Shown: one piece after another, positions 1 to 45,787 of the stretch | How the letters are laid out: each line of letters starts with the position of its first letter | Numbering within the stretch: position 1 is the stretch's first letter | Source: a bacterium | GTDB lineage: Bacteria > Margulisbacteria > Marinamargulisbacteria > UBA817 > JAQBTH01 | NCBI GenBank assembly: GCA_027623425.1 | Contig: JAQBTH010000006.1 | Span: 1 to 45,787, forward strand | Direction of reading: 5' to 3' | Length of the DNA stretch: 45,787 bases | Program-made: the position numbers and the translations under genes | Notes under the pieces: model-generated | Seen by the model: the letters and a program-made list of their open reading frames with translations, nothing else | Databases searched by the model: none | What the model was told of the DNA's origin: nothing

Positions 1-15
1 GAATAAGGGTGACCC

Positions 16-2097
16 GTGGAAATTGAAAAATCTCGTTTAGATCGAATTTTTGAAAACATTTATCTCGTATTGTTTGTCGTAATGGCATTGGGAATTCCGT
101 TGGTGTTTACGCCACTTACACGCAGTGTGTTTGAAGTGAATAAATTACTTGTGTTGCGTAGCACAACAATAGTGTTAGTTTTGACGTGGATAATTCAACG
201 TGTGCTGTATAAGCGCAATGGTATAGAAGACGACAACGCGATCCGTATACTTGGGGTTTCTTGGCGACGCACGTGGTTAGAAATTCCCATATTGGCATGG
301 TTGCTCACCAGCGTACTTTCGACGGTATTCTCAGAAAACATTCGCATCTCTGTTTTTGGCGCTTATGACCGTTGGGAAGGGTTTATTACCACATTTAATT
401 ACATTGTATTAGTGGTGGTGTGTGCAAAATTAATTACGACCAAGCGCTTGTTATTAAGCATTATTTGGTCGGTTGTTGTCGCGTGTGGGCTTTCCACGTT
501 TTATGCCATTTACCAGGCGCATGAGGGTGTACAGACTCTGATTGAAACGTTCTTTGGTTACCGCGGCATCAACTGGAGCATTGACCCTACGATGCGCGTT
601 TTTGCATCTATTAATAATCCGGTGCATTTCTGTGCCTATATGGGAATGGGAGCATTTATCGTGTTGGGGCTGCTGTTTTACTATGTCAGGCTCAAACACG
701 ACATGGGCGGAAGTTCAACGCTTTATAACAAACGCACAGGGCTCTTGTTTATCATTTTATCGGCCTGCATTTATTGCATGTTTTTGTCGTACTCTCGCGC
801 CACTTGGGCTGGCTTTTTATCCTCATCTGCCCTGTTGTGCGTGTTTGTTGTTAAATTATATGCATCAGAAACCATTCGCCAGTTCTTTATCGACATATGG
901 GTCTATTGTTTGGCTATTGCTGTTTATTATTTGTTGGCTATTTTTTCCCTTCATAGAATTAGCCCTAGTTTTTTTATTGGGCTGGGAAGCTTATTTTTAG
1001 TATTGGCGATGCTGCAGTTTTTCATCTTGGATTTCAAAGGAATACGCCCTAAATTAACCCCTCGTTTTTCGGTCAACTTGCGCACCATTGGGCAAATTGT
1101 CGTGTTTTTTGGATTGCACCTTTTGTTTCTTTGTTCACCTTTATTAGGCTGGGCAATACCGTTATGGGCATTACTCGGGCTTGGTTTAGCCAATGTGGCG
1201 CTATACTGGTTTGCTGACCCGTCGTTACGTGTTTCATTTAGCCGTTTGCTTGTTTTATTTTTGTTTGGTCATTTACAAACGATTTCCCTAACACTGTCTA
1301 CTTTTATTGTTGTTGTGACCTTTTTAATTGGCTTTTACATTCTTGGAATATGGAAGAACACCAACGATACAGTGTTGCCTGAAACAAAGGAATGGTTGCT
1401 TGGTTTTATTCTTATTACCTGTTTGATTCTACTTCTACCTGATATTTTATCGGGTGTGGCTAAAGTGATTGGGCGAAATGATGGAACAAACCCGGCATTT
1501 GGATTAAAAGTATTAGACAACGCCAATGGGAAAATTGCCGCCTTTCAAAAAGAGGCATTAGGAAAAAGTGCGCGAAAATCAATGTGGCGCAGCTCGATTC
1601 CTTGGATAGAAGATTATGTGGTGGTTGGGTCTGGATTAGACACGGTTAAATACATGTATCCACATTATAGAGAGCCTGAATATGGCATTTTAGAGGGTGG
1701 CCATAATTTCACTCCCGATCGGCTGCATAATGAGTATTTAAATACTCTGGCAACTAAAGGTATTCTTGGATTTATTGCCTTTTATGGCATGTTTGTTTTG
1801 GGCTGGGTCTTACTCATTGCGCGTGGATTGTTTCAAACGCCGAACAAACCCGAACACTATTTACTCCTAGGGCTAACGGCAGCGGCGTTTGTGTATTTGG
1901 CTCAGGTCTTATTCAACTTCGGCGTGGTGGCGACACTGTATCTGTTCTATATGAGTATCGGGCTTGGTTTGGCCACATTGTATGTTTACACGACGCCCAT
2001 TGGCTTTATGTCATTGTTTAAAACCATTGTCACACGAGAGCCCATCGATGTTACACCTTCGAGTGAAAACGAACCTGGAGATCACAATGAACAATAA
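16..2097 (+). CDS. O-antigen ligase / Wzy-type polysaccharide polymerase family membrane protein
   Basis: The 693-residue protein is dominated by hydrophobic membrane segments, with a large polar loop in the last third (about residues 490-580). The loop has the Wzy_C/WaaL-type pattern: an Arg-rich entry (SARKSMWRSS), a GSGLDT turn, and an HNF...RLHNEYLNTLATKGILG stretch before the last helices. Proteins of this family ligate or polymerise undecaprenyl-linked glycans on the outer face of the inner membrane. The start is a GTG preceded by AAGGGTGA a few bases upstream. The next gene is a TPR protein overlapping by 11 nt; ligases of this family are often paired with or fused to TPR domains. The glycan substrate cannot be read from sequence. 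No other glycan gene is adjacent on the right; the left side is outside the window. Confidence 0.85.
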   Translation: MEIEKSRLDRIFENIYLVLFVVMALGIPLVFTPLTRSVFEVNKLLVLRSTTIVLVLTWIIQRVLYKRNGIEDDNAIRILGVSWRRTWLEIPILAWLLTSVLSTVFSENIRISVFGAYDRWEGFITTFNYIVLVVVCAKLITTKRLLLSIIWSVVVACGLSTFYAIYQAHEGVQTLIETFFGYRGINWSIDPTMRVFASINNPVHFCAYMGMGAFIVLGLLFYYVRLKHDMGGSSTLYNKRTGLLFIILSACIYCMFLSYSRATWAGFLSSSALLCVFVVKLYASETIRQFFIDIWVYCLAIAVYYLLAIFSLHRISPSFFIGLGSLFLVLAMLQFFILDFKGIRPKLTPRFSVNLRTIGQIVVFFGLHLLFLCSPLLGWAIPLWALLGLGLANVALYWFADPSLRVSFSRLLVLFLFGHLQTISLTLSTFIVVVTFLIGFYILGIWKNTNDTVLPETKEWLLGFILITCLILLLPDILSGVAKVIGRNDGTNPAFGLKVLDNANGKIAAFQKEALGKSARKSMWRSSIPWIEDYVVVGSGLDTVKYMYPHYREPEYGILEGGHNFTPDRLHNEYLNTLATKGILGFIAFYGMFVLGWVLLIARGLFQTPNKPEHYLLLGLTAAAFVYLAQVLFNFGVVATLYLFYMSIGLGLATLYVYTTPIGFMSLFKTIVTREPIDVTPSSENEPGDHNEQ

Positions 2098-3121
2098 TTC
2101 ACCCAACCGAGTCTCTATTAAAAATTTGCGTCCCTTGGATTTTGCCATTATTGGTATTGCCATTGTTATCGCTGGGTTTCTTTTGGTGGAATCAGTAAAA
2201 CCATTTTTGGCCGAACGTCATTTTCGTGAAGGGTATTATTTAATGCAAAAGAACTTTCCTCGCTTTGCCATCGTGGAAATGAAAGAGGCGATGGAATTAG
2301 CGCCGTGGGAACCCCGCTACGCATTGCACCTGGGAAAAGCGTATGAGCTGGCTGCCAGTCGCGCCATATCAAAAGAATCTAAAATTGAGAATTTAATGGC
2401 AGCTGAAAAACTATTTCAAACCATAGTGCGTCTTGATAGGCAAAACCCCTGGTATTTGAATCGGCTTTCCTATGTGTACAATCAACTGGCGACCATAGAC
2501 CCTGAACATGCAGAGCAACACCAAGCAAAATCATTGGATTATGTGCGACAGGCTGCCGCCGTGGATAAGTTTAACCCGCTATTTCAAGTGGGCTATGCAC
2601 AAATGCTACACAGACAAGGCAAATTTGATGAGGCGGCAGAGTTATACCAACAAGTGGTGGATTGGGACCCGAATATGCTAGAAGCCAGTTACAATCTAGG
2701 GGATTTGGCAGGCAGAAGAGGCAGTATTGATGCGGCAATTCAATATTATGAATCGGTCTATAAAGCCAACCCAGACTTCTTGCGTACTCGACAAGCGTTA
2801 TCTCGCTATTACCTGCAATTGGGGCAACCAGAAAAAGCCATTCCGTTTCTTGAAGAAGAGGCACAAAAAGACCCCCGTCAACTTAATACCTATCATAGTT
2901 TGGCCGTTGCCTATTCGCAGGCCGGCCGGCATGATGATGCCATTCGATTATGCGATCAACTGTTAAATGTGCGCCCGGATTTTTTTGGCGCCGTACAAGT
3001 GAAGGTGTTTTCGTTGCATAAATTGGGTAAAAAACAACAGGCAAGAGCGGAAGTAAATGCGTATATTGCGAAATACCCGAATCATAAAGGAGCGAAAGCC
3101 CTATTAAAGCAGATCAACTAG
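2087..3121 (+). CDS. Membrane-anchored TPR-repeat protein
   Basis: 344 aa. I chose the ATG at 2087 because GGAG lies 6 nt upstream and the gene then overlaps the ligase by only 11 nt; a longer reading from 1964 would run deep into the ligase gene. Residues about 17-38 form one hydrophobic anchor (LDFAIIGIAIVIAGFLLVES). The rest is a run of TPR-like helical pairs, seen as repeated spaced patterns such as YAQMLHRQGKFDEAAELYQQ and YNLGDLAGRRGSIDAAIQYY. TPRs are scaffolds for protein contacts. The translational coupling suggests that it works with the O-antigen-ligase protein, perhaps supplying the TPR part that is fused to such ligases elsewhere. The exact partner is inference. Confidence 0.85.
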   Translation: MNNNSPNRVSIKNLRPLDFAIIGIAIVIAGFLLVESVKPFLAERHFREGYYLMQKNFPRFAIVEMKEAMELAPWEPRYALHLGKAYELAASRAISKESKIENLMAAEKLFQTIVRLDRQNPWYLNRLSYVYNQLATIDPEHAEQHQAKSLDYVRQAAAVDKFNPLFQVGYAQMLHRQGKFDEAAELYQQVVDWDPNMLEASYNLGDLAGRRGSIDAAIQYYESVYKANPDFLRTRQALSRYYLQLGQPEKAIPFLEEEAQKDPRQLNTYHSLAVAYSQAGRHDDAIRLCDQLLNVRPDFFGAVQVKVFSLHKLGKKQQARAEVNAYIAKYPNHKGAKALLKQIN

Positions 3122-4398
3122 TCGGATCGAACAGTGCCACTCCTAATGTTATATTAATTGCGGTACAGGTACGACATTCGCACGCTACAATCAAATGGCC
3201 AGCAGAAGATTCTATCCGAGAGCTGGCGGAATTGGCCGATACGGCAGGCTTGGAAGTACCGGCCTGGATCGTGCAAGGTCGCGATCGCCCGCACTCTAGA
3301 ACCTATTTAGGCGAGGGAAAATTAGACGATCTACGCCAACTGATAGAGATTCATAACGCCGAGGTTGTCATTGCCGATGATGAGCTAACGCCTGCACAGC
3401 AACGCAACTTGGAACAGGAACTTAATGTGAAGGTGTTGGATCGCACGGGTCTGGTACTGGATATTTTTGCGTCTCGCGCCCAAACCAAGGAAGCCCAGTT
3501 GCAAATTGAACTGGCGCAGCTGGAATACTTAATGCCGCGCTTAACCCGTATGTGGACTCACTTATCCCGATTGGGTGGTGGTATTGGAACCCGAGGGCCT
3601 GGGGAAACGCAGCTTGAGGTGGATAAGCGGCAAATTCAAACACGAATGGCGCATCTTAGGCACGGGTTGAAAAAGGTCCGCGCTCACCGTTCGACACTAC
3701 GAAAAAAACGCCAAGAGAAACCCTTTATTACGGCGGCTATTGTGGGGGATACCAACGCCGGAAAGTCATCGTTACTGAACCGACTAACCAATGCCGGCGT
3801 ACTTGCGCAAGACAAGCTTTTTGCGACATTAGACCCCACGACACGACACATAAAGTTGCCTAACAATGAAGAAGTTATGATTTCGGATACGGTTGGTTTT
3901 ATTCAAAAACTGCCACATCAATTGGTTGATGCGTTTCGCGCCACGTTAGAAGAAGTGGTGGTGTCTGATTTTCTTATTCATTTGGTCGATGCCTCTCATC
4001 CTCGGGTAGTTGAAATGCTTCAAACGTCGACCGCGCTACTGAATGAATTGGGAGCCGCTCCCACCAGCACGCTGTATGTGTTTAACAAATGCGATAAATT
4101 AAAAGATCCTTCCATTTTAAATGCGCTTTTATCCACTTATTACCCGTCTATTGCGATTTCAGTGACGAACGATGGCTCGATGGACAAACTTTTTAACGCC
4201 ATGAGCGAGATGCTAAAGCCTTTTCGCAAAAAGAAAACCTATCATATCCCCTACTCCCGTATGGATATCGTATCGCTGTTACACAAACATGGTAAAGTAC
4301 TCAGCATTGAATATGAAACTGACATTCATATACGTGTGGAAATAAACAATATTATCGGCGATAAGATTATGGGGCAGCTTTACGACAATAGCCATTAG
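3103..4398 (+). CDS. hflX: GTPase HflX, apparently with a non-canonical ATT start
   Basis: Ribosome-associated GTPase that rescues or splits stalled 70S ribosomes. Visible: the HflX N-domain with HSRTYLGEGK, DRTGLVLDIFA and GGGIGTRGPGETQLE, then G1 GDTNAGKS, G3 DTVGF and G4 NKCD. The first ATG/GTG/TTG in frame is a TTG at 3232, which cuts off the first beta-strand of the N-domain. The frame is open back to 3088 and encodes a normal HflX start (VILIAVQV...SIRELAELADTAG). AAAGGAG at 3086-3092 sits 10 nt before ATT 3103, which would give 431 aa and overlap the TPR gene by 19 nt. The start is therefore inferred; the conservative start is 3232. The stop TAG overlaps the stop of the converging usher gene by 3 nt. 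G1 has Asp where most HflX proteins have Tyr (GYTNAGKS). Confidence 0.93.
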   Translation: MKADQLVGSNSATPNVILIAVQVRHSHATIKWPAEDSIRELAELADTAGLEVPAWIVQGRDRPHSRTYLGEGKLDDLRQLIEIHNAEVVIADDELTPAQQRNLEQELNVKVLDRTGLVLDIFASRAQTKEAQLQIELAQLEYLMPRLTRMWTHLSRLGGGIGTRGPGETQLEVDKRQIQTRMAHLRHGLKKVRAHRSTLRKKRQEKPFITAAIVGDTNAGKSSLLNRLTNAGVLAQDKLFATLDPTTRHIKLPNNEEVMISDTVGFIQKLPHQLVDAFRATLEEVVVSDFLIHLVDASHPRVVEMLQTSTALLNELGAAPTSTLYVFNKCDKLKDPSILNALLSTYYPSIAISVTNDGSMDKLFNAMSEMLKPFRKKKTYHIPYSRMDIVSLLHKHGKVLSIEYETDIHIRVEINNIIGDKIMGQLYDNSH

Positions 4399-6935
4399 AA
4401 CTGCGGAGACAAGACCAACTTTCCGGCTCTGAACAAACCATTTTCGACTTCGGGAATTTTCAGAATAACAGGTTCATATTCATCGCCAAAATTAATCGTG
4501 TACATACCTGGTGTTAAATCAACAAGTTGAAAGACCCCTCGCCTGGTGGAAATGACACGCCTCGGTTCGAAGTCTGGGTCTCCTGTTTTGTTAATCTCGC
4601 CACGTATAAGGCGCATTTCTTCATCATTTTCATCCACAAATTTACCCATTACAATTACCCTCTTTTCGGCTTTTATTTCAATGGCATAGCCGTTATAAAA
4701 CCCAGGCTTCACTTTATACAATCGATTGCCTAAATGCAGACTGAGCGGCAGGTCACCGTAATCAACCACAACATTTGAAATCTGATTGCGTTGTAAGTCT
4801 GGAATGATGGCTGATCTGTATTTTGTTAGTGTTGATTTACCTTCGTTGACTGGCAAGCTGTAACCCTTGATGGACTCATGAGCGTGAACTATGGCAAAGT
4901 TTTCGCGTATCGGGCTAGATAGAACGGCATTCCAGCCCGCAAACGCGATTCCTGTGTCGATACCAATTTGGTTTTGCGTGGTACGGTGAAGGTTCGAATC
5001 GCGAGATAAGTAGGCCGCACGCACATTACCAAACTCACTGCGTCTTGCGTACCCGAGCTGAATATCCTGTTGGTCACTTTCCTTGCCGATAAAACCACTA
5101 TAACTATTCGTCCCATCTTGAATATCCGTTCCGACCTGCACATTATCTCCCCTAACAGAGAGTAAGTTTGACGTGTGGTACTTTTCGCGAAACGTCTTGG
5201 ATAAAGTTGCCTGCGTGTTCAGCATTTCTGAGCTTGAATCATAGGTTTGGGCGACCTTCATGTTGGAACGTGGCCGCCAATTCAAGGAGACCCGGAAGAC
5301 ATATGGGTCTAATACATTTCCACCCCACGTCTGGGTGTAAGACGCCTGGGCGGTTAAATTTAACCCGAATGATCGAAAAAGTGTGTTAGAGAGTTGATAA
5401 AATTCCCCATCATACTCTCCGTTTGCCGGGAACCGCGTGGAAAACCGCGTGTCTAGTAGATAAGGGCCAATTCCGCTGAATGAAAATGCGCCCGAAATGC
5501 CCATTAGATCATATTCATGGGGTTTTGTTTGGCCCCACCCTACATAATAACGGTCAAAATACTCAATTTCTGCCCGAATTTGGTCTAAATAAACAGGTCC
5601 TAAACTAGGCCTAATATTGGGGTAAGTATAAGTGGATATTGCAAGGCGATCCCCTTTAATTTTACTTTCGGTGACCAGTTGGGAATAATCAAGCTCCATT
5701 GGACCCAATCGGGTCACTACCAACGCTTCTGTACCAATTAAGTTCTGAGTCATGCTGCCTTGAAAATAGGTGCCACCCGTTAACAACGGCGTTAAACCAC
5801 GCTTGAAATAGGTAAATACATTGGGATCAGTATAATTAATATCTGGAACACTGTTTTTCCACACGTTGGGATAACCGATCCCAAGGCTAAATTCGCTTAG
5901 CCCTATTTCGTATAGTGAATTATCATCGGCAAAACTAAAGGACTCGGTTCGGGTATTTCCGTTATTGTCTGTAAATTGCAATTCGATATCATTAAACCCA
6001 TATTGAAGCGGAAAATCGGTTAATTCGTAGCGGCCACCATTTAGCTCAAACACCTTAATCTGACGTCCGTTCACTTTGACTAACAGTGTCGTTGGGTCCT
6101 GCACATAAAAACGGTGCAGTAATTCAGGTGAACTACGTCGAAGTGGATTTAACACTGGGCCACTGGTAAACGCGACCCCTGCAATTCCTGGATTATTCAA
6201 CGTCCCCACACTTGGTGCATCTAAATCCATAAACGTAAATCTGGATTCAATGTTCGGAAGATCTTTAATCGTTTGCAAACGTCGGGTTTCAATACCTCCG
6301 GTGCCTTGGTAGCGGGTATCTGCGATACTCACCCAATCGTATACATTCAGTACATTCTCAAATCGAGCCTGCCACAACCCATTTTTCTCATTACTAAACC
6401 CGGCATTGGTTTCTTCTTCATTTCTGAAGGCAAACATATTCATGTAGCCACTTACTTTACTTGGATTCACTAGAAAACTTTCGCGCGCCTTAATACCTGC
6501 TCCGGTTACCCCACTAATGGATAAGGTTGTTTTAAGTCGTAATTTACTTGGCGTTTTTACGTTTAATGTAAATGCGCGGCGGTCTAAGATAACATTAAAG
6601 CCTGACTCTTCAAGGTCTTGTGCTGATAATTTGTCTTCTACTATTCGGGCGTTTAAGGTGGCCAACCCACCCTCCACAAGATTTTCCTGTATTGCATCTA
6701 ATAACTGTGGCGCAGGTATGCGGTAATCTGAACCGTAACTGGGCACCTTAATCGTCATATCGCCAAACTCTTTACCATCAATGTACAAGCTTACATTTAT
6801 GGGATTATATGTCTTTTTTGGTAGTGCCCCAAATACCCGCTTATACATCTCTTCATAGGTTTCTGCATGAAGGTGCTTACTAGGCATTGTAGAGCACAGC
6901 AAAATTGCCAGCGATACAAATACTATTTTATACAT
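4395..6935 (-). CDS. Outer-membrane usher-like protein
   Basis: 846 aa. The start is the ATG at 6935, with AAGGGTGG upstream; it gives a clean signal peptide (MYKIVFVSLAILLC...LHA, about 23 aa). A longer reading to 6974 only adds polar residues before it. After an N-terminal domain (NVSLYIDGKEFGD), the protein has alternating amphipathic strands typical of a beta-barrel. A middle segment resembles the usher plug (FYVQDPTTLLVKVNGRQI, then GGRYELTDFPLQYGFNDIEL). A C-terminal beta-domain resembles the usher CTD (GVFQLVDLTPGMYTINFG). Ushers are outer-membrane pores that assemble pili from chaperone-bound subunits. It lies downstream of two secreted subunit-like genes, but no chaperone gene is visible. 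Family assignment is by pattern; a CS1/TcfC-like or archaic type is possible. Confidence 0.75.
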   Translation of the reverse strand: MYKIVFVSLAILLCSTMPSKHLHAETYEEMYKRVFGALPKKTYNPINVSLYIDGKEFGDMTIKVPSYGSDYRIPAPQLLDAIQENLVEGGLATLNARIVEDKLSAQDLEESGFNVILDRRAFTLNVKTPSKLRLKTTLSISGVTGAGIKARESFLVNPSKVSGYMNMFAFRNEEETNAGFSNEKNGLWQARFENVLNVYDWVSIADTRYQGTGGIETRRLQTIKDLPNIESRFTFMDLDAPSVGTLNNPGIAGVAFTSGPVLNPLRRSSPELLHRFYVQDPTTLLVKVNGRQIKVFELNGGRYELTDFPLQYGFNDIELQFTDNNGNTRTESFSFADDNSLYEIGLSEFSLGIGYPNVWKNSVPDINYTDPNVFTYFKRGLTPLLTGGTYFQGSMTQNLIGTEALVVTRLGPMELDYSQLVTESKIKGDRLAISTYTYPNIRPSLGPVYLDQIRAEIEYFDRYYVGWGQTKPHEYDLMGISGAFSFSGIGPYLLDTRFSTRFPANGEYDGEFYQLSNTLFRSFGLNLTAQASYTQTWGGNVLDPYVFRVSLNWRPRSNMKVAQTYDSSSEMLNTQATLSKTFREKYHTSNLLSVRGDNVQVGTDIQDGTNSYSGFIGKESDQQDIQLGYARRSEFGNVRAAYLSRDSNLHRTTQNQIGIDTGIAFAGWNAVLSSPIRENFAIVHAHESIKGYSLPVNEGKSTLTKYRSAIIPDLQRNQISNVVVDYGDLPLSLHLGNRLYKVKPGFYNGYAIEIKAEKRVIVMGKFVDENDEEMRLIRGEINKTGDPDFEPRRVISTRRGVFQLVDLTPGMYTINFGDEYEPVILKIPEVENGLFRAGKLVLSPQF

Positions 6936-6995
6936 GTTGCCACCCTTAAGTTTATCGATCAAAAAGGCCGCCAAACCGAGCTCTTTTGATTTGGA

Positions 6996-7601
6996 CTATA
7001 TGTCTGCGATTGTGATTTGAATCGTGTCGGTAAATACACCATGGAATAAGTTCGGATCTACCGCTTGAGAAAGCGTCACATCGAAGACGCCATTTATAGT
7101 GGCTTTCGTCGCATTAAGATAACTAATAAAGTGATCAATCGAATCGATTAAGAAATCGTCTATAATATCGCCGTCATCGGTACCAAATTGACCACCTGCA
7201 ACATCGGTCAGCGTTGCATTTTGTGCCACAGACAAACTGTAGGGCGTTGATGGCCGTTGACCTGCATTTGTTGTCGCGCCTGCATCGGCACTTTCATGCA
7301 CCAAATGCCCTTGGTTTGCACCCATCGGGTACGAGCTTCCATTTGTACTATGAATCGTAATGCTATAGCCGTCAGAATCATTATTGTTTACTTGCAGTTC
7401 CAAAATTTTAATATCGGCTACAAGCACAGTACGTATGTCACCTAAATCATGGGAAATGGTTGTGACTTGTAAATCGATGATATTGGTTACATTGGCAGTT
7501 GAACTACCAGTTCCCATTATGGCGGAATATACTGGAACGGAGTAAATACCGGTAAGTATTACCATCACAGTTATTATCGATTTTTTTGTAAAAAGTCTCA
7601 T
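6996..7601 (-). CDS. Secreted pilin/coat-subunit-like protein (paralogue 2)
   Basis: 201 aa with an N-terminal signal peptide (MRLFTKKSIITVMVILTGIYSVPVYSA). The mature part begins with a Gly/Ser/Thr-rich strand (SSTANVTNIIDLQVTT) and ends LFHGVFTDTIQITIADI, a C-terminal beta-strand like those in DUF4402/spore-coat-U or pilin-type subunits. It is clearly homologous to the next upstream gene: NNDSDGY, NQGHLVHESADAG, NAGQRPS, YLNATKAT and the C-terminus all match. Good ribosome site AAGGGAAG upstream. It lies 60 nt upstream of the usher gene, so subunit-subunit-usher read as one operon. A structural role is inferred from the fold pattern and neighbours. Confidence 0.7.
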   Translation of the reverse strand: MRLFTKKSIITVMVILTGIYSVPVYSAIMGTGSSTANVTNIIDLQVTTISHDLGDIRTVLVADIKILELQVNNNDSDGYSITIHSTNGSSYPMGANQGHLVHESADAGATTNAGQRPSTPYSLSVAQNATLTDVAGGQFGTDDGDIIDDFLIDSIDHFISYLNATKATINGVFDVTLSQAVDPNLFHGVFTDTIQITIADI

Positions 7602-7616
7602 CTTAATCTTCCCTTT

Positions 7617-8213
7617 CTACAAGTCAGCAATGCTAACTTGAATGGTGTCCGTAAAATTACCATGAAATAAATCCGTATCTGAAACCTGACTTAGTTCCAC
7701 ACTTAGCACCGCTGAATAGGTTGATTTTGTTGCGTTAAGATAATTTACATCATGGTCACCTTCGAGTGTAAAACCAGCGCCATCCAAGGTATCATCCGTG
7801 CCATACTGACCACTCAGACCTGAGGTACCAGCCGTATCACGTATGACGGATAAGATGTATAAGGCGCTTGGCTTTTGCCCTGCGTTAGGTGTGACACCAC
7901 TATCCGTAGAATCATGTAATAGATATCCTTGATTCGAACCCGCAAGAAAATCGTTCCCGTTATTACTATGAAATGTTAATTGAAACCCGTCATTGTCGTT
8001 ATTACTTATGGTAAGCGTCATAATTTCCACATTCGTTGCTGATTCAACGCGAATGTCCCCAAGTTGATTAGGCAGAGTTGAAACGCTAATATCAATTATA
8101 TCTGCAACGTTTGCTGTGGTGGTTGAAGATCCATTAAAACCTGCAAATACAGGCGTTCCAAACCAAAATAACAGTGTCATAATAAGAGCTGTAAGGGTGT
8201 AAAGCTGTCTCAT
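7617..8213 (-). CDS. Secreted pilin/coat-subunit-like protein (paralogue 1)
   Basis: 198 aa with a signal peptide (LTALIMTLLFWFGTPVFA). The mature part has the same plan as its neighbour: TTANVADIIDISVSTLPNQLGDI near the N-terminus, NNDNDGF, NQGYLLHDSTDSG, NAGQKPS, YLNATKST, and FHGNFTDTIQVSIADL at the end. No Cys pair is seen. First gene of the operon, with AGGGGGAT as ribosome site and, unlike many genes here, a true 5' leader of about 80 nt. It is separated from paralogue 2 by 15 nt, consistent with tandem duplication. It is probably polymerised or displayed at the cell surface by the usher-like protein; this is inference. Confidence 0.7.
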   Translation of the reverse strand: MRQLYTLTALIMTLLFWFGTPVFAGFNGSSTTTANVADIIDISVSTLPNQLGDIRVESATNVEIMTLTISNNDNDGFQLTFHSNNGNDFLAGSNQGYLLHDSTDSGVTPNAGQKPSALYILSVIRDTAGTSGLSGQYGTDDTLDGAGFTLEGDHDVNYLNATKSTYSAVLSVELSQVSDTDLFHGNFTDTIQVSIADL

Positions 8214-8299
8214 TTGTAATCCCCCTAATTTAAAGATTTCACGCCCTTCGACTTTGGCGCTTACTCCTGTTATTCCCCAAATGCAACTTTTGAAACATT

Positions 8300-8308
8300 T
8301 TTATAGCA
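8300..8308 (-). promoter_or_regulatory. Extended -10 promoter of the subunit/usher operon
   Basis: Reading on the minus strand, TGC-TATAAA lies about 87 nt before the start codon at 8213. No good -35 is seen at 17 nt. The predicted leader contains a small hairpin (CGCC/GGCG at 8242-8245 and 8256-8259) and the AGGGGGAT ribosome site. I see no gene in 8214-8404. Confidence 0.5.
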
Positions 8309-8333
8309 GTTTTTTCTGGATTTTCACCCTAAA

Positions 8334-8384
8334 TAGCCTGCAACTTCGAGGCTAAATCTAAATTACCAAACGATTAATTTAGAT
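8334..8384. repeat. Two adjacent inverted repeats between gcvT and the subunit operon
   Basis: A perfect 10-bp inverted repeat, ATCTAAATTA/TAATTTAGAT (8356-8365 and 8375-8384), and a 6-bp one, TAGCCT/AGGCTA (8334-8339 and 8349-8354), stand almost back to back. Each has a 9-nt loop. They lie just downstream of the gcvT stop and just upstream of the subunit-operon promoter. They could end gcvT transcription (though no T-run follows) or be operator sites for the subunit operon. Confidence 0.55.
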
Positions 8385-8404
8385 GCGTAATATTTTAGTA
8401 TATT

Positions 8405-9454
8405 TTAGTTAAATGGGACTTTTACTACTTGCGCTGCCCACTCTTTTTGGCCCTTTTTAACAGTGATTTTGGTGCCAATTTCACCAAGTTCAGGGCGCAC
8501 GCTTGCCATTGCAATCGCCTTATCTAGGGAAGGACAAAAGCCTCCACTAGTAATTTCTCCGCCTTCTGCAATTTCGTAATGGCTTCTTGGTATGCCCCGC
8601 TCTAACAATTCCACACCAACGGTAACACGTTTTGAAGGCTGCTCTTTTAGAGACTCTAATGCTGATTTACCTAAGAATTCAGTGTCTAGTTTTACAACCC
8701 ACTTGTAGCGGGTCATATAAGGATTTACTGTTTCATCAAACTCTTGGCCATATAGTGGCAATCCGGCTTCAATTCGTAAACTGTCGCGTGCCCCTAACCC
8801 ACACGGTGTTATGCCGGCATCGAGGCACATTTTCCAAAGTTCGGGCGCTTGAGCGTTTGGAATCACGATTTCGAACCCGTCTTCACCCGTGTAGCCGGTG
8901 CGCATTACAATACATTGCACGCCGAGAACCGTTGTTTCGAAGACCGAAAAGCGAGGTGTGTCGGAAAAGTCCATGCCTGTTGCGGTCTTGAACGTCTCAA
9001 GTGCTTTTGGCCCTTGAACCGCTAAAAACGCATTATCCTTATTTAAATCAACAAGCTCAACACCTTCAGTGCCTTCACTTGCAAACCACGCGAGTAATTT
9101 TGCCTTATTCGCTGAATTTACGACTAATAAATGATCAGTTTCAAGCGCGCCCATCATGACGTCGTCTTTTATACCGCCCTCGTGATTTAAAATCATAGAA
9201 TAGACCATTTTTTGACCCGCCGTTTTTTCGGCATCATTGCAGTTGAATTTTTGCAGAAAAGCGAGGCTGTTTTCCCCAATGATGCGAAACACGCCCATGT
9301 GGGAAATATCAAAGATTCCGGCGTCATTACGCACGGCCAAGTGCTCTTCTTTGATGCCCTGGAACCATATGGGTAACATATGTCCAGCAAACTCAACCAG
9401 TTTAGATCCGCTTGCTTCATGGGTATTAAATAATGCTGTTTTTAATGGTGTCAT
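8405..9454 (-). CDS. gcvT: Glycine cleavage system T protein (aminomethyltransferase)
   Basis: 349 aa, near the usual family length. It transfers the methylene of aminomethyl-lipoyl-H protein to tetrahydrofolate, releasing ammonia. Visible features: FNTHEASGSKLVEFAGHMLPI at the N-terminus, GIFDISHMG, GGIKDDVMM, TGYTGEDGFEI, and GLGARDSLRIEAGLPLYGQE, the folate-binding region. It follows hisC by 9 nt. No Shine-Dalgarno is seen, but TAAAAT ends 6 nt upstream of the ATG, so a separate leaderless transcript is possible. gcvH and gcvP are not in the window; lipA at 38680-39564 would supply the lipoyl group that the H protein needs. Confidence 0.95.
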   Translation of the reverse strand: MTPLKTALFNTHEASGSKLVEFAGHMLPIWFQGIKEEHLAVRNDAGIFDISHMGVFRIIGENSLAFLQKFNCNDAEKTAGQKMVYSMILNHEGGIKDDVMMGALETDHLLVVNSANKAKLLAWFASEGTEGVELVDLNKDNAFLAVQGPKALETFKTATGMDFSDTPRFSVFETTVLGVQCIVMRTGYTGEDGFEIVIPNAQAPELWKMCLDAGITPCGLGARDSLRIEAGLPLYGQEFDETVNPYMTRYKWVVKLDTEFLGKSALESLKEQPSKRVTVGVELLERGIPRSHYEIAEGGEITSGGFCPSLDKAIAMASVRPELGEIGTKITVKKGQKEWAAQVVKVPFN

Positions 9455-9463
9455 TTGTACATT

Positions 9464-10543
9464 TTAGTACTTTTGTCTAATATTTTCAATTACGGCCCGA
9501 TTTTGCTCTTCAGTTCCGATTGTAATGCGTAATCCATCGGCAAACCCAAACCCCTTCATGGATCTGCAAATTATTCCTGCTTCAATTAAGGATGAATAGA
9601 TCTCATCGGCCTTTTCAGCAAAGCGGGCAAAAATAAAGTTACCTTGGCTTGAAACATAGTCGATTCCCATCTGGCTAAAGGCGGCTTCAAATTGCACACG
9701 TCCAGCGCTATTCAATTGCACCGAACGCACCACGTGTGCCTGATTTTTTAAGGCTAAATCCGCGGCATATAGCGCAATTGAATTCACATTAAAGGGTTGG
9801 CGCACCTTATTTAAGGTTTCAATAATTTCTGTGCTCGCAATCGCGTACCCTACTCGCAACCCAGCCAATCCATATATTTTTGAAAACGTGCGCAGAATGA
9901 CTAGATTCGGGTGCATCGCTAACGCAGATACCGTATTGGGAAATTCGTCTGCAGTTGCATATTCGTAGTAGGCTTCATCCATTACCACGATGACACTTTT
10001 GGGTATATTTGCCATTAACTTATCAAATTCATTTTGAGAAATAATGGCGCCCGTTGGGTTGTTTGGGTTTGCGATAAAAACAAGCTTTGTCTGAGCATCT
10101 ACTGCTGCGATAATTGCATCCACATCGTATCTGTATTCTTTATACGGTACTTCAACTAGCTGACACCCCATTATATTGGCCACGAACGCGTATTCGCTGA
10201 AGGTTTGGGCGCTTGTGAGTATGGTCTGGCCAGCATTCACATACGCAAAGCCTAACATTTGCAATAACTCATCACTCCCATTTCCAAAAATGAGCTGGGA
10301 TGTTTCCACATCTAAAAACCCTGCTAAGGTTTTAAAAACCGCTGCGTGGCTTGTATCGGGGTAATGGTGAAGCGGGACGCCTAAACAATCATCAAGTGTT
10401 ACAGCAGCGCCTAACGGGTTTTCATTTGAGCCCAATTTAATAACCTCCTCGACCCCAATTTCTGACTTAATTTGAGCCACCGATTTTCCTGGAACATAGG
10501 GGGTAATTTTAGCGATATTGTCACGAGGCGTAGGCGTACTCAT
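9464..10543 (-). CDS. hisC: Histidinol-phosphate aminotransferase (aspartate aminotransferase fold)
   Basis: 359 aa, class I/II PLP-dependent aminotransferase of the HisC family. Visible: PYVPGKS at the N-terminus, KLGSNENPLG substrate loop, GNGSDELLQML, ANPNNPTGA, VMDEAYYEY with the PLP-contacting Asp and Tyr, and TFSKIYGLAGLRVGY with the Schiff-base Lys. The reaction converts imidazole-acetol phosphate and Glu to histidinol phosphate. Enzymes of this family also serve Tyr/Phe transamination, so with no his genes beside it and a shikimate cluster elsewhere in the window, an aromatic role cannot be excluded. Its ATG overlaps the stop of the small membrane protein gene by 4 nt (ATGA). Confidence 0.9.
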   Translation of the reverse strand: MSTPTPRDNIAKITPYVPGKSVAQIKSEIGVEEVIKLGSNENPLGAAVTLDDCLGVPLHHYPDTSHAAVFKTLAGFLDVETSQLIFGNGSDELLQMLGFAYVNAGQTILTSAQTFSEYAFVANIMGCQLVEVPYKEYRYDVDAIIAAVDAQTKLVFIANPNNPTGAIISQNEFDKLMANIPKSVIVVMDEAYYEYATADEFPNTVSALAMHPNLVILRTFSKIYGLAGLRVGYAIASTEIIETLNKVRQPFNVNSIALYAADLALKNQAHVVRSVQLNSAGRVQFEAAFSQMGIDYVSSQGNFIFARFAEKADEIYSSLIEAGIICRSMKGFGFADGLRITIGTEEQNRAVIENIRQKY

Positions 10544-10827
10544 GACTTCCCAAGATTACGGTCGCGCACTGCCCAACATAAAATAATAAATAGCGTGCCA
10601 TAAAGCGCACCTGTTCCCACGGTTGATAACACTAGCCATTCCTTATCAATTAGGCTGGTCATAACCGAATTGTTAAGTGCATCCTCGGACACAAACGGCG
10701 CAATGAATTGTACAGGCAGTTCATAAATTGGATAAAGCAGTTCAAATGTTGTGTATACCTGAAACTGGCTAATTAGAATTAGCACCCAAAGTATTAAAAA
10801 TAAGCCCAGCCGTATGGTATTCCTCAT
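10540..10827 (-). CDS. Small two-helix membrane protein, unknown function
   Basis: 95 aa from the ATG at 10827. I preferred this over an in-frame TTG at 10845 because that TTG lies on the -10 region. Two hydrophobic segments are visible, about residues 4-24 (IRLGLFLILWVLILISQF) and 68-90 (STVGTGALYGTLFIILCW), with a polar middle. No family recognised. It is the first gene of a unit with hisC (4-nt overlap) and gcvT. The -10 TACACT ends 9 nt before the start, and no Shine-Dalgarno is seen, so the mRNA should be nearly leaderless. Confidence 0.65.
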   Translation of the reverse strand: MRNTIRLGLFLILWVLILISQFQVYTTFELLYPIYELPVQFIAPFVSEDALNNSVMTSLIDKEWLVLSTVGTGALYGTLFIILCWAVRDRNLGKS

Positions 10828-10836
10828 GATGTAATT

Positions 10837-10846
10837 AGTGTACAAT
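10837..10846. promoter_or_regulatory. Overlapping divergent -10 boxes (small membrane protein / dus)
   Basis: AGTGTACAAT holds two opposite -10 hexamers sharing TA: TACAAT (10841-10846) for the plus-strand Dus gene, 8 nt before its ATG, and TACACT on the minus strand (10837-10842), 9 nt before the ATG of the small membrane protein. The gap between the two start codons is only 27 nt. The same 12-mer, TTAGTGTACAAT, recurs at 19208-19219. Confidence 0.65.
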
Positions 10847-10854
10847 GGCCCACC

Positions 10855-11796
10855 ATGACAGACAAGACATTTTGGGATACCTTACCTCGGCCTATCGTTG
10901 GTTTAGCTCCAATGGATGGATACTCAGATTCTGCTTTCCGGCATATTTGCAAGAAAGTAAATCCTGACATTGTAACCGTGACGGAATTCACGTCTGCGGA
11001 TGGCATTAGCTTTAGTGCTAGTAAATTAATGAGAAAACTGTCTTTTCACCCTGAAGAGCAGCCTGTAATTGCGCAAATTTTTGGCAAAAATGAAGAGACG
11101 TTTATTCGCGCCACAAAAGTATGCCAAGACATGGGGTTTAGTGGCATTGATATCAACATGGGCTGCCCAAGCAAAAAAGTAGTGCAAAGTGAACACGGGG
11201 TTGCGCTTCGTCGAAAGCCTGACCTTGCTTACCGATTGATAGAAGCCGTTGCCTCGAACACTCACCTTCCTGTGTCGGTTAAAACCCGATTGGGCTGGGA
11301 CAATGCCGAAGACTTGATTTCCTTTTCTAAAGGGGCACAGAATGCAGGAGCGAACATGATTTGCATACACGCGCGCACCTACTTGGAACCCTATAATGTA
11401 CCAGCACAATGGGAGCACTTATATGCGCTGAAACAAGAGCTATCTATACCTGTTTTAGGAAATGGTGGGATTGTTAGCTTAAAAGATGGGTTGGAAAAGT
11501 GTCAAAATTTAGATGGATTTTTAATTGGTCAGGCTAGTTTTGGAAATCCGTGGGTGTTTACTGAAGAGGGTATGCCCAGTTCGTTTGTAGACAAACTTCC
11601 CATTATTAAATTGCATGCGGAGTATTTGGTTGAGAACAAAGGGGAAACTGTGGGATGCCGCGAAATACGCAAACATCTTTTACAATATGTAAAAGGATTC
11701 AAGGGCGCGAAACTGTTTCGCTCAAAAATCACCCATGTGGATTCTTTAAGCGCGATTGATGAGGTTCTGGCCGAGATTGTCGCTTACGACGGGTGA
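10855..11796 (+). CDS. tRNA-dihydrouridine synthase (Dus family)
   Basis: 313 aa, flavin (FMN)-dependent reductase that makes dihydrouridine in tRNA. TIM-barrel motifs are visible: VGLAPMDGYSDSAFR (N-terminal FMN loop), INMGCPSKKV with the catalytic Cys, SVKTRLGWD with the FMN-binding Lys/Arg, IHARTY, GNGGI and IGQASFGNPW. The helical C-terminal domain (REIRKHLLQYVKGF...) is present. The usual GCPVKK is GCPSKK and the usual HGRT is HART, so it is a somewhat divergent member; which DusA/B/C class it belongs to is unclear. TACAAT ends 8 nt before the ATG and no ribosome site is present. Confidence 0.92.
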   Translation: MTDKTFWDTLPRPIVGLAPMDGYSDSAFRHICKKVNPDIVTVTEFTSADGISFSASKLMRKLSFHPEEQPVIAQIFGKNEETFIRATKVCQDMGFSGIDINMGCPSKKVVQSEHGVALRRKPDLAYRLIEAVASNTHLPVSVKTRLGWDNAEDLISFSKGAQNAGANMICIHARTYLEPYNVPAQWEHLYALKQELSIPVLGNGGIVSLKDGLEKCQNLDGFLIGQASFGNPWVFTEEGMPSSFVDKLPIIKLHAEYLVENKGETVGCREIRKHLLQYVKGFKGAKLFRSKITHVDSLSAIDEVLAEIVAYDG

Positions 11797-11827
11797 TTAA
11801 AAAAAATGAAATCGTCAAAACACCCAT

Positions 11828-11836
11828 TGCGATAAT
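11828..11836 (+). promoter_or_regulatory. Extended -10 promoter of the DUF2927-like lipoprotein gene
   Basis: TGC-GATAAT ends 29 nt before the ATG at 11866. The leader carries a GGGGGA ribosome site, so this gene is a leadered exception among the unit-heading genes. Confidence 0.5.
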
Positions 11837-11865
11837 ACATAGCACCAAAGAATGGGGGAACAAAC

Positions 11866-12576
11866 ATGAAGCGACTCGGATTATTCATCATTAGAACCAT
11901 TATCATTAGCGCACTAACAACTTCGCTAGTGGGTTGTGGACAAATGACAGACTCTGGCGAATCAAGCCCAACGGCCCCAACTTCAATAAATGTAAATTCT
12001 TCTACCGCATCCTATTTTAAATCCGTTGCATTTGGAAGTGAATTTGGCAGTAATTCTACGGCAGTTATACGCCGCTGGAACAGCGATATCCGCCTGAAGT
12101 TGCATGGTAACGTTACCGCATCAGATTTAGACTTTATTAATGCCGCCGTTGAACACTTAAATTCATTAACGGGCGAACACATCACCATTTCATTAACGGA
12201 TAGCGACAACGCCAATCTTTCCTTATATATAGTTGATAAAGCAGAATTTTCTAACATCATACCCACCGTTCAGCCTAATGTGGATGGATACGTTCAGGTT
12301 ACTAGTCGCTCAAATGTTATCTTTACTGGCAAAATTTTAATTTCAAATAACCTGGCCGGCAGCCGAAGAAACCATGTTATTTCAGAAGAACTGACTCAAT
12401 CCTTAGGGTTACTGTGTGATAGCTTAATATATAGTGACAGTATTTTTTATCAAAACTATAGCAGCGTGACGCAATACTCTTCAGAAGATGAAGATATCAT
12501 TAGCCTTTTGTACAGCGACGCCATTCGTCCAGGCTTAACTGAGCGACAGTTTAACGAGATGGCTCTCATTCTGTAA
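11866..12576 (+). CDS. DUF2927-like lipoprotein
   Basis: 236 aa. The N-terminus is a lipoprotein signal with lipobox LVGC (Cys24), followed by a Ser/Thr/Pro-rich linker. The C-terminal half matches the pattern I know for DUF2927: HVISEELTQSLGL (about 170-182), then DSIFYQNY, then DEDIISLLYSDAIRPGLT. This block resembles a metallopeptidase HExx[HQ] helix in which the first His is replaced by Ser, so activity is doubtful. GGGGGA is the ribosome site. The next gene is a large envelope metallopeptidase, so the two may act together at the outer membrane; this is inference from position. Confidence 0.65.
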   Translation: MKRLGLFIIRTIIISALTTSLVGCGQMTDSGESSPTAPTSINVNSSTASYFKSVAFGSEFGSNSTAVIRRWNSDIRLKLHGNVTASDLDFINAAVEHLNSLTGEHITISLTDSDNANLSLYIVDKAEFSNIIPTVQPNVDGYVQVTSRSNVIFTGKILISNNLAGSRRNHVISEELTQSLGLLCDSLIYSDSIFYQNYSSVTQYSSEDEDIISLLYSDAIRPGLTERQFNEMALIL

Positions 12577-12591
12577 TTTGGTTTATCTGCG

Positions 12592-12600
12592 TGGTATAAT
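12592..12600 (+). promoter_or_regulatory. Extended -10, leaderless promoter of the metallopeptidase gene
   Basis: TGG-TATAAT ends exactly 6 nt before the GTG at 12607, so transcription should begin at or next to the start codon. No ribosome site is present. Confidence 0.65.
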
Positions 12601-12606
12601 TCAGGC

Positions 12607-15195
12607 GTGATTCGCCATCTAATTTTATCATTTCTAATCATGACATTTTGCAGCCCGAATCTGCTTCATGCCTCATATAAAGAATGGCGCGCGCTAGAAA
12701 GCACTCACAATATTGTGCTGTATCCCGAAGGAATGCGGCATTATGCGGTTGATACCTTATACTATCTGGAACACTACCGTGCATCTGCCAAGAAACGTGT
12801 TGGTGCTCATGAAACGGGACAGCGCACCTATGTGGTACTTCAAGATACCGGTTTAGAGGCCAATGGATATGCAAGTGGTGTTACCAATAAAATTGGCATG
12901 TTTTTACGCTCACCCGACGGTGAAAACCAATCGTCGAACTGGTTGCGGCATGTCAGTGTGCACGAAATGGTGCATCGGGAGCAACTTCATAATGTGACGG
13001 GAAATGTGAAGGTGGCCACGACGGTATTTGGAAATATCGTGTCTCCACAAAATTATTTACCTCGTTCATTTATAGAAGGAATCGCTGTAAAAGAAGAATC
13101 GGCCCTACATCCGGGTGAAGGGCGTCTAAATGAAGGGCGGCAACATGCCTTTGTCTCCGCAAAAGCCAAGGCGCGCCGCCTACCCAATACTATTGGTGAG
13201 ATGAGCTACTTTCATAAGCACTTCCCTTTAGGCCAATGGTACATGTATGGCGCACGATTTAACGACTATATTTCTCGCACGTATGGCGAGGCAAAACATG
13301 CGGAATTCTTTAGTGAGCTTGGTTCGCGGGGCTTAAGTGTTATTTTTGCACCATTTTACCCGCCGATCGTGTTTGATCGCGTTGCCAGAGAGGTATACGG
13401 AAAACCATTTCAAGCCTTGTTCGCGCAGTGGGCACTGGAAGAAGAACAGGCGGCAGACAAGTGGGTACTCGGTCAAAATCGCGCCTATTCTGAATACTCA
13501 TGGAGCGTATCGAACTTAGTTCGCGCCAATGGCAAAGTGCTTGTGGCCGATAAACAGATGGCCTACGGATCGGCGTTTCAGTTGGTATACGCCACGCGAT
13601 TAATGGTCTTAGATCCTGAGACGGGGGAACGGGACATTCTTCATGAATTTAGCTCGCCACTCACTACCAAATTATCGGCAAATGATGACATGGTGTATTT
13701 CGGGCTTTCCGATTTTGACCGTGGGTTTGGAAATGCCGACCGTCTGACCTTTGGGCAGGTGACCCAATTGTATTCTTACGATCTTCACACCGGACGTTTA
13801 ACGCGGCTTAACAAAGGATTGATTCGTGCGGTGGCCGCGTCGCCTGAAGGGTACTATTACGCTGAGCTTTTACCGGATAGTACAGAGACCATTGTGTATC
13901 ATAAAGTGGGAAAAGAAGCACGAAGCGTTGCGATGGTAAATTTGGATATTTTTGAGATGGTTCTAGGCCCAAAAGACACGCTTTATCTGGTTGCCAAAAC
14001 ACCTCTAACCCCACCATCGATTTATGCGTTGAACACCGTTTCCGGCGCGTTAAGCAGTGTTGTTCAAAACGATTGGAAGCAATTTAACCTTGGAATAGCA
14101 GCAGGTAAAGCTGGATCCATTCCTGTATTGGAGTTCACTAGCAATCGTGGAAAACAATACCAGCTCTATCGTTATGATACGGCGACTAAACTAACGCAAT
14201 GGGCCAAAACGAGTAGCTATGCTGAGGCAGGCGTAAGTGTGGAAAAATCCATGTTTTATTCCAGCGTTGAAGCCGATGGAATGGGTATTTACCGCGCGCC
14301 ACTGTCGTTGACGCCGACTCGGTCACTTAACGTCAGCCAACACCCTATCGCATCTGTGCCAGTAGATTTTGAAGCGCAACTTACCGAAGTTGATGCCATG
14401 CGCGCGAGTTTTTCAAACATCCATCCACACACGCGTTTATGGCCATTTTACTTTCAAGGTGATGACGTGCTTAATTACTGGAACTACTCCATCATTCTTA
14501 ATTCCCGAGATGGCTATGACTATAGCATTTCGACGTCTGTTCTGGCCCCACTCACGCTTACTTATTCACAAATTACCGCCCTAGACTCCAATGATTCTTG
14601 GAAACGAAAGTCAGTGGGGCGCGTGGCTTATCCGCTCTTCCGTTCGGGGCGCGACGGCATTCAGGATATTCAGGCGTTGTTTGATACGGACTTTGAAGAA
14701 GAGCATCGCCCAGGTGCCATGGCAACATTTAGATGGCCACGCCATATCAGCATTGCCACGATGCAATTTGACAGTTTGGAAGAAGGGTACCGAATGGCGC
14801 TCAACAACAAAGCCTATCGAGATGGGCGATCTTTGGCGTTTTCAATGTCCGCATTCGAACGCTTTAATCATGTTCCTGAACAGCGACAACCTCAAAATTG
14901 GGTAGAGAATGGGGCGAATGTGCGAACGCAGTATCATTTCCGATTGGCTGAACTTCGCCAAGGATTTTGGGAATTTAACGCGTTCGTTGGCGACTTATAT
15001 GTGGCGCCATATTGGGATGTTCTTTTAGATGAGGATCAAGCAAACAAAAACCGACGCTTTAGCCATACGGCGGGCGTGGATTTCACCGCCGAAATAGGCG
15101 CCATGTCCCACCTGCATATTGCCCCGACGCTTGGCTTTGCCCTCTCTACGAATGAACCTTTAGTTTATTTGCAACTCCAATTGGGCTTGTTTTAG
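12607..15195 (+). CDS. Envelope metallopeptidase with propeller-like middle and outer-membrane barrel-like C-terminus
   Basis: 862 aa with a signal peptide (residues 1-22, ends LLHA). A gluzincin-type zinc site is visible: HEMVH at 119-123 and a candidate third ligand Glu157 in PRSFIEGIAV. About residues 290-600 contain repeated strand patterns with short Asp/Gly turns and YSYD/YRYD-type elements, like a TolB or beta-propeller region. From about 640 the sequence shows alternating aromatic strands (YDYSISTSVLAPLTLTYSQI) and ends in YLQLQLGLF, with the C-terminal Phe typical of outer-membrane barrels recognised by BamA. Likely outer-membrane-anchored with the peptidase in the periplasm or outside. 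The start is a GTG 6 nt after TATAAT. The three-domain reading is by pattern; the substrate is unknown. Confidence 0.7.
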   Translation: MIRHLILSFLIMTFCSPNLLHASYKEWRALESTHNIVLYPEGMRHYAVDTLYYLEHYRASAKKRVGAHETGQRTYVVLQDTGLEANGYASGVTNKIGMFLRSPDGENQSSNWLRHVSVHEMVHREQLHNVTGNVKVATTVFGNIVSPQNYLPRSFIEGIAVKEESALHPGEGRLNEGRQHAFVSAKAKARRLPNTIGEMSYFHKHFPLGQWYMYGARFNDYISRTYGEAKHAEFFSELGSRGLSVIFAPFYPPIVFDRVAREVYGKPFQALFAQWALEEEQAADKWVLGQNRAYSEYSWSVSNLVRANGKVLVADKQMAYGSAFQLVYATRLMVLDPETGERDILHEFSSPLTTKLSANDDMVYFGLSDFDRGFGNADRLTFGQVTQLYSYDLHTGRLTRLNKGLIRAVAASPEGYYYAELLPDSTETIVYHKVGKEARSVAMVNLDIFEMVLGPKDTLYLVAKTPLTPPSIYALNTVSGALSSVVQNDWKQFNLGIAAGKAGSIPVLEFTSNRGKQYQLYRYDTATKLTQWAKTSSYAEAGVSVEKSMFYSSVEADGMGIYRAPLSLTPTRSLNVSQHPIASVPVDFEAQLTEVDAMRASFSNIHPHTRLWPFYFQGDDVLNYWNYSIILNSRDGYDYSISTSVLAPLTLTYSQITALDSNDSWKRKSVGRVAYPLFRSGRDGIQDIQALFDTDFEEEHRPGAMATFRWPRHISIATMQFDSLEEGYRMALNNKAYRDGRSLAFSMSAFERFNHVPEQRQPQNWVENGANVRTQYHFRLAELRQGFWEFNAFVGDLYVAPYWDVLLDEDQANKNRRFSHTAGVDFTAEIGAMSHLHIAPTLGFALSTNEPLVYLQLQLGLF

Positions 15196-15214
15196 TAGCG
15201 AAATAGGCAAGCTG

Positions 15215-15223
15215 TGCTATAAT
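15215..15223 (+). promoter_or_regulatory. Extended -10, leaderless promoter of the DUF2251-SseB gene
   Basis: TGC-TATAAT ends 6 nt before the ATG at 15230. No -35 or ribosome site is recognisable. Confidence 0.65.
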
Positions 15224-15229
15224 TTTCGT

Positions 15230-16381
15230 ATGCAAAAGCACATCCATTCGCAATCTCCTGTCTCGCCCTATGCGGGCGTATTTGAATCTGACGATGACGG
15301 CGCTGTCTTTTGTGCCGTTAGCCTATCGTCTGAGCAAGAACCAGACGTTGATGATGTGATTGAAATATTTACAAAAAACGAGCTTGATGCGATTAATGAA
15401 AACTCGGATATACGCATCATGTGGAGTAAAGACGGCGATAAATGCGCGCTTCTGATTAATGATAATTTTTACGCCATGTTTGATTTTCTTAAAAAGGAAG
15501 GTCATACCCGTAACACAACATCCACTCCAGAATCGGGCTGGACGCGTGTCGCATTTAAGTGGACGGATGCCATTTCCGAAGAGTTTAGTTTTGATTTGGT
15601 TCAGAAACGCACAGAAAAATTAAATGCCGCAATTCACGATGTAAAAGACAAAGATAATGAGCGTTCGCGCTTGATGCTGTACCGGCACCTCATGCATAGC
15701 ACATTGTATATTCCGATTACGGGAAGCGATCCTGAAGCCAAAGATAATCTCTATTATATTTTTCCCTACGACACAACTAAAGACGGGCCTACAACGCGGT
15801 TTGTACTGTGCACATTCACAGACGAAAAAAGCTGCGAAGCGCATTTTGGTCAGTTTGGCATAAAGTACCAACCTGTTAAGGCTAACCATGTGTTTCACAA
15901 CATTCAAAACTATGATGTGTTCGCGGTTCTGGTGACGACTCCCGATGGTGTTTCTATCGTGGTTGAACGGGACGAGTTCCCGATCATCAGTATTTTAGGA
16001 GAACCCTCTTCTCTTCAATATAACGATATTATCAAAAATATGGCGCCCCTACTTTTAAAACCAGCAGAAGAAGACCTTACCCAGGCTCCTTATCCAGAAA
16101 TTGGGTCGATTTTAGATGGTAACCCTGAGATTAAATCGGCATTTTTATTTCGCACAACAGCCACTCACTCTCAGCTCACGTTGGGTATTTGTGTGATGGA
16201 TCCTAAAACCGCAAAACTAGGTAGTCTTTACCAAAATTTAATATCGCTGTTACAACGTCATCAATCCGATAATGAAGATGATTCATACTGTGTCACACTT
16301 TTAGAACCAAACTCCTTCTTACATTCCATGGTAAAGCAGGTCGTTACTCCGTTTTTTAAACGGGAAACGGTGGATATTTAG
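15230..16381 (+). CDS. DUF2251 domain fused to SseB-like domains
   Basis: 383 aa, no signal peptide, probably cytosolic. Residues about 10-130 match the DUF2251 pattern: GVFESDDDGAVFCAV, then DDVIEIF, DIRIMWSKDGDKCALLIND and a MFDF turn. About 155-270 resemble the SseB N-terminal domain (MLYRHLMHSTLYIPI, FVLCTFTDEKSCEAHF). About 285-380 resemble the SseB C-terminal domain (GSILDGNPEIKSAFLFRTTA). SseB was named for enhanced serine sensitivity in E. coli; its molecular role is not established. A shorter paralogue lies two genes downstream. Domain calls rest on recalled family patterns and need a profile search. Confidence 0.65.
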   Translation: MQKHIHSQSPVSPYAGVFESDDDGAVFCAVSLSSEQEPDVDDVIEIFTKNELDAINENSDIRIMWSKDGDKCALLINDNFYAMFDFLKKEGHTRNTTSTPESGWTRVAFKWTDAISEEFSFDLVQKRTEKLNAAIHDVKDKDNERSRLMLYRHLMHSTLYIPITGSDPEAKDNLYYIFPYDTTKDGPTTRFVLCTFTDEKSCEAHFGQFGIKYQPVKANHVFHNIQNYDVFAVLVTTPDGVSIVVERDEFPIISILGEPSSLQYNDIIKNMAPLLLKPAEEDLTQAPYPEIGSILDGNPEIKSAFLFRTTATHSQLTLGICVMDPKTAKLGSLYQNLISLLQRHQSDNEDDSYCVTLLEPNSFLHSMVKQVVTPFFKRETVDI

Positions 16382-16383
16382 CA

Positions 16384-17064
16384 TTGGCTGAGTTGCGTCA
16401 GGCATTAATTATTGGAGCAACAGGTGCCGTGGGGCAGCAATTGTGTGCACGACTTAGCCAACAGCCAGAATACAGCGCCATACACGTCATGGTACGTAGA
16501 TCGGTAAAAATCACACTGCCTAAGGTACAAGTGCATATTGTGGATTTTGATAATTTGCCTGCCGATCACCCAGCCTACCATGTGGATGATGTTTTTATCG
16601 CCATTGGCACGACGATGAGCACTGTAAAATCAAAAGACCTGTTTCGTATCGTTGATTTATTTTATCCAAAAGTAGTGTCTCGCCATGCAGTTGAGCATGG
16701 TGCCTCACGTATTTTAGCGGTTAGCTCTATGGGGGCATCGGCACATAAACGAAATTTTTATTTACGGGTAAAAGGTGAAATGGAAGAGGCTATTCGCCAA
16801 ACTGGCGCCGCTTTAACTGTTTTTTTTAGACCCAGTTTTGTTGTGGGAAAACGAAAGGAATTTCGCCCGTTGGAATGGCTTGGCATTTTAGCATCAACTA
16901 TTATATTGGCCCCATTTTGTAACTTACGTGCACGCTACGGGTCTATTTCTGCAACTGAAATTGCCGATTCTATGGTGGCGATCGCTTTGCAACATGATTC
17001 CGGAGATATGATTATCCAAAACGCAAACATGCGCGTTATCTCTAAGGGGTTTAACCGTGATTAG
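16384..17064 (+). CDS. NAD(P)-binding short-chain-type oxidoreductase (TIP30/YbjT-like)
   Basis: 226 aa Rossmann-fold protein. GATGAVGQQL near the N-terminus (about 10-19) is the dinucleotide loop, followed by VMVRRS at the end of the second strand, AIGTTMSTVKS, AVSSMGA, and YLRVKGEMEEA, where Tyr and Lys fall in an atypical-SDR YxxxK-like position. FRPSFVVGKR is also typical of atypical SDRs resembling TIP30 or YbjT. The start is a TTG (16384), 2 nt after the stop of the previous gene, without a clear ribosome site. It sits between the two DUF2251-SseB paralogues in one unit. The substrate is not inferable. Confidence 0.8.
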   Translation: MAELRQALIIGATGAVGQQLCARLSQQPEYSAIHVMVRRSVKITLPKVQVHIVDFDNLPADHPAYHVDDVFIAIGTTMSTVKSKDLFRIVDLFYPKVVSRHAVEHGASRILAVSSMGASAHKRNFYLRVKGEMEEAIRQTGAALTVFFRPSFVVGKRKEFRPLEWLGILASTIILAPFCNLRARYGSISATEIADSMVAIALQHDSGDMIIQNANMRVISKGFNRD

Positions 17065-17884
17065 TCGGTCTTTTGTACCTGGCACACCCACGACATTTAG
17101 TTCCCACAGTACTGTTGCTCCATTTATTGCGGCCTTTGAAGATGACGGTGACATTGGGTTGTTATACGCCTTCGTTCAACTGCCATCTGGGGAACCTGAG
17201 GTAGAAGAAGTACTGGTTGTCTATCGGCTGCATGAAGTACAGAAGAACCAAGTTAAGCTGTCTATTGTGTGGTCAGATACAGGCGAACAAATGGGTCTTA
17301 TTATTGATGGCCATCTTGAAACGGTGATTGATTTTGGTGCTAAAGTTAGTTATACCCAATATGGTGGATCGCCCCATCACAAGGCATGGCGCCGCTACCA
17401 TCTTGTTTGGCGACAAGAATGGGTGGACATGTTTCCTGAATACGCGGCCCAATTCACTGCACACCCCGACGATGCCGCTGGTGTATTGCCTATTGAATCT
17501 CTAAAGGGGGGGCGTTACCCAGTTGTGGCAAAACCATTTCCTATTGAAAAGAGTGATGCCGGCCTGCAGGCATTAATAGGGATTTTTCAAAATGAGCCTT
17601 TAGTCGAAAAGGCGTTTCTTTATCGAGTAGCCCGGGAAGAACAAACGGATATCATCCATGTGCTATTGCACCAAAAGAATGAGCGAAAAGAAGTGGGGAT
17701 CTACATGGCAATTGAACGGTTAAAACCCCACTACCCCAACCTATCAAATTTGCACTTAAAAACGGCCCTTAATGAAGCGGACTTATTCGCCAGGCTTGGC
17801 CCACATGTTCACGCTTTTTATCAGCAGCAAGTTGATAAAAAAGAGGCAAAGCCCGTTAAGCCAAACGCGCCTTCCCATTTGTAA
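17057..17884 (+). CDS. DUF2251 domain with SseB C-terminal-like domain
   Basis: 275 aa. Residues about 8-140 are DUF2251-like (PTTFSSHSTVAPFIAAFEDD, GLLYAF, SIVWSDTGEQMGLIIDGH, VIDFGA). About 170-265 resemble the SseB C-terminal domain (LIGIFQNEPLVEKAFLYRVA). Compared with the 383-aa paralogue upstream, the SseB N-terminal module is missing. GTG start with AAGGGG 7 nt upstream; overlaps the oxidoreductase gene by 8 nt. The 3' end overlaps the end of the converging aldehyde dehydrogenase gene by 29 nt. No function is known to me. Confidence 0.65.
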   Translation: MISRSFVPGTPTTFSSHSTVAPFIAAFEDDGDIGLLYAFVQLPSGEPEVEEVLVVYRLHEVQKNQVKLSIVWSDTGEQMGLIIDGHLETVIDFGAKVSYTQYGGSPHHKAWRRYHLVWRQEWVDMFPEYAAQFTAHPDDAAGVLPIESLKGGRYPVVAKPFPIEKSDAGLQALIGIFQNEPLVEKAFLYRVAREEQTDIIHVLLHQKNERKEVGIYMAIERLKPHYPNLSNLHLKTALNEADLFARLGPHVHAFYQQQVDKKEAKPVKPNAPSHL

Positions 17885-19202
17885 AAGCCACTAACCCAGA
17901 GGCCGCCAGTTCACGGCCAAACCCAGACTGTTTGGTACCACCAAACGGCACGGAATAATCACTACGAACTTGTGCATTTATTCCCACTACACCGACGTCT
18001 AATCGGTCGTAGAACCACTTGGCGCGAGACTCATCCTTGGTCCATACAGCTGCGCCTAAACCAAATTGCGTCTGGTTTGCCAGAGCTAGCGCATCGTTGT
18101 CAGATACTGCACTGTGCACGCTAATTACGGGCCCAAATGTTTCGGCGGCGACCACGGGCATATCGGCGCGAACGTTTGACAGGCAAGTGATTTGAAAGAA
18201 GTTGCCATCCGTGCGTTGATTTTCACATTGAAATAAGGTGGTAGCGCCCATATTCACACTATCAGAAACCTGAGCGGCAAGAGCGGATTTAATGTCGGGT
18301 CGTGCAAGAGGGCCTAAAGTGGTGGACTCATTTAGTGGGTCGCCTGACGTATACGCACGGCAGTGGGTTTCAAACTCATGCAAGAACTGATCTTTGATGG
18401 ATTCAGCGAGGATGAGACGCTTTGCGGCGATACACACTTGGCCAGCATTGGTACATCGTGCAGTTGCGGCGACCTGAGCTGCGGTGGCAATATCGGCGTC
18501 TGCACAGACGATAAAAGGGTCACTCCCGCCCAGTTCAAGCACGCAGGGAATACAGGCCTGACCGGCCGCAGCCCCAATGGCGCGCCCTGCCCGATTTGAA
18601 CCGGTTAGCGACGCCCCTCTCACCTGTGGATGGTGAATCATACGATGCACACCTTCTATGCTTAGGAAGGGTGATAAAAACGGCGTGGGTTCTGGCATAA
18701 CCTCGCGAAATATTGATTCTAATGTTTTAGCACATTGCGGCACATTTGGTGCATGTTTTACTAGAACGGCATTACCCGCAATAAGGGTTGGAATGGCAAA
18801 ACGAAGCGCCTGCCAAAACGGAAAATTCCATGGCATTACCCCGATAATCACACCCAGCGGGAAATGATGGTAATTCTCTGTTTCTTGGCTCTCCAACAAG
18901 GCTAGTCCATGTTCAAAATAATACTCGCACACGCCGATACACTTATCGATTTCAGCACGGGACTGTGTAATCGGCTTGCCCATTTCCAATGATATAAGGG
19001 CAGCACAGGCCTCTTTTTGTGCGTGCAATAGGCTTGCCAGCTTAGGTAATACGCTTAAACGCGCCTCTCTTGATTGTGCTCGCCACGCTTGGTAGCCACG
19101 GTGCAGTTCATCTAACTTCGCGTCTGCCTCGTTGTGATTTAGAACTGGATACTCGCCAAGCAAACTCTGATTGTATGGATTTATAGACTTAAAATTTTCC
19201 AT
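17856..19202 (-). CDS. NAD(P)-dependent aldehyde dehydrogenase, Sad/YneI type
   Basis: 448 aa, ALDH superfamily. Visible: VMPWNFPFWQ, LVKHAPNVPQCA, SLTGSNRAGRAIG, LELGGSDPFIV with the general-base Glu, AGQVCIAAKR with the catalytic Cys, and AETFGPV. The block KHAPNV plus ELGGSDPFIV closely follows E. coli Sad (YneI), which oxidises succinic semialdehyde, so that is the best guess; other short aldehydes are possible. The -10 TACACT ends 7 nt before the ATG and is shared back-to-back with the next gene. The 3' end overlaps the converging DUF2251 gene. Confidence 0.9.
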   Translation of the reverse strand: MENFKSINPYNQSLLGEYPVLNHNEADAKLDELHRGYQAWRAQSREARLSVLPKLASLLHAQKEACAALISLEMGKPITQSRAEIDKCIGVCEYYFEHGLALLESQETENYHHFPLGVIIGVMPWNFPFWQALRFAIPTLIAGNAVLVKHAPNVPQCAKTLESIFREVMPEPTPFLSPFLSIEGVHRMIHHPQVRGASLTGSNRAGRAIGAAAGQACIPCVLELGGSDPFIVCADADIATAAQVAATARCTNAGQVCIAAKRLILAESIKDQFLHEFETHCRAYTSGDPLNESTTLGPLARPDIKSALAAQVSDSVNMGATTLFQCENQRTDGNFFQITCLSNVRADMPVVAAETFGPVISVHSAVSDNDALALANQTQFGLGAAVWTKDESRAKWFYDRLDVGVVGINAQVRSDYSVPFGGTKQSGFGRELAASGLVAFTNGKARLA

Positions 19203-19209
19203 ACCCCTT

Positions 19210-19219
19210 AGTGTACAAT
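19210..19219. promoter_or_regulatory. Overlapping divergent -10 boxes (aldehyde dehydrogenase / unknown gene)
   Basis: Same arrangement as at 10837-10846. TACAAT (19214-19219) faces the plus-strand ATG at 19226 with a 6-nt gap. TACACT on the minus strand (19210-19215) faces the ALDH ATG at 19202 with a 7-nt gap. The two hexamers share TA. Confidence 0.65.
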
Positions 19220-19225
19220 ATAGGT

Positions 19226-19852
19226 ATGGGATCTAATCAAGTCGATGCTAATTCATTAAAGGAACGTGCCGCTCTTACAGCGACGCAATTGGTGCCGTTT
19301 ATTGCCTCTCAAACCGATATATCCATGCTCAATGCTACCCTATTTCCTGTGGTGCGTTTTTCTGACTTGTCTTTGGTGACTGCGTTAATTGAGTCTGGCG
19401 TGGCTGGCGTCATATACAGCGGAGACACTCCTGATGCATTCTTAAACCTTTGCCTGCCCATTCGCACCGAAATTATACTGCCCAATTTACACTTATCATT
19501 GCCGCAACAACCTGGAATTACCGCTGCCATTTGGGTGCATATTCAAACCGATCTTTTATCCGAAGGCCATTCTTGGAAATACACCGATGACCTAATCGCA
19601 TTTCTATCAAAGCTACCTAAAGACTACGTGTTTTCTGGGATTGCGTCAGATAGCAAATTGGCCAACTATGCCAAAACCGATTCGGATTTTGATGGCGCCT
19701 ATTCAGACATGATTACCGTGATGGATCATGTACGCGAACGCTTGGTTTTGGCTGGGTATCCAGATACAAAAATTATGGTGATGGATGACCATACTCCGCG
19801 TACCCAAGAGGCCTTTATTGGGGTTCATGTTCTATCACCGTATTTGGCTTAG
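19226..19852 (+). CDS. Conserved-looking protein of unknown function
   Basis: 208 aa from the ATG at 19226; an in-frame GTG at 19211 overlaps the -10 box and is unlikely to be the start. No signal peptide or membrane segment. It has alternating strands and helices (FPVVRFSDLSLVTALIESG, GVIYSG, TEIILPN, AIWVHIQTDLLSEGH, YVFSGIA, TKIMVMDDH), which recall a TIM-barrel or alanine-racemase-type layout, but I cannot name a family and no PLP lysine motif is evident. Leaderless promoter 6 nt upstream. It is followed after 28 nt by a methyltransferase gene that has its own -10 box. Confidence 0.6.
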   Translation: MGSNQVDANSLKERAALTATQLVPFIASQTDISMLNATLFPVVRFSDLSLVTALIESGVAGVIYSGDTPDAFLNLCLPIRTEIILPNLHLSLPQQPGITAAIWVHIQTDLLSEGHSWKYTDDLIAFLSKLPKDYVFSGIASDSKLANYAKTDSDFDGAYSDMITVMDHVRERLVLAGYPDTKIMVMDDHTPRTQEAFIGVHVLSPYLA

Positions 19853-19862
19853 GGCCACGGTA

Positions 19863-19871
19863 TGATATAAT
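19863..19871 (+). promoter_or_regulatory. Extended -10 promoter of the methyltransferase gene
   Basis: TGA-TATAAT ends 9 nt before the ATG at 19881, with a possible -35 TTGGCT at 19844-19849 (16-nt spacer). A second in-frame ATG at 19899 has AAAGGA upstream. Confidence 0.6.
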
Positions 19872-19880
19872 ACTCGCGAA

Positions 19881-20678
19881 ATGGCAAAGGAAAATGTTAT
19901 GAAATCCCCGAGTGAAGCCTACGGCGTTATTCAGGGTTTTATTGTGGGATTAGGGGCGGTCTTCACCACCTTAGTCACGAAATTCAACCAGTTCCCCGTT
20001 TATTTGCGGGCGCCACGAATGGTGGCTATCGAACTGTCGCTTTTCTATTTTTACCATGGCCACTACTCCCCCACTCGCTATGATAGAGAAGTCGCGGACT
20101 TGTCGCTTTCCAAATCGGAATTAACCTATGGAGAAGCCAGCTATGGCATTATCGAACGGGCATTTAGCAAAATAAAACTGCCAAAATCTAAGCACGTTTT
20201 TGTGGATTTAGGTTCGGGTCACGGGAAACTGGTCTTTTATGTGAATCAACGGTTTGGCATTCGTAGCGCAGGTGTTGAAATAGTGCCCACCTTTGTTAAA
20301 GCCGCCACCAAATTAGCCAAAGTAAAAGGAATTAAAGATGTGCGTTTTATTGAAAAAGATTTCACCCATGCCAAAATATCCAGCGGCACTATTATTTTCG
20401 TTAGTTTAACCTGCATGGGCCGTTCCCAAATGGCTAAACTGAGAACCAATTTGATGCAGCTTAAAAAAGGTGCTTATGTTATCAGTCTGTCTCAACCATT
20501 AAATCATCGGCACTTTAAAGTGGTTGATGAATTTGATGGACGGGCATCCTGGGGAAAATGTCGTGTTTATGTACAGCGAAAGCTTACACCCCCTGCTAAA
20601 CTGATAAAAGCAGAAAGCACCATGTTCAAGATTTTAGACCCTAAGGAAGCTAATGTTACAACACTTATACATTCATAA
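19881..20678 (+). CDS. SAM-dependent methyltransferase, DOT1-like class I fold
   Basis: 265 aa. A hydrophobic amphipathic stretch (GVIQGFIVGLGAVFTTL, about 13-30) may touch the membrane. The catalytic half has motif I FVDLGSGHGK (about 110), an acidic strand end GVEIVPTF binding the SAM ribose, and RFIEKDFTH. The DLGSGxGK form and GEASYGIIERAF helix resemble DOT1-like or related class I methyltransferases. Two starts are possible: ATG 19881, leaderless and 9 nt after TATAAT, or ATG 19899 with AAAGGA 7 nt upstream. It overlaps recN by 26 nt. The target is unknown; this is not evidence of a histone-like substrate. Confidence 0.75.
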   Translation: MAKENVMKSPSEAYGVIQGFIVGLGAVFTTLVTKFNQFPVYLRAPRMVAIELSLFYFYHGHYSPTRYDREVADLSLSKSELTYGEASYGIIERAFSKIKLPKSKHVFVDLGSGHGKLVFYVNQRFGIRSAGVEIVPTFVKAATKLAKVKGIKDVRFIEKDFTHAKISSGTIIFVSLTCMGRSQMAKLRTNLMQLKKGAYVISLSQPLNHRHFKVVDEFDGRASWGKCRVYVQRKLTPPAKLIKAESTMFKILDPKEANVTTLIHS

Positions 20679-22266
20679 TATTGGTATATTTGAAACCATT
20701 GAACTGGACTTTACCGAAGGACTAAATGTCTTAACGGGTGAAACAGGTGCCGGCAAATCGTTAATTGTAAAATCATTATCTCTACTTCTAGGTGCGCAAT
20801 CCTCTGACGATTTAATTGCCACTGGCCAAGACACAGCTGTGGTAGAAGGTCATTTTACGTTACAATCAGGCCAAACTCACCCCCTATTAGAGGGTTGTTC
20901 GCACTGCATTGTGCACAAAAAACTACGCCGGGGCAAACCTGCCATCACCCGAATAAACGAAGAAAGTGTTACCCTTAAAACACTTAAAGATATCGTGTCG
21001 CCATTGCTGCAAATCACCAGCCAGCACGACGCCCAAACGTTGCGAGATGCGGCCTATCACGAACGTCTTTATGACGCGTTTTGCGGGCCTCTTTTGCACG
21101 ATGCAATGCGGCGTTACCGCGCTGAATACAACGCCTATTTGGGCGCAAAACGCCAATTAGACGCACTACAAAACAATACCCAAGACACGGCTCAGCGGTT
21201 GGCATTTCTAGAGTTTCAACTGGAAGACATTGACTCCCATGGATTTACAGCTGAAGAGGAAGAGAACCTGCTTTCTGTGCGCCACTCTGCCAAGCATCAC
21301 CATACTGTTGTGGCAGGCCTAAGTGCGCTTTCCCAAGCGATTGACACGGCCCAAAGTGAACTGGCGAAAACAGCAACTGCGCGCTCGCAACTTGCACATG
21401 TGAGTGCGGAACAGTTTGGCGAAATGGTAAATGAAATTGATGAAATTGTGGCCAGGCTCTCTGATTTAGAAGGCGATGCAAGCACGATTCTTGGGCGCTA
21501 CGAAAACGCCGATGAACTGGATATTGATACCATTGAATCGCGCTTGGATGACATGTTCAAGGTACGCACAAAGTACAAAGCGCCATCGGTCGAGGCCCTT
21601 TTGGCGTACCGCAATCAACTGCAAGAGGAATTAGACGTTCTTGCACGTTACCAAACCGATAGTTCTGCTCTAGAAAAAGAACTTGCGACTGCCACGTCTG
21701 CGGCGCGTGATGCGGCCAAAACGCTGCACGACGCTCGCGCCGCTAAACAGTCCCCGTTTAGCACTCAGATCTGTGAGAGTCTTGGCGAGCTTGGCTTTGT
21801 TCACCCTCAGTTTCGTGTGCAGATTGATGAAACAGATGTACTTGGCCCTACTGGAACGGACGCGATTACATTCTTGTTTTCTGCCAATCCTGGCGATACG
21901 CCAAAACCCTTGCATAAGGTGGCCTCTGGCGGAGAAATGTCTCGCGTGTTATTGGCACTAAAAGAAATCGAAAGTGAGAATGCGGCAGCGGCTAGCCTTG
22001 TGTTTGACGAAGTGGACACGGGAGTTGGCGGTTTAACGGCCAACGCTATTGGCGCCATGTTGAAACGTATTTCAAAACACAATCAGCTTATTACCATTAC
22101 CCACTTACCGCAAATTGCAAAACTTGCGGACTCGCACTTCTTTATAGAGAAACACCAAAGTGCCACCCACACCACCGTTTCCATTCGCGTATTGGCCACC
22201 CACGAAACGGCACCAGAATTACAACGTATGGTGGGCGGAAAAGACACGGTAGAGTATTTGTTGTAA
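20653..22266 (+). CDS. recN: DNA repair protein RecN (SMC-like ATPase)
   Basis: 537 aa, close to the usual RecN length of about 550. Walker A GETGAGKS at 29-36, a coiled-coil middle (about 150-360, rich in Glu/Leu/Ala heptads), signature LHKVASGGEMSRVLLALK, Walker B LVFDEVDTGVGG, and the D-loop/H-switch ITHLPQIAKLADSH. RecN acts in double-strand-break repair by tethering DNA with RecA. The ATG has AAGGA 5 nt upstream and sits inside the end of the methyltransferase gene, so translation is probably coupled. Confidence 0.95.
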   Translation: MLQHLYIHNIGIFETIELDFTEGLNVLTGETGAGKSLIVKSLSLLLGAQSSDDLIATGQDTAVVEGHFTLQSGQTHPLLEGCSHCIVHKKLRRGKPAITRINEESVTLKTLKDIVSPLLQITSQHDAQTLRDAAYHERLYDAFCGPLLHDAMRRYRAEYNAYLGAKRQLDALQNNTQDTAQRLAFLEFQLEDIDSHGFTAEEEENLLSVRHSAKHHHTVVAGLSALSQAIDTAQSELAKTATARSQLAHVSAEQFGEMVNEIDEIVARLSDLEGDASTILGRYENADELDIDTIESRLDDMFKVRTKYKAPSVEALLAYRNQLQEELDVLARYQTDSSALEKELATATSAARDAAKTLHDARAAKQSPFSTQICESLGELGFVHPQFRVQIDETDVLGPTGTDAITFLFSANPGDTPKPLHKVASGGEMSRVLLALKEIESENAAAASLVFDEVDTGVGGLTANAIGAMLKRISKHNQLITITHLPQIAKLADSHFFIEKHQSATHTTVSIRVLATHETAPELQRMVGGKDTVEYLL

Positions 22267-22286
22267 ATTGGTCTTTTTCTAAAAAA

Positions 22287-22315
22287 ATGACATTAGTTTG
22301 TCGATTTGCTATACT
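22287..22315 (+). promoter_or_regulatory. Leaderless glmS promoter
   Basis: ATGACA, 17-nt spacer, TGC-TATACT, ending 7 nt before the glmS ATG at 22323. There is no room for a 5' UTR, so the glmS ribozyme known from Gram-positive bacteria cannot be present. Confidence 0.7.
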
Positions 22316-22322
22316 TCCCTGC

Positions 22323-24149
22323 ATGTGTGGGATTGTAGGGTACATTGGCCCGAGAGATATAACATCTGTATTATTAGTGGGTCTTGAGCGGTTAAGTTAC
22401 CGTGGGTACGACTCGTCTGGAATTGCCGTCATTACTGATGGGGAATTGGGATGTTGGAAAAAAGAGGGTAAAATCCACGAGCTATCAGAGGAAATTAAGT
22501 CGCTTACCATTAAAGGGAATGTGGGCATTGGTCATACACGTTGGGCCACACACGGAGTACCAAACACCATAAACGCTCATCCGCACTTAGACACAGGGTC
22601 TTCTATCGCTGTGGTGCATAACGGGATTATTGAAAACTATTTAAGTTTAAAGAAAAAAATTAAAGCCGCTGGGTATATTATGCGATCACAAACCGACTCT
22701 GAGGTTATTGTGCATCTTATAGACATGTACTACAAAGGTGACTTAGCGCAGGCCGTGCGCATGGCGATGACCGAATTAGAAGGCAGCTTTGGCCTGTCTG
22801 TTATCTGTGAAAATGAACCCGATAAAATCGTGGTCTGCCGCAAAGATAGCCCACTTATATTGGGCTTAGGAAAAGGAGAAAACTTTGTGTCCTCTGACAT
22901 CAATGCGATTGTGACTCACACCCGTGACATGGTGTTTTTGGAAGATGGCCATATGGCGATCGTTACGCAAGATGATGTAACGCTGACAGATTTTGAAGGA
23001 AAAGCCGTTGAAATGAAAGTGGAACAGGTGACTTGGAATGCGGAAGCATCTGAAAAATCAGGGTTTGATCATTTCATGCTAAAGGAAATCCACGAACAAC
23101 CCACTGTGGTTCGCCGCATCATAGACAAACATGTGAGCGTGGATGGCGCACTGCAATTTAACCACCTTGAAGAGGCAATGAAAGATTTAACGAAATCAAT
23201 GCGCTTTATCATTCAAGCATGCGGCACTTCCTGGCACGCAGGCCTTATCGGCAAATACCTATGGGAAGAATACGCCCATGTGCCAACGGAAGTGGATATT
23301 TCTTCGGAATTTCGATATCGCCAAATGCTTTCTGGAAGCGATGAATTTGTGGTGGCTATTTCTCAGTCTGGCGAAACGGCCGACACGTTGGCCTGTATTC
23401 GCGAGGCAAAAAGTAAATTCTTTAAAATCTTAAGTTTCGTCAATGTAAAAGGCAGCTCCATTGACCGGGAATCTGATGCCGTAGTCTACACACACAGTGG
23501 CCCTGAAATTGGCGTGGCGTCTACTAAAAACTATATTGCCCAACTTTTGAATGTGTATTTGTTTGGTTTGTATTTAGGTCAATTAAAAGGGCATTTGAGT
23601 AAAGCGGATGTCATCAAAAAAGTGGCGCAAGTGAAACGTTTACCCGGCCAATTGGAAAAAATACTCGACCAAGCACCAACATTCAAGGCCATTGCAGAGA
23701 AATATTATAAAAGCCGTGAATTCATATTTATTGGTCGGGGGCTAAACTACCCAACCGCACTTGAAGGCGCGCTAAAGTTAAAAGAGATTTCATATATTCA
23801 TGCGACCGGCTACCCTGCTGGTGAATTAAAACATGGCCCTATCGCCCTAATTGATGAGAAATTACCAGTGGTGTGCTTGGCCCCAAATTCGGTGACTTAT
23901 GAGAAGATGATTTCAAATATCGAAGAGGTGCGCGCACGTGGTGGTCGCATCATTATAGTGGCCACAGAAGGAAACGAAGCCGTTAAGGATTTGGCTGAAG
24001 ACGTGATTTATATTCCAGAATGCGATGAAGAATTTTCACCGATTTTGAGCGTGGTACCGTTGCAACTCTTGTCTTATTACATTGCAATTATGTTGGAATG
24101 TGACGTGGACCAGCCACGTAACTTGGCAAAAAGCGTCACCGTCGAATAG
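22323..24149 (+). CDS. glmS: Glutamine-fructose-6-phosphate aminotransferase (isomerizing)
   Basis: 608 aa. Makes glucosamine-6-phosphate from fructose-6-phosphate and glutamine, the first step to UDP-GlcNAc for peptidoglycan and surface glycans. The start is set at the ATG giving MCGIVGYIG, because Cys2 must become the N-terminal nucleophile of the glutaminase domain. Visible: RGYDSSG, GHTRWATHG, HNGIIENY, then two SIS domains with CGTSWHAG, SQSGETADTLA, and the C-terminal DQPRNLAKSVTVE. The extension back to 22287 is ruled out by chemistry and by the promoter. First gene before aroK, with 2 nt between them. Confidence 0.97.
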   Translation: MCGIVGYIGPRDITSVLLVGLERLSYRGYDSSGIAVITDGELGCWKKEGKIHELSEEIKSLTIKGNVGIGHTRWATHGVPNTINAHPHLDTGSSIAVVHNGIIENYLSLKKKIKAAGYIMRSQTDSEVIVHLIDMYYKGDLAQAVRMAMTELEGSFGLSVICENEPDKIVVCRKDSPLILGLGKGENFVSSDINAIVTHTRDMVFLEDGHMAIVTQDDVTLTDFEGKAVEMKVEQVTWNAEASEKSGFDHFMLKEIHEQPTVVRRIIDKHVSVDGALQFNHLEEAMKDLTKSMRFIIQACGTSWHAGLIGKYLWEEYAHVPTEVDISSEFRYRQMLSGSDEFVVAISQSGETADTLACIREAKSKFFKILSFVNVKGSSIDRESDAVVYTHSGPEIGVASTKNYIAQLLNVYLFGLYLGQLKGHLSKADVIKKVAQVKRLPGQLEKILDQAPTFKAIAEKYYKSREFIFIGRGLNYPTALEGALKLKEISYIHATGYPAGELKHGPIALIDEKLPVVCLAPNSVTYEKMISNIEEVRARGGRIIIVATEGNEAVKDLAEDVIYIPECDEEFSPILSVVPLQLLSYYIAIMLECDVDQPRNLAKSVTVE

Positions 24150-24151
24150 GC

Positions 24152-24673
24152 ATGCCAGCGCCTAAGAATGTGATCTTAATTGGTATGATGGGAAGCGGAA
24201 AGAGCTCTGTGGGCCGCGCGCTGTCCTGGGCGCTGGATTGGGATTTTGTGGATACCGATGCGTTAATTGAAGACCAAGACGGCCGCGACATTATTGATAT
24301 ATTTGAAGGCGACGGCGAAGAGTATTTTCGCCAATTAGAGCGCGGTGTGGCAGTAGACATGGTGCGGTGGGAACATACGGTTGTGGCGACCGGCGGTGGG
24401 ATGGGTGCGCAACCAGATATCGCGGATGCGTTACAGGAGGCTGGCCTTGTTGTGTATCTGGAAGCCAGCGAAGAGACCTTGTGGGATCGGGTTAGCAAAG
24501 ATGAGACGGGAGCCCCTAGGCCCTTGGCAATGGCCCGCGACGCGTTTATTGAACGATTAGAGGCACGTGCGCCTAGGTATGAGGAACTGGCCGACATCAT
24601 ACTGCCTACGGATGGGGCCAGCATTGGTGAACTGGTGGATTTCTTGGTGGATAATATACAACGGTCAAACTAA
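24152..24673 (+). CDS. aroK: Shikimate kinase
   Basis: 173 aa, standard length. Phosphorylates shikimate with ATP. P-loop GMMGSGKS at 11-18, DTDALIED (shikimate-binding Asp), FEGDGEEYFRQLE with Arg, ATGGGMG, and the LID region around RPLAMARD. Directly follows glmS (2 nt), so probably co-transcribed. aroB follows after 39 nt and aroQ after that, giving three shikimate steps in a row. Slightly richer in GC than its neighbours by eye, with no other sign of transfer. Confidence 0.95.
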   Translation: MPAPKNVILIGMMGSGKSSVGRALSWALDWDFVDTDALIEDQDGRDIIDIFEGDGEEYFRQLERGVAVDMVRWEHTVVATGGGMGAQPDIADALQEAGLVVYLEASEETLWDRVSKDETGAPRPLAMARDAFIERLEARAPRYEELADIILPTDGASIGELVDFLVDNIQRSN

Positions 24674-24677
24674 ATTC

Positions 24678-24706
24678 TTGCCTGTTTGCCCGGCTCGCGC
24701 TAGGCT
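24678..24706 (+). promoter_or_regulatory. Leaderless aroB promoter
   Basis: TTGCCT, 17-nt spacer, TAGGCT, ending 6 nt before the ATG at 24713. The -10 is weak but spacing fits the pattern of the window. Confidence 0.5.
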
Positions 24707-24712
24707 AGTGAT

Positions 24713-25810
24713 ATGAAAACGGTTGATGTTGCTTTAGCACAAACTCCCTATACTATATACGTGGGTGAAAATGGATTATCTCACCTACCCCAACTATGGA
24801 CCACGCTTAATGCGGGCAAAAATGTGGCGATCATTACAAACCCTGAGTTAGAAGCCCTATATGCCGATGCGCTTAAAGCCGACTTTGATTCCGCAGGGGC
24901 CAGCTGCACCGTTTTAACATTGAATTCTGGAGAAACGAATAAGACATTACAGTGTGCCAGTGAATTGGTTGATGCCCTTTTGGCATTGCGATTTGAACGC
25001 ATAGACACGATAGTTGCCCTAGGTGGCGGAATCGTGGGCGATGTGGCAGGCTTTGTGGCATCCATCACCCTAAGGGGAATTAATTTAATTCAATGCCCCA
25101 CAACTTTACTGGCGCAAGTGGACGCCTCAATTGGTGGTAAAACTGGCGTGAATCACCCGATGGGAAAAAACTTAGTCGGATGTTTTTATCAGCCCCGTTT
25201 TGTTCTTAGCGATGTGTCTACCTTATGCTCTCTGCCAAAGCGAGAGATCAGTTGTGGGCTGGCCGAAGTGATTAAATATGGTGTGATTCGAGACACCGCA
25301 CTTTTTGACTATTTGGAAGCCCATCAAGATGAGATTAGACGCGCCACAATCAAAGAGGATTTGGCGCTTTGGACCCACTTAGTGAGTGAATCGGTGCGCA
25401 ACAAAGCAGAGGTCGTGGCCCAGGACGTGCGAGAAGCAGGCCTGAGAGAAACGTTAAACCTAGGCCATACATTTGGCCATGCTATTGAATCGGCTACACA
25501 CTACACCCAGTATCTGCATGGTGAGGCTGTGGCTATCGGCATGAAACTTGCGGCAGATTTATCTGTTGAAATGGGGCTATGCCCCGCAGTAGACCGCGAT
25601 CGTTTGGTAAACTTAATGACAGGGCTTGGTTACCAATTGGATGTGGCGCCAGATTTGGCTAAACGCATGGTGCCGTTCTTCGCTAACGACAAGAAAGTAA
25701 GGCATGGAAAAGTGCGCTTTATATTACCCACTAAAATTGGAGACACGCTAACCACTTCTGATATCCCTGATAAACTGCTGGCTAAAGTTTTAGGCTTAAA
25801 TGCGCTATAA
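24713..25810 (+). CDS. aroB: 3-dehydroquinate synthase
   Basis: 365 aa. NAD- and metal-dependent conversion of DAHP to 3-dehydroquinate, step two of the shikimate pathway. Visible: LNSGETNKTLQ, LGGGIVGDVAGFVASI for NAD binding, PTTLLAQVDASIGGKTGVN, GCFYQPRFVLSD, CGLAEVIKYG, the metal-binding LNLGHTFGHAIE, and LHGEAVAIGM. Full length. The next gene is aroQ, whose -10 hexamer overlaps the aroB stop codon. Confidence 0.97.
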   Translation: MKTVDVALAQTPYTIYVGENGLSHLPQLWTTLNAGKNVAIITNPELEALYADALKADFDSAGASCTVLTLNSGETNKTLQCASELVDALLALRFERIDTIVALGGGIVGDVAGFVASITLRGINLIQCPTTLLAQVDASIGGKTGVNHPMGKNLVGCFYQPRFVLSDVSTLCSLPKREISCGLAEVIKYGVIRDTALFDYLEAHQDEIRRATIKEDLALWTHLVSESVRNKAEVVAQDVREAGLRETLNLGHTFGHAIESATHYTQYLHGEAVAIGMKLAADLSVEMGLCPAVDRDRLVNLMTGLGYQLDVAPDLAKRMVPFFANDKKVRHGKVRFILPTKIGDTLTTSDIPDKLLAKVLGLNAL

Positions 25811-25811
25811 T
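25806..25811 (+). promoter_or_regulatory. Leaderless aroQ promoter overlapping the aroB stop
   Basis: TATAAT at 25806-25811 ends 7 nt before the aroQ ATG at 25819 and contains part of the aroB TAA (25808-25810). No -35 recognised. Confidence 0.55.
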
Positions 25812-25818
25812 ATACATT

Positions 25819-26250
25819 ATGAACGTCGTCATTATTAACGGACCCAACTTAAATTTACTCGGCCAACGTGAAGTGGATGTGTATGGGCAATATACGCTGC
25901 AAGACATTAACAATGCTGCCACGCAGTTTGCCAAGCAACTCAATATTAACGTCACCGTATTCCAGTCAAACCACGAAGGTGAGATTATTACGCGTATCCA
26001 AAAAGCGGGGCAAGACGGCCACTCTATCATCATTAATCCTGGCGCGTACACCCACACCAGCATTGCCATTCGAGATGCATTGGCAAGTGTTAGAGTCGCT
26101 AAAATAGAAGTGCATTTAAGCAACGTTCATAAGCGTGAAGAGTTTCGCCACCGTTCCTTAACAGCCGCCGTTTGCGACGGGCAAATTCTAGGTTTCGGGC
26201 CACAAGGCTATATTCTTGCCTTATACCAGCTATCCTTACGTGCTCACTAA
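25819..26250 (+). CDS. aroQ: 3-dehydroquinate dehydratase, type II
   Basis: 143 aa, the usual dodecameric type II size. Dehydrates 3-dehydroquinate to 3-dehydroshikimate. Visible: INGPNLNLLGQRE at the N-terminus, QSNHEGEII, INPGAYTHTSIAIRDAL, VEVHLSN-like EVHLSNVHKREEFRH with the catalytic His region, and GFGPQGYILAL. The catalytic Tyr is expected in the loop near DVYGQYT. The 3' end overlaps the DUF89 gene by up to 35 nt. Confidence 0.97.
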   Translation: MNVVIINGPNLNLLGQREVDVYGQYTLQDINNAATQFAKQLNINVTVFQSNHEGEIITRIQKAGQDGHSIIINPGAYTHTSIAIRDALASVRVAKIEVHLSNVHKREEFRHRSLTAAVCDGQILGFGPQGYILALYQLSLRAH

Positions 26251-27559
26251 CGAGCAACTTCACGCCACCGTTTCACCACTGTTCGACACATTCCTCAAAC
26301 GGTTAAGACGTCGTCTGTCTGGCAATGTGGATTTATCCTGGTTTGTCGCCCCTGATTCACAAACTCCCTACAAACCAGACTACTTTGAATTGGGCCAATA
26401 CGGTCAAGCGCGCATGCAGGCCGCTGGCAATTCATTCCTATCAAAGAGTTCCTATTCACTATGGCGTCGACTGGCCTGGCCACGCATTTTCGATACCACC
26501 TATGAGGTCATGCGCAGAGGGTATTACGCGCCTTTTCTATGTGCATACCAAGCCGCTCACCCCACCCTTTCAGAGGATGCCTGCCGCACGACCGCCGATA
26601 AATTATTTTGGCAACTAAAACGGGTGTTACTGCACTATTTTTATGAAGCACCGCCATTTATGCATCGCGCCACATTCACTGAATTATTCTTAATCATTAA
26701 CGAATCATTACTGGCCATTTTCACCAAAATAGGCCTCAACAATGACGTGCATCGACCTGAAAAATATCGCCATCATGAGGAATTTTTATTTATTTACAAC
26801 ACCATACGAGAGGAATTATTTTCCCATCATTACTGCCATGATCTACTTGCCTTTCTTGCTGCTCGCGCCAATTGGATGGATATATTGGAAGACTCCATGA
26901 ATAGTTTTAAACACGGATTTCGAGACGAAATAAATGGCCTTCTTGATCATAGCGAAGATCTGTTTCACCAACATCAATTCAACCCTAATTTTCACCAACT
27001 TCACTTTAGAGAGTGGACAACAGGTACAAAGAAATCCATTTTATATGAACTGGACAATAGTGGTGAGGTGTATTTTGATTTACTGCTAATAGAATGGTTA
27101 TTGAAAGAAGGCCATTCAATTACTGTTGTGGCGAAGCGATCTCCAGCCCTAAACGATATTATGGTAACCGATCTAAATCATATTTTGTCGTACCGGGAAA
27201 TGGCCCATTTTAAACCTCATATTGCATCTGGTGCATTTACGATTATTGATAATGGCTGTGATGGCGTTGGCAAACAACCTCACCATATTCACAAGGCGTA
27301 TAAAACCCACTATAAAGCAGCTGATTTACATATAATAAAAGGGCAAGGTCAATTTCATGCCATGCCACTTGGCACTCGGAAACTGGGACGTTTTAGTCCT
27401 GTTGAATACCGTACCCCTGTCTTATATATGATGGGAGTAAAGGCCCCTATAATATGGGATTGCTTGAGACAGGCCTTCTCGACATCTCATTGCCCTCCAC
27501 TACAATCTCTATTTTGTTATTTTTATAACCCAAAAGACCCACGCACATTTCCAAAGTAG
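26216..27559 (+). CDS. DUF89/ARMT1-like putative metal-dependent phosphatase
   Basis: 447 aa if started at TTG 26216 (AAGG 8 nt upstream); a GTG at 26240 is an equally possible start. The C-terminal half carries DUF89 motifs: YELDNSGEVYFDLLLIEWLL with the metal-binding Asp-Asn, KRSPALNDIMVTDL, IIDNGCDGVG, and LHIIKGQGQFHAM. The family includes metal-dependent damage-control phosphatases acting on sugar phosphates and related metabolites. The N-terminal half is helical, as in that family. It overlaps aroQ, so it is probably the last gene of the shikimate unit. Its substrate is unknown; a link to shikimate intermediates is only suggested by position. Confidence 0.8.
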   Translation: MPYTSYPYVLTNEQLHATVSPLFDTFLKRLRRRLSGNVDLSWFVAPDSQTPYKPDYFELGQYGQARMQAAGNSFLSKSSYSLWRRLAWPRIFDTTYEVMRRGYYAPFLCAYQAAHPTLSEDACRTTADKLFWQLKRVLLHYFYEAPPFMHRATFTELFLIINESLLAIFTKIGLNNDVHRPEKYRHHEEFLFIYNTIREELFSHHYCHDLLAFLAARANWMDILEDSMNSFKHGFRDEINGLLDHSEDLFHQHQFNPNFHQLHFREWTTGTKKSILYELDNSGEVYFDLLLIEWLLKEGHSITVVAKRSPALNDIMVTDLNHILSYREMAHFKPHIASGAFTIIDNGCDGVGKQPHHIHKAYKTHYKAADLHIIKGQGQFHAMPLGTRKLGRFSPVEYRTPVLYMMGVKAPIIWDCLRQAFSTSHCPPLQSLFCYFYNPKDPRTFPK

Positions 27560-27584
27560 AATCGCCTGGGTCTTTTAGTTTTTT
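27532..27584 (+). terminator. Probable intrinsic terminator after the DUF89 gene
   Basis: AAAAGACCCA (27532-27541) pairs with TGGGTCTTTT (27567-27576) around a 25-nt loop, followed by AGTTTTTT. The left arm lies inside the last codons of the DUF89 gene. Confidence 0.7.
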
Positions 27585-27605
27585 AATGAATAGTAGTCGT
27601 CTGTT

Positions 27606-27740
27606 TTAATTTAGACAAAAATCATACTGCACGTATACTTTACCGAAGTCCATCACATACTGCACACGCTCAACTCGACTGGATTTTCCGGCCTGTGATA
27701 CGCCATTCTCAAACATCTTTCTCACGTTTTTATCTTCCAT
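27606..27740 (-). CDS. Short ORF of 44 aa, unknown
   Basis: On the minus strand, an ATG at 27740 opens a 44-codon frame ending at TAA 27606. The predicted peptide starts MEDKNVRKMFENGV and ends VYVQYDFCLN; it is charged, not hydrophobic, and has no recognised family. A run of seven G on the minus strand (27748-27754) lies 7 nt upstream, similar to the G-rich sites before the subunit gene at 8213 and the lipoprotein gene at 11866. It faces away from pyrH in an otherwise empty 300-nt gap. The G-run and sensible spacing argue for a real gene, but chance cannot be excluded without conservation data. I see nothing else gene-like in 27585-27843. Confidence 0.4.
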   Translation of the reverse strand: MEDKNVRKMFENGVSQAGKSSRVERVQYVMDFGKVYVQYDFCLN

Positions 27741-27843
27741 TAGGTGTCCCCCCCGTTCTACGTTAAATTTTCCCTTTTTTAAAGACTTAAAAACATTAAT
27801 TTTCTGTGTTTCTTTTATTTTGACCGTCGCATGTACTTAGCCG

Positions 27844-27872
27844 TTGCGATAACGGCACTCCCTTGCTAGAAT
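27844..27872 (+). promoter_or_regulatory. pyrH promoter
   Basis: TTGCGA, 17-nt spacer, TGC-TAGAAT, ending 12 nt before the ATG at 27885. The expected start of transcription is about 6 nt before the ATG, downstream of GGGGT (27874-27878), so that G-rich patch is probably not a working ribosome site. Confidence 0.65.
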
Positions 27873-27884
27873 TGGGGTAGCCTC

Positions 27885-28625
27885 ATGACAAAGTTAAAAT
27901 ACAAACGTATCCTATTAAAATTAAGCGGCGAAGCCTTCAAGGGCGATCGTGAATACGGTATTGACCCGCAATTCCTTGTTTTCATTGCAAATGAATTAAA
28001 AAACGGGATTAAAGATGGTGTTCAAATTGGGATAGTTATCGGTGGTGGTAATATATTCCGCGGTATTTCAGCAGCTGCAAACGGAATGGATCGCGTTACA
28101 GCGGATTACAGTGGGATGTTGGCCACAATTATGAATGCACTTGCGTTGCAGGACGCTTTAGAAAAGGTTGGCGTTAGTTGCCGCGTTCAAACTGCAATCG
28201 AAATGAAAGAAATTGCGGAACCCTACATACTACAACGTGCTTTAAGCCACTTTGAAAAGGGGCATGTGGTTATTTTTGCAGGTGGCACTGGAAACCCCTA
28301 TTTTACAACAGACACAACAGCTGCGTTACGCGCTGCTGAAATTCACGCCGATGCCATTTTTAAAGCCACTAAAGTGGACGGTGTATATGACTCTGACCCG
28401 AATAAGAATCCTAATGCAAAACGTTATACGGAATTAGAGTACTTAGATGTACTAACAGACCGTTTACAAGTGATGGATAGCACAGCAATCTCGTTATCAA
28501 TGGATAATAATATCCCGATTGTTGTATTTGATTTAAATGTGCCTGGCAATATTAAACGTATTATAGATGGTGAACGCATAGGCACCACCATTGGGTCGCG
28601 CCCAGAAGTCGCGCACGCCGAATAA
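27885..28625 (+). CDS. pyrH: Uridylate kinase (UMP kinase)
   Basis: 246 aa. Hexameric bacterial UMP kinase of the amino-acid-kinase fold, making UDP. Visible: [70 protein letters not shown], and [23 protein letters not shown]. Heads the pyrH-frr-uppS-cdsA-dxr block; in many bacteria rpsB and tsf precede it but here they do not. Confidence 0.97.
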
Positions 28626-28635
28626 GGAGCAAAAA

Positions 28636-29166
28636 ATGAGCGAATTTAAAGAACGTCTTGAACGCAGTATTGAAAACCTGAAATCAAAGTTAGGTGGTAT
28701 ACGAACGGGCCGTGCAAACCCAGATTTATTAACCCATATCAACGTGGATTATTATGGCAGTTCCGTTCCACTGAAACAATTGGCTAATATTAGTGTTATT
28801 GAAGGTAATACATTTGTATTAAACATGTATGATGCTGGCGCCACTTCTAGCGTTGAAAAAGCCATTTTAAAATCAGATTTGGGTCTGAACCCATCTGCAG
28901 AAGCATCTGTTATTCGTATGCGATTACCCGACTTAACGGAACAACGCCGAAAAGATTTAGTGAAAGTCGTTAAAAACCAATCTGAAGAAGGTAAGGTTGC
29001 GCTTCGCAATATCAGACGGGATATTCTTGATGAGCTAAAAAAAAGCGAGTTAAGCGAAGATGAACTAAAACGTGAGCAAGAAACATTACAGAAACAAATT
29101 GAAAGTTATGTGACTCAAATCGATCACTTGGCACAGGAAAAAGAAAAAGAGATTATGACCATATAG
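28636..29166 (+). CDS. frr: Ribosome recycling factor
   Basis: 176 aa from the ATG at 28636, chosen because AAGGAG lies just upstream (10 nt after the pyrH stop); a longer reading from 28591 overlaps pyrH and adds a non-homologous tail. Visible: IRTGRANPDLL, VDYYGSSVPLKQLANI, MRLPDLTEQRRKDLVK, VALRNIRRDI, and a long C-terminal helix. It splits post-termination ribosomes together with EF-G. Confidence 0.96.
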   Translation: MSEFKERLERSIENLKSKLGGIRTGRANPDLLTHINVDYYGSSVPLKQLANISVIEGNTFVLNMYDAGATSSVEKAILKSDLGLNPSAEASVIRMRLPDLTEQRRKDLVKVVKNQSEEGKVALRNIRRDILDELKKSELSEDELKREQETLQKQIESYVTQIDHLAQEKEKEIMTI

Positions 29167-29179
29167 GTCATGTGTGCTT

Positions 29180-29920
29180 ATGGCTAAAACAACGAAAGAG
29201 ATTGCACAGGAACATGGGTTAGACCCTGAGAATATTCCACAGCACATCGCCATCATTATGGATGGTAATGGACGCTGGGCTAAAAAACGGTTTTTGCCTC
29301 GAAATGCGGGCCATAAAGCAGGTCGAACAGCGTTAAAGCGTACCTTAATAAACTGTGCCCATTTGGGTATTTCACATCTATCTGTCTACGCATTTTCTAC
29401 TGAGAACTGGACGCGGCCTGAAGAAGAGGTTGGCTTTTTAATGAAGTTTCTACAAGTGGCCATAGAAGAAGAAATTGACGAGATGGTAAAAGAAAATATA
29501 CGCGTTCGCATATTAGGCTCAAGAGTGGAGCTTCCTGAAGTGCTTCAATCTAAAATACAACGGGTGGAAGAACTAACCGAACACAATACGGCCCTACAAC
29601 TAAACGTTATGCTAAATTACGGATCCCGCCGGGAAATCATTGAAGGTATAAATGCACATATGGCAGCGAATCCAGGCCAACCGATCAGTGAAGAGACATT
29701 GTCTAACACATTATATACGGCGGGCATTCCTGACCCAGAAATACTAGTGCGTACTAGTGGTGAGATGCGCATTAGTAATTATTTGCTATGGCAAATTGCT
29801 TATAGTGAATTGTTTTTTACTGAAACGCTGTGGCCTGATTTCAACATGAAGGATTTAGTCGCAATTTTGAAGAGCTACCAAAACCGAGAACGCCGTTTTG
29901 GAGGATTAATAAGCGCATGA
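29180..29920 (+). CDS. uppS: Isoprenyl (undecaprenyl) diphosphate synthase
   Basis: 246 aa from ATG 29180 (a GTG two codons earlier is in frame). Cis-prenyltransferase making the C55 carrier for peptidoglycan and surface glycans. Visible: IAIIMDGNGRWAKKR with the catalytic Asp, GHKAGRTAL, YAFSTENWTRP, LNYGSRREI, and PEILVRTSGEMRISNYLLWQ...ELFFTETLWPDF. The family pattern RTSGExRLSNFLLWQ is intact. The stop overlaps the cdsA start as ATGA. Confidence 0.97.
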   Translation: MAKTTKEIAQEHGLDPENIPQHIAIIMDGNGRWAKKRFLPRNAGHKAGRTALKRTLINCAHLGISHLSVYAFSTENWTRPEEEVGFLMKFLQVAIEEEIDEMVKENIRVRILGSRVELPEVLQSKIQRVEELTEHNTALQLNVMLNYGSRREIIEGINAHMAANPGQPISEETLSNTLYTAGIPDPEILVRTSGEMRISNYLLWQIAYSELFFTETLWPDFNMKDLVAILKSYQNRERRFGGLISA

Positions 29921-30702
29921 TCGCCCGTATTTTGAGTTCCGTGGCAATGATTGCAGCTGCTTTATTCTTGCTTTTTAAAGGTGGGTCTTTTTTGCTCACC
30001 TCGTTCGCTGTATTCGGAGCCATTATGTCGTGGGAAATAGTACGCGCAAAGAGTCAGTCTCGCAGCCTACAAGTCGCAGCAATACTTGTCACAATCGGAC
30101 TGCTCTATGCCCTTTCACACTTCTGGACGCTTCGGTTTTGGTACTCTCCAATCGTCATCACTCTCATTATACTTTTATACGCCGCCATGGTGTTTGAATT
30201 GGGACGAAAATATATTTTGTTGCCCGATAATCCCATGCTTCTTTTAATTCGCAGCGTGGTTATTCCAGTGGTCGGGCTCAGTTTTGTTTTTATTATCCGA
30301 GAAAGTTACGGCGTCTGGTTTGCCTTGTTATTCTTTTGCGCGATTTGGGGCAGTGATATTGCGGCACTTTTAGGTGGTAAAACCTTTGGAAAAACACGAT
30401 TGACCGACATTTCACCCAATAAAACCATAGAAGGCAGCATATTTGGGATCGTTGGGTCTTTGGTTTTAACAGCAAGCCTTGCTGCTGGGGTTGGCATCAG
30501 CGTTAAACTTGCGTTGATTACGGGCATTGGCGTCAGTGTATTGGCTCAAATTGGGGATTTACATGAATCTCTATACAAACGTCGTTGTGGCATTAAAGAT
30601 TCATCAGCGATTATTCCTGGGCATGGTGGTGTCTATGACCGATTAGATAGCACTGTGTTTTCTGCCCCTGCGTATTTTTATGTACTAGGACTTCTGGCCT
30701 AA
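29917..30702 (+). CDS. cdsA: Phosphatidate cytidylyltransferase (CDP-diglyceride synthase)
   Basis: 261 aa integral membrane protein with about seven or eight hydrophobic helices. Makes CDP-diacylglycerol from phosphatidate and CTP. The family signature is near the C-terminus: GDLHESLYKRRCGIKDSS and IPGHGGVYDRLDS, preceded by SDIAALLGGKTFGKTRL and SPNKTIEG. It overlaps uppS by 4 nt and dxr by 1 nt (TAATG), so is tightly coupled. PlsY and GpsA at 37-38.7 kb supply the same pathway upstream. Confidence 0.95.
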   Translation: MIARILSSVAMIAAALFLLFKGGSFLLTSFAVFGAIMSWEIVRAKSQSRSLQVAAILVTIGLLYALSHFWTLRFWYSPIVITLIILLYAAMVFELGRKYILLPDNPMLLLIRSVVIPVVGLSFVFIIRESYGVWFALLFFCAIWGSDIAALLGGKTFGKTRLTDISPNKTIEGSIFGIVGSLVLTASLAAGVGISVKLALITGIGVSVLAQIGDLHESLYKRRCGIKDSSAIIPGHGGVYDRLDSTVFSAPAYFYVLGLLA

Positions 30703-31838
30703 TGCGCAAAGCCATCACGATCCTAGGCTCTACGGGTTCTATTGGAACGCAGGCGTTAGACGTGATACGCGAGAACCGTGATCGCTTTCGTGTTGTAGGT
30801 TTATCTTGCGGGCAAAACATTGCGTTGTTACGGGAACAGATACGGGAGTTTTCACCTGAGATTGTGGGGGTATCTGAGGAGACAGATGCGAAAGACCTAC
30901 GTTTGGAATTTCCAAAATTAGAGGTGGTCAGCGGGGCAAATGGATTAAATGAATTGGCGATACGGCGCACCGACATGGTACTTGTGGCCATCGTGGGCAC
31001 GACGTCATTAATGCCCACTTATTTGGCTATTGATGCAGGCTATGATATCGGCCTGGCCTGCAAAGAAGTATTGGTTAGTGCTGGGGATATTATTATGGCA
31101 CATGCCACTAAAAAACAGGTTGCTATGTTACCAGTGGATTCTGAGCACGCCGCGTTAAAGCAATGCTTAAGCCTAGTAAATGGGGATATCTCACAAGTGG
31201 AACGGGTTACTATAACGGCATCTGGAGGGCCTTTTCGTGAGTGGGCGACTGCTGACTTATCAAACGTCACCCCAGAACTGGCATTAAAACACCCCAACTG
31301 GGACATGGGCGGAAAAATTACAATTGATTCTTCCACTATGATGAACAAAGGACTTGAAGTGATTGAAGCCCACTATCTATTTGATTTGGACTTTGATGAT
31401 ATTGATGCGGTCATTCACCCGCAAAGTATTATTCATGCCTTAGCAGAATTTAAAGATGGGAACGTGGTGTCACATATGGGGCTACCCGACATGCGCTACC
31501 CTATTCAATATGCAATGAGCTACCCCGAAAAATACCCCTCAAATTGGCCACGTATGCGGTTAACCGAATTGGGTGCGCTAACATTTGAACCCGTGGACTT
31601 TGGGAAGTTTAGACTGTTTAAGGTGGCGCTGGATGCGGGACGTGCCGGTGGGGTTGCGCCAGCCGTGATGAATGCGGCGAACGAAGTGGCTGTAGGGCGT
31701 TTTTTACGGCGTGAAATTGGCTACTTAGACATTATACGAGAGGTTGAAAATGCTCTAGAGAGGTTCTCTGATCGCAACGTCAGCAGCATACAAGATATAG
31801 TGGCATTAGACGCCGAGGTAAAGCGCTCAATTATTTAA
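30702..31838 (+). CDS. dxr: 1-deoxy-D-xylulose-5-phosphate reductoisomerase
   Basis: 378 aa. NADPH- and metal-dependent step of the MEP isoprenoid pathway, feeding UppS. Visible: ILGSTGSIGTQALDVI, ACKEVLVSAG, LPVDSEHAALKQ with metal-binding Asp/Glu, TASGGPFR, HPNWDMGGKITIDSSTMMNKGLE, and HPQSIIHALAEFKDG. The normal next gene in many genomes, rseP, is absent; dprA follows with its own promoter. Confidence 0.97.
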   Translation: MRKAITILGSTGSIGTQALDVIRENRDRFRVVGLSCGQNIALLREQIREFSPEIVGVSEETDAKDLRLEFPKLEVVSGANGLNELAIRRTDMVLVAIVGTTSLMPTYLAIDAGYDIGLACKEVLVSAGDIIMAHATKKQVAMLPVDSEHAALKQCLSLVNGDISQVERVTITASGGPFREWATADLSNVTPELALKHPNWDMGGKITIDSSTMMNKGLEVIEAHYLFDLDFDDIDAVIHPQSIIHALAEFKDGNVVSHMGLPDMRYPIQYAMSYPEKYPSNWPRMRLTELGALTFEPVDFGKFRLFKVALDAGRAGGVAPAVMNAANEVAVGRFLRREIGYLDIIREVENALERFSDRNVSSIQDIVALDAEVKRSII

Positions 31839-31867
31839 TTGACGCATCTATTTTCGCCGATTAGACT
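31839..31867 (+). promoter_or_regulatory. Leaderless dprA promoter
   Basis: TTGACG, 17-nt spacer, TAGACT, ending 6 nt before the ATG at 31874. The best -35/-10 pair in the window, and no ribosome site. Confidence 0.7.
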
Positions 31868-31873
31868 TATGGA

Positions 31874-32959
31874 ATGGATAATGGGGGACTAAATCGCAGT
31901 CAGCAAGACTTGCATATACTGATACATGCTGTGTTATACGATAAACCGAAATGGCAAGTTGACGCACTTAAGTATTTTAACGATGCGGATGCGTTCAGAA
32001 AACACTTTGATGACTTTTTAGCGTACCAACATTGCAAACCCGATGTTATCGCCACATTAAAATCGCGATTAAATCGTATTCTTGAACAAGTGACTCCGCA
32101 TGAGTCCTATGGCATTATGTATCGCGGTGACGTGAATTATCCCGCCCTATTAAATGAAATTGCTGACCCACCATTACTCCTTTATTATCGTGGCGATATC
32201 ACCCATCTTACCAAGCCTCAAATTGCCGTGGTGGGACCACGCACCCCTAGCCACTATGGGCAGCAGGTTACCACTCAATTTTGTGACACCCTTCGGGACC
32301 ATTACTGCATTGTATCGGGAATGGCATTTGGCGTAGATAAGCTGGCGCACGAATCGGCCATTAAAGGGGTGAATGGCACAATTGCCGTTTTGGGTAGCGC
32401 AGTGGATTGCCCATATCCGAAATCCAATGAGCGCTTGTATAACACACTATGTGAGTCCCACCTTGTGTTGTCAGAATACCCACCAGGAACGCCGCCCCTG
32501 CCCCACCATTTTCCGCAACGTAATCGCATTGTGGCGGGCTTAAGTGTGGGCGTACTTTTGCCAGAAGCGAAGCTTAAAAGTGGGTCAATGATCACGGCGC
32601 GTTTAGCGATGGAATTCAATCGTGAGGTGTGGTGCGTACCGGGCTCTGTTCTTGGCCCCCACGCAGCTGGTTGCCATTCCCTTATTCAAGATGGCGCGGC
32701 CCTTGTAACCAGCCCATCAGAGATTATGCCAAGCTCAACCGCACAGCAGACGACACGCATTGCAGCGCCTGAACTACCACTATGTCCGCAGGGCATTCCA
32801 AATGCACTATGGACTGTCATTAGCGCAGAACCCACACACATTTCAGAAATTTTAAGCGCATCAGGATTACCTATTCAAGACATACTTAGTGCACTCACTC
32901 TTCTAATCCTACAAAATAAAGTAACAGAATTTCCAGGCCAATACTTCGCTAAATCTTAA
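31874..32959 (+). CDS. dprA: DNA-processing protein DprA (Smf)
   Basis: 361 aa. Loads RecA on incoming single-stranded DNA during natural transformation. The Rossmann-like core is visible: AVVGPRTPSHYGQQVT, VSGMAFGVDKLAHESA, GTIAVLGSAVDCPYPKSN, SEYPPGTPPLPHHFPQRNRI, GSMITARLAMEFNREVWCVPG, and GCHSLIQDGAAL. The last 60 residues (ALWTVISAEPTHISEILSAS) resemble the DprA winged-helix domain. The N-terminal part is helical (SAM/HhH-like). Leaderless start. No other competence gene is in view. Confidence 0.95.
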   Translation: MDNGGLNRSQQDLHILIHAVLYDKPKWQVDALKYFNDADAFRKHFDDFLAYQHCKPDVIATLKSRLNRILEQVTPHESYGIMYRGDVNYPALLNEIADPPLLLYYRGDITHLTKPQIAVVGPRTPSHYGQQVTTQFCDTLRDHYCIVSGMAFGVDKLAHESAIKGVNGTIAVLGSAVDCPYPKSNERLYNTLCESHLVLSEYPPGTPPLPHHFPQRNRIVAGLSVGVLLPEAKLKSGSMITARLAMEFNREVWCVPGSVLGPHAAGCHSLIQDGAALVTSPSEIMPSSTAQQTTRIAAPELPLCPQGIPNALWTVISAEPTHISEILSASGLPIQDILSALTLLILQNKVTEFPGQYFAKS

Positions 32960-33003
32960 GCGCCTAATGTAAGTTGGGGATAACGCGAAATGGCATTTTT
33001 ATC

Positions 33004-33032
33004 TTGTCAGGGTTTAGTGCGATGGGTATTAT
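33004..33032 (+). promoter_or_regulatory. pgeF promoter with short leader
   Basis: TTGTCA, 17-nt spacer, TATTAT. Transcription should start near 33039, giving a leader of about 13 nt that includes GGAG (33041-33044), 7 nt before ATG 33052. Confidence 0.55.
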
Positions 33033-33051
33033 CGATATTAGGAGATTTGAT

Positions 33052-33678
33052 ATGATTCCTCACAATGGGTATTTTAAACAATTAATTGACTCGCCGCGCG
33101 TAGAGACATTTTTCAGCACGCGGCACGTTGGGCTAGATGCCGTTTTGGCAGACCAAAAGATACCCCCTAAAGACGTGGTGCATATGCACCAAGTACACGA
33201 GGCGAATGTGGCAATCGTCAGCTGTGCCCCGAGTGAACCCATACCCAATACGGACGCTGTGGTGACACATATACCTGGCGTAGTGCTCGCTGTAAAAACA
33301 GCTGATTGTTTACCACTATTAATTTTACACAACACCCAACCCATTATTGCGGCAATCCACGCAGGTCGAAAAAGCACTCAATCCAGCATTGTGTTAGCCA
33401 CCATAAAAACGATACAGAACACCTTTCATTGCGGTGATGATTTTACCTTTTGGTTTGGGCCTAGCATTTGCAAAGCATGCTACCAAATCGACCAAGAAAC
33501 AGATCTGCATTTTGATTTAATTGGCGAAAATGAATCGCAAATCGCTTCCGTCATAAACGCGCCCACCATAATCAAAAGTAATCGGTGCACTAAATGTGAA
33601 AATGATGTGTTTTTTTCGTACCGAGGTGGCGACCGTCTGTCTCGCCTTTACTCACTAATTCGGCTTAAACCTGAGTAG
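33052..33678 (+). CDS. pgeF: Laccase-domain purine nucleoside phosphorylase / YfiH family protein
   Basis: 208 aa from the ATG at 33052, selected for its GGAG site and because the reading from 32974 runs through the promoter. Visible: FFSTRHVG, VHMHQVHEANVA, TDAVVTHIPG, AVKTADCLPLLIL, AAIHAGRKST, GPSICKACYQI and FFSYRGGDR. His and Cys of HMHQVH, KTADC and IHAG are the expected zinc ligands. Family members act as adenosine/purine nucleoside phosphorylases, and E. coli YfiH edits peptidoglycan precursors. HAGRKS replaces the usual HAGWRG. Its end overlaps dapA by 14 nt, tail to tail. Confidence 0.88.
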   Translation: MIPHNGYFKQLIDSPRVETFFSTRHVGLDAVLADQKIPPKDVVHMHQVHEANVAIVSCAPSEPIPNTDAVVTHIPGVVLAVKTADCLPLLILHNTQPIIAAIHAGRKSTQSSIVLATIKTIQNTFHCGDDFTFWFGPSICKACYQIDQETDLHFDLIGENESQIASVINAPTIIKSNRCTKCENDVFFSYRGGDRLSRLYSLIRLKPE

Positions 33679-34552
33679 ACTCTAAATACGCGTCTAAAAC
33701 AGACTCAACAGCAGCATGCTGTTCGGGCGTCAGCCCCACTAAGGGAAGGCGCGGGCCACCCATTGAAAAGCCGAGTAAACGCAACGCGGCTTTTACCGGC
33801 ACTGGGTTTGATGTAATAAATAGGGCTTCAAACAGAGGGGCCATTTTCTGATGCAATGCACTTGCGGCCTCACTATTACCCTCTAAAAACAATTCGATCA
33901 TTCGCTTAATGTCTAAGCCTGCCACGTGGCTTGCCACAGACACCACACCATGCGCGCCCTTTTCCATAAACGGCAGTGTCAAACTATCGTCACCTGAATA
34001 AATACGAAATTCTGGTGGGGTTAACGCACGAATACGCTCTACCTGGGGCACAGATCCGGCTGCCTCTTTGATACCCACAATTTGTGGGTGCTCTGCTAAT
34101 ACAGCAACGGTTTCAGGCTCCATATTTACGCCTGTACGGCCTGGAATATTGTATAGCAAAATAGGGAGATTGGTATTATTGGCAATGGCATTAAAATGGG
34201 CAATTAATCCGGCCTGCGAGGGTTTGTTATAGTAAGGAACTACCTGCAACGATGCATCGACACCTATCTTTTCAGCTTCCTGGGTGCTGTCTATGGCCGT
34301 AGCCGTGCAGTTTGAGCCTGTACCTGCCATAATAGGTACTTTTCCTTTAAAACGCCCTACTATTTTGGCGTATAAATTAAACTCTTCATCGTGTGACAGC
34401 GTGGGTGACTCGCCAGTTGTGCCAGATAACAACAACGTGTCCGTTCCATTTTCTACCAAATAATCGGCAATCAAAATGGCCATTTCATAGTTTACTTCCC
34501 CTTGTTCATCAAAGGGGGTTACCATTGCGGTAATAACACGTCCAAAATCCAT
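33665..34552 (-). CDS. dapA: 4-hydroxy-tetrahydrodipicolinate synthase
   Basis: 295 aa, standard length. Condenses pyruvate and aspartate semialdehyde on the way to diaminopimelate and lysine. Visible: VITAMVTPFDEQGEVNY, LSGTTGESPTLSHDEE, PIMAGTGSN, VVPYYNKPSQAGL, LLYNIPGRTGVNM with the proton-relay Tyr, IVGIKEAAGS with the Schiff-base Lys, and YSGDDSLTLP. Last gene of the minus-strand run, but TGG-TATACT upstream suggests its own leaderless transcript. Confidence 0.97.
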   Translation of the reverse strand: MDFGRVITAMVTPFDEQGEVNYEMAILIADYLVENGTDTLLLSGTTGESPTLSHDEEFNLYAKIVGRFKGKVPIMAGTGSNCTATAIDSTQEAEKIGVDASLQVVPYYNKPSQAGLIAHFNAIANNTNLPILLYNIPGRTGVNMEPETVAVLAEHPQIVGIKEAAGSVPQVERIRALTPPEFRIYSGDDSLTLPFMEKGAHGVVSVASHVAGLDIKRMIELFLEGNSEAASALHQKMAPLFEALFITSNPVPVKAALRLLGFSMGGPRLPLVGLTPEQHAAVESVLDAYLESTQV

Positions 34553-34556
34553 AGCG

Positions 34557-35669
34557 CTAGTATACCATATCCTTTTTCACAAGATTCTCTAATATTACGT
34601 TCAAATCCGATTGATTTCCACTGTTAGGAATTAGTATATCGGAATCCTGAGCAAATTCGCTACGGGGAGCCTGAACGTTTGCGATGGCCAACTTCTCTTC
34701 GCCTGCATGTTCTAAAATTGCCTCGTCAGTTGCATCAATACATATTAGTGGGTCGCACAAAGAGCGAAGCCCTATTTTTCGAATTAAGGCCCCGTCTATA
34801 ACGATATACGTTGCCGTGCTCGTCGCAACGCTATCATACACATCTTGTTTCATAATCGGGTGCATTAGATTGTCTAGCCACTCCCTCTGTGCGCTATCAT
34901 TGAATACAATACGACCCAATGCACGTCGGTCAACACGCCCATCTTGAATCAATTCTGCACCATAATGGTCTGCAATTTTTTGCTTGATGTACTGTACATC
35001 TAATAGTGCATGGCCTAACTTATCCAAATCAATCAACTGCGCATTTAGTAAACCTAGTAAGCTTTCTGTGGCCGTGCTTTTCCCAGACCCTGCTCGCCCT
35101 GTTATCCCAATCACTCGTGGAAGAGACGTTTTTAAGGCCTTCCGCTGCTTTGAATCTTGGCGAATTGTAGTGGCACTTTCATTGATTTCGTTCATTTCAA
35201 GTATGTGGCAGTGTTCCTGTTGCTGGGATAACGTGGCCCATTTTGCTCGAATCTTTGCTTCGGAGACCCCATTGCGAGGCGCTATCCACACAGACACATT
35301 TTCAATTAGCCGAGTGTAATCTTTCCACTTTTCGATCTGCATCAGTTGATCCGTGCCAATCAGCAATATCATCTGACGAGGCTGATAGCGGTCACGAAGG
35401 TACTCAAAGGTGTCTATGGTATAGTTTGGCCCCGATCGCAGCAATTCATAGTCCGAAATGGTGAGGCCTTTTAATCCATGAGTGGCGCGAATTAATGCGA
35501 TCAATCTCTGCGCGCGACTGAAAACCATTGTGTTTTTTAATGGCGATTGGCCCGTTGGCATTAACACTACTTTCGCGCTAGGGTCTCGTTTCATTGCCGA
35601 TTCAATTACTGCTAAATGTCCGCTGTGAACTGGGTCAAAGGACCCTCCGAAAACAACTAGAGACTGCAT
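34557..35669 (-). CDS. nadD-coaE: NadD-CoaE fusion: nicotinate-nucleotide adenylyltransferase + dephospho-CoA kinase
   Basis: 370 aa in one frame. Residues 1-172 are NadD: FGGSFDPVHSGHL at 7-19, PTGQSPLK, GTDQLMQIEKWKD, and the nucleotide-binding ESATTIRQ at 164-171. The NadD C-terminal helix that normally follows is missing. From about 186 the sequence is CoaE: VIGITGRAGSGKST P-loop (191-199), DLDKLGHALLD, VDRRALGRIVF, HPIMKQDV, and NSG near the end. The CoaE LID region looks shortened (LEHAGEEKLAIANVQ where RxGLSxxxAxxRIxxQ is expected). The parts act in NAD and CoA synthesis. It overlaps the upstream sugar transferase gene by 1 nt (TAATG). Confidence 0.9.
   Translation of the reverse strand: MQSLVVFGGSFDPVHSGHLAVIESAMKRDPSAKVVLMPTGQSPLKNTMVFSRAQRLIALIRATHGLKGLTISDYELLRSGPNYTIDTFEYLRDRYQPRQMILLIGTDQLMQIEKWKDYTRLIENVSVWIAPRNGVSEAKIRAKWATLSQQQEHCHILEMNEINESATTIRQDSKQRKALKTSLPRVIGITGRAGSGKSTATESLLGLLNAQLIDLDKLGHALLDVQYIKQKIADHYGAELIQDGRVDRRALGRIVFNDSAQREWLDNLMHPIMKQDVYDSVATSTATYIVIDGALIRKIGLRSLCDPLICIDATDEAILEHAGEEKLAIANVQAPRSEFAQDSDILIPNSGNQSDLNVILENLVKKDMVY
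34559..34567 (-). promoter_or_regulatory. Leaderless dapA promoter
   Basis: On the minus strand, TGG-TATACT ends 6 nt before the dapA ATG and lies within the last codons of the nadD-coaE gene. Confidence 0.6.
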
Positions 35670-37117
35670 TAATAGGCTTCTTCTCGTTTTAGTACTACAA
35701 AAATTGTTTTTAAAAGTATTTTAAAATCCAGTAATAAACTGCCGGCTTTTATATAATAGAGATCGTACTTAATTTTCTGTTCTGGTCGTCGCGTTAGCAC
35801 TGAACGGCCATTCACCTGTGCCCAACCAGTGATTCCACCTCTTACCTTGTGGCGATAGGTGTAATACGGAATATACTCTTCGAATTGCTTTACAAAGAAT
35901 TCGCGTTCTGGCCTTGGCCCCACAATACTCATTTCCCCGATTAATACGTTCCATAGTTGCGGCAACTCATCTAGTGACCATTTCCTCATCCACCTGCCAA
36001 TGGAAGTGTATCGGGTTTCATTTTTTTCATCCACAACTGCAGGACCTGTTTTCTCTTCTGCATTTACAACCATGGATCTAAATTTAACCATCTTAAATGG
36101 AACCCCATTTTTGCCTATGCGTTCCTGAATATATAAAATCGGGCCATCAGGAGAGCTTATCTTCGTTGCAATTCCTATCAAAATAAATAGAGGTAATAAT
36201 AAGATCAATCCTAGCCCTGATACAACAACATCAAAAACTCGTTTTAAAACCCCCGAGAAAAAACCGATTCCGCCTTCTGTCGTTAAAAATGGAATGCCAT
36301 CTAATTCGTAACTTACCGTGAGTGGTGTTAAAAAACTCATTTCAGCAAGCACCTTTAAAATAATCTTATTTTGATCGCAAAATGCAACCATATCCTTATA
36401 CTGCGAGGCTGAGATGGCGCGACTGCATAAAAATATTACCCCTATTTTTCGATCTATGCATACATCCTTATACTGGCTGGGTACGCCAAGTATTATAAAT
36501 TTTTCTCGGATATGATAATGCAATTGTAGTGGTGCGGCATCGGCCAATGAACCACAATATTTCATCCGTAGAGTTGGGTATAAGACCAACTTTTCTGTAA
36601 TATCTTGAGCCACATCATTCTCACCAATCACAATGGCATTTTCACCTAATTTTCGATGCTTGATAAAATAGAGTTCTATTTGCAGTATCGCTATTCTAGA
36701 TAGGCTTACAATCATAATCCCTAACGCCCAAGAGTATAATAAGACCGATCTTGAATTTGGGATCTCTCTATAAAAAAAGGAAAGCGCGATTACTTGAATG
36801 GTCGCAAAACTAACACCCTTTACTGATTTGATTGTCTCGTCAACCTCAGGGAATAGCCCCACAGAGGGGGAATATAATCCAACAAGGTAAAAGGTAAGGA
36901 TGTAAATGGCGACTACGATTCCCATCACATGCAAATAAGGTTCAATTTGTGCATGGTCATAAATACTGCCATAGTGAAGAGAGAATACGTAGCGAAATAA
37001 GTATCCCACTTTAAATTTAAGCGAATAAGCCACAATAAAAATTAGAGGAACTTGGATAACATCCGCCGATAATCTGAGTATATTGAATACTTTATCAAAT
37101 AGGCGAAATTGATTCAT
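35669..37117 (-). CDS. Polyprenyl glycosylphosphotransferase (WbaP/WcaJ/EpsE-type sugar transferase)
   Basis: 482 aa. The N-terminal part has about four membrane helices (to residue 150), followed by a nucleotide-binding-like domain (AIVIGENDVAQDITE). Another membrane segment at about 290-312 precedes the bacterial sugar transferase domain: YIQERIGKNGVPFKMVKFRS, KWSLDELPQLWNVL, GEMSIVGPRPE, and KVRGGITGWAQVNGRS. It transfers a sugar-1-phosphate to undecaprenyl phosphate, starting exopolysaccharide or O-antigen units. It fits functionally with uppS and the O-antigen ligase in this window. It overlaps gpsA by 4 nt. The sugar is not inferable. Confidence 0.9.
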   Translation of the reverse strand: MNQFRLFDKVFNILRLSADVIQVPLIFIVAYSLKFKVGYLFRYVFSLHYGSIYDHAQIEPYLHVMGIVVAIYILTFYLVGLYSPSVGLFPEVDETIKSVKGVSFATIQVIALSFFYREIPNSRSVLLYSWALGIMIVSLSRIAILQIELYFIKHRKLGENAIVIGENDVAQDITEKLVLYPTLRMKYCGSLADAAPLQLHYHIREKFIILGVPSQYKDVCIDRKIGVIFLCSRAISASQYKDMVAFCDQNKIILKVLAEMSFLTPLTVSYELDGIPFLTTEGGIGFFSGVLKRVFDVVVSGLGLILLLPLFILIGIATKISSPDGPILYIQERIGKNGVPFKMVKFRSMVVNAEEKTGPAVVDEKNETRYTSIGRWMRKWSLDELPQLWNVLIGEMSIVGPRPEREFFVKQFEEYIPYYTYRHKVRGGITGWAQVNGRSVLTRRPEQKIKYDLYYIKAGSLLLDFKILLKTIFVVLKREEAY

Positions 37118-38103
37118 TGTTCTGCTTTAAGATGTCGCGACATTAATCCAGAAATGGCTTGGCGTGGATCTACTTTTCCGTCTAAAACCCGTGCAATCGC
37201 GCGAAAGATGGGGATTTCTAACTGAGATTCTGGAATGGTATTCGCTACGATTCGAACCGTCTTCACTCCCTCTGTGGTATTGGTGTTTTCACGCAAGGCT
37301 TTTTGAACTGCGTCTGTACTGGTTAACTGCCGTCCAAAGGAATTGTTCCGACTATTGGGAGACATACATGTGGTAATTAAATCACCTAGCCCCGATAACC
37401 CAACTAATGTGTCTTTCTTCGCTCCCCATAACGTGGCGATTTGAGTCATTTCAGACAGGCCTCGGGTGATTAGCGCCGACTTTGCGTTTGTACCCAAATC
37501 TAATGCGTCACAAATACCAGCGGCAAGTGCAATTGCATTTTTTAATACGCCACCAAATTCCACCCCTTTTATATCTGTGGCGGTATACGGCCGAAAATAA
37601 GGGCGGTTTATCCGAGCCTGAAACCATTCTGCTGTCTGCATATCCGTTCCTGCGATTACAGTTGCGGCAAGCTTTTCCTGAGCAATTTCAATTGCAATAT
37701 TGGGGCCAGACAATACCGCAAAATGGTTGGGTTTCAACGCCTCTATAATATACTCTGAAACGAAGATGTGACCACAGTTTTCTAATAAACCCTTAGTTAG
37801 CACTAGCACTGGTGTATCTGCGTTAAAATGTGGCGCAATGTCCTTACATAAACCAACATGATCTGATGCTAAGGCGATTATAATACCATCCTGGTCTTTC
37901 ACTGCGGTTGTAAGTGATGTTGTCGCAACCACATTAATCGGCAAACTAACATTAGGTAGACGCGCTACCTTATGTTCATTGTTGATTGCGTCTGCATCAT
38001 CTTGCATATACGCCCATACGGTAACGTCATTTTTGTTCTGTGCACATGCTTTTGCGATGGTGAGCCCCCAAGCTCCCGCACCAATAACCCCTATTTTTGC
38101 CAT
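37114..38103 (-). CDS. gpsA: Glycerol-3-phosphate dehydrogenase [NAD(P)+]
   Basis: 329 aa. Reduces DHAP to sn-glycerol-3-phosphate, the substrate for PlsY next to it. Visible: IGVIGAGAWGLTIAKACAQN dinucleotide loop, LTKGL, VLSGPNIAIEIA, GVEFGGVLKNAIALAAGICD with the catalytic Lys, NAKSALITRGLSEM, and GLSGLGDLITTCMSPNSRN. Overlaps plsY by 1 nt (TAATG) and the sugar transferase by 4 nt. Confidence 0.97.
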   Translation of the reverse strand: MAKIGVIGAGAWGLTIAKACAQNKNDVTVWAYMQDDADAINNEHKVARLPNVSLPINVVATTSLTTAVKDQDGIIIALASDHVGLCKDIAPHFNADTPVLVLTKGLLENCGHIFVSEYIIEALKPNHFAVLSGPNIAIEIAQEKLAATVIAGTDMQTAEWFQARINRPYFRPYTATDIKGVEFGGVLKNAIALAAGICDALDLGTNAKSALITRGLSEMTQIATLWGAKKDTLVGLSGLGDLITTCMSPNSRNNSFGRQLTSTDAVQKALRENTNTTEGVKTVRIVANTIPESQLEIPIFRAIARVLDGKVDPRQAISGLMSRHLKAEQ

Positions 38104-38687
38104 TAAATTTTATTCTCCGTTCCCTTAAGTAGCCGCTGAATATTGGTTCTGTGTTTAATAATAACAAAAATGGACAATAGACTCATAACGATCAAATATG
38201 GTGTCGGATACTGCCACACCCACAATAACAACGGCATTAAAATTGCGCCGCCAATTGAGCCTACAGACACAATTCTTGTGCTTGCTATTAATGCGATAAC
38301 AACACAAAAAACAACCATAAATACGTGAGGCGCGATAACCGCAAGCACTCCAGCCGCGCATGCCACACCTTTTCCCCCTTTGAATTTGGCAAACACACTA
38401 AATGAATGCCCAAGCACAGCAATTAAACCGACACAAATATGCGCCGCGTACTGATTTGGAACTAAATATATGGCGACTGCAGTGGGAAGACCGGCCTTGA
38501 ATGCATCAAGACAAAAGACCATCACGCCCCACTTTGCGCCCAGATTACGAAATACGTTGGTTGCCCCTAAATTCCCTGACCCAACTTTTCTAAGGTCTAT
38601 GCCTTTTAGCCGCGCGATAATGACGCTGAACGGAATGGCCCCCAATAGATAAGCCCCAGCCCCCAAGGCGATTAACGCCCTATCCAT
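38103..38687 (-). CDS. plsY: Acyl-phosphate:glycerol-3-phosphate acyltransferase
   Basis: 194 aa polytopic membrane protein. First acylation of G3P in phospholipid synthesis. The three PlsY motifs are visible: GAIPFSVIIARLKGIDLRKVGSGNLGATNVFRNLG (motif 1, in two pieces), GHSFSVFAKFKGGKGVACA (motif 2) and IKHRTNIQRLLKGTENK (motif 3). The start overlaps the end of lipA by 8 nt. Acyl phosphate supply (PlsX) is outside the window. Confidence 0.96.
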   Translation of the reverse strand: MDRALIALGAGAYLLGAIPFSVIIARLKGIDLRKVGSGNLGATNVFRNLGAKWGVMVFCLDAFKAGLPTAVAIYLVPNQYAAHICVGLIAVLGHSFSVFAKFKGGKGVACAAGVLAVIAPHVFMVVFCVVIALIASTRIVSVGSIGGAILMPLLLWVWQYPTPYLIVMSLLSIFVIIKHRTNIQRLLKGTENKI

Positions 38688-39564
38688 CTGCCAGCTTTAC
38701 CTCTAACACGTCTTCAAACACATGTTCAGCGAGATAGGAACTACGCACCAACGGGCCAGAAAACACAAATCGTATTCCCATTGATTCGGCGATGCGTTTA
38801 TAATTTTCAAACTCTTCAGGTGTGTAAAACTTTTCCACATCTGCATTTTCTTTTCCTGGCTTTAGGTACTGACCCAACGTCAAAATATCCACACCATGAT
38901 CTGCGACTTCCTCAAACGTTGTCAGCAATTCTTCGTGGGTTTCGCCCAACCCTAACATCACACCTGTTTTAGTCAGAATATCTGGTCGTAATTCCTTGGA
39001 CTTTTTCAACACATCCATCGAACGGCGGAATAAGGATCCTTTTCTAACGGCTGTGTATAAAGATGGCACCGTTTCAATATTGTGATTCAACACATCTGGG
39101 TTTGCGCTTAAGACCGCTTCCAAATCTTCTGATCGTCCCTGAAAATCAGGGATTAGCACTTCAACTTTTACTTTGGGATGGTTCAATTTGATGCCCTGAA
39201 TTAAGCGCACATAGTGACTTGCACCGCCGTCTGGCAGGTCATCGCGATTTGGCGATGTTAATACAACAAATTTCAAATCAAGCTTGTCGATTGCATTTAA
39301 GATGTTGTCTAACTCTGAGGGATCTGGCGGCATCGGCTTACCATGCCTTACCGAACAAAAGGCACAGTTTCTAGTGCACACCGTACCTAATACTAAAAAG
39401 GTCAGAAGCCCCCTAGAAAAGCACTCGCCTCTATTGGGGCATTTTGCTTCCTGGCAAATCGTATTGGGTACTTCACGCTCTAGCGACCTACCTAAAGCAC
39501 GCGTTGCTTGGTGTTTTCGCTTTGTTTGCTTAAACCATTCTGGTAAACGTTGTTCTGTTGCCAT
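38680..39564 (-). CDS. lipA: Lipoyl synthase
   Basis: 294 aa radical-SAM enzyme that inserts two sulfurs into protein-bound octanoate. The auxiliary cluster is Cys37/42/48 (CQEAKCPNRGEC), the SAM cluster CTRNCAFC at 63-70, then TSPNRDDLPDGGA, NPDVLNHNIETV and the C-terminal VRSSY whose Ser ligates the auxiliary cluster. First gene of the run lipA-plsY-gpsA-transferase-nadD/coaE. It would serve the GcvH partner of gcvT and 2-oxoacid dehydrogenases. TGC-TACACT ends 10 nt before the ATG and no ribosome site is seen. Confidence 0.97.
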   Translation of the reverse strand: MATEQRLPEWFKQTKRKHQATRALGRSLEREVPNTICQEAKCPNRGECFSRGLLTFLVLGTVCTRNCAFCSVRHGKPMPPDPSELDNILNAIDKLDLKFVVLTSPNRDDLPDGGASHYVRLIQGIKLNHPKVKVEVLIPDFQGRSEDLEAVLSANPDVLNHNIETVPSLYTAVRKGSLFRRSMDVLKKSKELRPDILTKTGVMLGLGETHEELLTTFEEVADHGVDILTLGQYLKPGKENADVEKFYTPEEFENYKRIAESMGIRFVFSGPLVRSSYLAEHVFEDVLEVKLADG

Positions 39565-39574
39565 AGTGCTGATT

Positions 39575-39583
39575 AGTGTAGCA
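39575..39583 (-). promoter_or_regulatory. Extended -10 promoter of the lipA operon
   Basis: TGC-TACACT on the minus strand ends 10 nt before the lipA ATG. Its reverse, TTAGTGTA, matches the first 8 bases of the shared divergent-promoter 12-mer, but no plus-strand TACAAT follows here. Confidence 0.55.
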
Positions 39584-39629
39584 TTTATACCTAAAAATTA
39601 AAATCCGATTGTCTGCCCGCCAACTTTTC

Positions 39630-39658
39630 TTGAAGCAATACCTCGTGCGTGCTATTTT
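39630..39658 (+). promoter_or_regulatory. Leaderless promoter of the lipoprotein gene at 39665
   Basis: TTGAAG, 17-nt spacer, TGC-TATTTT, ending 6 nt before ATG 39665. A second in-frame ATG at 39683 has AGGTGG 5 nt upstream. Confidence 0.6.
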
Positions 39659-39664
39659 GACCCA

Positions 39665-40888
39665 ATGAAAAAGGTGGAATATATGTCTATTTCAAGGCCA
39701 TTCAAATACTATATTTTTCTTTTTGCGACACTGCTCTTTTTAAGTGCCTGCGCTGGCTCCCTAGACGAAAAAAACGACGATGAGCTTTTCCTTGATGAAG
39801 AGGCGCCAAGACTTACCCAAACCGAACTAATAGAAATGATTCATGGTGGCCCTGTTTTTATGCATGATGGCAACCGCTTTACTCAGGGCATTTCAACTCA
39901 GGCTGATACGGAGCTCGATGAACTCGACGTCTCTGATGAGCCACTGCTTAAACCTGAAAATTTCGCCATACTTACTTATCCACTCGCATCATATGCGGAT
40001 CAGATTGATATGACCTGGGCGTCACGAAACGCAGATATCGACTACTATGTCTACGAATCAAATGCCTATGACACGCCTTTTAAACGAATCGCCCAAACCC
40101 CATCAGCAAATTATAGCCTCTATTTACCAGACGCCCTAGGCACGTATTTCTATGCGGTATCTAGCGTTCGCTACAGCGCGGAAGGCACCTTAACCGAATC
40201 TGATTTATCTGATCAACAATTCGCATTCTTTTACCGTGACCTTTTAAAAGGCGACGATGCTAGCGACTATTGGAGTGCACAAGTGGACAATGGCGCCGTG
40301 TATCGAGATGGTATTCACGTTGCCAGTGACAGCGCCTATGCGAAGGACAATGACCATATTAGCTTTGAAAATTTTCATTCGGATGCCTCTCCATACATCC
40401 GTTTGCATGCCCAAGCCAATTCGGCCCCAATGACACTTTTTCGGTCTCATACCCAGACAAATAAAAAAATCGCCATTGTCTACCGCTCCAATTATTATTC
40501 TCCAACCTTGCATGACTATGAGTTAAAGATCAGGTTTAAGGATGTACAACTTACCTATAACCCCAGATCGCGAGAGGCGTTCGTCAACACCATAAGGGCT
40601 CAGGCTAGCACTGAAGATATTCGTGAATTTGAATCTGGTGATGAAATTGAATCCGTTGCTCATATTACCAATATTCAACCCGACTATTTTAACGTCGTTT
40701 TAGTTTTTTATGATTCCGATACCCAGCTTGTTGAAATCCGAGTCAATAATCGTACAATTTCTCTTCCGTACTCAACGCTAGGTGCGTCCGCGGTGTCTGC
40801 AGAGTGGGAAAGCCCAATCTTGTATCAATTACGAACGCGTACCAGGCGGACGTTGTTGCAACTGTTCACCGTATACGGTGACACCTAG
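39665..40888 (+). CDS. Putative lipoprotein, unknown function
   Basis: 407 aa. Signal with lipobox LSAC after a hydrophobic run (YYIFLFATLLFLSAC), then an acidic linker (DEKNDDELFLDEEAP). About residues 100-190 look like a fibronectin-III or similar beta-sandwich (DYYVYESNAYDTPFKRIAQT, GTYFYAVSSVRYSAEG). The C-terminal half is mixed beta. No family recognised. Two starts are possible: ATG 39665, leaderless, or ATG 39683 with an AGGTGG ribosome site; both keep the signal peptide. It converges on a second putative lipoprotein gene across a repeat-bearing gap. Confidence 0.7.
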   Translation: MKKVEYMSISRPFKYYIFLFATLLFLSACAGSLDEKNDDELFLDEEAPRLTQTELIEMIHGGPVFMHDGNRFTQGISTQADTELDELDVSDEPLLKPENFAILTYPLASYADQIDMTWASRNADIDYYVYESNAYDTPFKRIAQTPSANYSLYLPDALGTYFYAVSSVRYSAEGTLTESDLSDQQFAFFYRDLLKGDDASDYWSAQVDNGAVYRDGIHVASDSAYAKDNDHISFENFHSDASPYIRLHAQANSAPMTLFRSHTQTNKKIAIVYRSNYYSPTLHDYELKIRFKDVQLTYNPRSREAFVNTIRAQASTEDIREFESGDEIESVAHITNIQPDYFNVVLVFYDSDTQLVEIRVNNRTISLPYSTLGASAVSAEWESPILYQLRTRTRRTLLQLFTVYGDT

Positions 40889-41008
40889 AGGGCTGAATTA
40901 AGGTAAGTTGCGGCGTTAGACCATCACCTCCGTTACTCGGTGTATCAGATATACACCTCCGTGACTCGCTAATAGCCTGCCTTTCACTTTGCCTTAATTC
41001 AGCCCTCT
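40887..41008. repeat. Intergenic repeat element bounded by a 17-bp perfect inverted repeat
   Basis: AGAGGGCTGAATTAAGG (40887-40903) is exactly inverted at 40992-41008. Inside is repeat unit A (40907-40992), which also occurs as unit B at 41046-41102. Unit A carries an extra 29 nt: a direct repeat CACCTCCGT(T/G)ACTCG at 40925 and 40954, with GGTGTAT/ATACACC (40939-40957) forming a 7-bp hairpin between them. It begins on the stop codon of the lipoprotein gene. No ORF is inside. Confidence 0.75.
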
Positions 41009-41045
41009 TGTAGCTTAGGGATACCTTTTTGTTAGAATGCGATCT

Positions 41046-41102
41046 GTTGCGGCGTTAGACTATCACCTCCGTGACTCGCTATTAGCCTGCCTTTCACTTT
41101 GC
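41046..41102. repeat. Second, shorter copy of the intergenic repeat unit
   Basis: 57 nt, from GTTGCGGCGTTAGAC to CTTTCACTTTGC. It matches unit A at about 55 of 57 positions once the 29-nt insertion in A is set aside. It ends 16 nt before the stop of the minus-strand gene at 41119 and lacks the flanking 17-bp inverted repeat. Confidence 0.75.
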
Positions 41103-41118
41103 TTGTGAGTCGGAAAAC

Positions 41119-41928
41119 TTAGTAGTCGCGGCTTAGAATGTCGGCAAGTTTGAGTCTCATCTTTTCGCCAAGTCGTTCGAACAAGACTGAGTCTGAGATA
41201 TCAAATTCCGTTATATCACTCATCATAACGTAAATACTTCTGGCTGATTCTTTAACTTCCACGTCTCTGTTAAAGACAAGTATTCCGTTTTTATCCAGAA
41301 CCACCACATTGGCAATCATGCGCACAGTAGATGGTGTGGCAGGGCGAATATGCATGCGCCAATACCGATGCGTGTACATCCCTTCTCTGCCTCTAAAGGG
41401 ATCAAAATCCCCCTTTTTATCCAAAGAAGATAAGGCCTCCACATATAATCGAAAGGAAATTGCCATAACAGCATCGGTTTCCAACAAGACAGCCAACGCA
41501 TCAGCACTCTGTTTATAATCCACCACATCCAAGTGCAAGTATGGCATTGGCGTGTAGTAATAATCCGCATGAGTGGGCGTAATTTGTTTGCTTAACAAAT
41601 CCCGTTGCTCTTGGGTGATCGGCACAATCGGCACTGGACTTGCCGTTGCGGTCATTTGCAATAGCTCTCTTACCAATCCATCGAAATACCGCTGCTCGTT
41701 TTTTTGTAGGGGCCTAAAATACCCATCATTTTGTTCATGGGTACGTAGCAAGGGTTCCGCGGCGCTTCGCCTTGTCCCTTCAGCAATACTTTCCATTTGC
41801 CCATTAAACGTCATATCGATCAAGGTTACCTTCTTAAGGTTTTTAAACGTTGCGGGGTCGTCACATGCGTTTTGCGTGGCAAGGATCATTAAAAGAAACA
41901 GTATTAGACGGGCCTTAACCCTGATCAA
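41119..41928 (-). CDS. Putative secreted protein or lipoprotein, unknown function
   Basis: 269 aa. The start is a TTG at 41928, overlapping the gpmI stop (TTGA). It has a short positively charged N-terminus and hydrophobic run (LILFLLMILATQNAC); Cys22 could be lipidated but the lipobox QNAC is poor. The rest is mixed alpha/beta with no family I recognise; DTDAVMAISFRLYVEAL-like and IRPATPSTVRMIANVVVLD strands are noted, a layout seen in some outer-membrane-assembly lipoproteins. Probably co-transcribed with gpmI. Function unknown. Confidence 0.65.
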   Translation of the reverse strand: MIRVKARLILFLLMILATQNACDDPATFKNLKKVTLIDMTFNGQMESIAEGTRRSAAEPLLRTHEQNDGYFRPLQKNEQRYFDGLVRELLQMTATASPVPIVPITQEQRDLLSKQITPTHADYYYTPMPYLHLDVVDYKQSADALAVLLETDAVMAISFRLYVEALSSLDKKGDFDPFRGREGMYTHRYWRMHIRPATPSTVRMIANVVVLDKNGILVFNRDVEVKESARSIYVMMSDITEFDISDSVLFERLGEKMRLKLADILSRDY

Positions 41929-43559
41929 CCGCGCGGCTCCACCAGGCTGGGCTCATAGTCGCTGGGGGCTTCGTACCCTAGCAAGTTTAGTAGTGTGGCG
42001 GCCACATTCGCCAACCCCGGGTCAGATACGTTTGCCATTTTAAAACGTGCTTCCACGTCTGGCCCGACAATGGCACACGGCACTGGGTTTAATGTGTGGC
42101 ATGTTTTCGGAATCTTTTCTCCGTTTTTCTCTGTATACATCTCGTCAGCGTTTCCATGGTCTGCCAGTACAACAGTTACACCGCCTAATTCATTCACGGC
42201 ATCAATAATGCGCCCCACACATTCATCAGTTACTTCTATAGAGGTAATCACGGCATCCATAACACCCGTATGACCAACCATATCCCCATTTGGAAAATTT
42301 ACACGTCCGAAGTCAAAGTCTCCTGTTCTCAATAATGCGATGGTCTCCTGGGTAATCTCAGAGGCCTTCATTTTAGGCGCCTCATTAAATGGGATTCGGT
42401 CAGATTCAATTTCCACAAAGGTTTCCAAGTTCTCGTTGATGTAGCCGGATTTATTCCCGTTCCAAAAATACGTCACATGGCCGTATTTCTGCGTTTCTGA
42501 AATGGCGAAACTCTTTAAATTTAGCGCCGCCATGTATTCGGAAACAGGGTGTGCAATTGAAGGTGGTGTGACCAAATATTTTGAAGGTATTTGCAAGTCG
42601 CCATCATATTGCATCATGCCTGCAAAATACACATTTGGCACTCGTTTTCTGTCAAAGAATTTAAATGATTCACTTTCAAAGGCAAGGCACAACTCTATAG
42701 CACGGTCGCCTCGAAAATTGGTAAGAACCACTGAATCGCCATCTACGATTGGGCCTTTTGGCTTGCCCGAAGCGTCACATACAGTGAAACTGGGAATAAA
42801 CTGATCATTCCCATCACCGGCCCCATAGTATGCCTCTACGGCACTCGCGGCTGAAGACACGCCAGGTGCCTCACCTAACACATGTGCGATCCATCCGCGC
42901 TCTACGATCGACCAATCGGCATTGTAACGATCCATCGTGGTAATCATACGCCCGCCACCTGACGCAATGCGATAATTATAGTGTCTGTAATTTGCGTTAA
43001 TTGCTGCCAAGCGCGTCTCTAATTTTGCCAAATAACGAATTGCGGAACGGCCATCTACGTCTCGCCCATCTAGCAATACGTGACAGGCTACGGAGCCAAC
43101 TCCAGCCTTCGCAGCCTTATCGAGCATATCTAATAGATGGTTTATATGAGAATGCACATTTCCATCAGAAAGAAGCCCAATAAAATGCAGGGTCGCCTTG
43201 TTTTTAATGGCATTTTCTACCGCGCCCTTCCAGGTTTCCCCTTGGTACATTACCTGTGCGTCGATGGCATTCTTCACCAAACTGGCACCCTGGTCGAAGA
43301 CTCGGCCAGCGCCAAGTGCGTTATGCCCTACTTCACTATTCCCCATATCCTCATCTGAAGGCATTCCAACCGCAGTTCCATGAGCCTTTAACTCAGTGTA
43401 AAGCGGCGCATTTAAGAGTGCATCTATTACAGGTGTTTTGGCCAAGTGCACTGCATTTGCATCTGTTTTAGGGCCTAACCCAACACCGTCCATAATCAGT
43501 AGAACGACGGGCCCAACCGGTGCGACAACTTCTTTTAATGATTTTAAAGATAACGCCAT
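41925..43559 (-). CDS. gpmI: 2,3-bisphosphoglycerate-independent phosphoglycerate mutase (long, plant-type)
   Basis: 544 aa from ATG 43559; a reading to 43595 passes through the promoter. Interconverts 3- and 2-phosphoglycerate using two Mn ions. Visible: LLIMDGVGLG with metal-binding Asp24, MGNSEVGH with phosphorylated Ser75, HVLLDGRDVDGRS, RMITTMDRYNADW, NFRGDRAIEL, GNGDMVGHTG-like NGDMVGHTG and LADHGNADEM. The text around Ser75 (KAHGTAVGMPSDEDMGNSEV, then HNALGAGRVFDQGASLV) follows the plant/trypanosome version, not the common bacterial one (EGQMGNSEVGHLNIGAGR). TACACT ends 7 nt before the ATG. Confidence 0.95.
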   Translation of the reverse strand: MALSLKSLKEVVAPVGPVVLLIMDGVGLGPKTDANAVHLAKTPVIDALLNAPLYTELKAHGTAVGMPSDEDMGNSEVGHNALGAGRVFDQGASLVKNAIDAQVMYQGETWKGAVENAIKNKATLHFIGLLSDGNVHSHINHLLDMLDKAAKAGVGSVACHVLLDGRDVDGRSAIRYLAKLETRLAAINANYRHYNYRIASGGGRMITTMDRYNADWSIVERGWIAHVLGEAPGVSSAASAVEAYYGAGDGNDQFIPSFTVCDASGKPKGPIVDGDSVVLTNFRGDRAIELCLAFESESFKFFDRKRVPNVYFAGMMQYDGDLQIPSKYLVTPPSIAHPVSEYMAALNLKSFAISETQKYGHVTYFWNGNKSGYINENLETFVEIESDRIPFNEAPKMKASEITQETIALLRTGDFDFGRVNFPNGDMVGHTGVMDAVITSIEVTDECVGRIIDAVNELGGVTVVLADHGNADEMYTEKNGEKIPKTCHTLNPVPCAIVGPDVEARFKMANVSDPGLANVAATLLNLLGYEAPSDYEPSLVEPRG

Positions 43560-43566
43560 AGGTCTC

Positions 43567-43572
43567 AGTGTA
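43567..43572 (-). promoter_or_regulatory. Leaderless gpmI promoter
   Basis: TACACT on the minus strand ends 7 nt before the ATG at 43559. It stands back-to-back with, but does not overlap, the promoter at 43624. Confidence 0.55.
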
Positions 43573-43623
43573 GCTTTCTGATAAAACACTGGCAAGTATG
43601 TAAGCGAACCCTAAACGATGCGA

Positions 43624-43629
43624 TATAAT
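43624..43629 (+). promoter_or_regulatory. Leaderless promoter of the formyl-THF cyclo-ligase gene
   Basis: TATAAT ends 7 nt before the ATG at 43637; no ribosome site. Confidence 0.6.
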
Positions 43630-43636
43630 TGATTAT

Positions 43637-44203
43637 ATGGCACAAGAGAATAGCACTTTAAAACAAGACTTACGCTTACAACTGCTTCGAATCCGGGATC
43701 AAATGGGCAAAACAGAACTGACGACTGAGGCGTTAATACGACATGAGCGTTTGGGATTGCTACTAAAGAGTCTCAAGCAAGACGGAACGATTTTGTGCGG
43801 ATATGCAGCAATTCGCAACGAAATTAGTGTGGATGCGGTGATGAATAGATGGTTAAAAATGGGAGGACGCTTGGCATTGCCGCGCTTTGTTAATGCCCGG
43901 TATGAATTGGCGGAAGTCATGGATCTATCCGCCGATCTTGTGCCTGGCAAACACGGCATTCCGGAACCTGTTGCGCGCTGTCCTGTTATAAAAGAAGACT
44001 GTGTGGACGTGTGGGTTGTGCCTGGAGTTGGGTTTGATGCACATAAATACCGATTGGGATACGGCAAAGGGATATATGACACACTCTTAAAGAATTCTAA
44101 AGGATATAAAATTGGCGTGGGGTATGAATTTCAACGTGTGCAAACGGTGTTTCCAGAATCCCATGACATTAAAATGGATGATATTTTCTTAGTTTCTGCA
44201 TAG
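43637..44203 (+). CDS. 5-formyltetrahydrofolate cyclo-ligase
   Basis: 188 aa, family length. Converts 5-formyl-THF to 5,10-methenyl-THF with ATP, clearing a by-product of one-carbon metabolism in which GcvT also takes part. Visible: DLRLQLLRIRDQM, GGRLALPRFV, GIPEPVAR, and the signature VVPGVGFDAHKYRLGYGKGIYD. Equivalent to YgfA/MTHFS. In E. coli ygfA lies next to ssrS (6S RNA); I do not see a 6S-like RNA here. Divergent from gpmI. Confidence 0.93.
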   Translation: MAQENSTLKQDLRLQLLRIRDQMGKTELTTEALIRHERLGLLLKSLKQDGTILCGYAAIRNEISVDAVMNRWLKMGGRLALPRFVNARYELAEVMDLSADLVPGKHGIPEPVARCPVIKEDCVDVWVVPGVGFDAHKYRLGYGKGIYDTLLKNSKGYKIGVGYEFQRVQTVFPESHDIKMDDIFLVSA

Positions 44204-44332
44204 GAAATTTCCATTAAAACACACTAAACATGACGGCTCTGTGGTTAAGCTGAGTTCACCGCTCCTCTTTAATATATTTTATTTTTTTAATGTTTATTTT
44301 AGTTAATTTTGGGAATATATAAGTCCTGGGGG

Positions 44333-44384
44333 GGGCTTGTAACTTCCATGATATCCTTACCTATCCGCGTTACAAGCCCTTTTT
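44333..44384 (+). terminator. Strong stem-loop with T-run upstream of secA
   Basis: GGGCTTGTAAC (44333-44343) pairs perfectly with GTTACAAGCCC (44369-44379) around a 25-nt loop, followed by TTTTT; extra G-U pairs extend it. It lies 130 nt after the cyclo-ligase stop and about 95 nt before the secA promoter, so it insulates secA. It could instead end a short RNA starting near 44325. Apart from this, 44204-44478 holds nothing I can name. Confidence 0.75.
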
Positions 44385-44478
44385 CAAACCCTTTTATGTC
44401 AGTTGTCTAGGGCATTCTCCCATCATTATTTAACCGCCGACTTGCATTGCCCATTGGCTTTTATGGGATGCGCTTCTA

Positions 44479-44484
44479 TAATGA
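44479..44484 (+). promoter_or_regulatory. Leaderless secA promoter
   Basis: TATAAT ends 8 nt before the secA ATG at 44493. TTGGCT at 44454-44459 is a possible -35 but with a 19-nt spacer. Confidence 0.6.
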
Positions 44485-44492
44485 GTTCCTAT

Positions 44493-45787
44493 GGCAGTTT
44501 TAGAGACAATTAAAAAATTAATTTTGGGGGACAAAGATGCAAGGGCGCTAAAAGATCTGCACCCTATTGTGGAAAAAATAAATACCCTAGAACCACAGAT
44601 ATCAGCGTTGTCGGATGACGCTCTAAAAGAAAAAACGAATGAATTTAAACGCCGCTTAGACTCTGGTGAAACGTTAGATGACCTGTTGCCAGAGGCATTC
44701 GCTGTGGTTAGAGAAGCTGGAAAACGCGTTCTGAATATGCGGCACTTTGACGTGCAATTAGTAGGTGGCATTGTGTTGCACCAAGGGCGAATTGCGGAAA
44801 TGAAAACGGGAGAAGGAAAAACGCTTGTTTCTACGCTTCCTTGTTACTTAAACGCGCTTGAGGGAAAAGGCGTCTATATGGTTACCGTGAACGACTACTT
44901 GGCAAAACGAGATAGCGAATGGATGGGAGAAATCTTCATTTTCCTTGGTCTCTCTGTGGGGCTGATTCAATCGGGCATGGAACAAGAGGCTCGACTCGAG
45001 GCATATAAGGCCGATATCACCTACGGAACAAATAATGAATATGGGTTTGATTATTTAAGAGACCATTTGAATTGGAATTTGGATGAATGCTGCCAAACGC
45101 GGCAACACTATGCCATTATCGATGAGGTTGATTCCATATTAATTGATGAAGCCCGAACACCTCTCATCATAAGTGGACCAGTGCCAGATAGTACTGAAAA
45201 ATATAAAAAGATTATTGTCGTTGTGCGCCAGTTAAAAGAAGATGAGCATTTCACCAAAGACGAAAAGCACAAAAACATCGTGCTTACCGAAGAAGGCACT
45301 GAGTTTATTGAAACAAAGATGGGGCTATCGAATATTTACTCAACTGCTAATATGGAAGTGGCGCACATGGCCGTACAATGCCTAAAGGCTATTCACCTTT
45401 TTAAGCGTGATGTTGAATATGTGGTCAAAGATGGCAACGTTATGATCGTTGACGAATTTACTGGTCGCATACTGGAAGGCCGTCGGTATTCGGATGGATT
45501 GCACCAAGCGATTGAAGCATCTGAAAACCTTGTTATCAAAGAAGAAAGCCAAACTCTGGCAAGCATTACCTACCAAAATTACTTTCGCTTGTTTCCAAAG
45601 CTTTCTGGCATGACTGGAACGGCAAAAACGGAAGAAGAAGAGTTCGTTAATATTTACGGAATGGACGTTGTTTCAATCCCTACAAATCGTGATATCGCCA
45701 GGATAGACTCACCCGATGTGATATATAAATCAAAATTGGAAAAATACAAAGCGGCAGTTAAAGATATTAAAGCCCGACATAAAAAAG
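44493..45787 (+). CDS. secA: Preprotein translocase ATPase SecA (partial, 5' part)
   Basis: 431 codons are seen before the window ends with the frame still open. Motor of Sec protein export. Visible: the N-terminal helix [36 protein letters not shown] with Walker A TGEGKT (106-111), [50 protein letters not shown] (Walker B and signature), the preprotein cross-linking domain, then [20 protein letters not shown] and [15 protein letters not shown]. No SecM-like leader ORF is visible upstream, and the promoter leaves no space for one. Confidence 0.97.

Follow-up and report, generated by a model that had tools for sequence, protein, structure and literature searches.

Identical 12-mers between divergent start codons in a Ca. 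Margulisbacteria genome as probable compact leaderless bidirectional promoters

In the window, the whole 45,787-nucleotide stretch of DNA analysed here, the 12-mer TTAGTGTACAAT lies between two pairs of divergent start codons, at 10835–10846 and 19208–19219, raising the question of whether one short element serves two genes at each site and whether its repetition marks a switch. The two copies are 8.4 kb apart and are the sole exact copies in the 1,864,922-base genome (a Ca. Margulisbacteria MAG). The initial annotation had reported the 12-mer at these positions, with TACACT on the minus strand and TACAAT on the plus strand sharing the central TA and lying 6–9 nt from the start codons, all of which is confirmed at both sites. 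The features of the two junctions are as follows.

10540–10827, minus strand: 95-aa predicted membrane-protein ORF (ORF list, codon score)
10837–10842, minus strand: candidate −10 hexamer TACACT for the 95-aa ORF; predicted start site ~10830, leader ~3 nt (from the TACACT peak at −13/−12)
10837–10846, no strand: putative shared bidirectional −10 core AGTGTACAAT, junction 1
10841–10846, plus strand: candidate −10 hexamer TACAAT for dus; predicted start site ~10852–10855 (from the genome-wide peak of the hexamer class at the same distance)
10855–11796, plus strand: dus, tRNA-dihydrouridine synthase (Dus; Pfam PF01207)
17856–19202, minus strand: aldehyde dehydrogenase (Pfam PF00171)
19210–19215, minus strand: candidate −10 hexamer TACACT for the aldehyde dehydrogenase; predicted start site ~19203–19202
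19210–19219, no strand: putative shared bidirectional −10 core AGTGTACAAT, junction 2
19214–19219, plus strand: candidate −10 hexamer TACAAT for the 208-aa ORF; predicted start site 19226, the A of the ATG
19226–19852, plus strand: 208-aa ORF, family unknown (codon score)

Geometry of the junctions and their genes

The entire intergenic region at each junction measures 23–27 bp. At junction 1 the hexamers end 8 nt before the ATG of dus (10855) and 9 nt before that of the 95-aa ORF (10827), and at junction 2 the distances are 7 nt for the aldehyde dehydrogenase (ATG 19202) and 6 nt for the 208-aa ORF (ATG 19226). All four genes thus carry a −10 hexamer ending 6–9 nt before the start codon, as leaderless genes do. 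Both junctions also have the form AnnnTAnnnT, in which opposite-strand −10 elements share bases and the predicted start sites are 23 bp apart. The best −35 matches at the two junctions reach four of six positions, with non-ideal spacing in two cases, and the extended −10 motif TGn is absent from both strands. A TA-overlapping pair with the consensus A at hexamer base four leaves no room for TGn, since the G position becomes T.

The start codons are best anchored for the two genes of known family. The ATG of dus falls within about one residue of the starts of its homologues, and its closest named relatives belong to Ca. Marinamargulisbacteria / Margulisiibacteriota. The nearest solved structures of the aldehyde dehydrogenase are succinate-semialdehyde dehydrogenases, aligned from residue 6. 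The codon-usage score is best in the claimed frame for all four ORFs. No Pfam match was found for the 95-aa or the 208-aa ORF, and neither has a relative among the related genomes searched (25 and 55, respectively), making these two the weaker members of their pairs. A Shine–Dalgarno reading of AAGGGG before the dehydrogenase start was rejected, as a single nucleotide separates this motif from the ATG and the predicted 5′ end lies downstream of it.

The 95-aa ORF overlaps the start of a downstream aminotransferase gene, next to which lies a GCV_T family gene, and a DOT1-like methyltransferase gene, itself preceded by a leaderless-type −10, comes after the 208-aa ORF. Pfam assignments and the neighbouring genes examined gave no evident functional link within either pair. 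Two other nearby genes (15230–16381 and 17057–17884) both contain a DUF2251 domain, likely through local duplication.

Leaderless genes and close divergent starts in the genome

Genome statistics were taken over 1.75 of 1.86 Mb with a simple longest-ORF gene set of 1544 genes starting at the first ATG. The hexamer class TA[TCA]A[AC]T occurs upstream of the first ATG at 11, 18, 31, and 44 per 1000 genes at positions −15 to −12, respectively, falls abruptly to 2 at −11, and elsewhere stays at about 3–5 per 1000; no such peak precedes internal ATGs in the 1.75-Mb sample. TACACT taken alone peaks at −13/−12 from the ATG genome-wide. Such a TAhAhT peak 6–9 nt before ATGs is the signature of leaderless genes known from other bacteria (PMC3160421, PMC12340547) and supports a promoter function for the hexamers, and class-level relatives, in a smaller sample, show the same peak. 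Aligned promoters have an extended −10, with TG at −3/−2 from the hexamer, and a nearly absent −35 signal. TACACT (24) and TACAAT (21) are the third and fourth commonest of 168 leaderless hexamers, after TATAAT (66) and TATACT (27). Leaderless-type genes are widespread in the genome, with TGnTATAAT directly against the ORF and without a distinct −35 (in the window at 12607, 15230, 19881, 25819, and 43637), and they coexist with Shine–Dalgarno genes.

A strict leaderless −10 precedes 21.5% of divergent-pair genes (background 3.6%) versus 8.3% of other genes (background 2.6%). Only ten of the 185 divergent pairs in the gene set have 15–31 bp between their first ATGs; in all ten, at least one gene has a −10 hexamer, and in six both genes do. 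Among 10,415 CAT-gap-ATG decoys, which are mostly coding DNA, 1.2% have a −10 for both genes. Shuffling of the gaps gives 0.35 double pairs expected versus the six seen, and none of 20,000 shuffles reaches six. By the strict definition, two of the ten short gaps are double, namely the two window sites, versus 0.034 expected (P ~0.0006 by shuffling). Close divergent starts thus show the double leaderless −10 geometry far more often than chance would give. The neighbours of the short gaps include recognisable proteins with sensible N-termini, such as RuvC-like and uroporphyrinogen decarboxylase-like starts, as judged by eye.

With a spacing of 7 bp from hexamer end to start site, the form TAnnnTA yields start sites 18 bp apart and the form AnnnTAnnnT, that of the window, 23 bp. 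The separations predicted in the six double pairs are 18, 18, 23, 23, 23, and 23 bp, in agreement with published bidirectional promoters of E. coli, for which 18 bp is the commonest start-site separation and 10 and 23 bp are also common (PMC12825309). The decoys likewise favour 23 and 18 bp, and the preference is partly built in because symmetric positions share conserved bases. At L038:5103-5120 and L065:11098-11116, divergent ATGs lie 17–18 bp apart around TATAATA / TATTATA, which belong to the 18-bp class. No positive gap below 17 bp was seen, and geometry permits none smaller when both transcripts begin at the A of the ATG. A 23-bp-type junction at L116:2750-2773, ATGTTACCAT, has TGn plus TAnCAT on both strands and so keeps the extended −10 in both directions, unlike the two sites of the window.

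Identity of the two copies and conservation of the junctions

Duplication or a repeat was rejected as the source of the two 12-mers, as the identity ends at 12 bases. The same 10-mer core is expected in about 5% of junction pairs, and 12-mer identity in about 1% for two junctions. Among the six 23-bp-type junctions, 0.77 identical 10-mer pairs and 0.13 identical 12-mer pairs are expected, these figures being rough as two of the six are candidates in which one of the genes would have to start at TTG. The identity is only mildly unlikely and most likely reflects coincidence within a small set of permitted hexamers.

The initial annotation had proposed searching for the element between divergent starts, and this search did not bear out a recurring sequence. 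The 12-mer occurs only at the two window sites, and the core AGTGTACAAT is present in 17 copies in 25 relatives, none of them between divergent starts; its reversed control is found 48 times in the same relatives (counted from the table), more often than the core. The core was accordingly ruled out as a lineage-wide element. A search of relatives for the symmetric 18-bp junction pattern was also set aside, as most matches were not between two long ORFs and one of 30 loci had both ORFs of at least 60 codons.

No relative examined keeps the dus junction upstream of dus, and the conservation or reuse in relatives that would be expected of a selected switch was not seen. In several relatives another −10 lies near the start of dus. 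In several distant members of the phylum (L148, L160, L162, L168, L170-L172), dus apparently has a leaderless-type −10 and a differing upstream neighbour. A 12-mer favoured in the lineage is not supported by the 25 relatives. The recurring feature of this genome is the geometry, a consequence of leaderless genes combined with −10 symmetry.

Compact bidirectional promoters and the competing readings

It is likely that each 12-mer acts as a bidirectional promoter for the housekeeping sigma factor, belonging to the 23-bp class, and that its two mRNAs are leaderless or nearly so. The two opposite-strand −10 hexamers would overlap by their first two bases (TA), and RNA polymerase would open the same ~10 bp in either orientation, with initiation ~12 positions from the −12 base of each hexamer. 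The ATGs would then coincide with the start sites or be at most ~3 nt from them, giving two mRNAs with little or no leader. The near symmetry of the −10 would allow one −10 readily to supply a second on the other strand at the 18- or 23-bp spacing, and the compact layout would arise because the genome has many leaderless genes with the −10 abutting the ORF and because the conserved −10 bases are nearly symmetric. The absence of TGn on both strands, together with the poor −35 matches, suggests that the promoters are probably weak, constitutive, and of sigma-70 type. The earlier proposal that one core serves two leaderless genes thus has computational support as regards the overlapping −10 elements, which are placed as leaderless or near-leaderless genes would require; transcription in both directions and the 5′ ends at both junctions are what we infer from the sequence.

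Bidirectional promoters have been defined by start sites 7–25 bp apart, and −10 symmetry is the published reason for their being common (PMC10268837). The window junctions resemble those described by Warman, Grainger and colleagues (PMC12825309, PMC10268837) in the shared −10 bases, the 23-bp separation (predicted here), and the poor −35; they differ in that the products would be mRNAs essentially without a leader and that the start sites are predicted. Leaderless genes with TANNNT ~12 bp before the start codon have been described (Zheng et al. 2011, PMC3160421; in Deinococcus-Thermus, PMC12340547) and are similar in hexamer, distance, and coexistence with Shine–Dalgarno genes. Unlike those genes, the present ones belong to Ca. 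Margulisbacteria, show an extended −10 TGn in the logo, and have two leaderless genes arranged divergently around a single −10. Neither 'divergent' nor 'bidirectional' appears in PMC12340547, 'divergent' is also absent from PMC3160421, and our literature search did not find the name Ca. Margulisbacteria together with 'leaderless'. The window junctions are very probably a further case of a known type of two-way promoter, made unusually compact by the leaderless arrangement.

Another reading, that each junction works in one direction, is unlikely; −10 symmetry would then have produced the reverse hexamer incidentally, and the promoter of the other gene would lie inside its neighbour. Once one −10 exists, the symmetric positions make a second TAnnnT cheap, the reverse TAnnnT at 23 bp needing just one further base, and the decoys share the 18/23-bp preference; either site could therefore have one direction unused. 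Against this stand the membership of both hexamers in the strict class and their position inside the narrow 6–9-nt range of the genome's leaderless genes, the genome-wide peak of TACACT alone at this position, and the improbability by shuffling of two strict double sites in ten short gaps.

The palindromic core TGTACA could instead be an operator for a regulator controlling both pairs, a highly improbable reading. In its favour are the perfect palindromy of the core and the identity of the two sites, but two hexamers beginning TACA give a palindrome automatically, the genome has no excess of TGTACA (215 found versus 242 expected), and the fully palindromic 10-mers occur just twice and once, with none seen at a double start. 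The designed switch of the initial annotation, in which the two genes of a pair would take turns because RNA polymerase can occupy the site in one orientation at a time, is likewise highly improbable. That polymerases exclude each other sterically at bidirectional promoters is accepted and is to be expected here, a strongly activated direction represses the opposite one (PMC12825309), and the two identical sites lie close together; however, all five E. coli bidirectional promoters tested were too weak at basal level for competition and competed only under strong one-way activation (PMC12825309), and competition between the genes of a pair therefore does not follow from the shared core. The lack of conservation of the junctions, the finding that the 10-mer is not enriched between divergent starts of the relatives, and the absence of a functional pairing of the genes also argue against a designed switch. 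The combined claim, that promoter symmetry sets the close divergent start codons in 18- and 23-bp classes and that the identical junctions are matched, mutually exclusive leaderless promoters whose genes alternate, is very improbable as a whole. A switch would matter only alongside expression data.

Because leaderless start codons mark transcription start sites, the published geometry of bidirectional promoters is recognisable in an uncultivated phylum from its sequence alone, and leaderless expression lets divergent genes sit only 17–28 bp apart.
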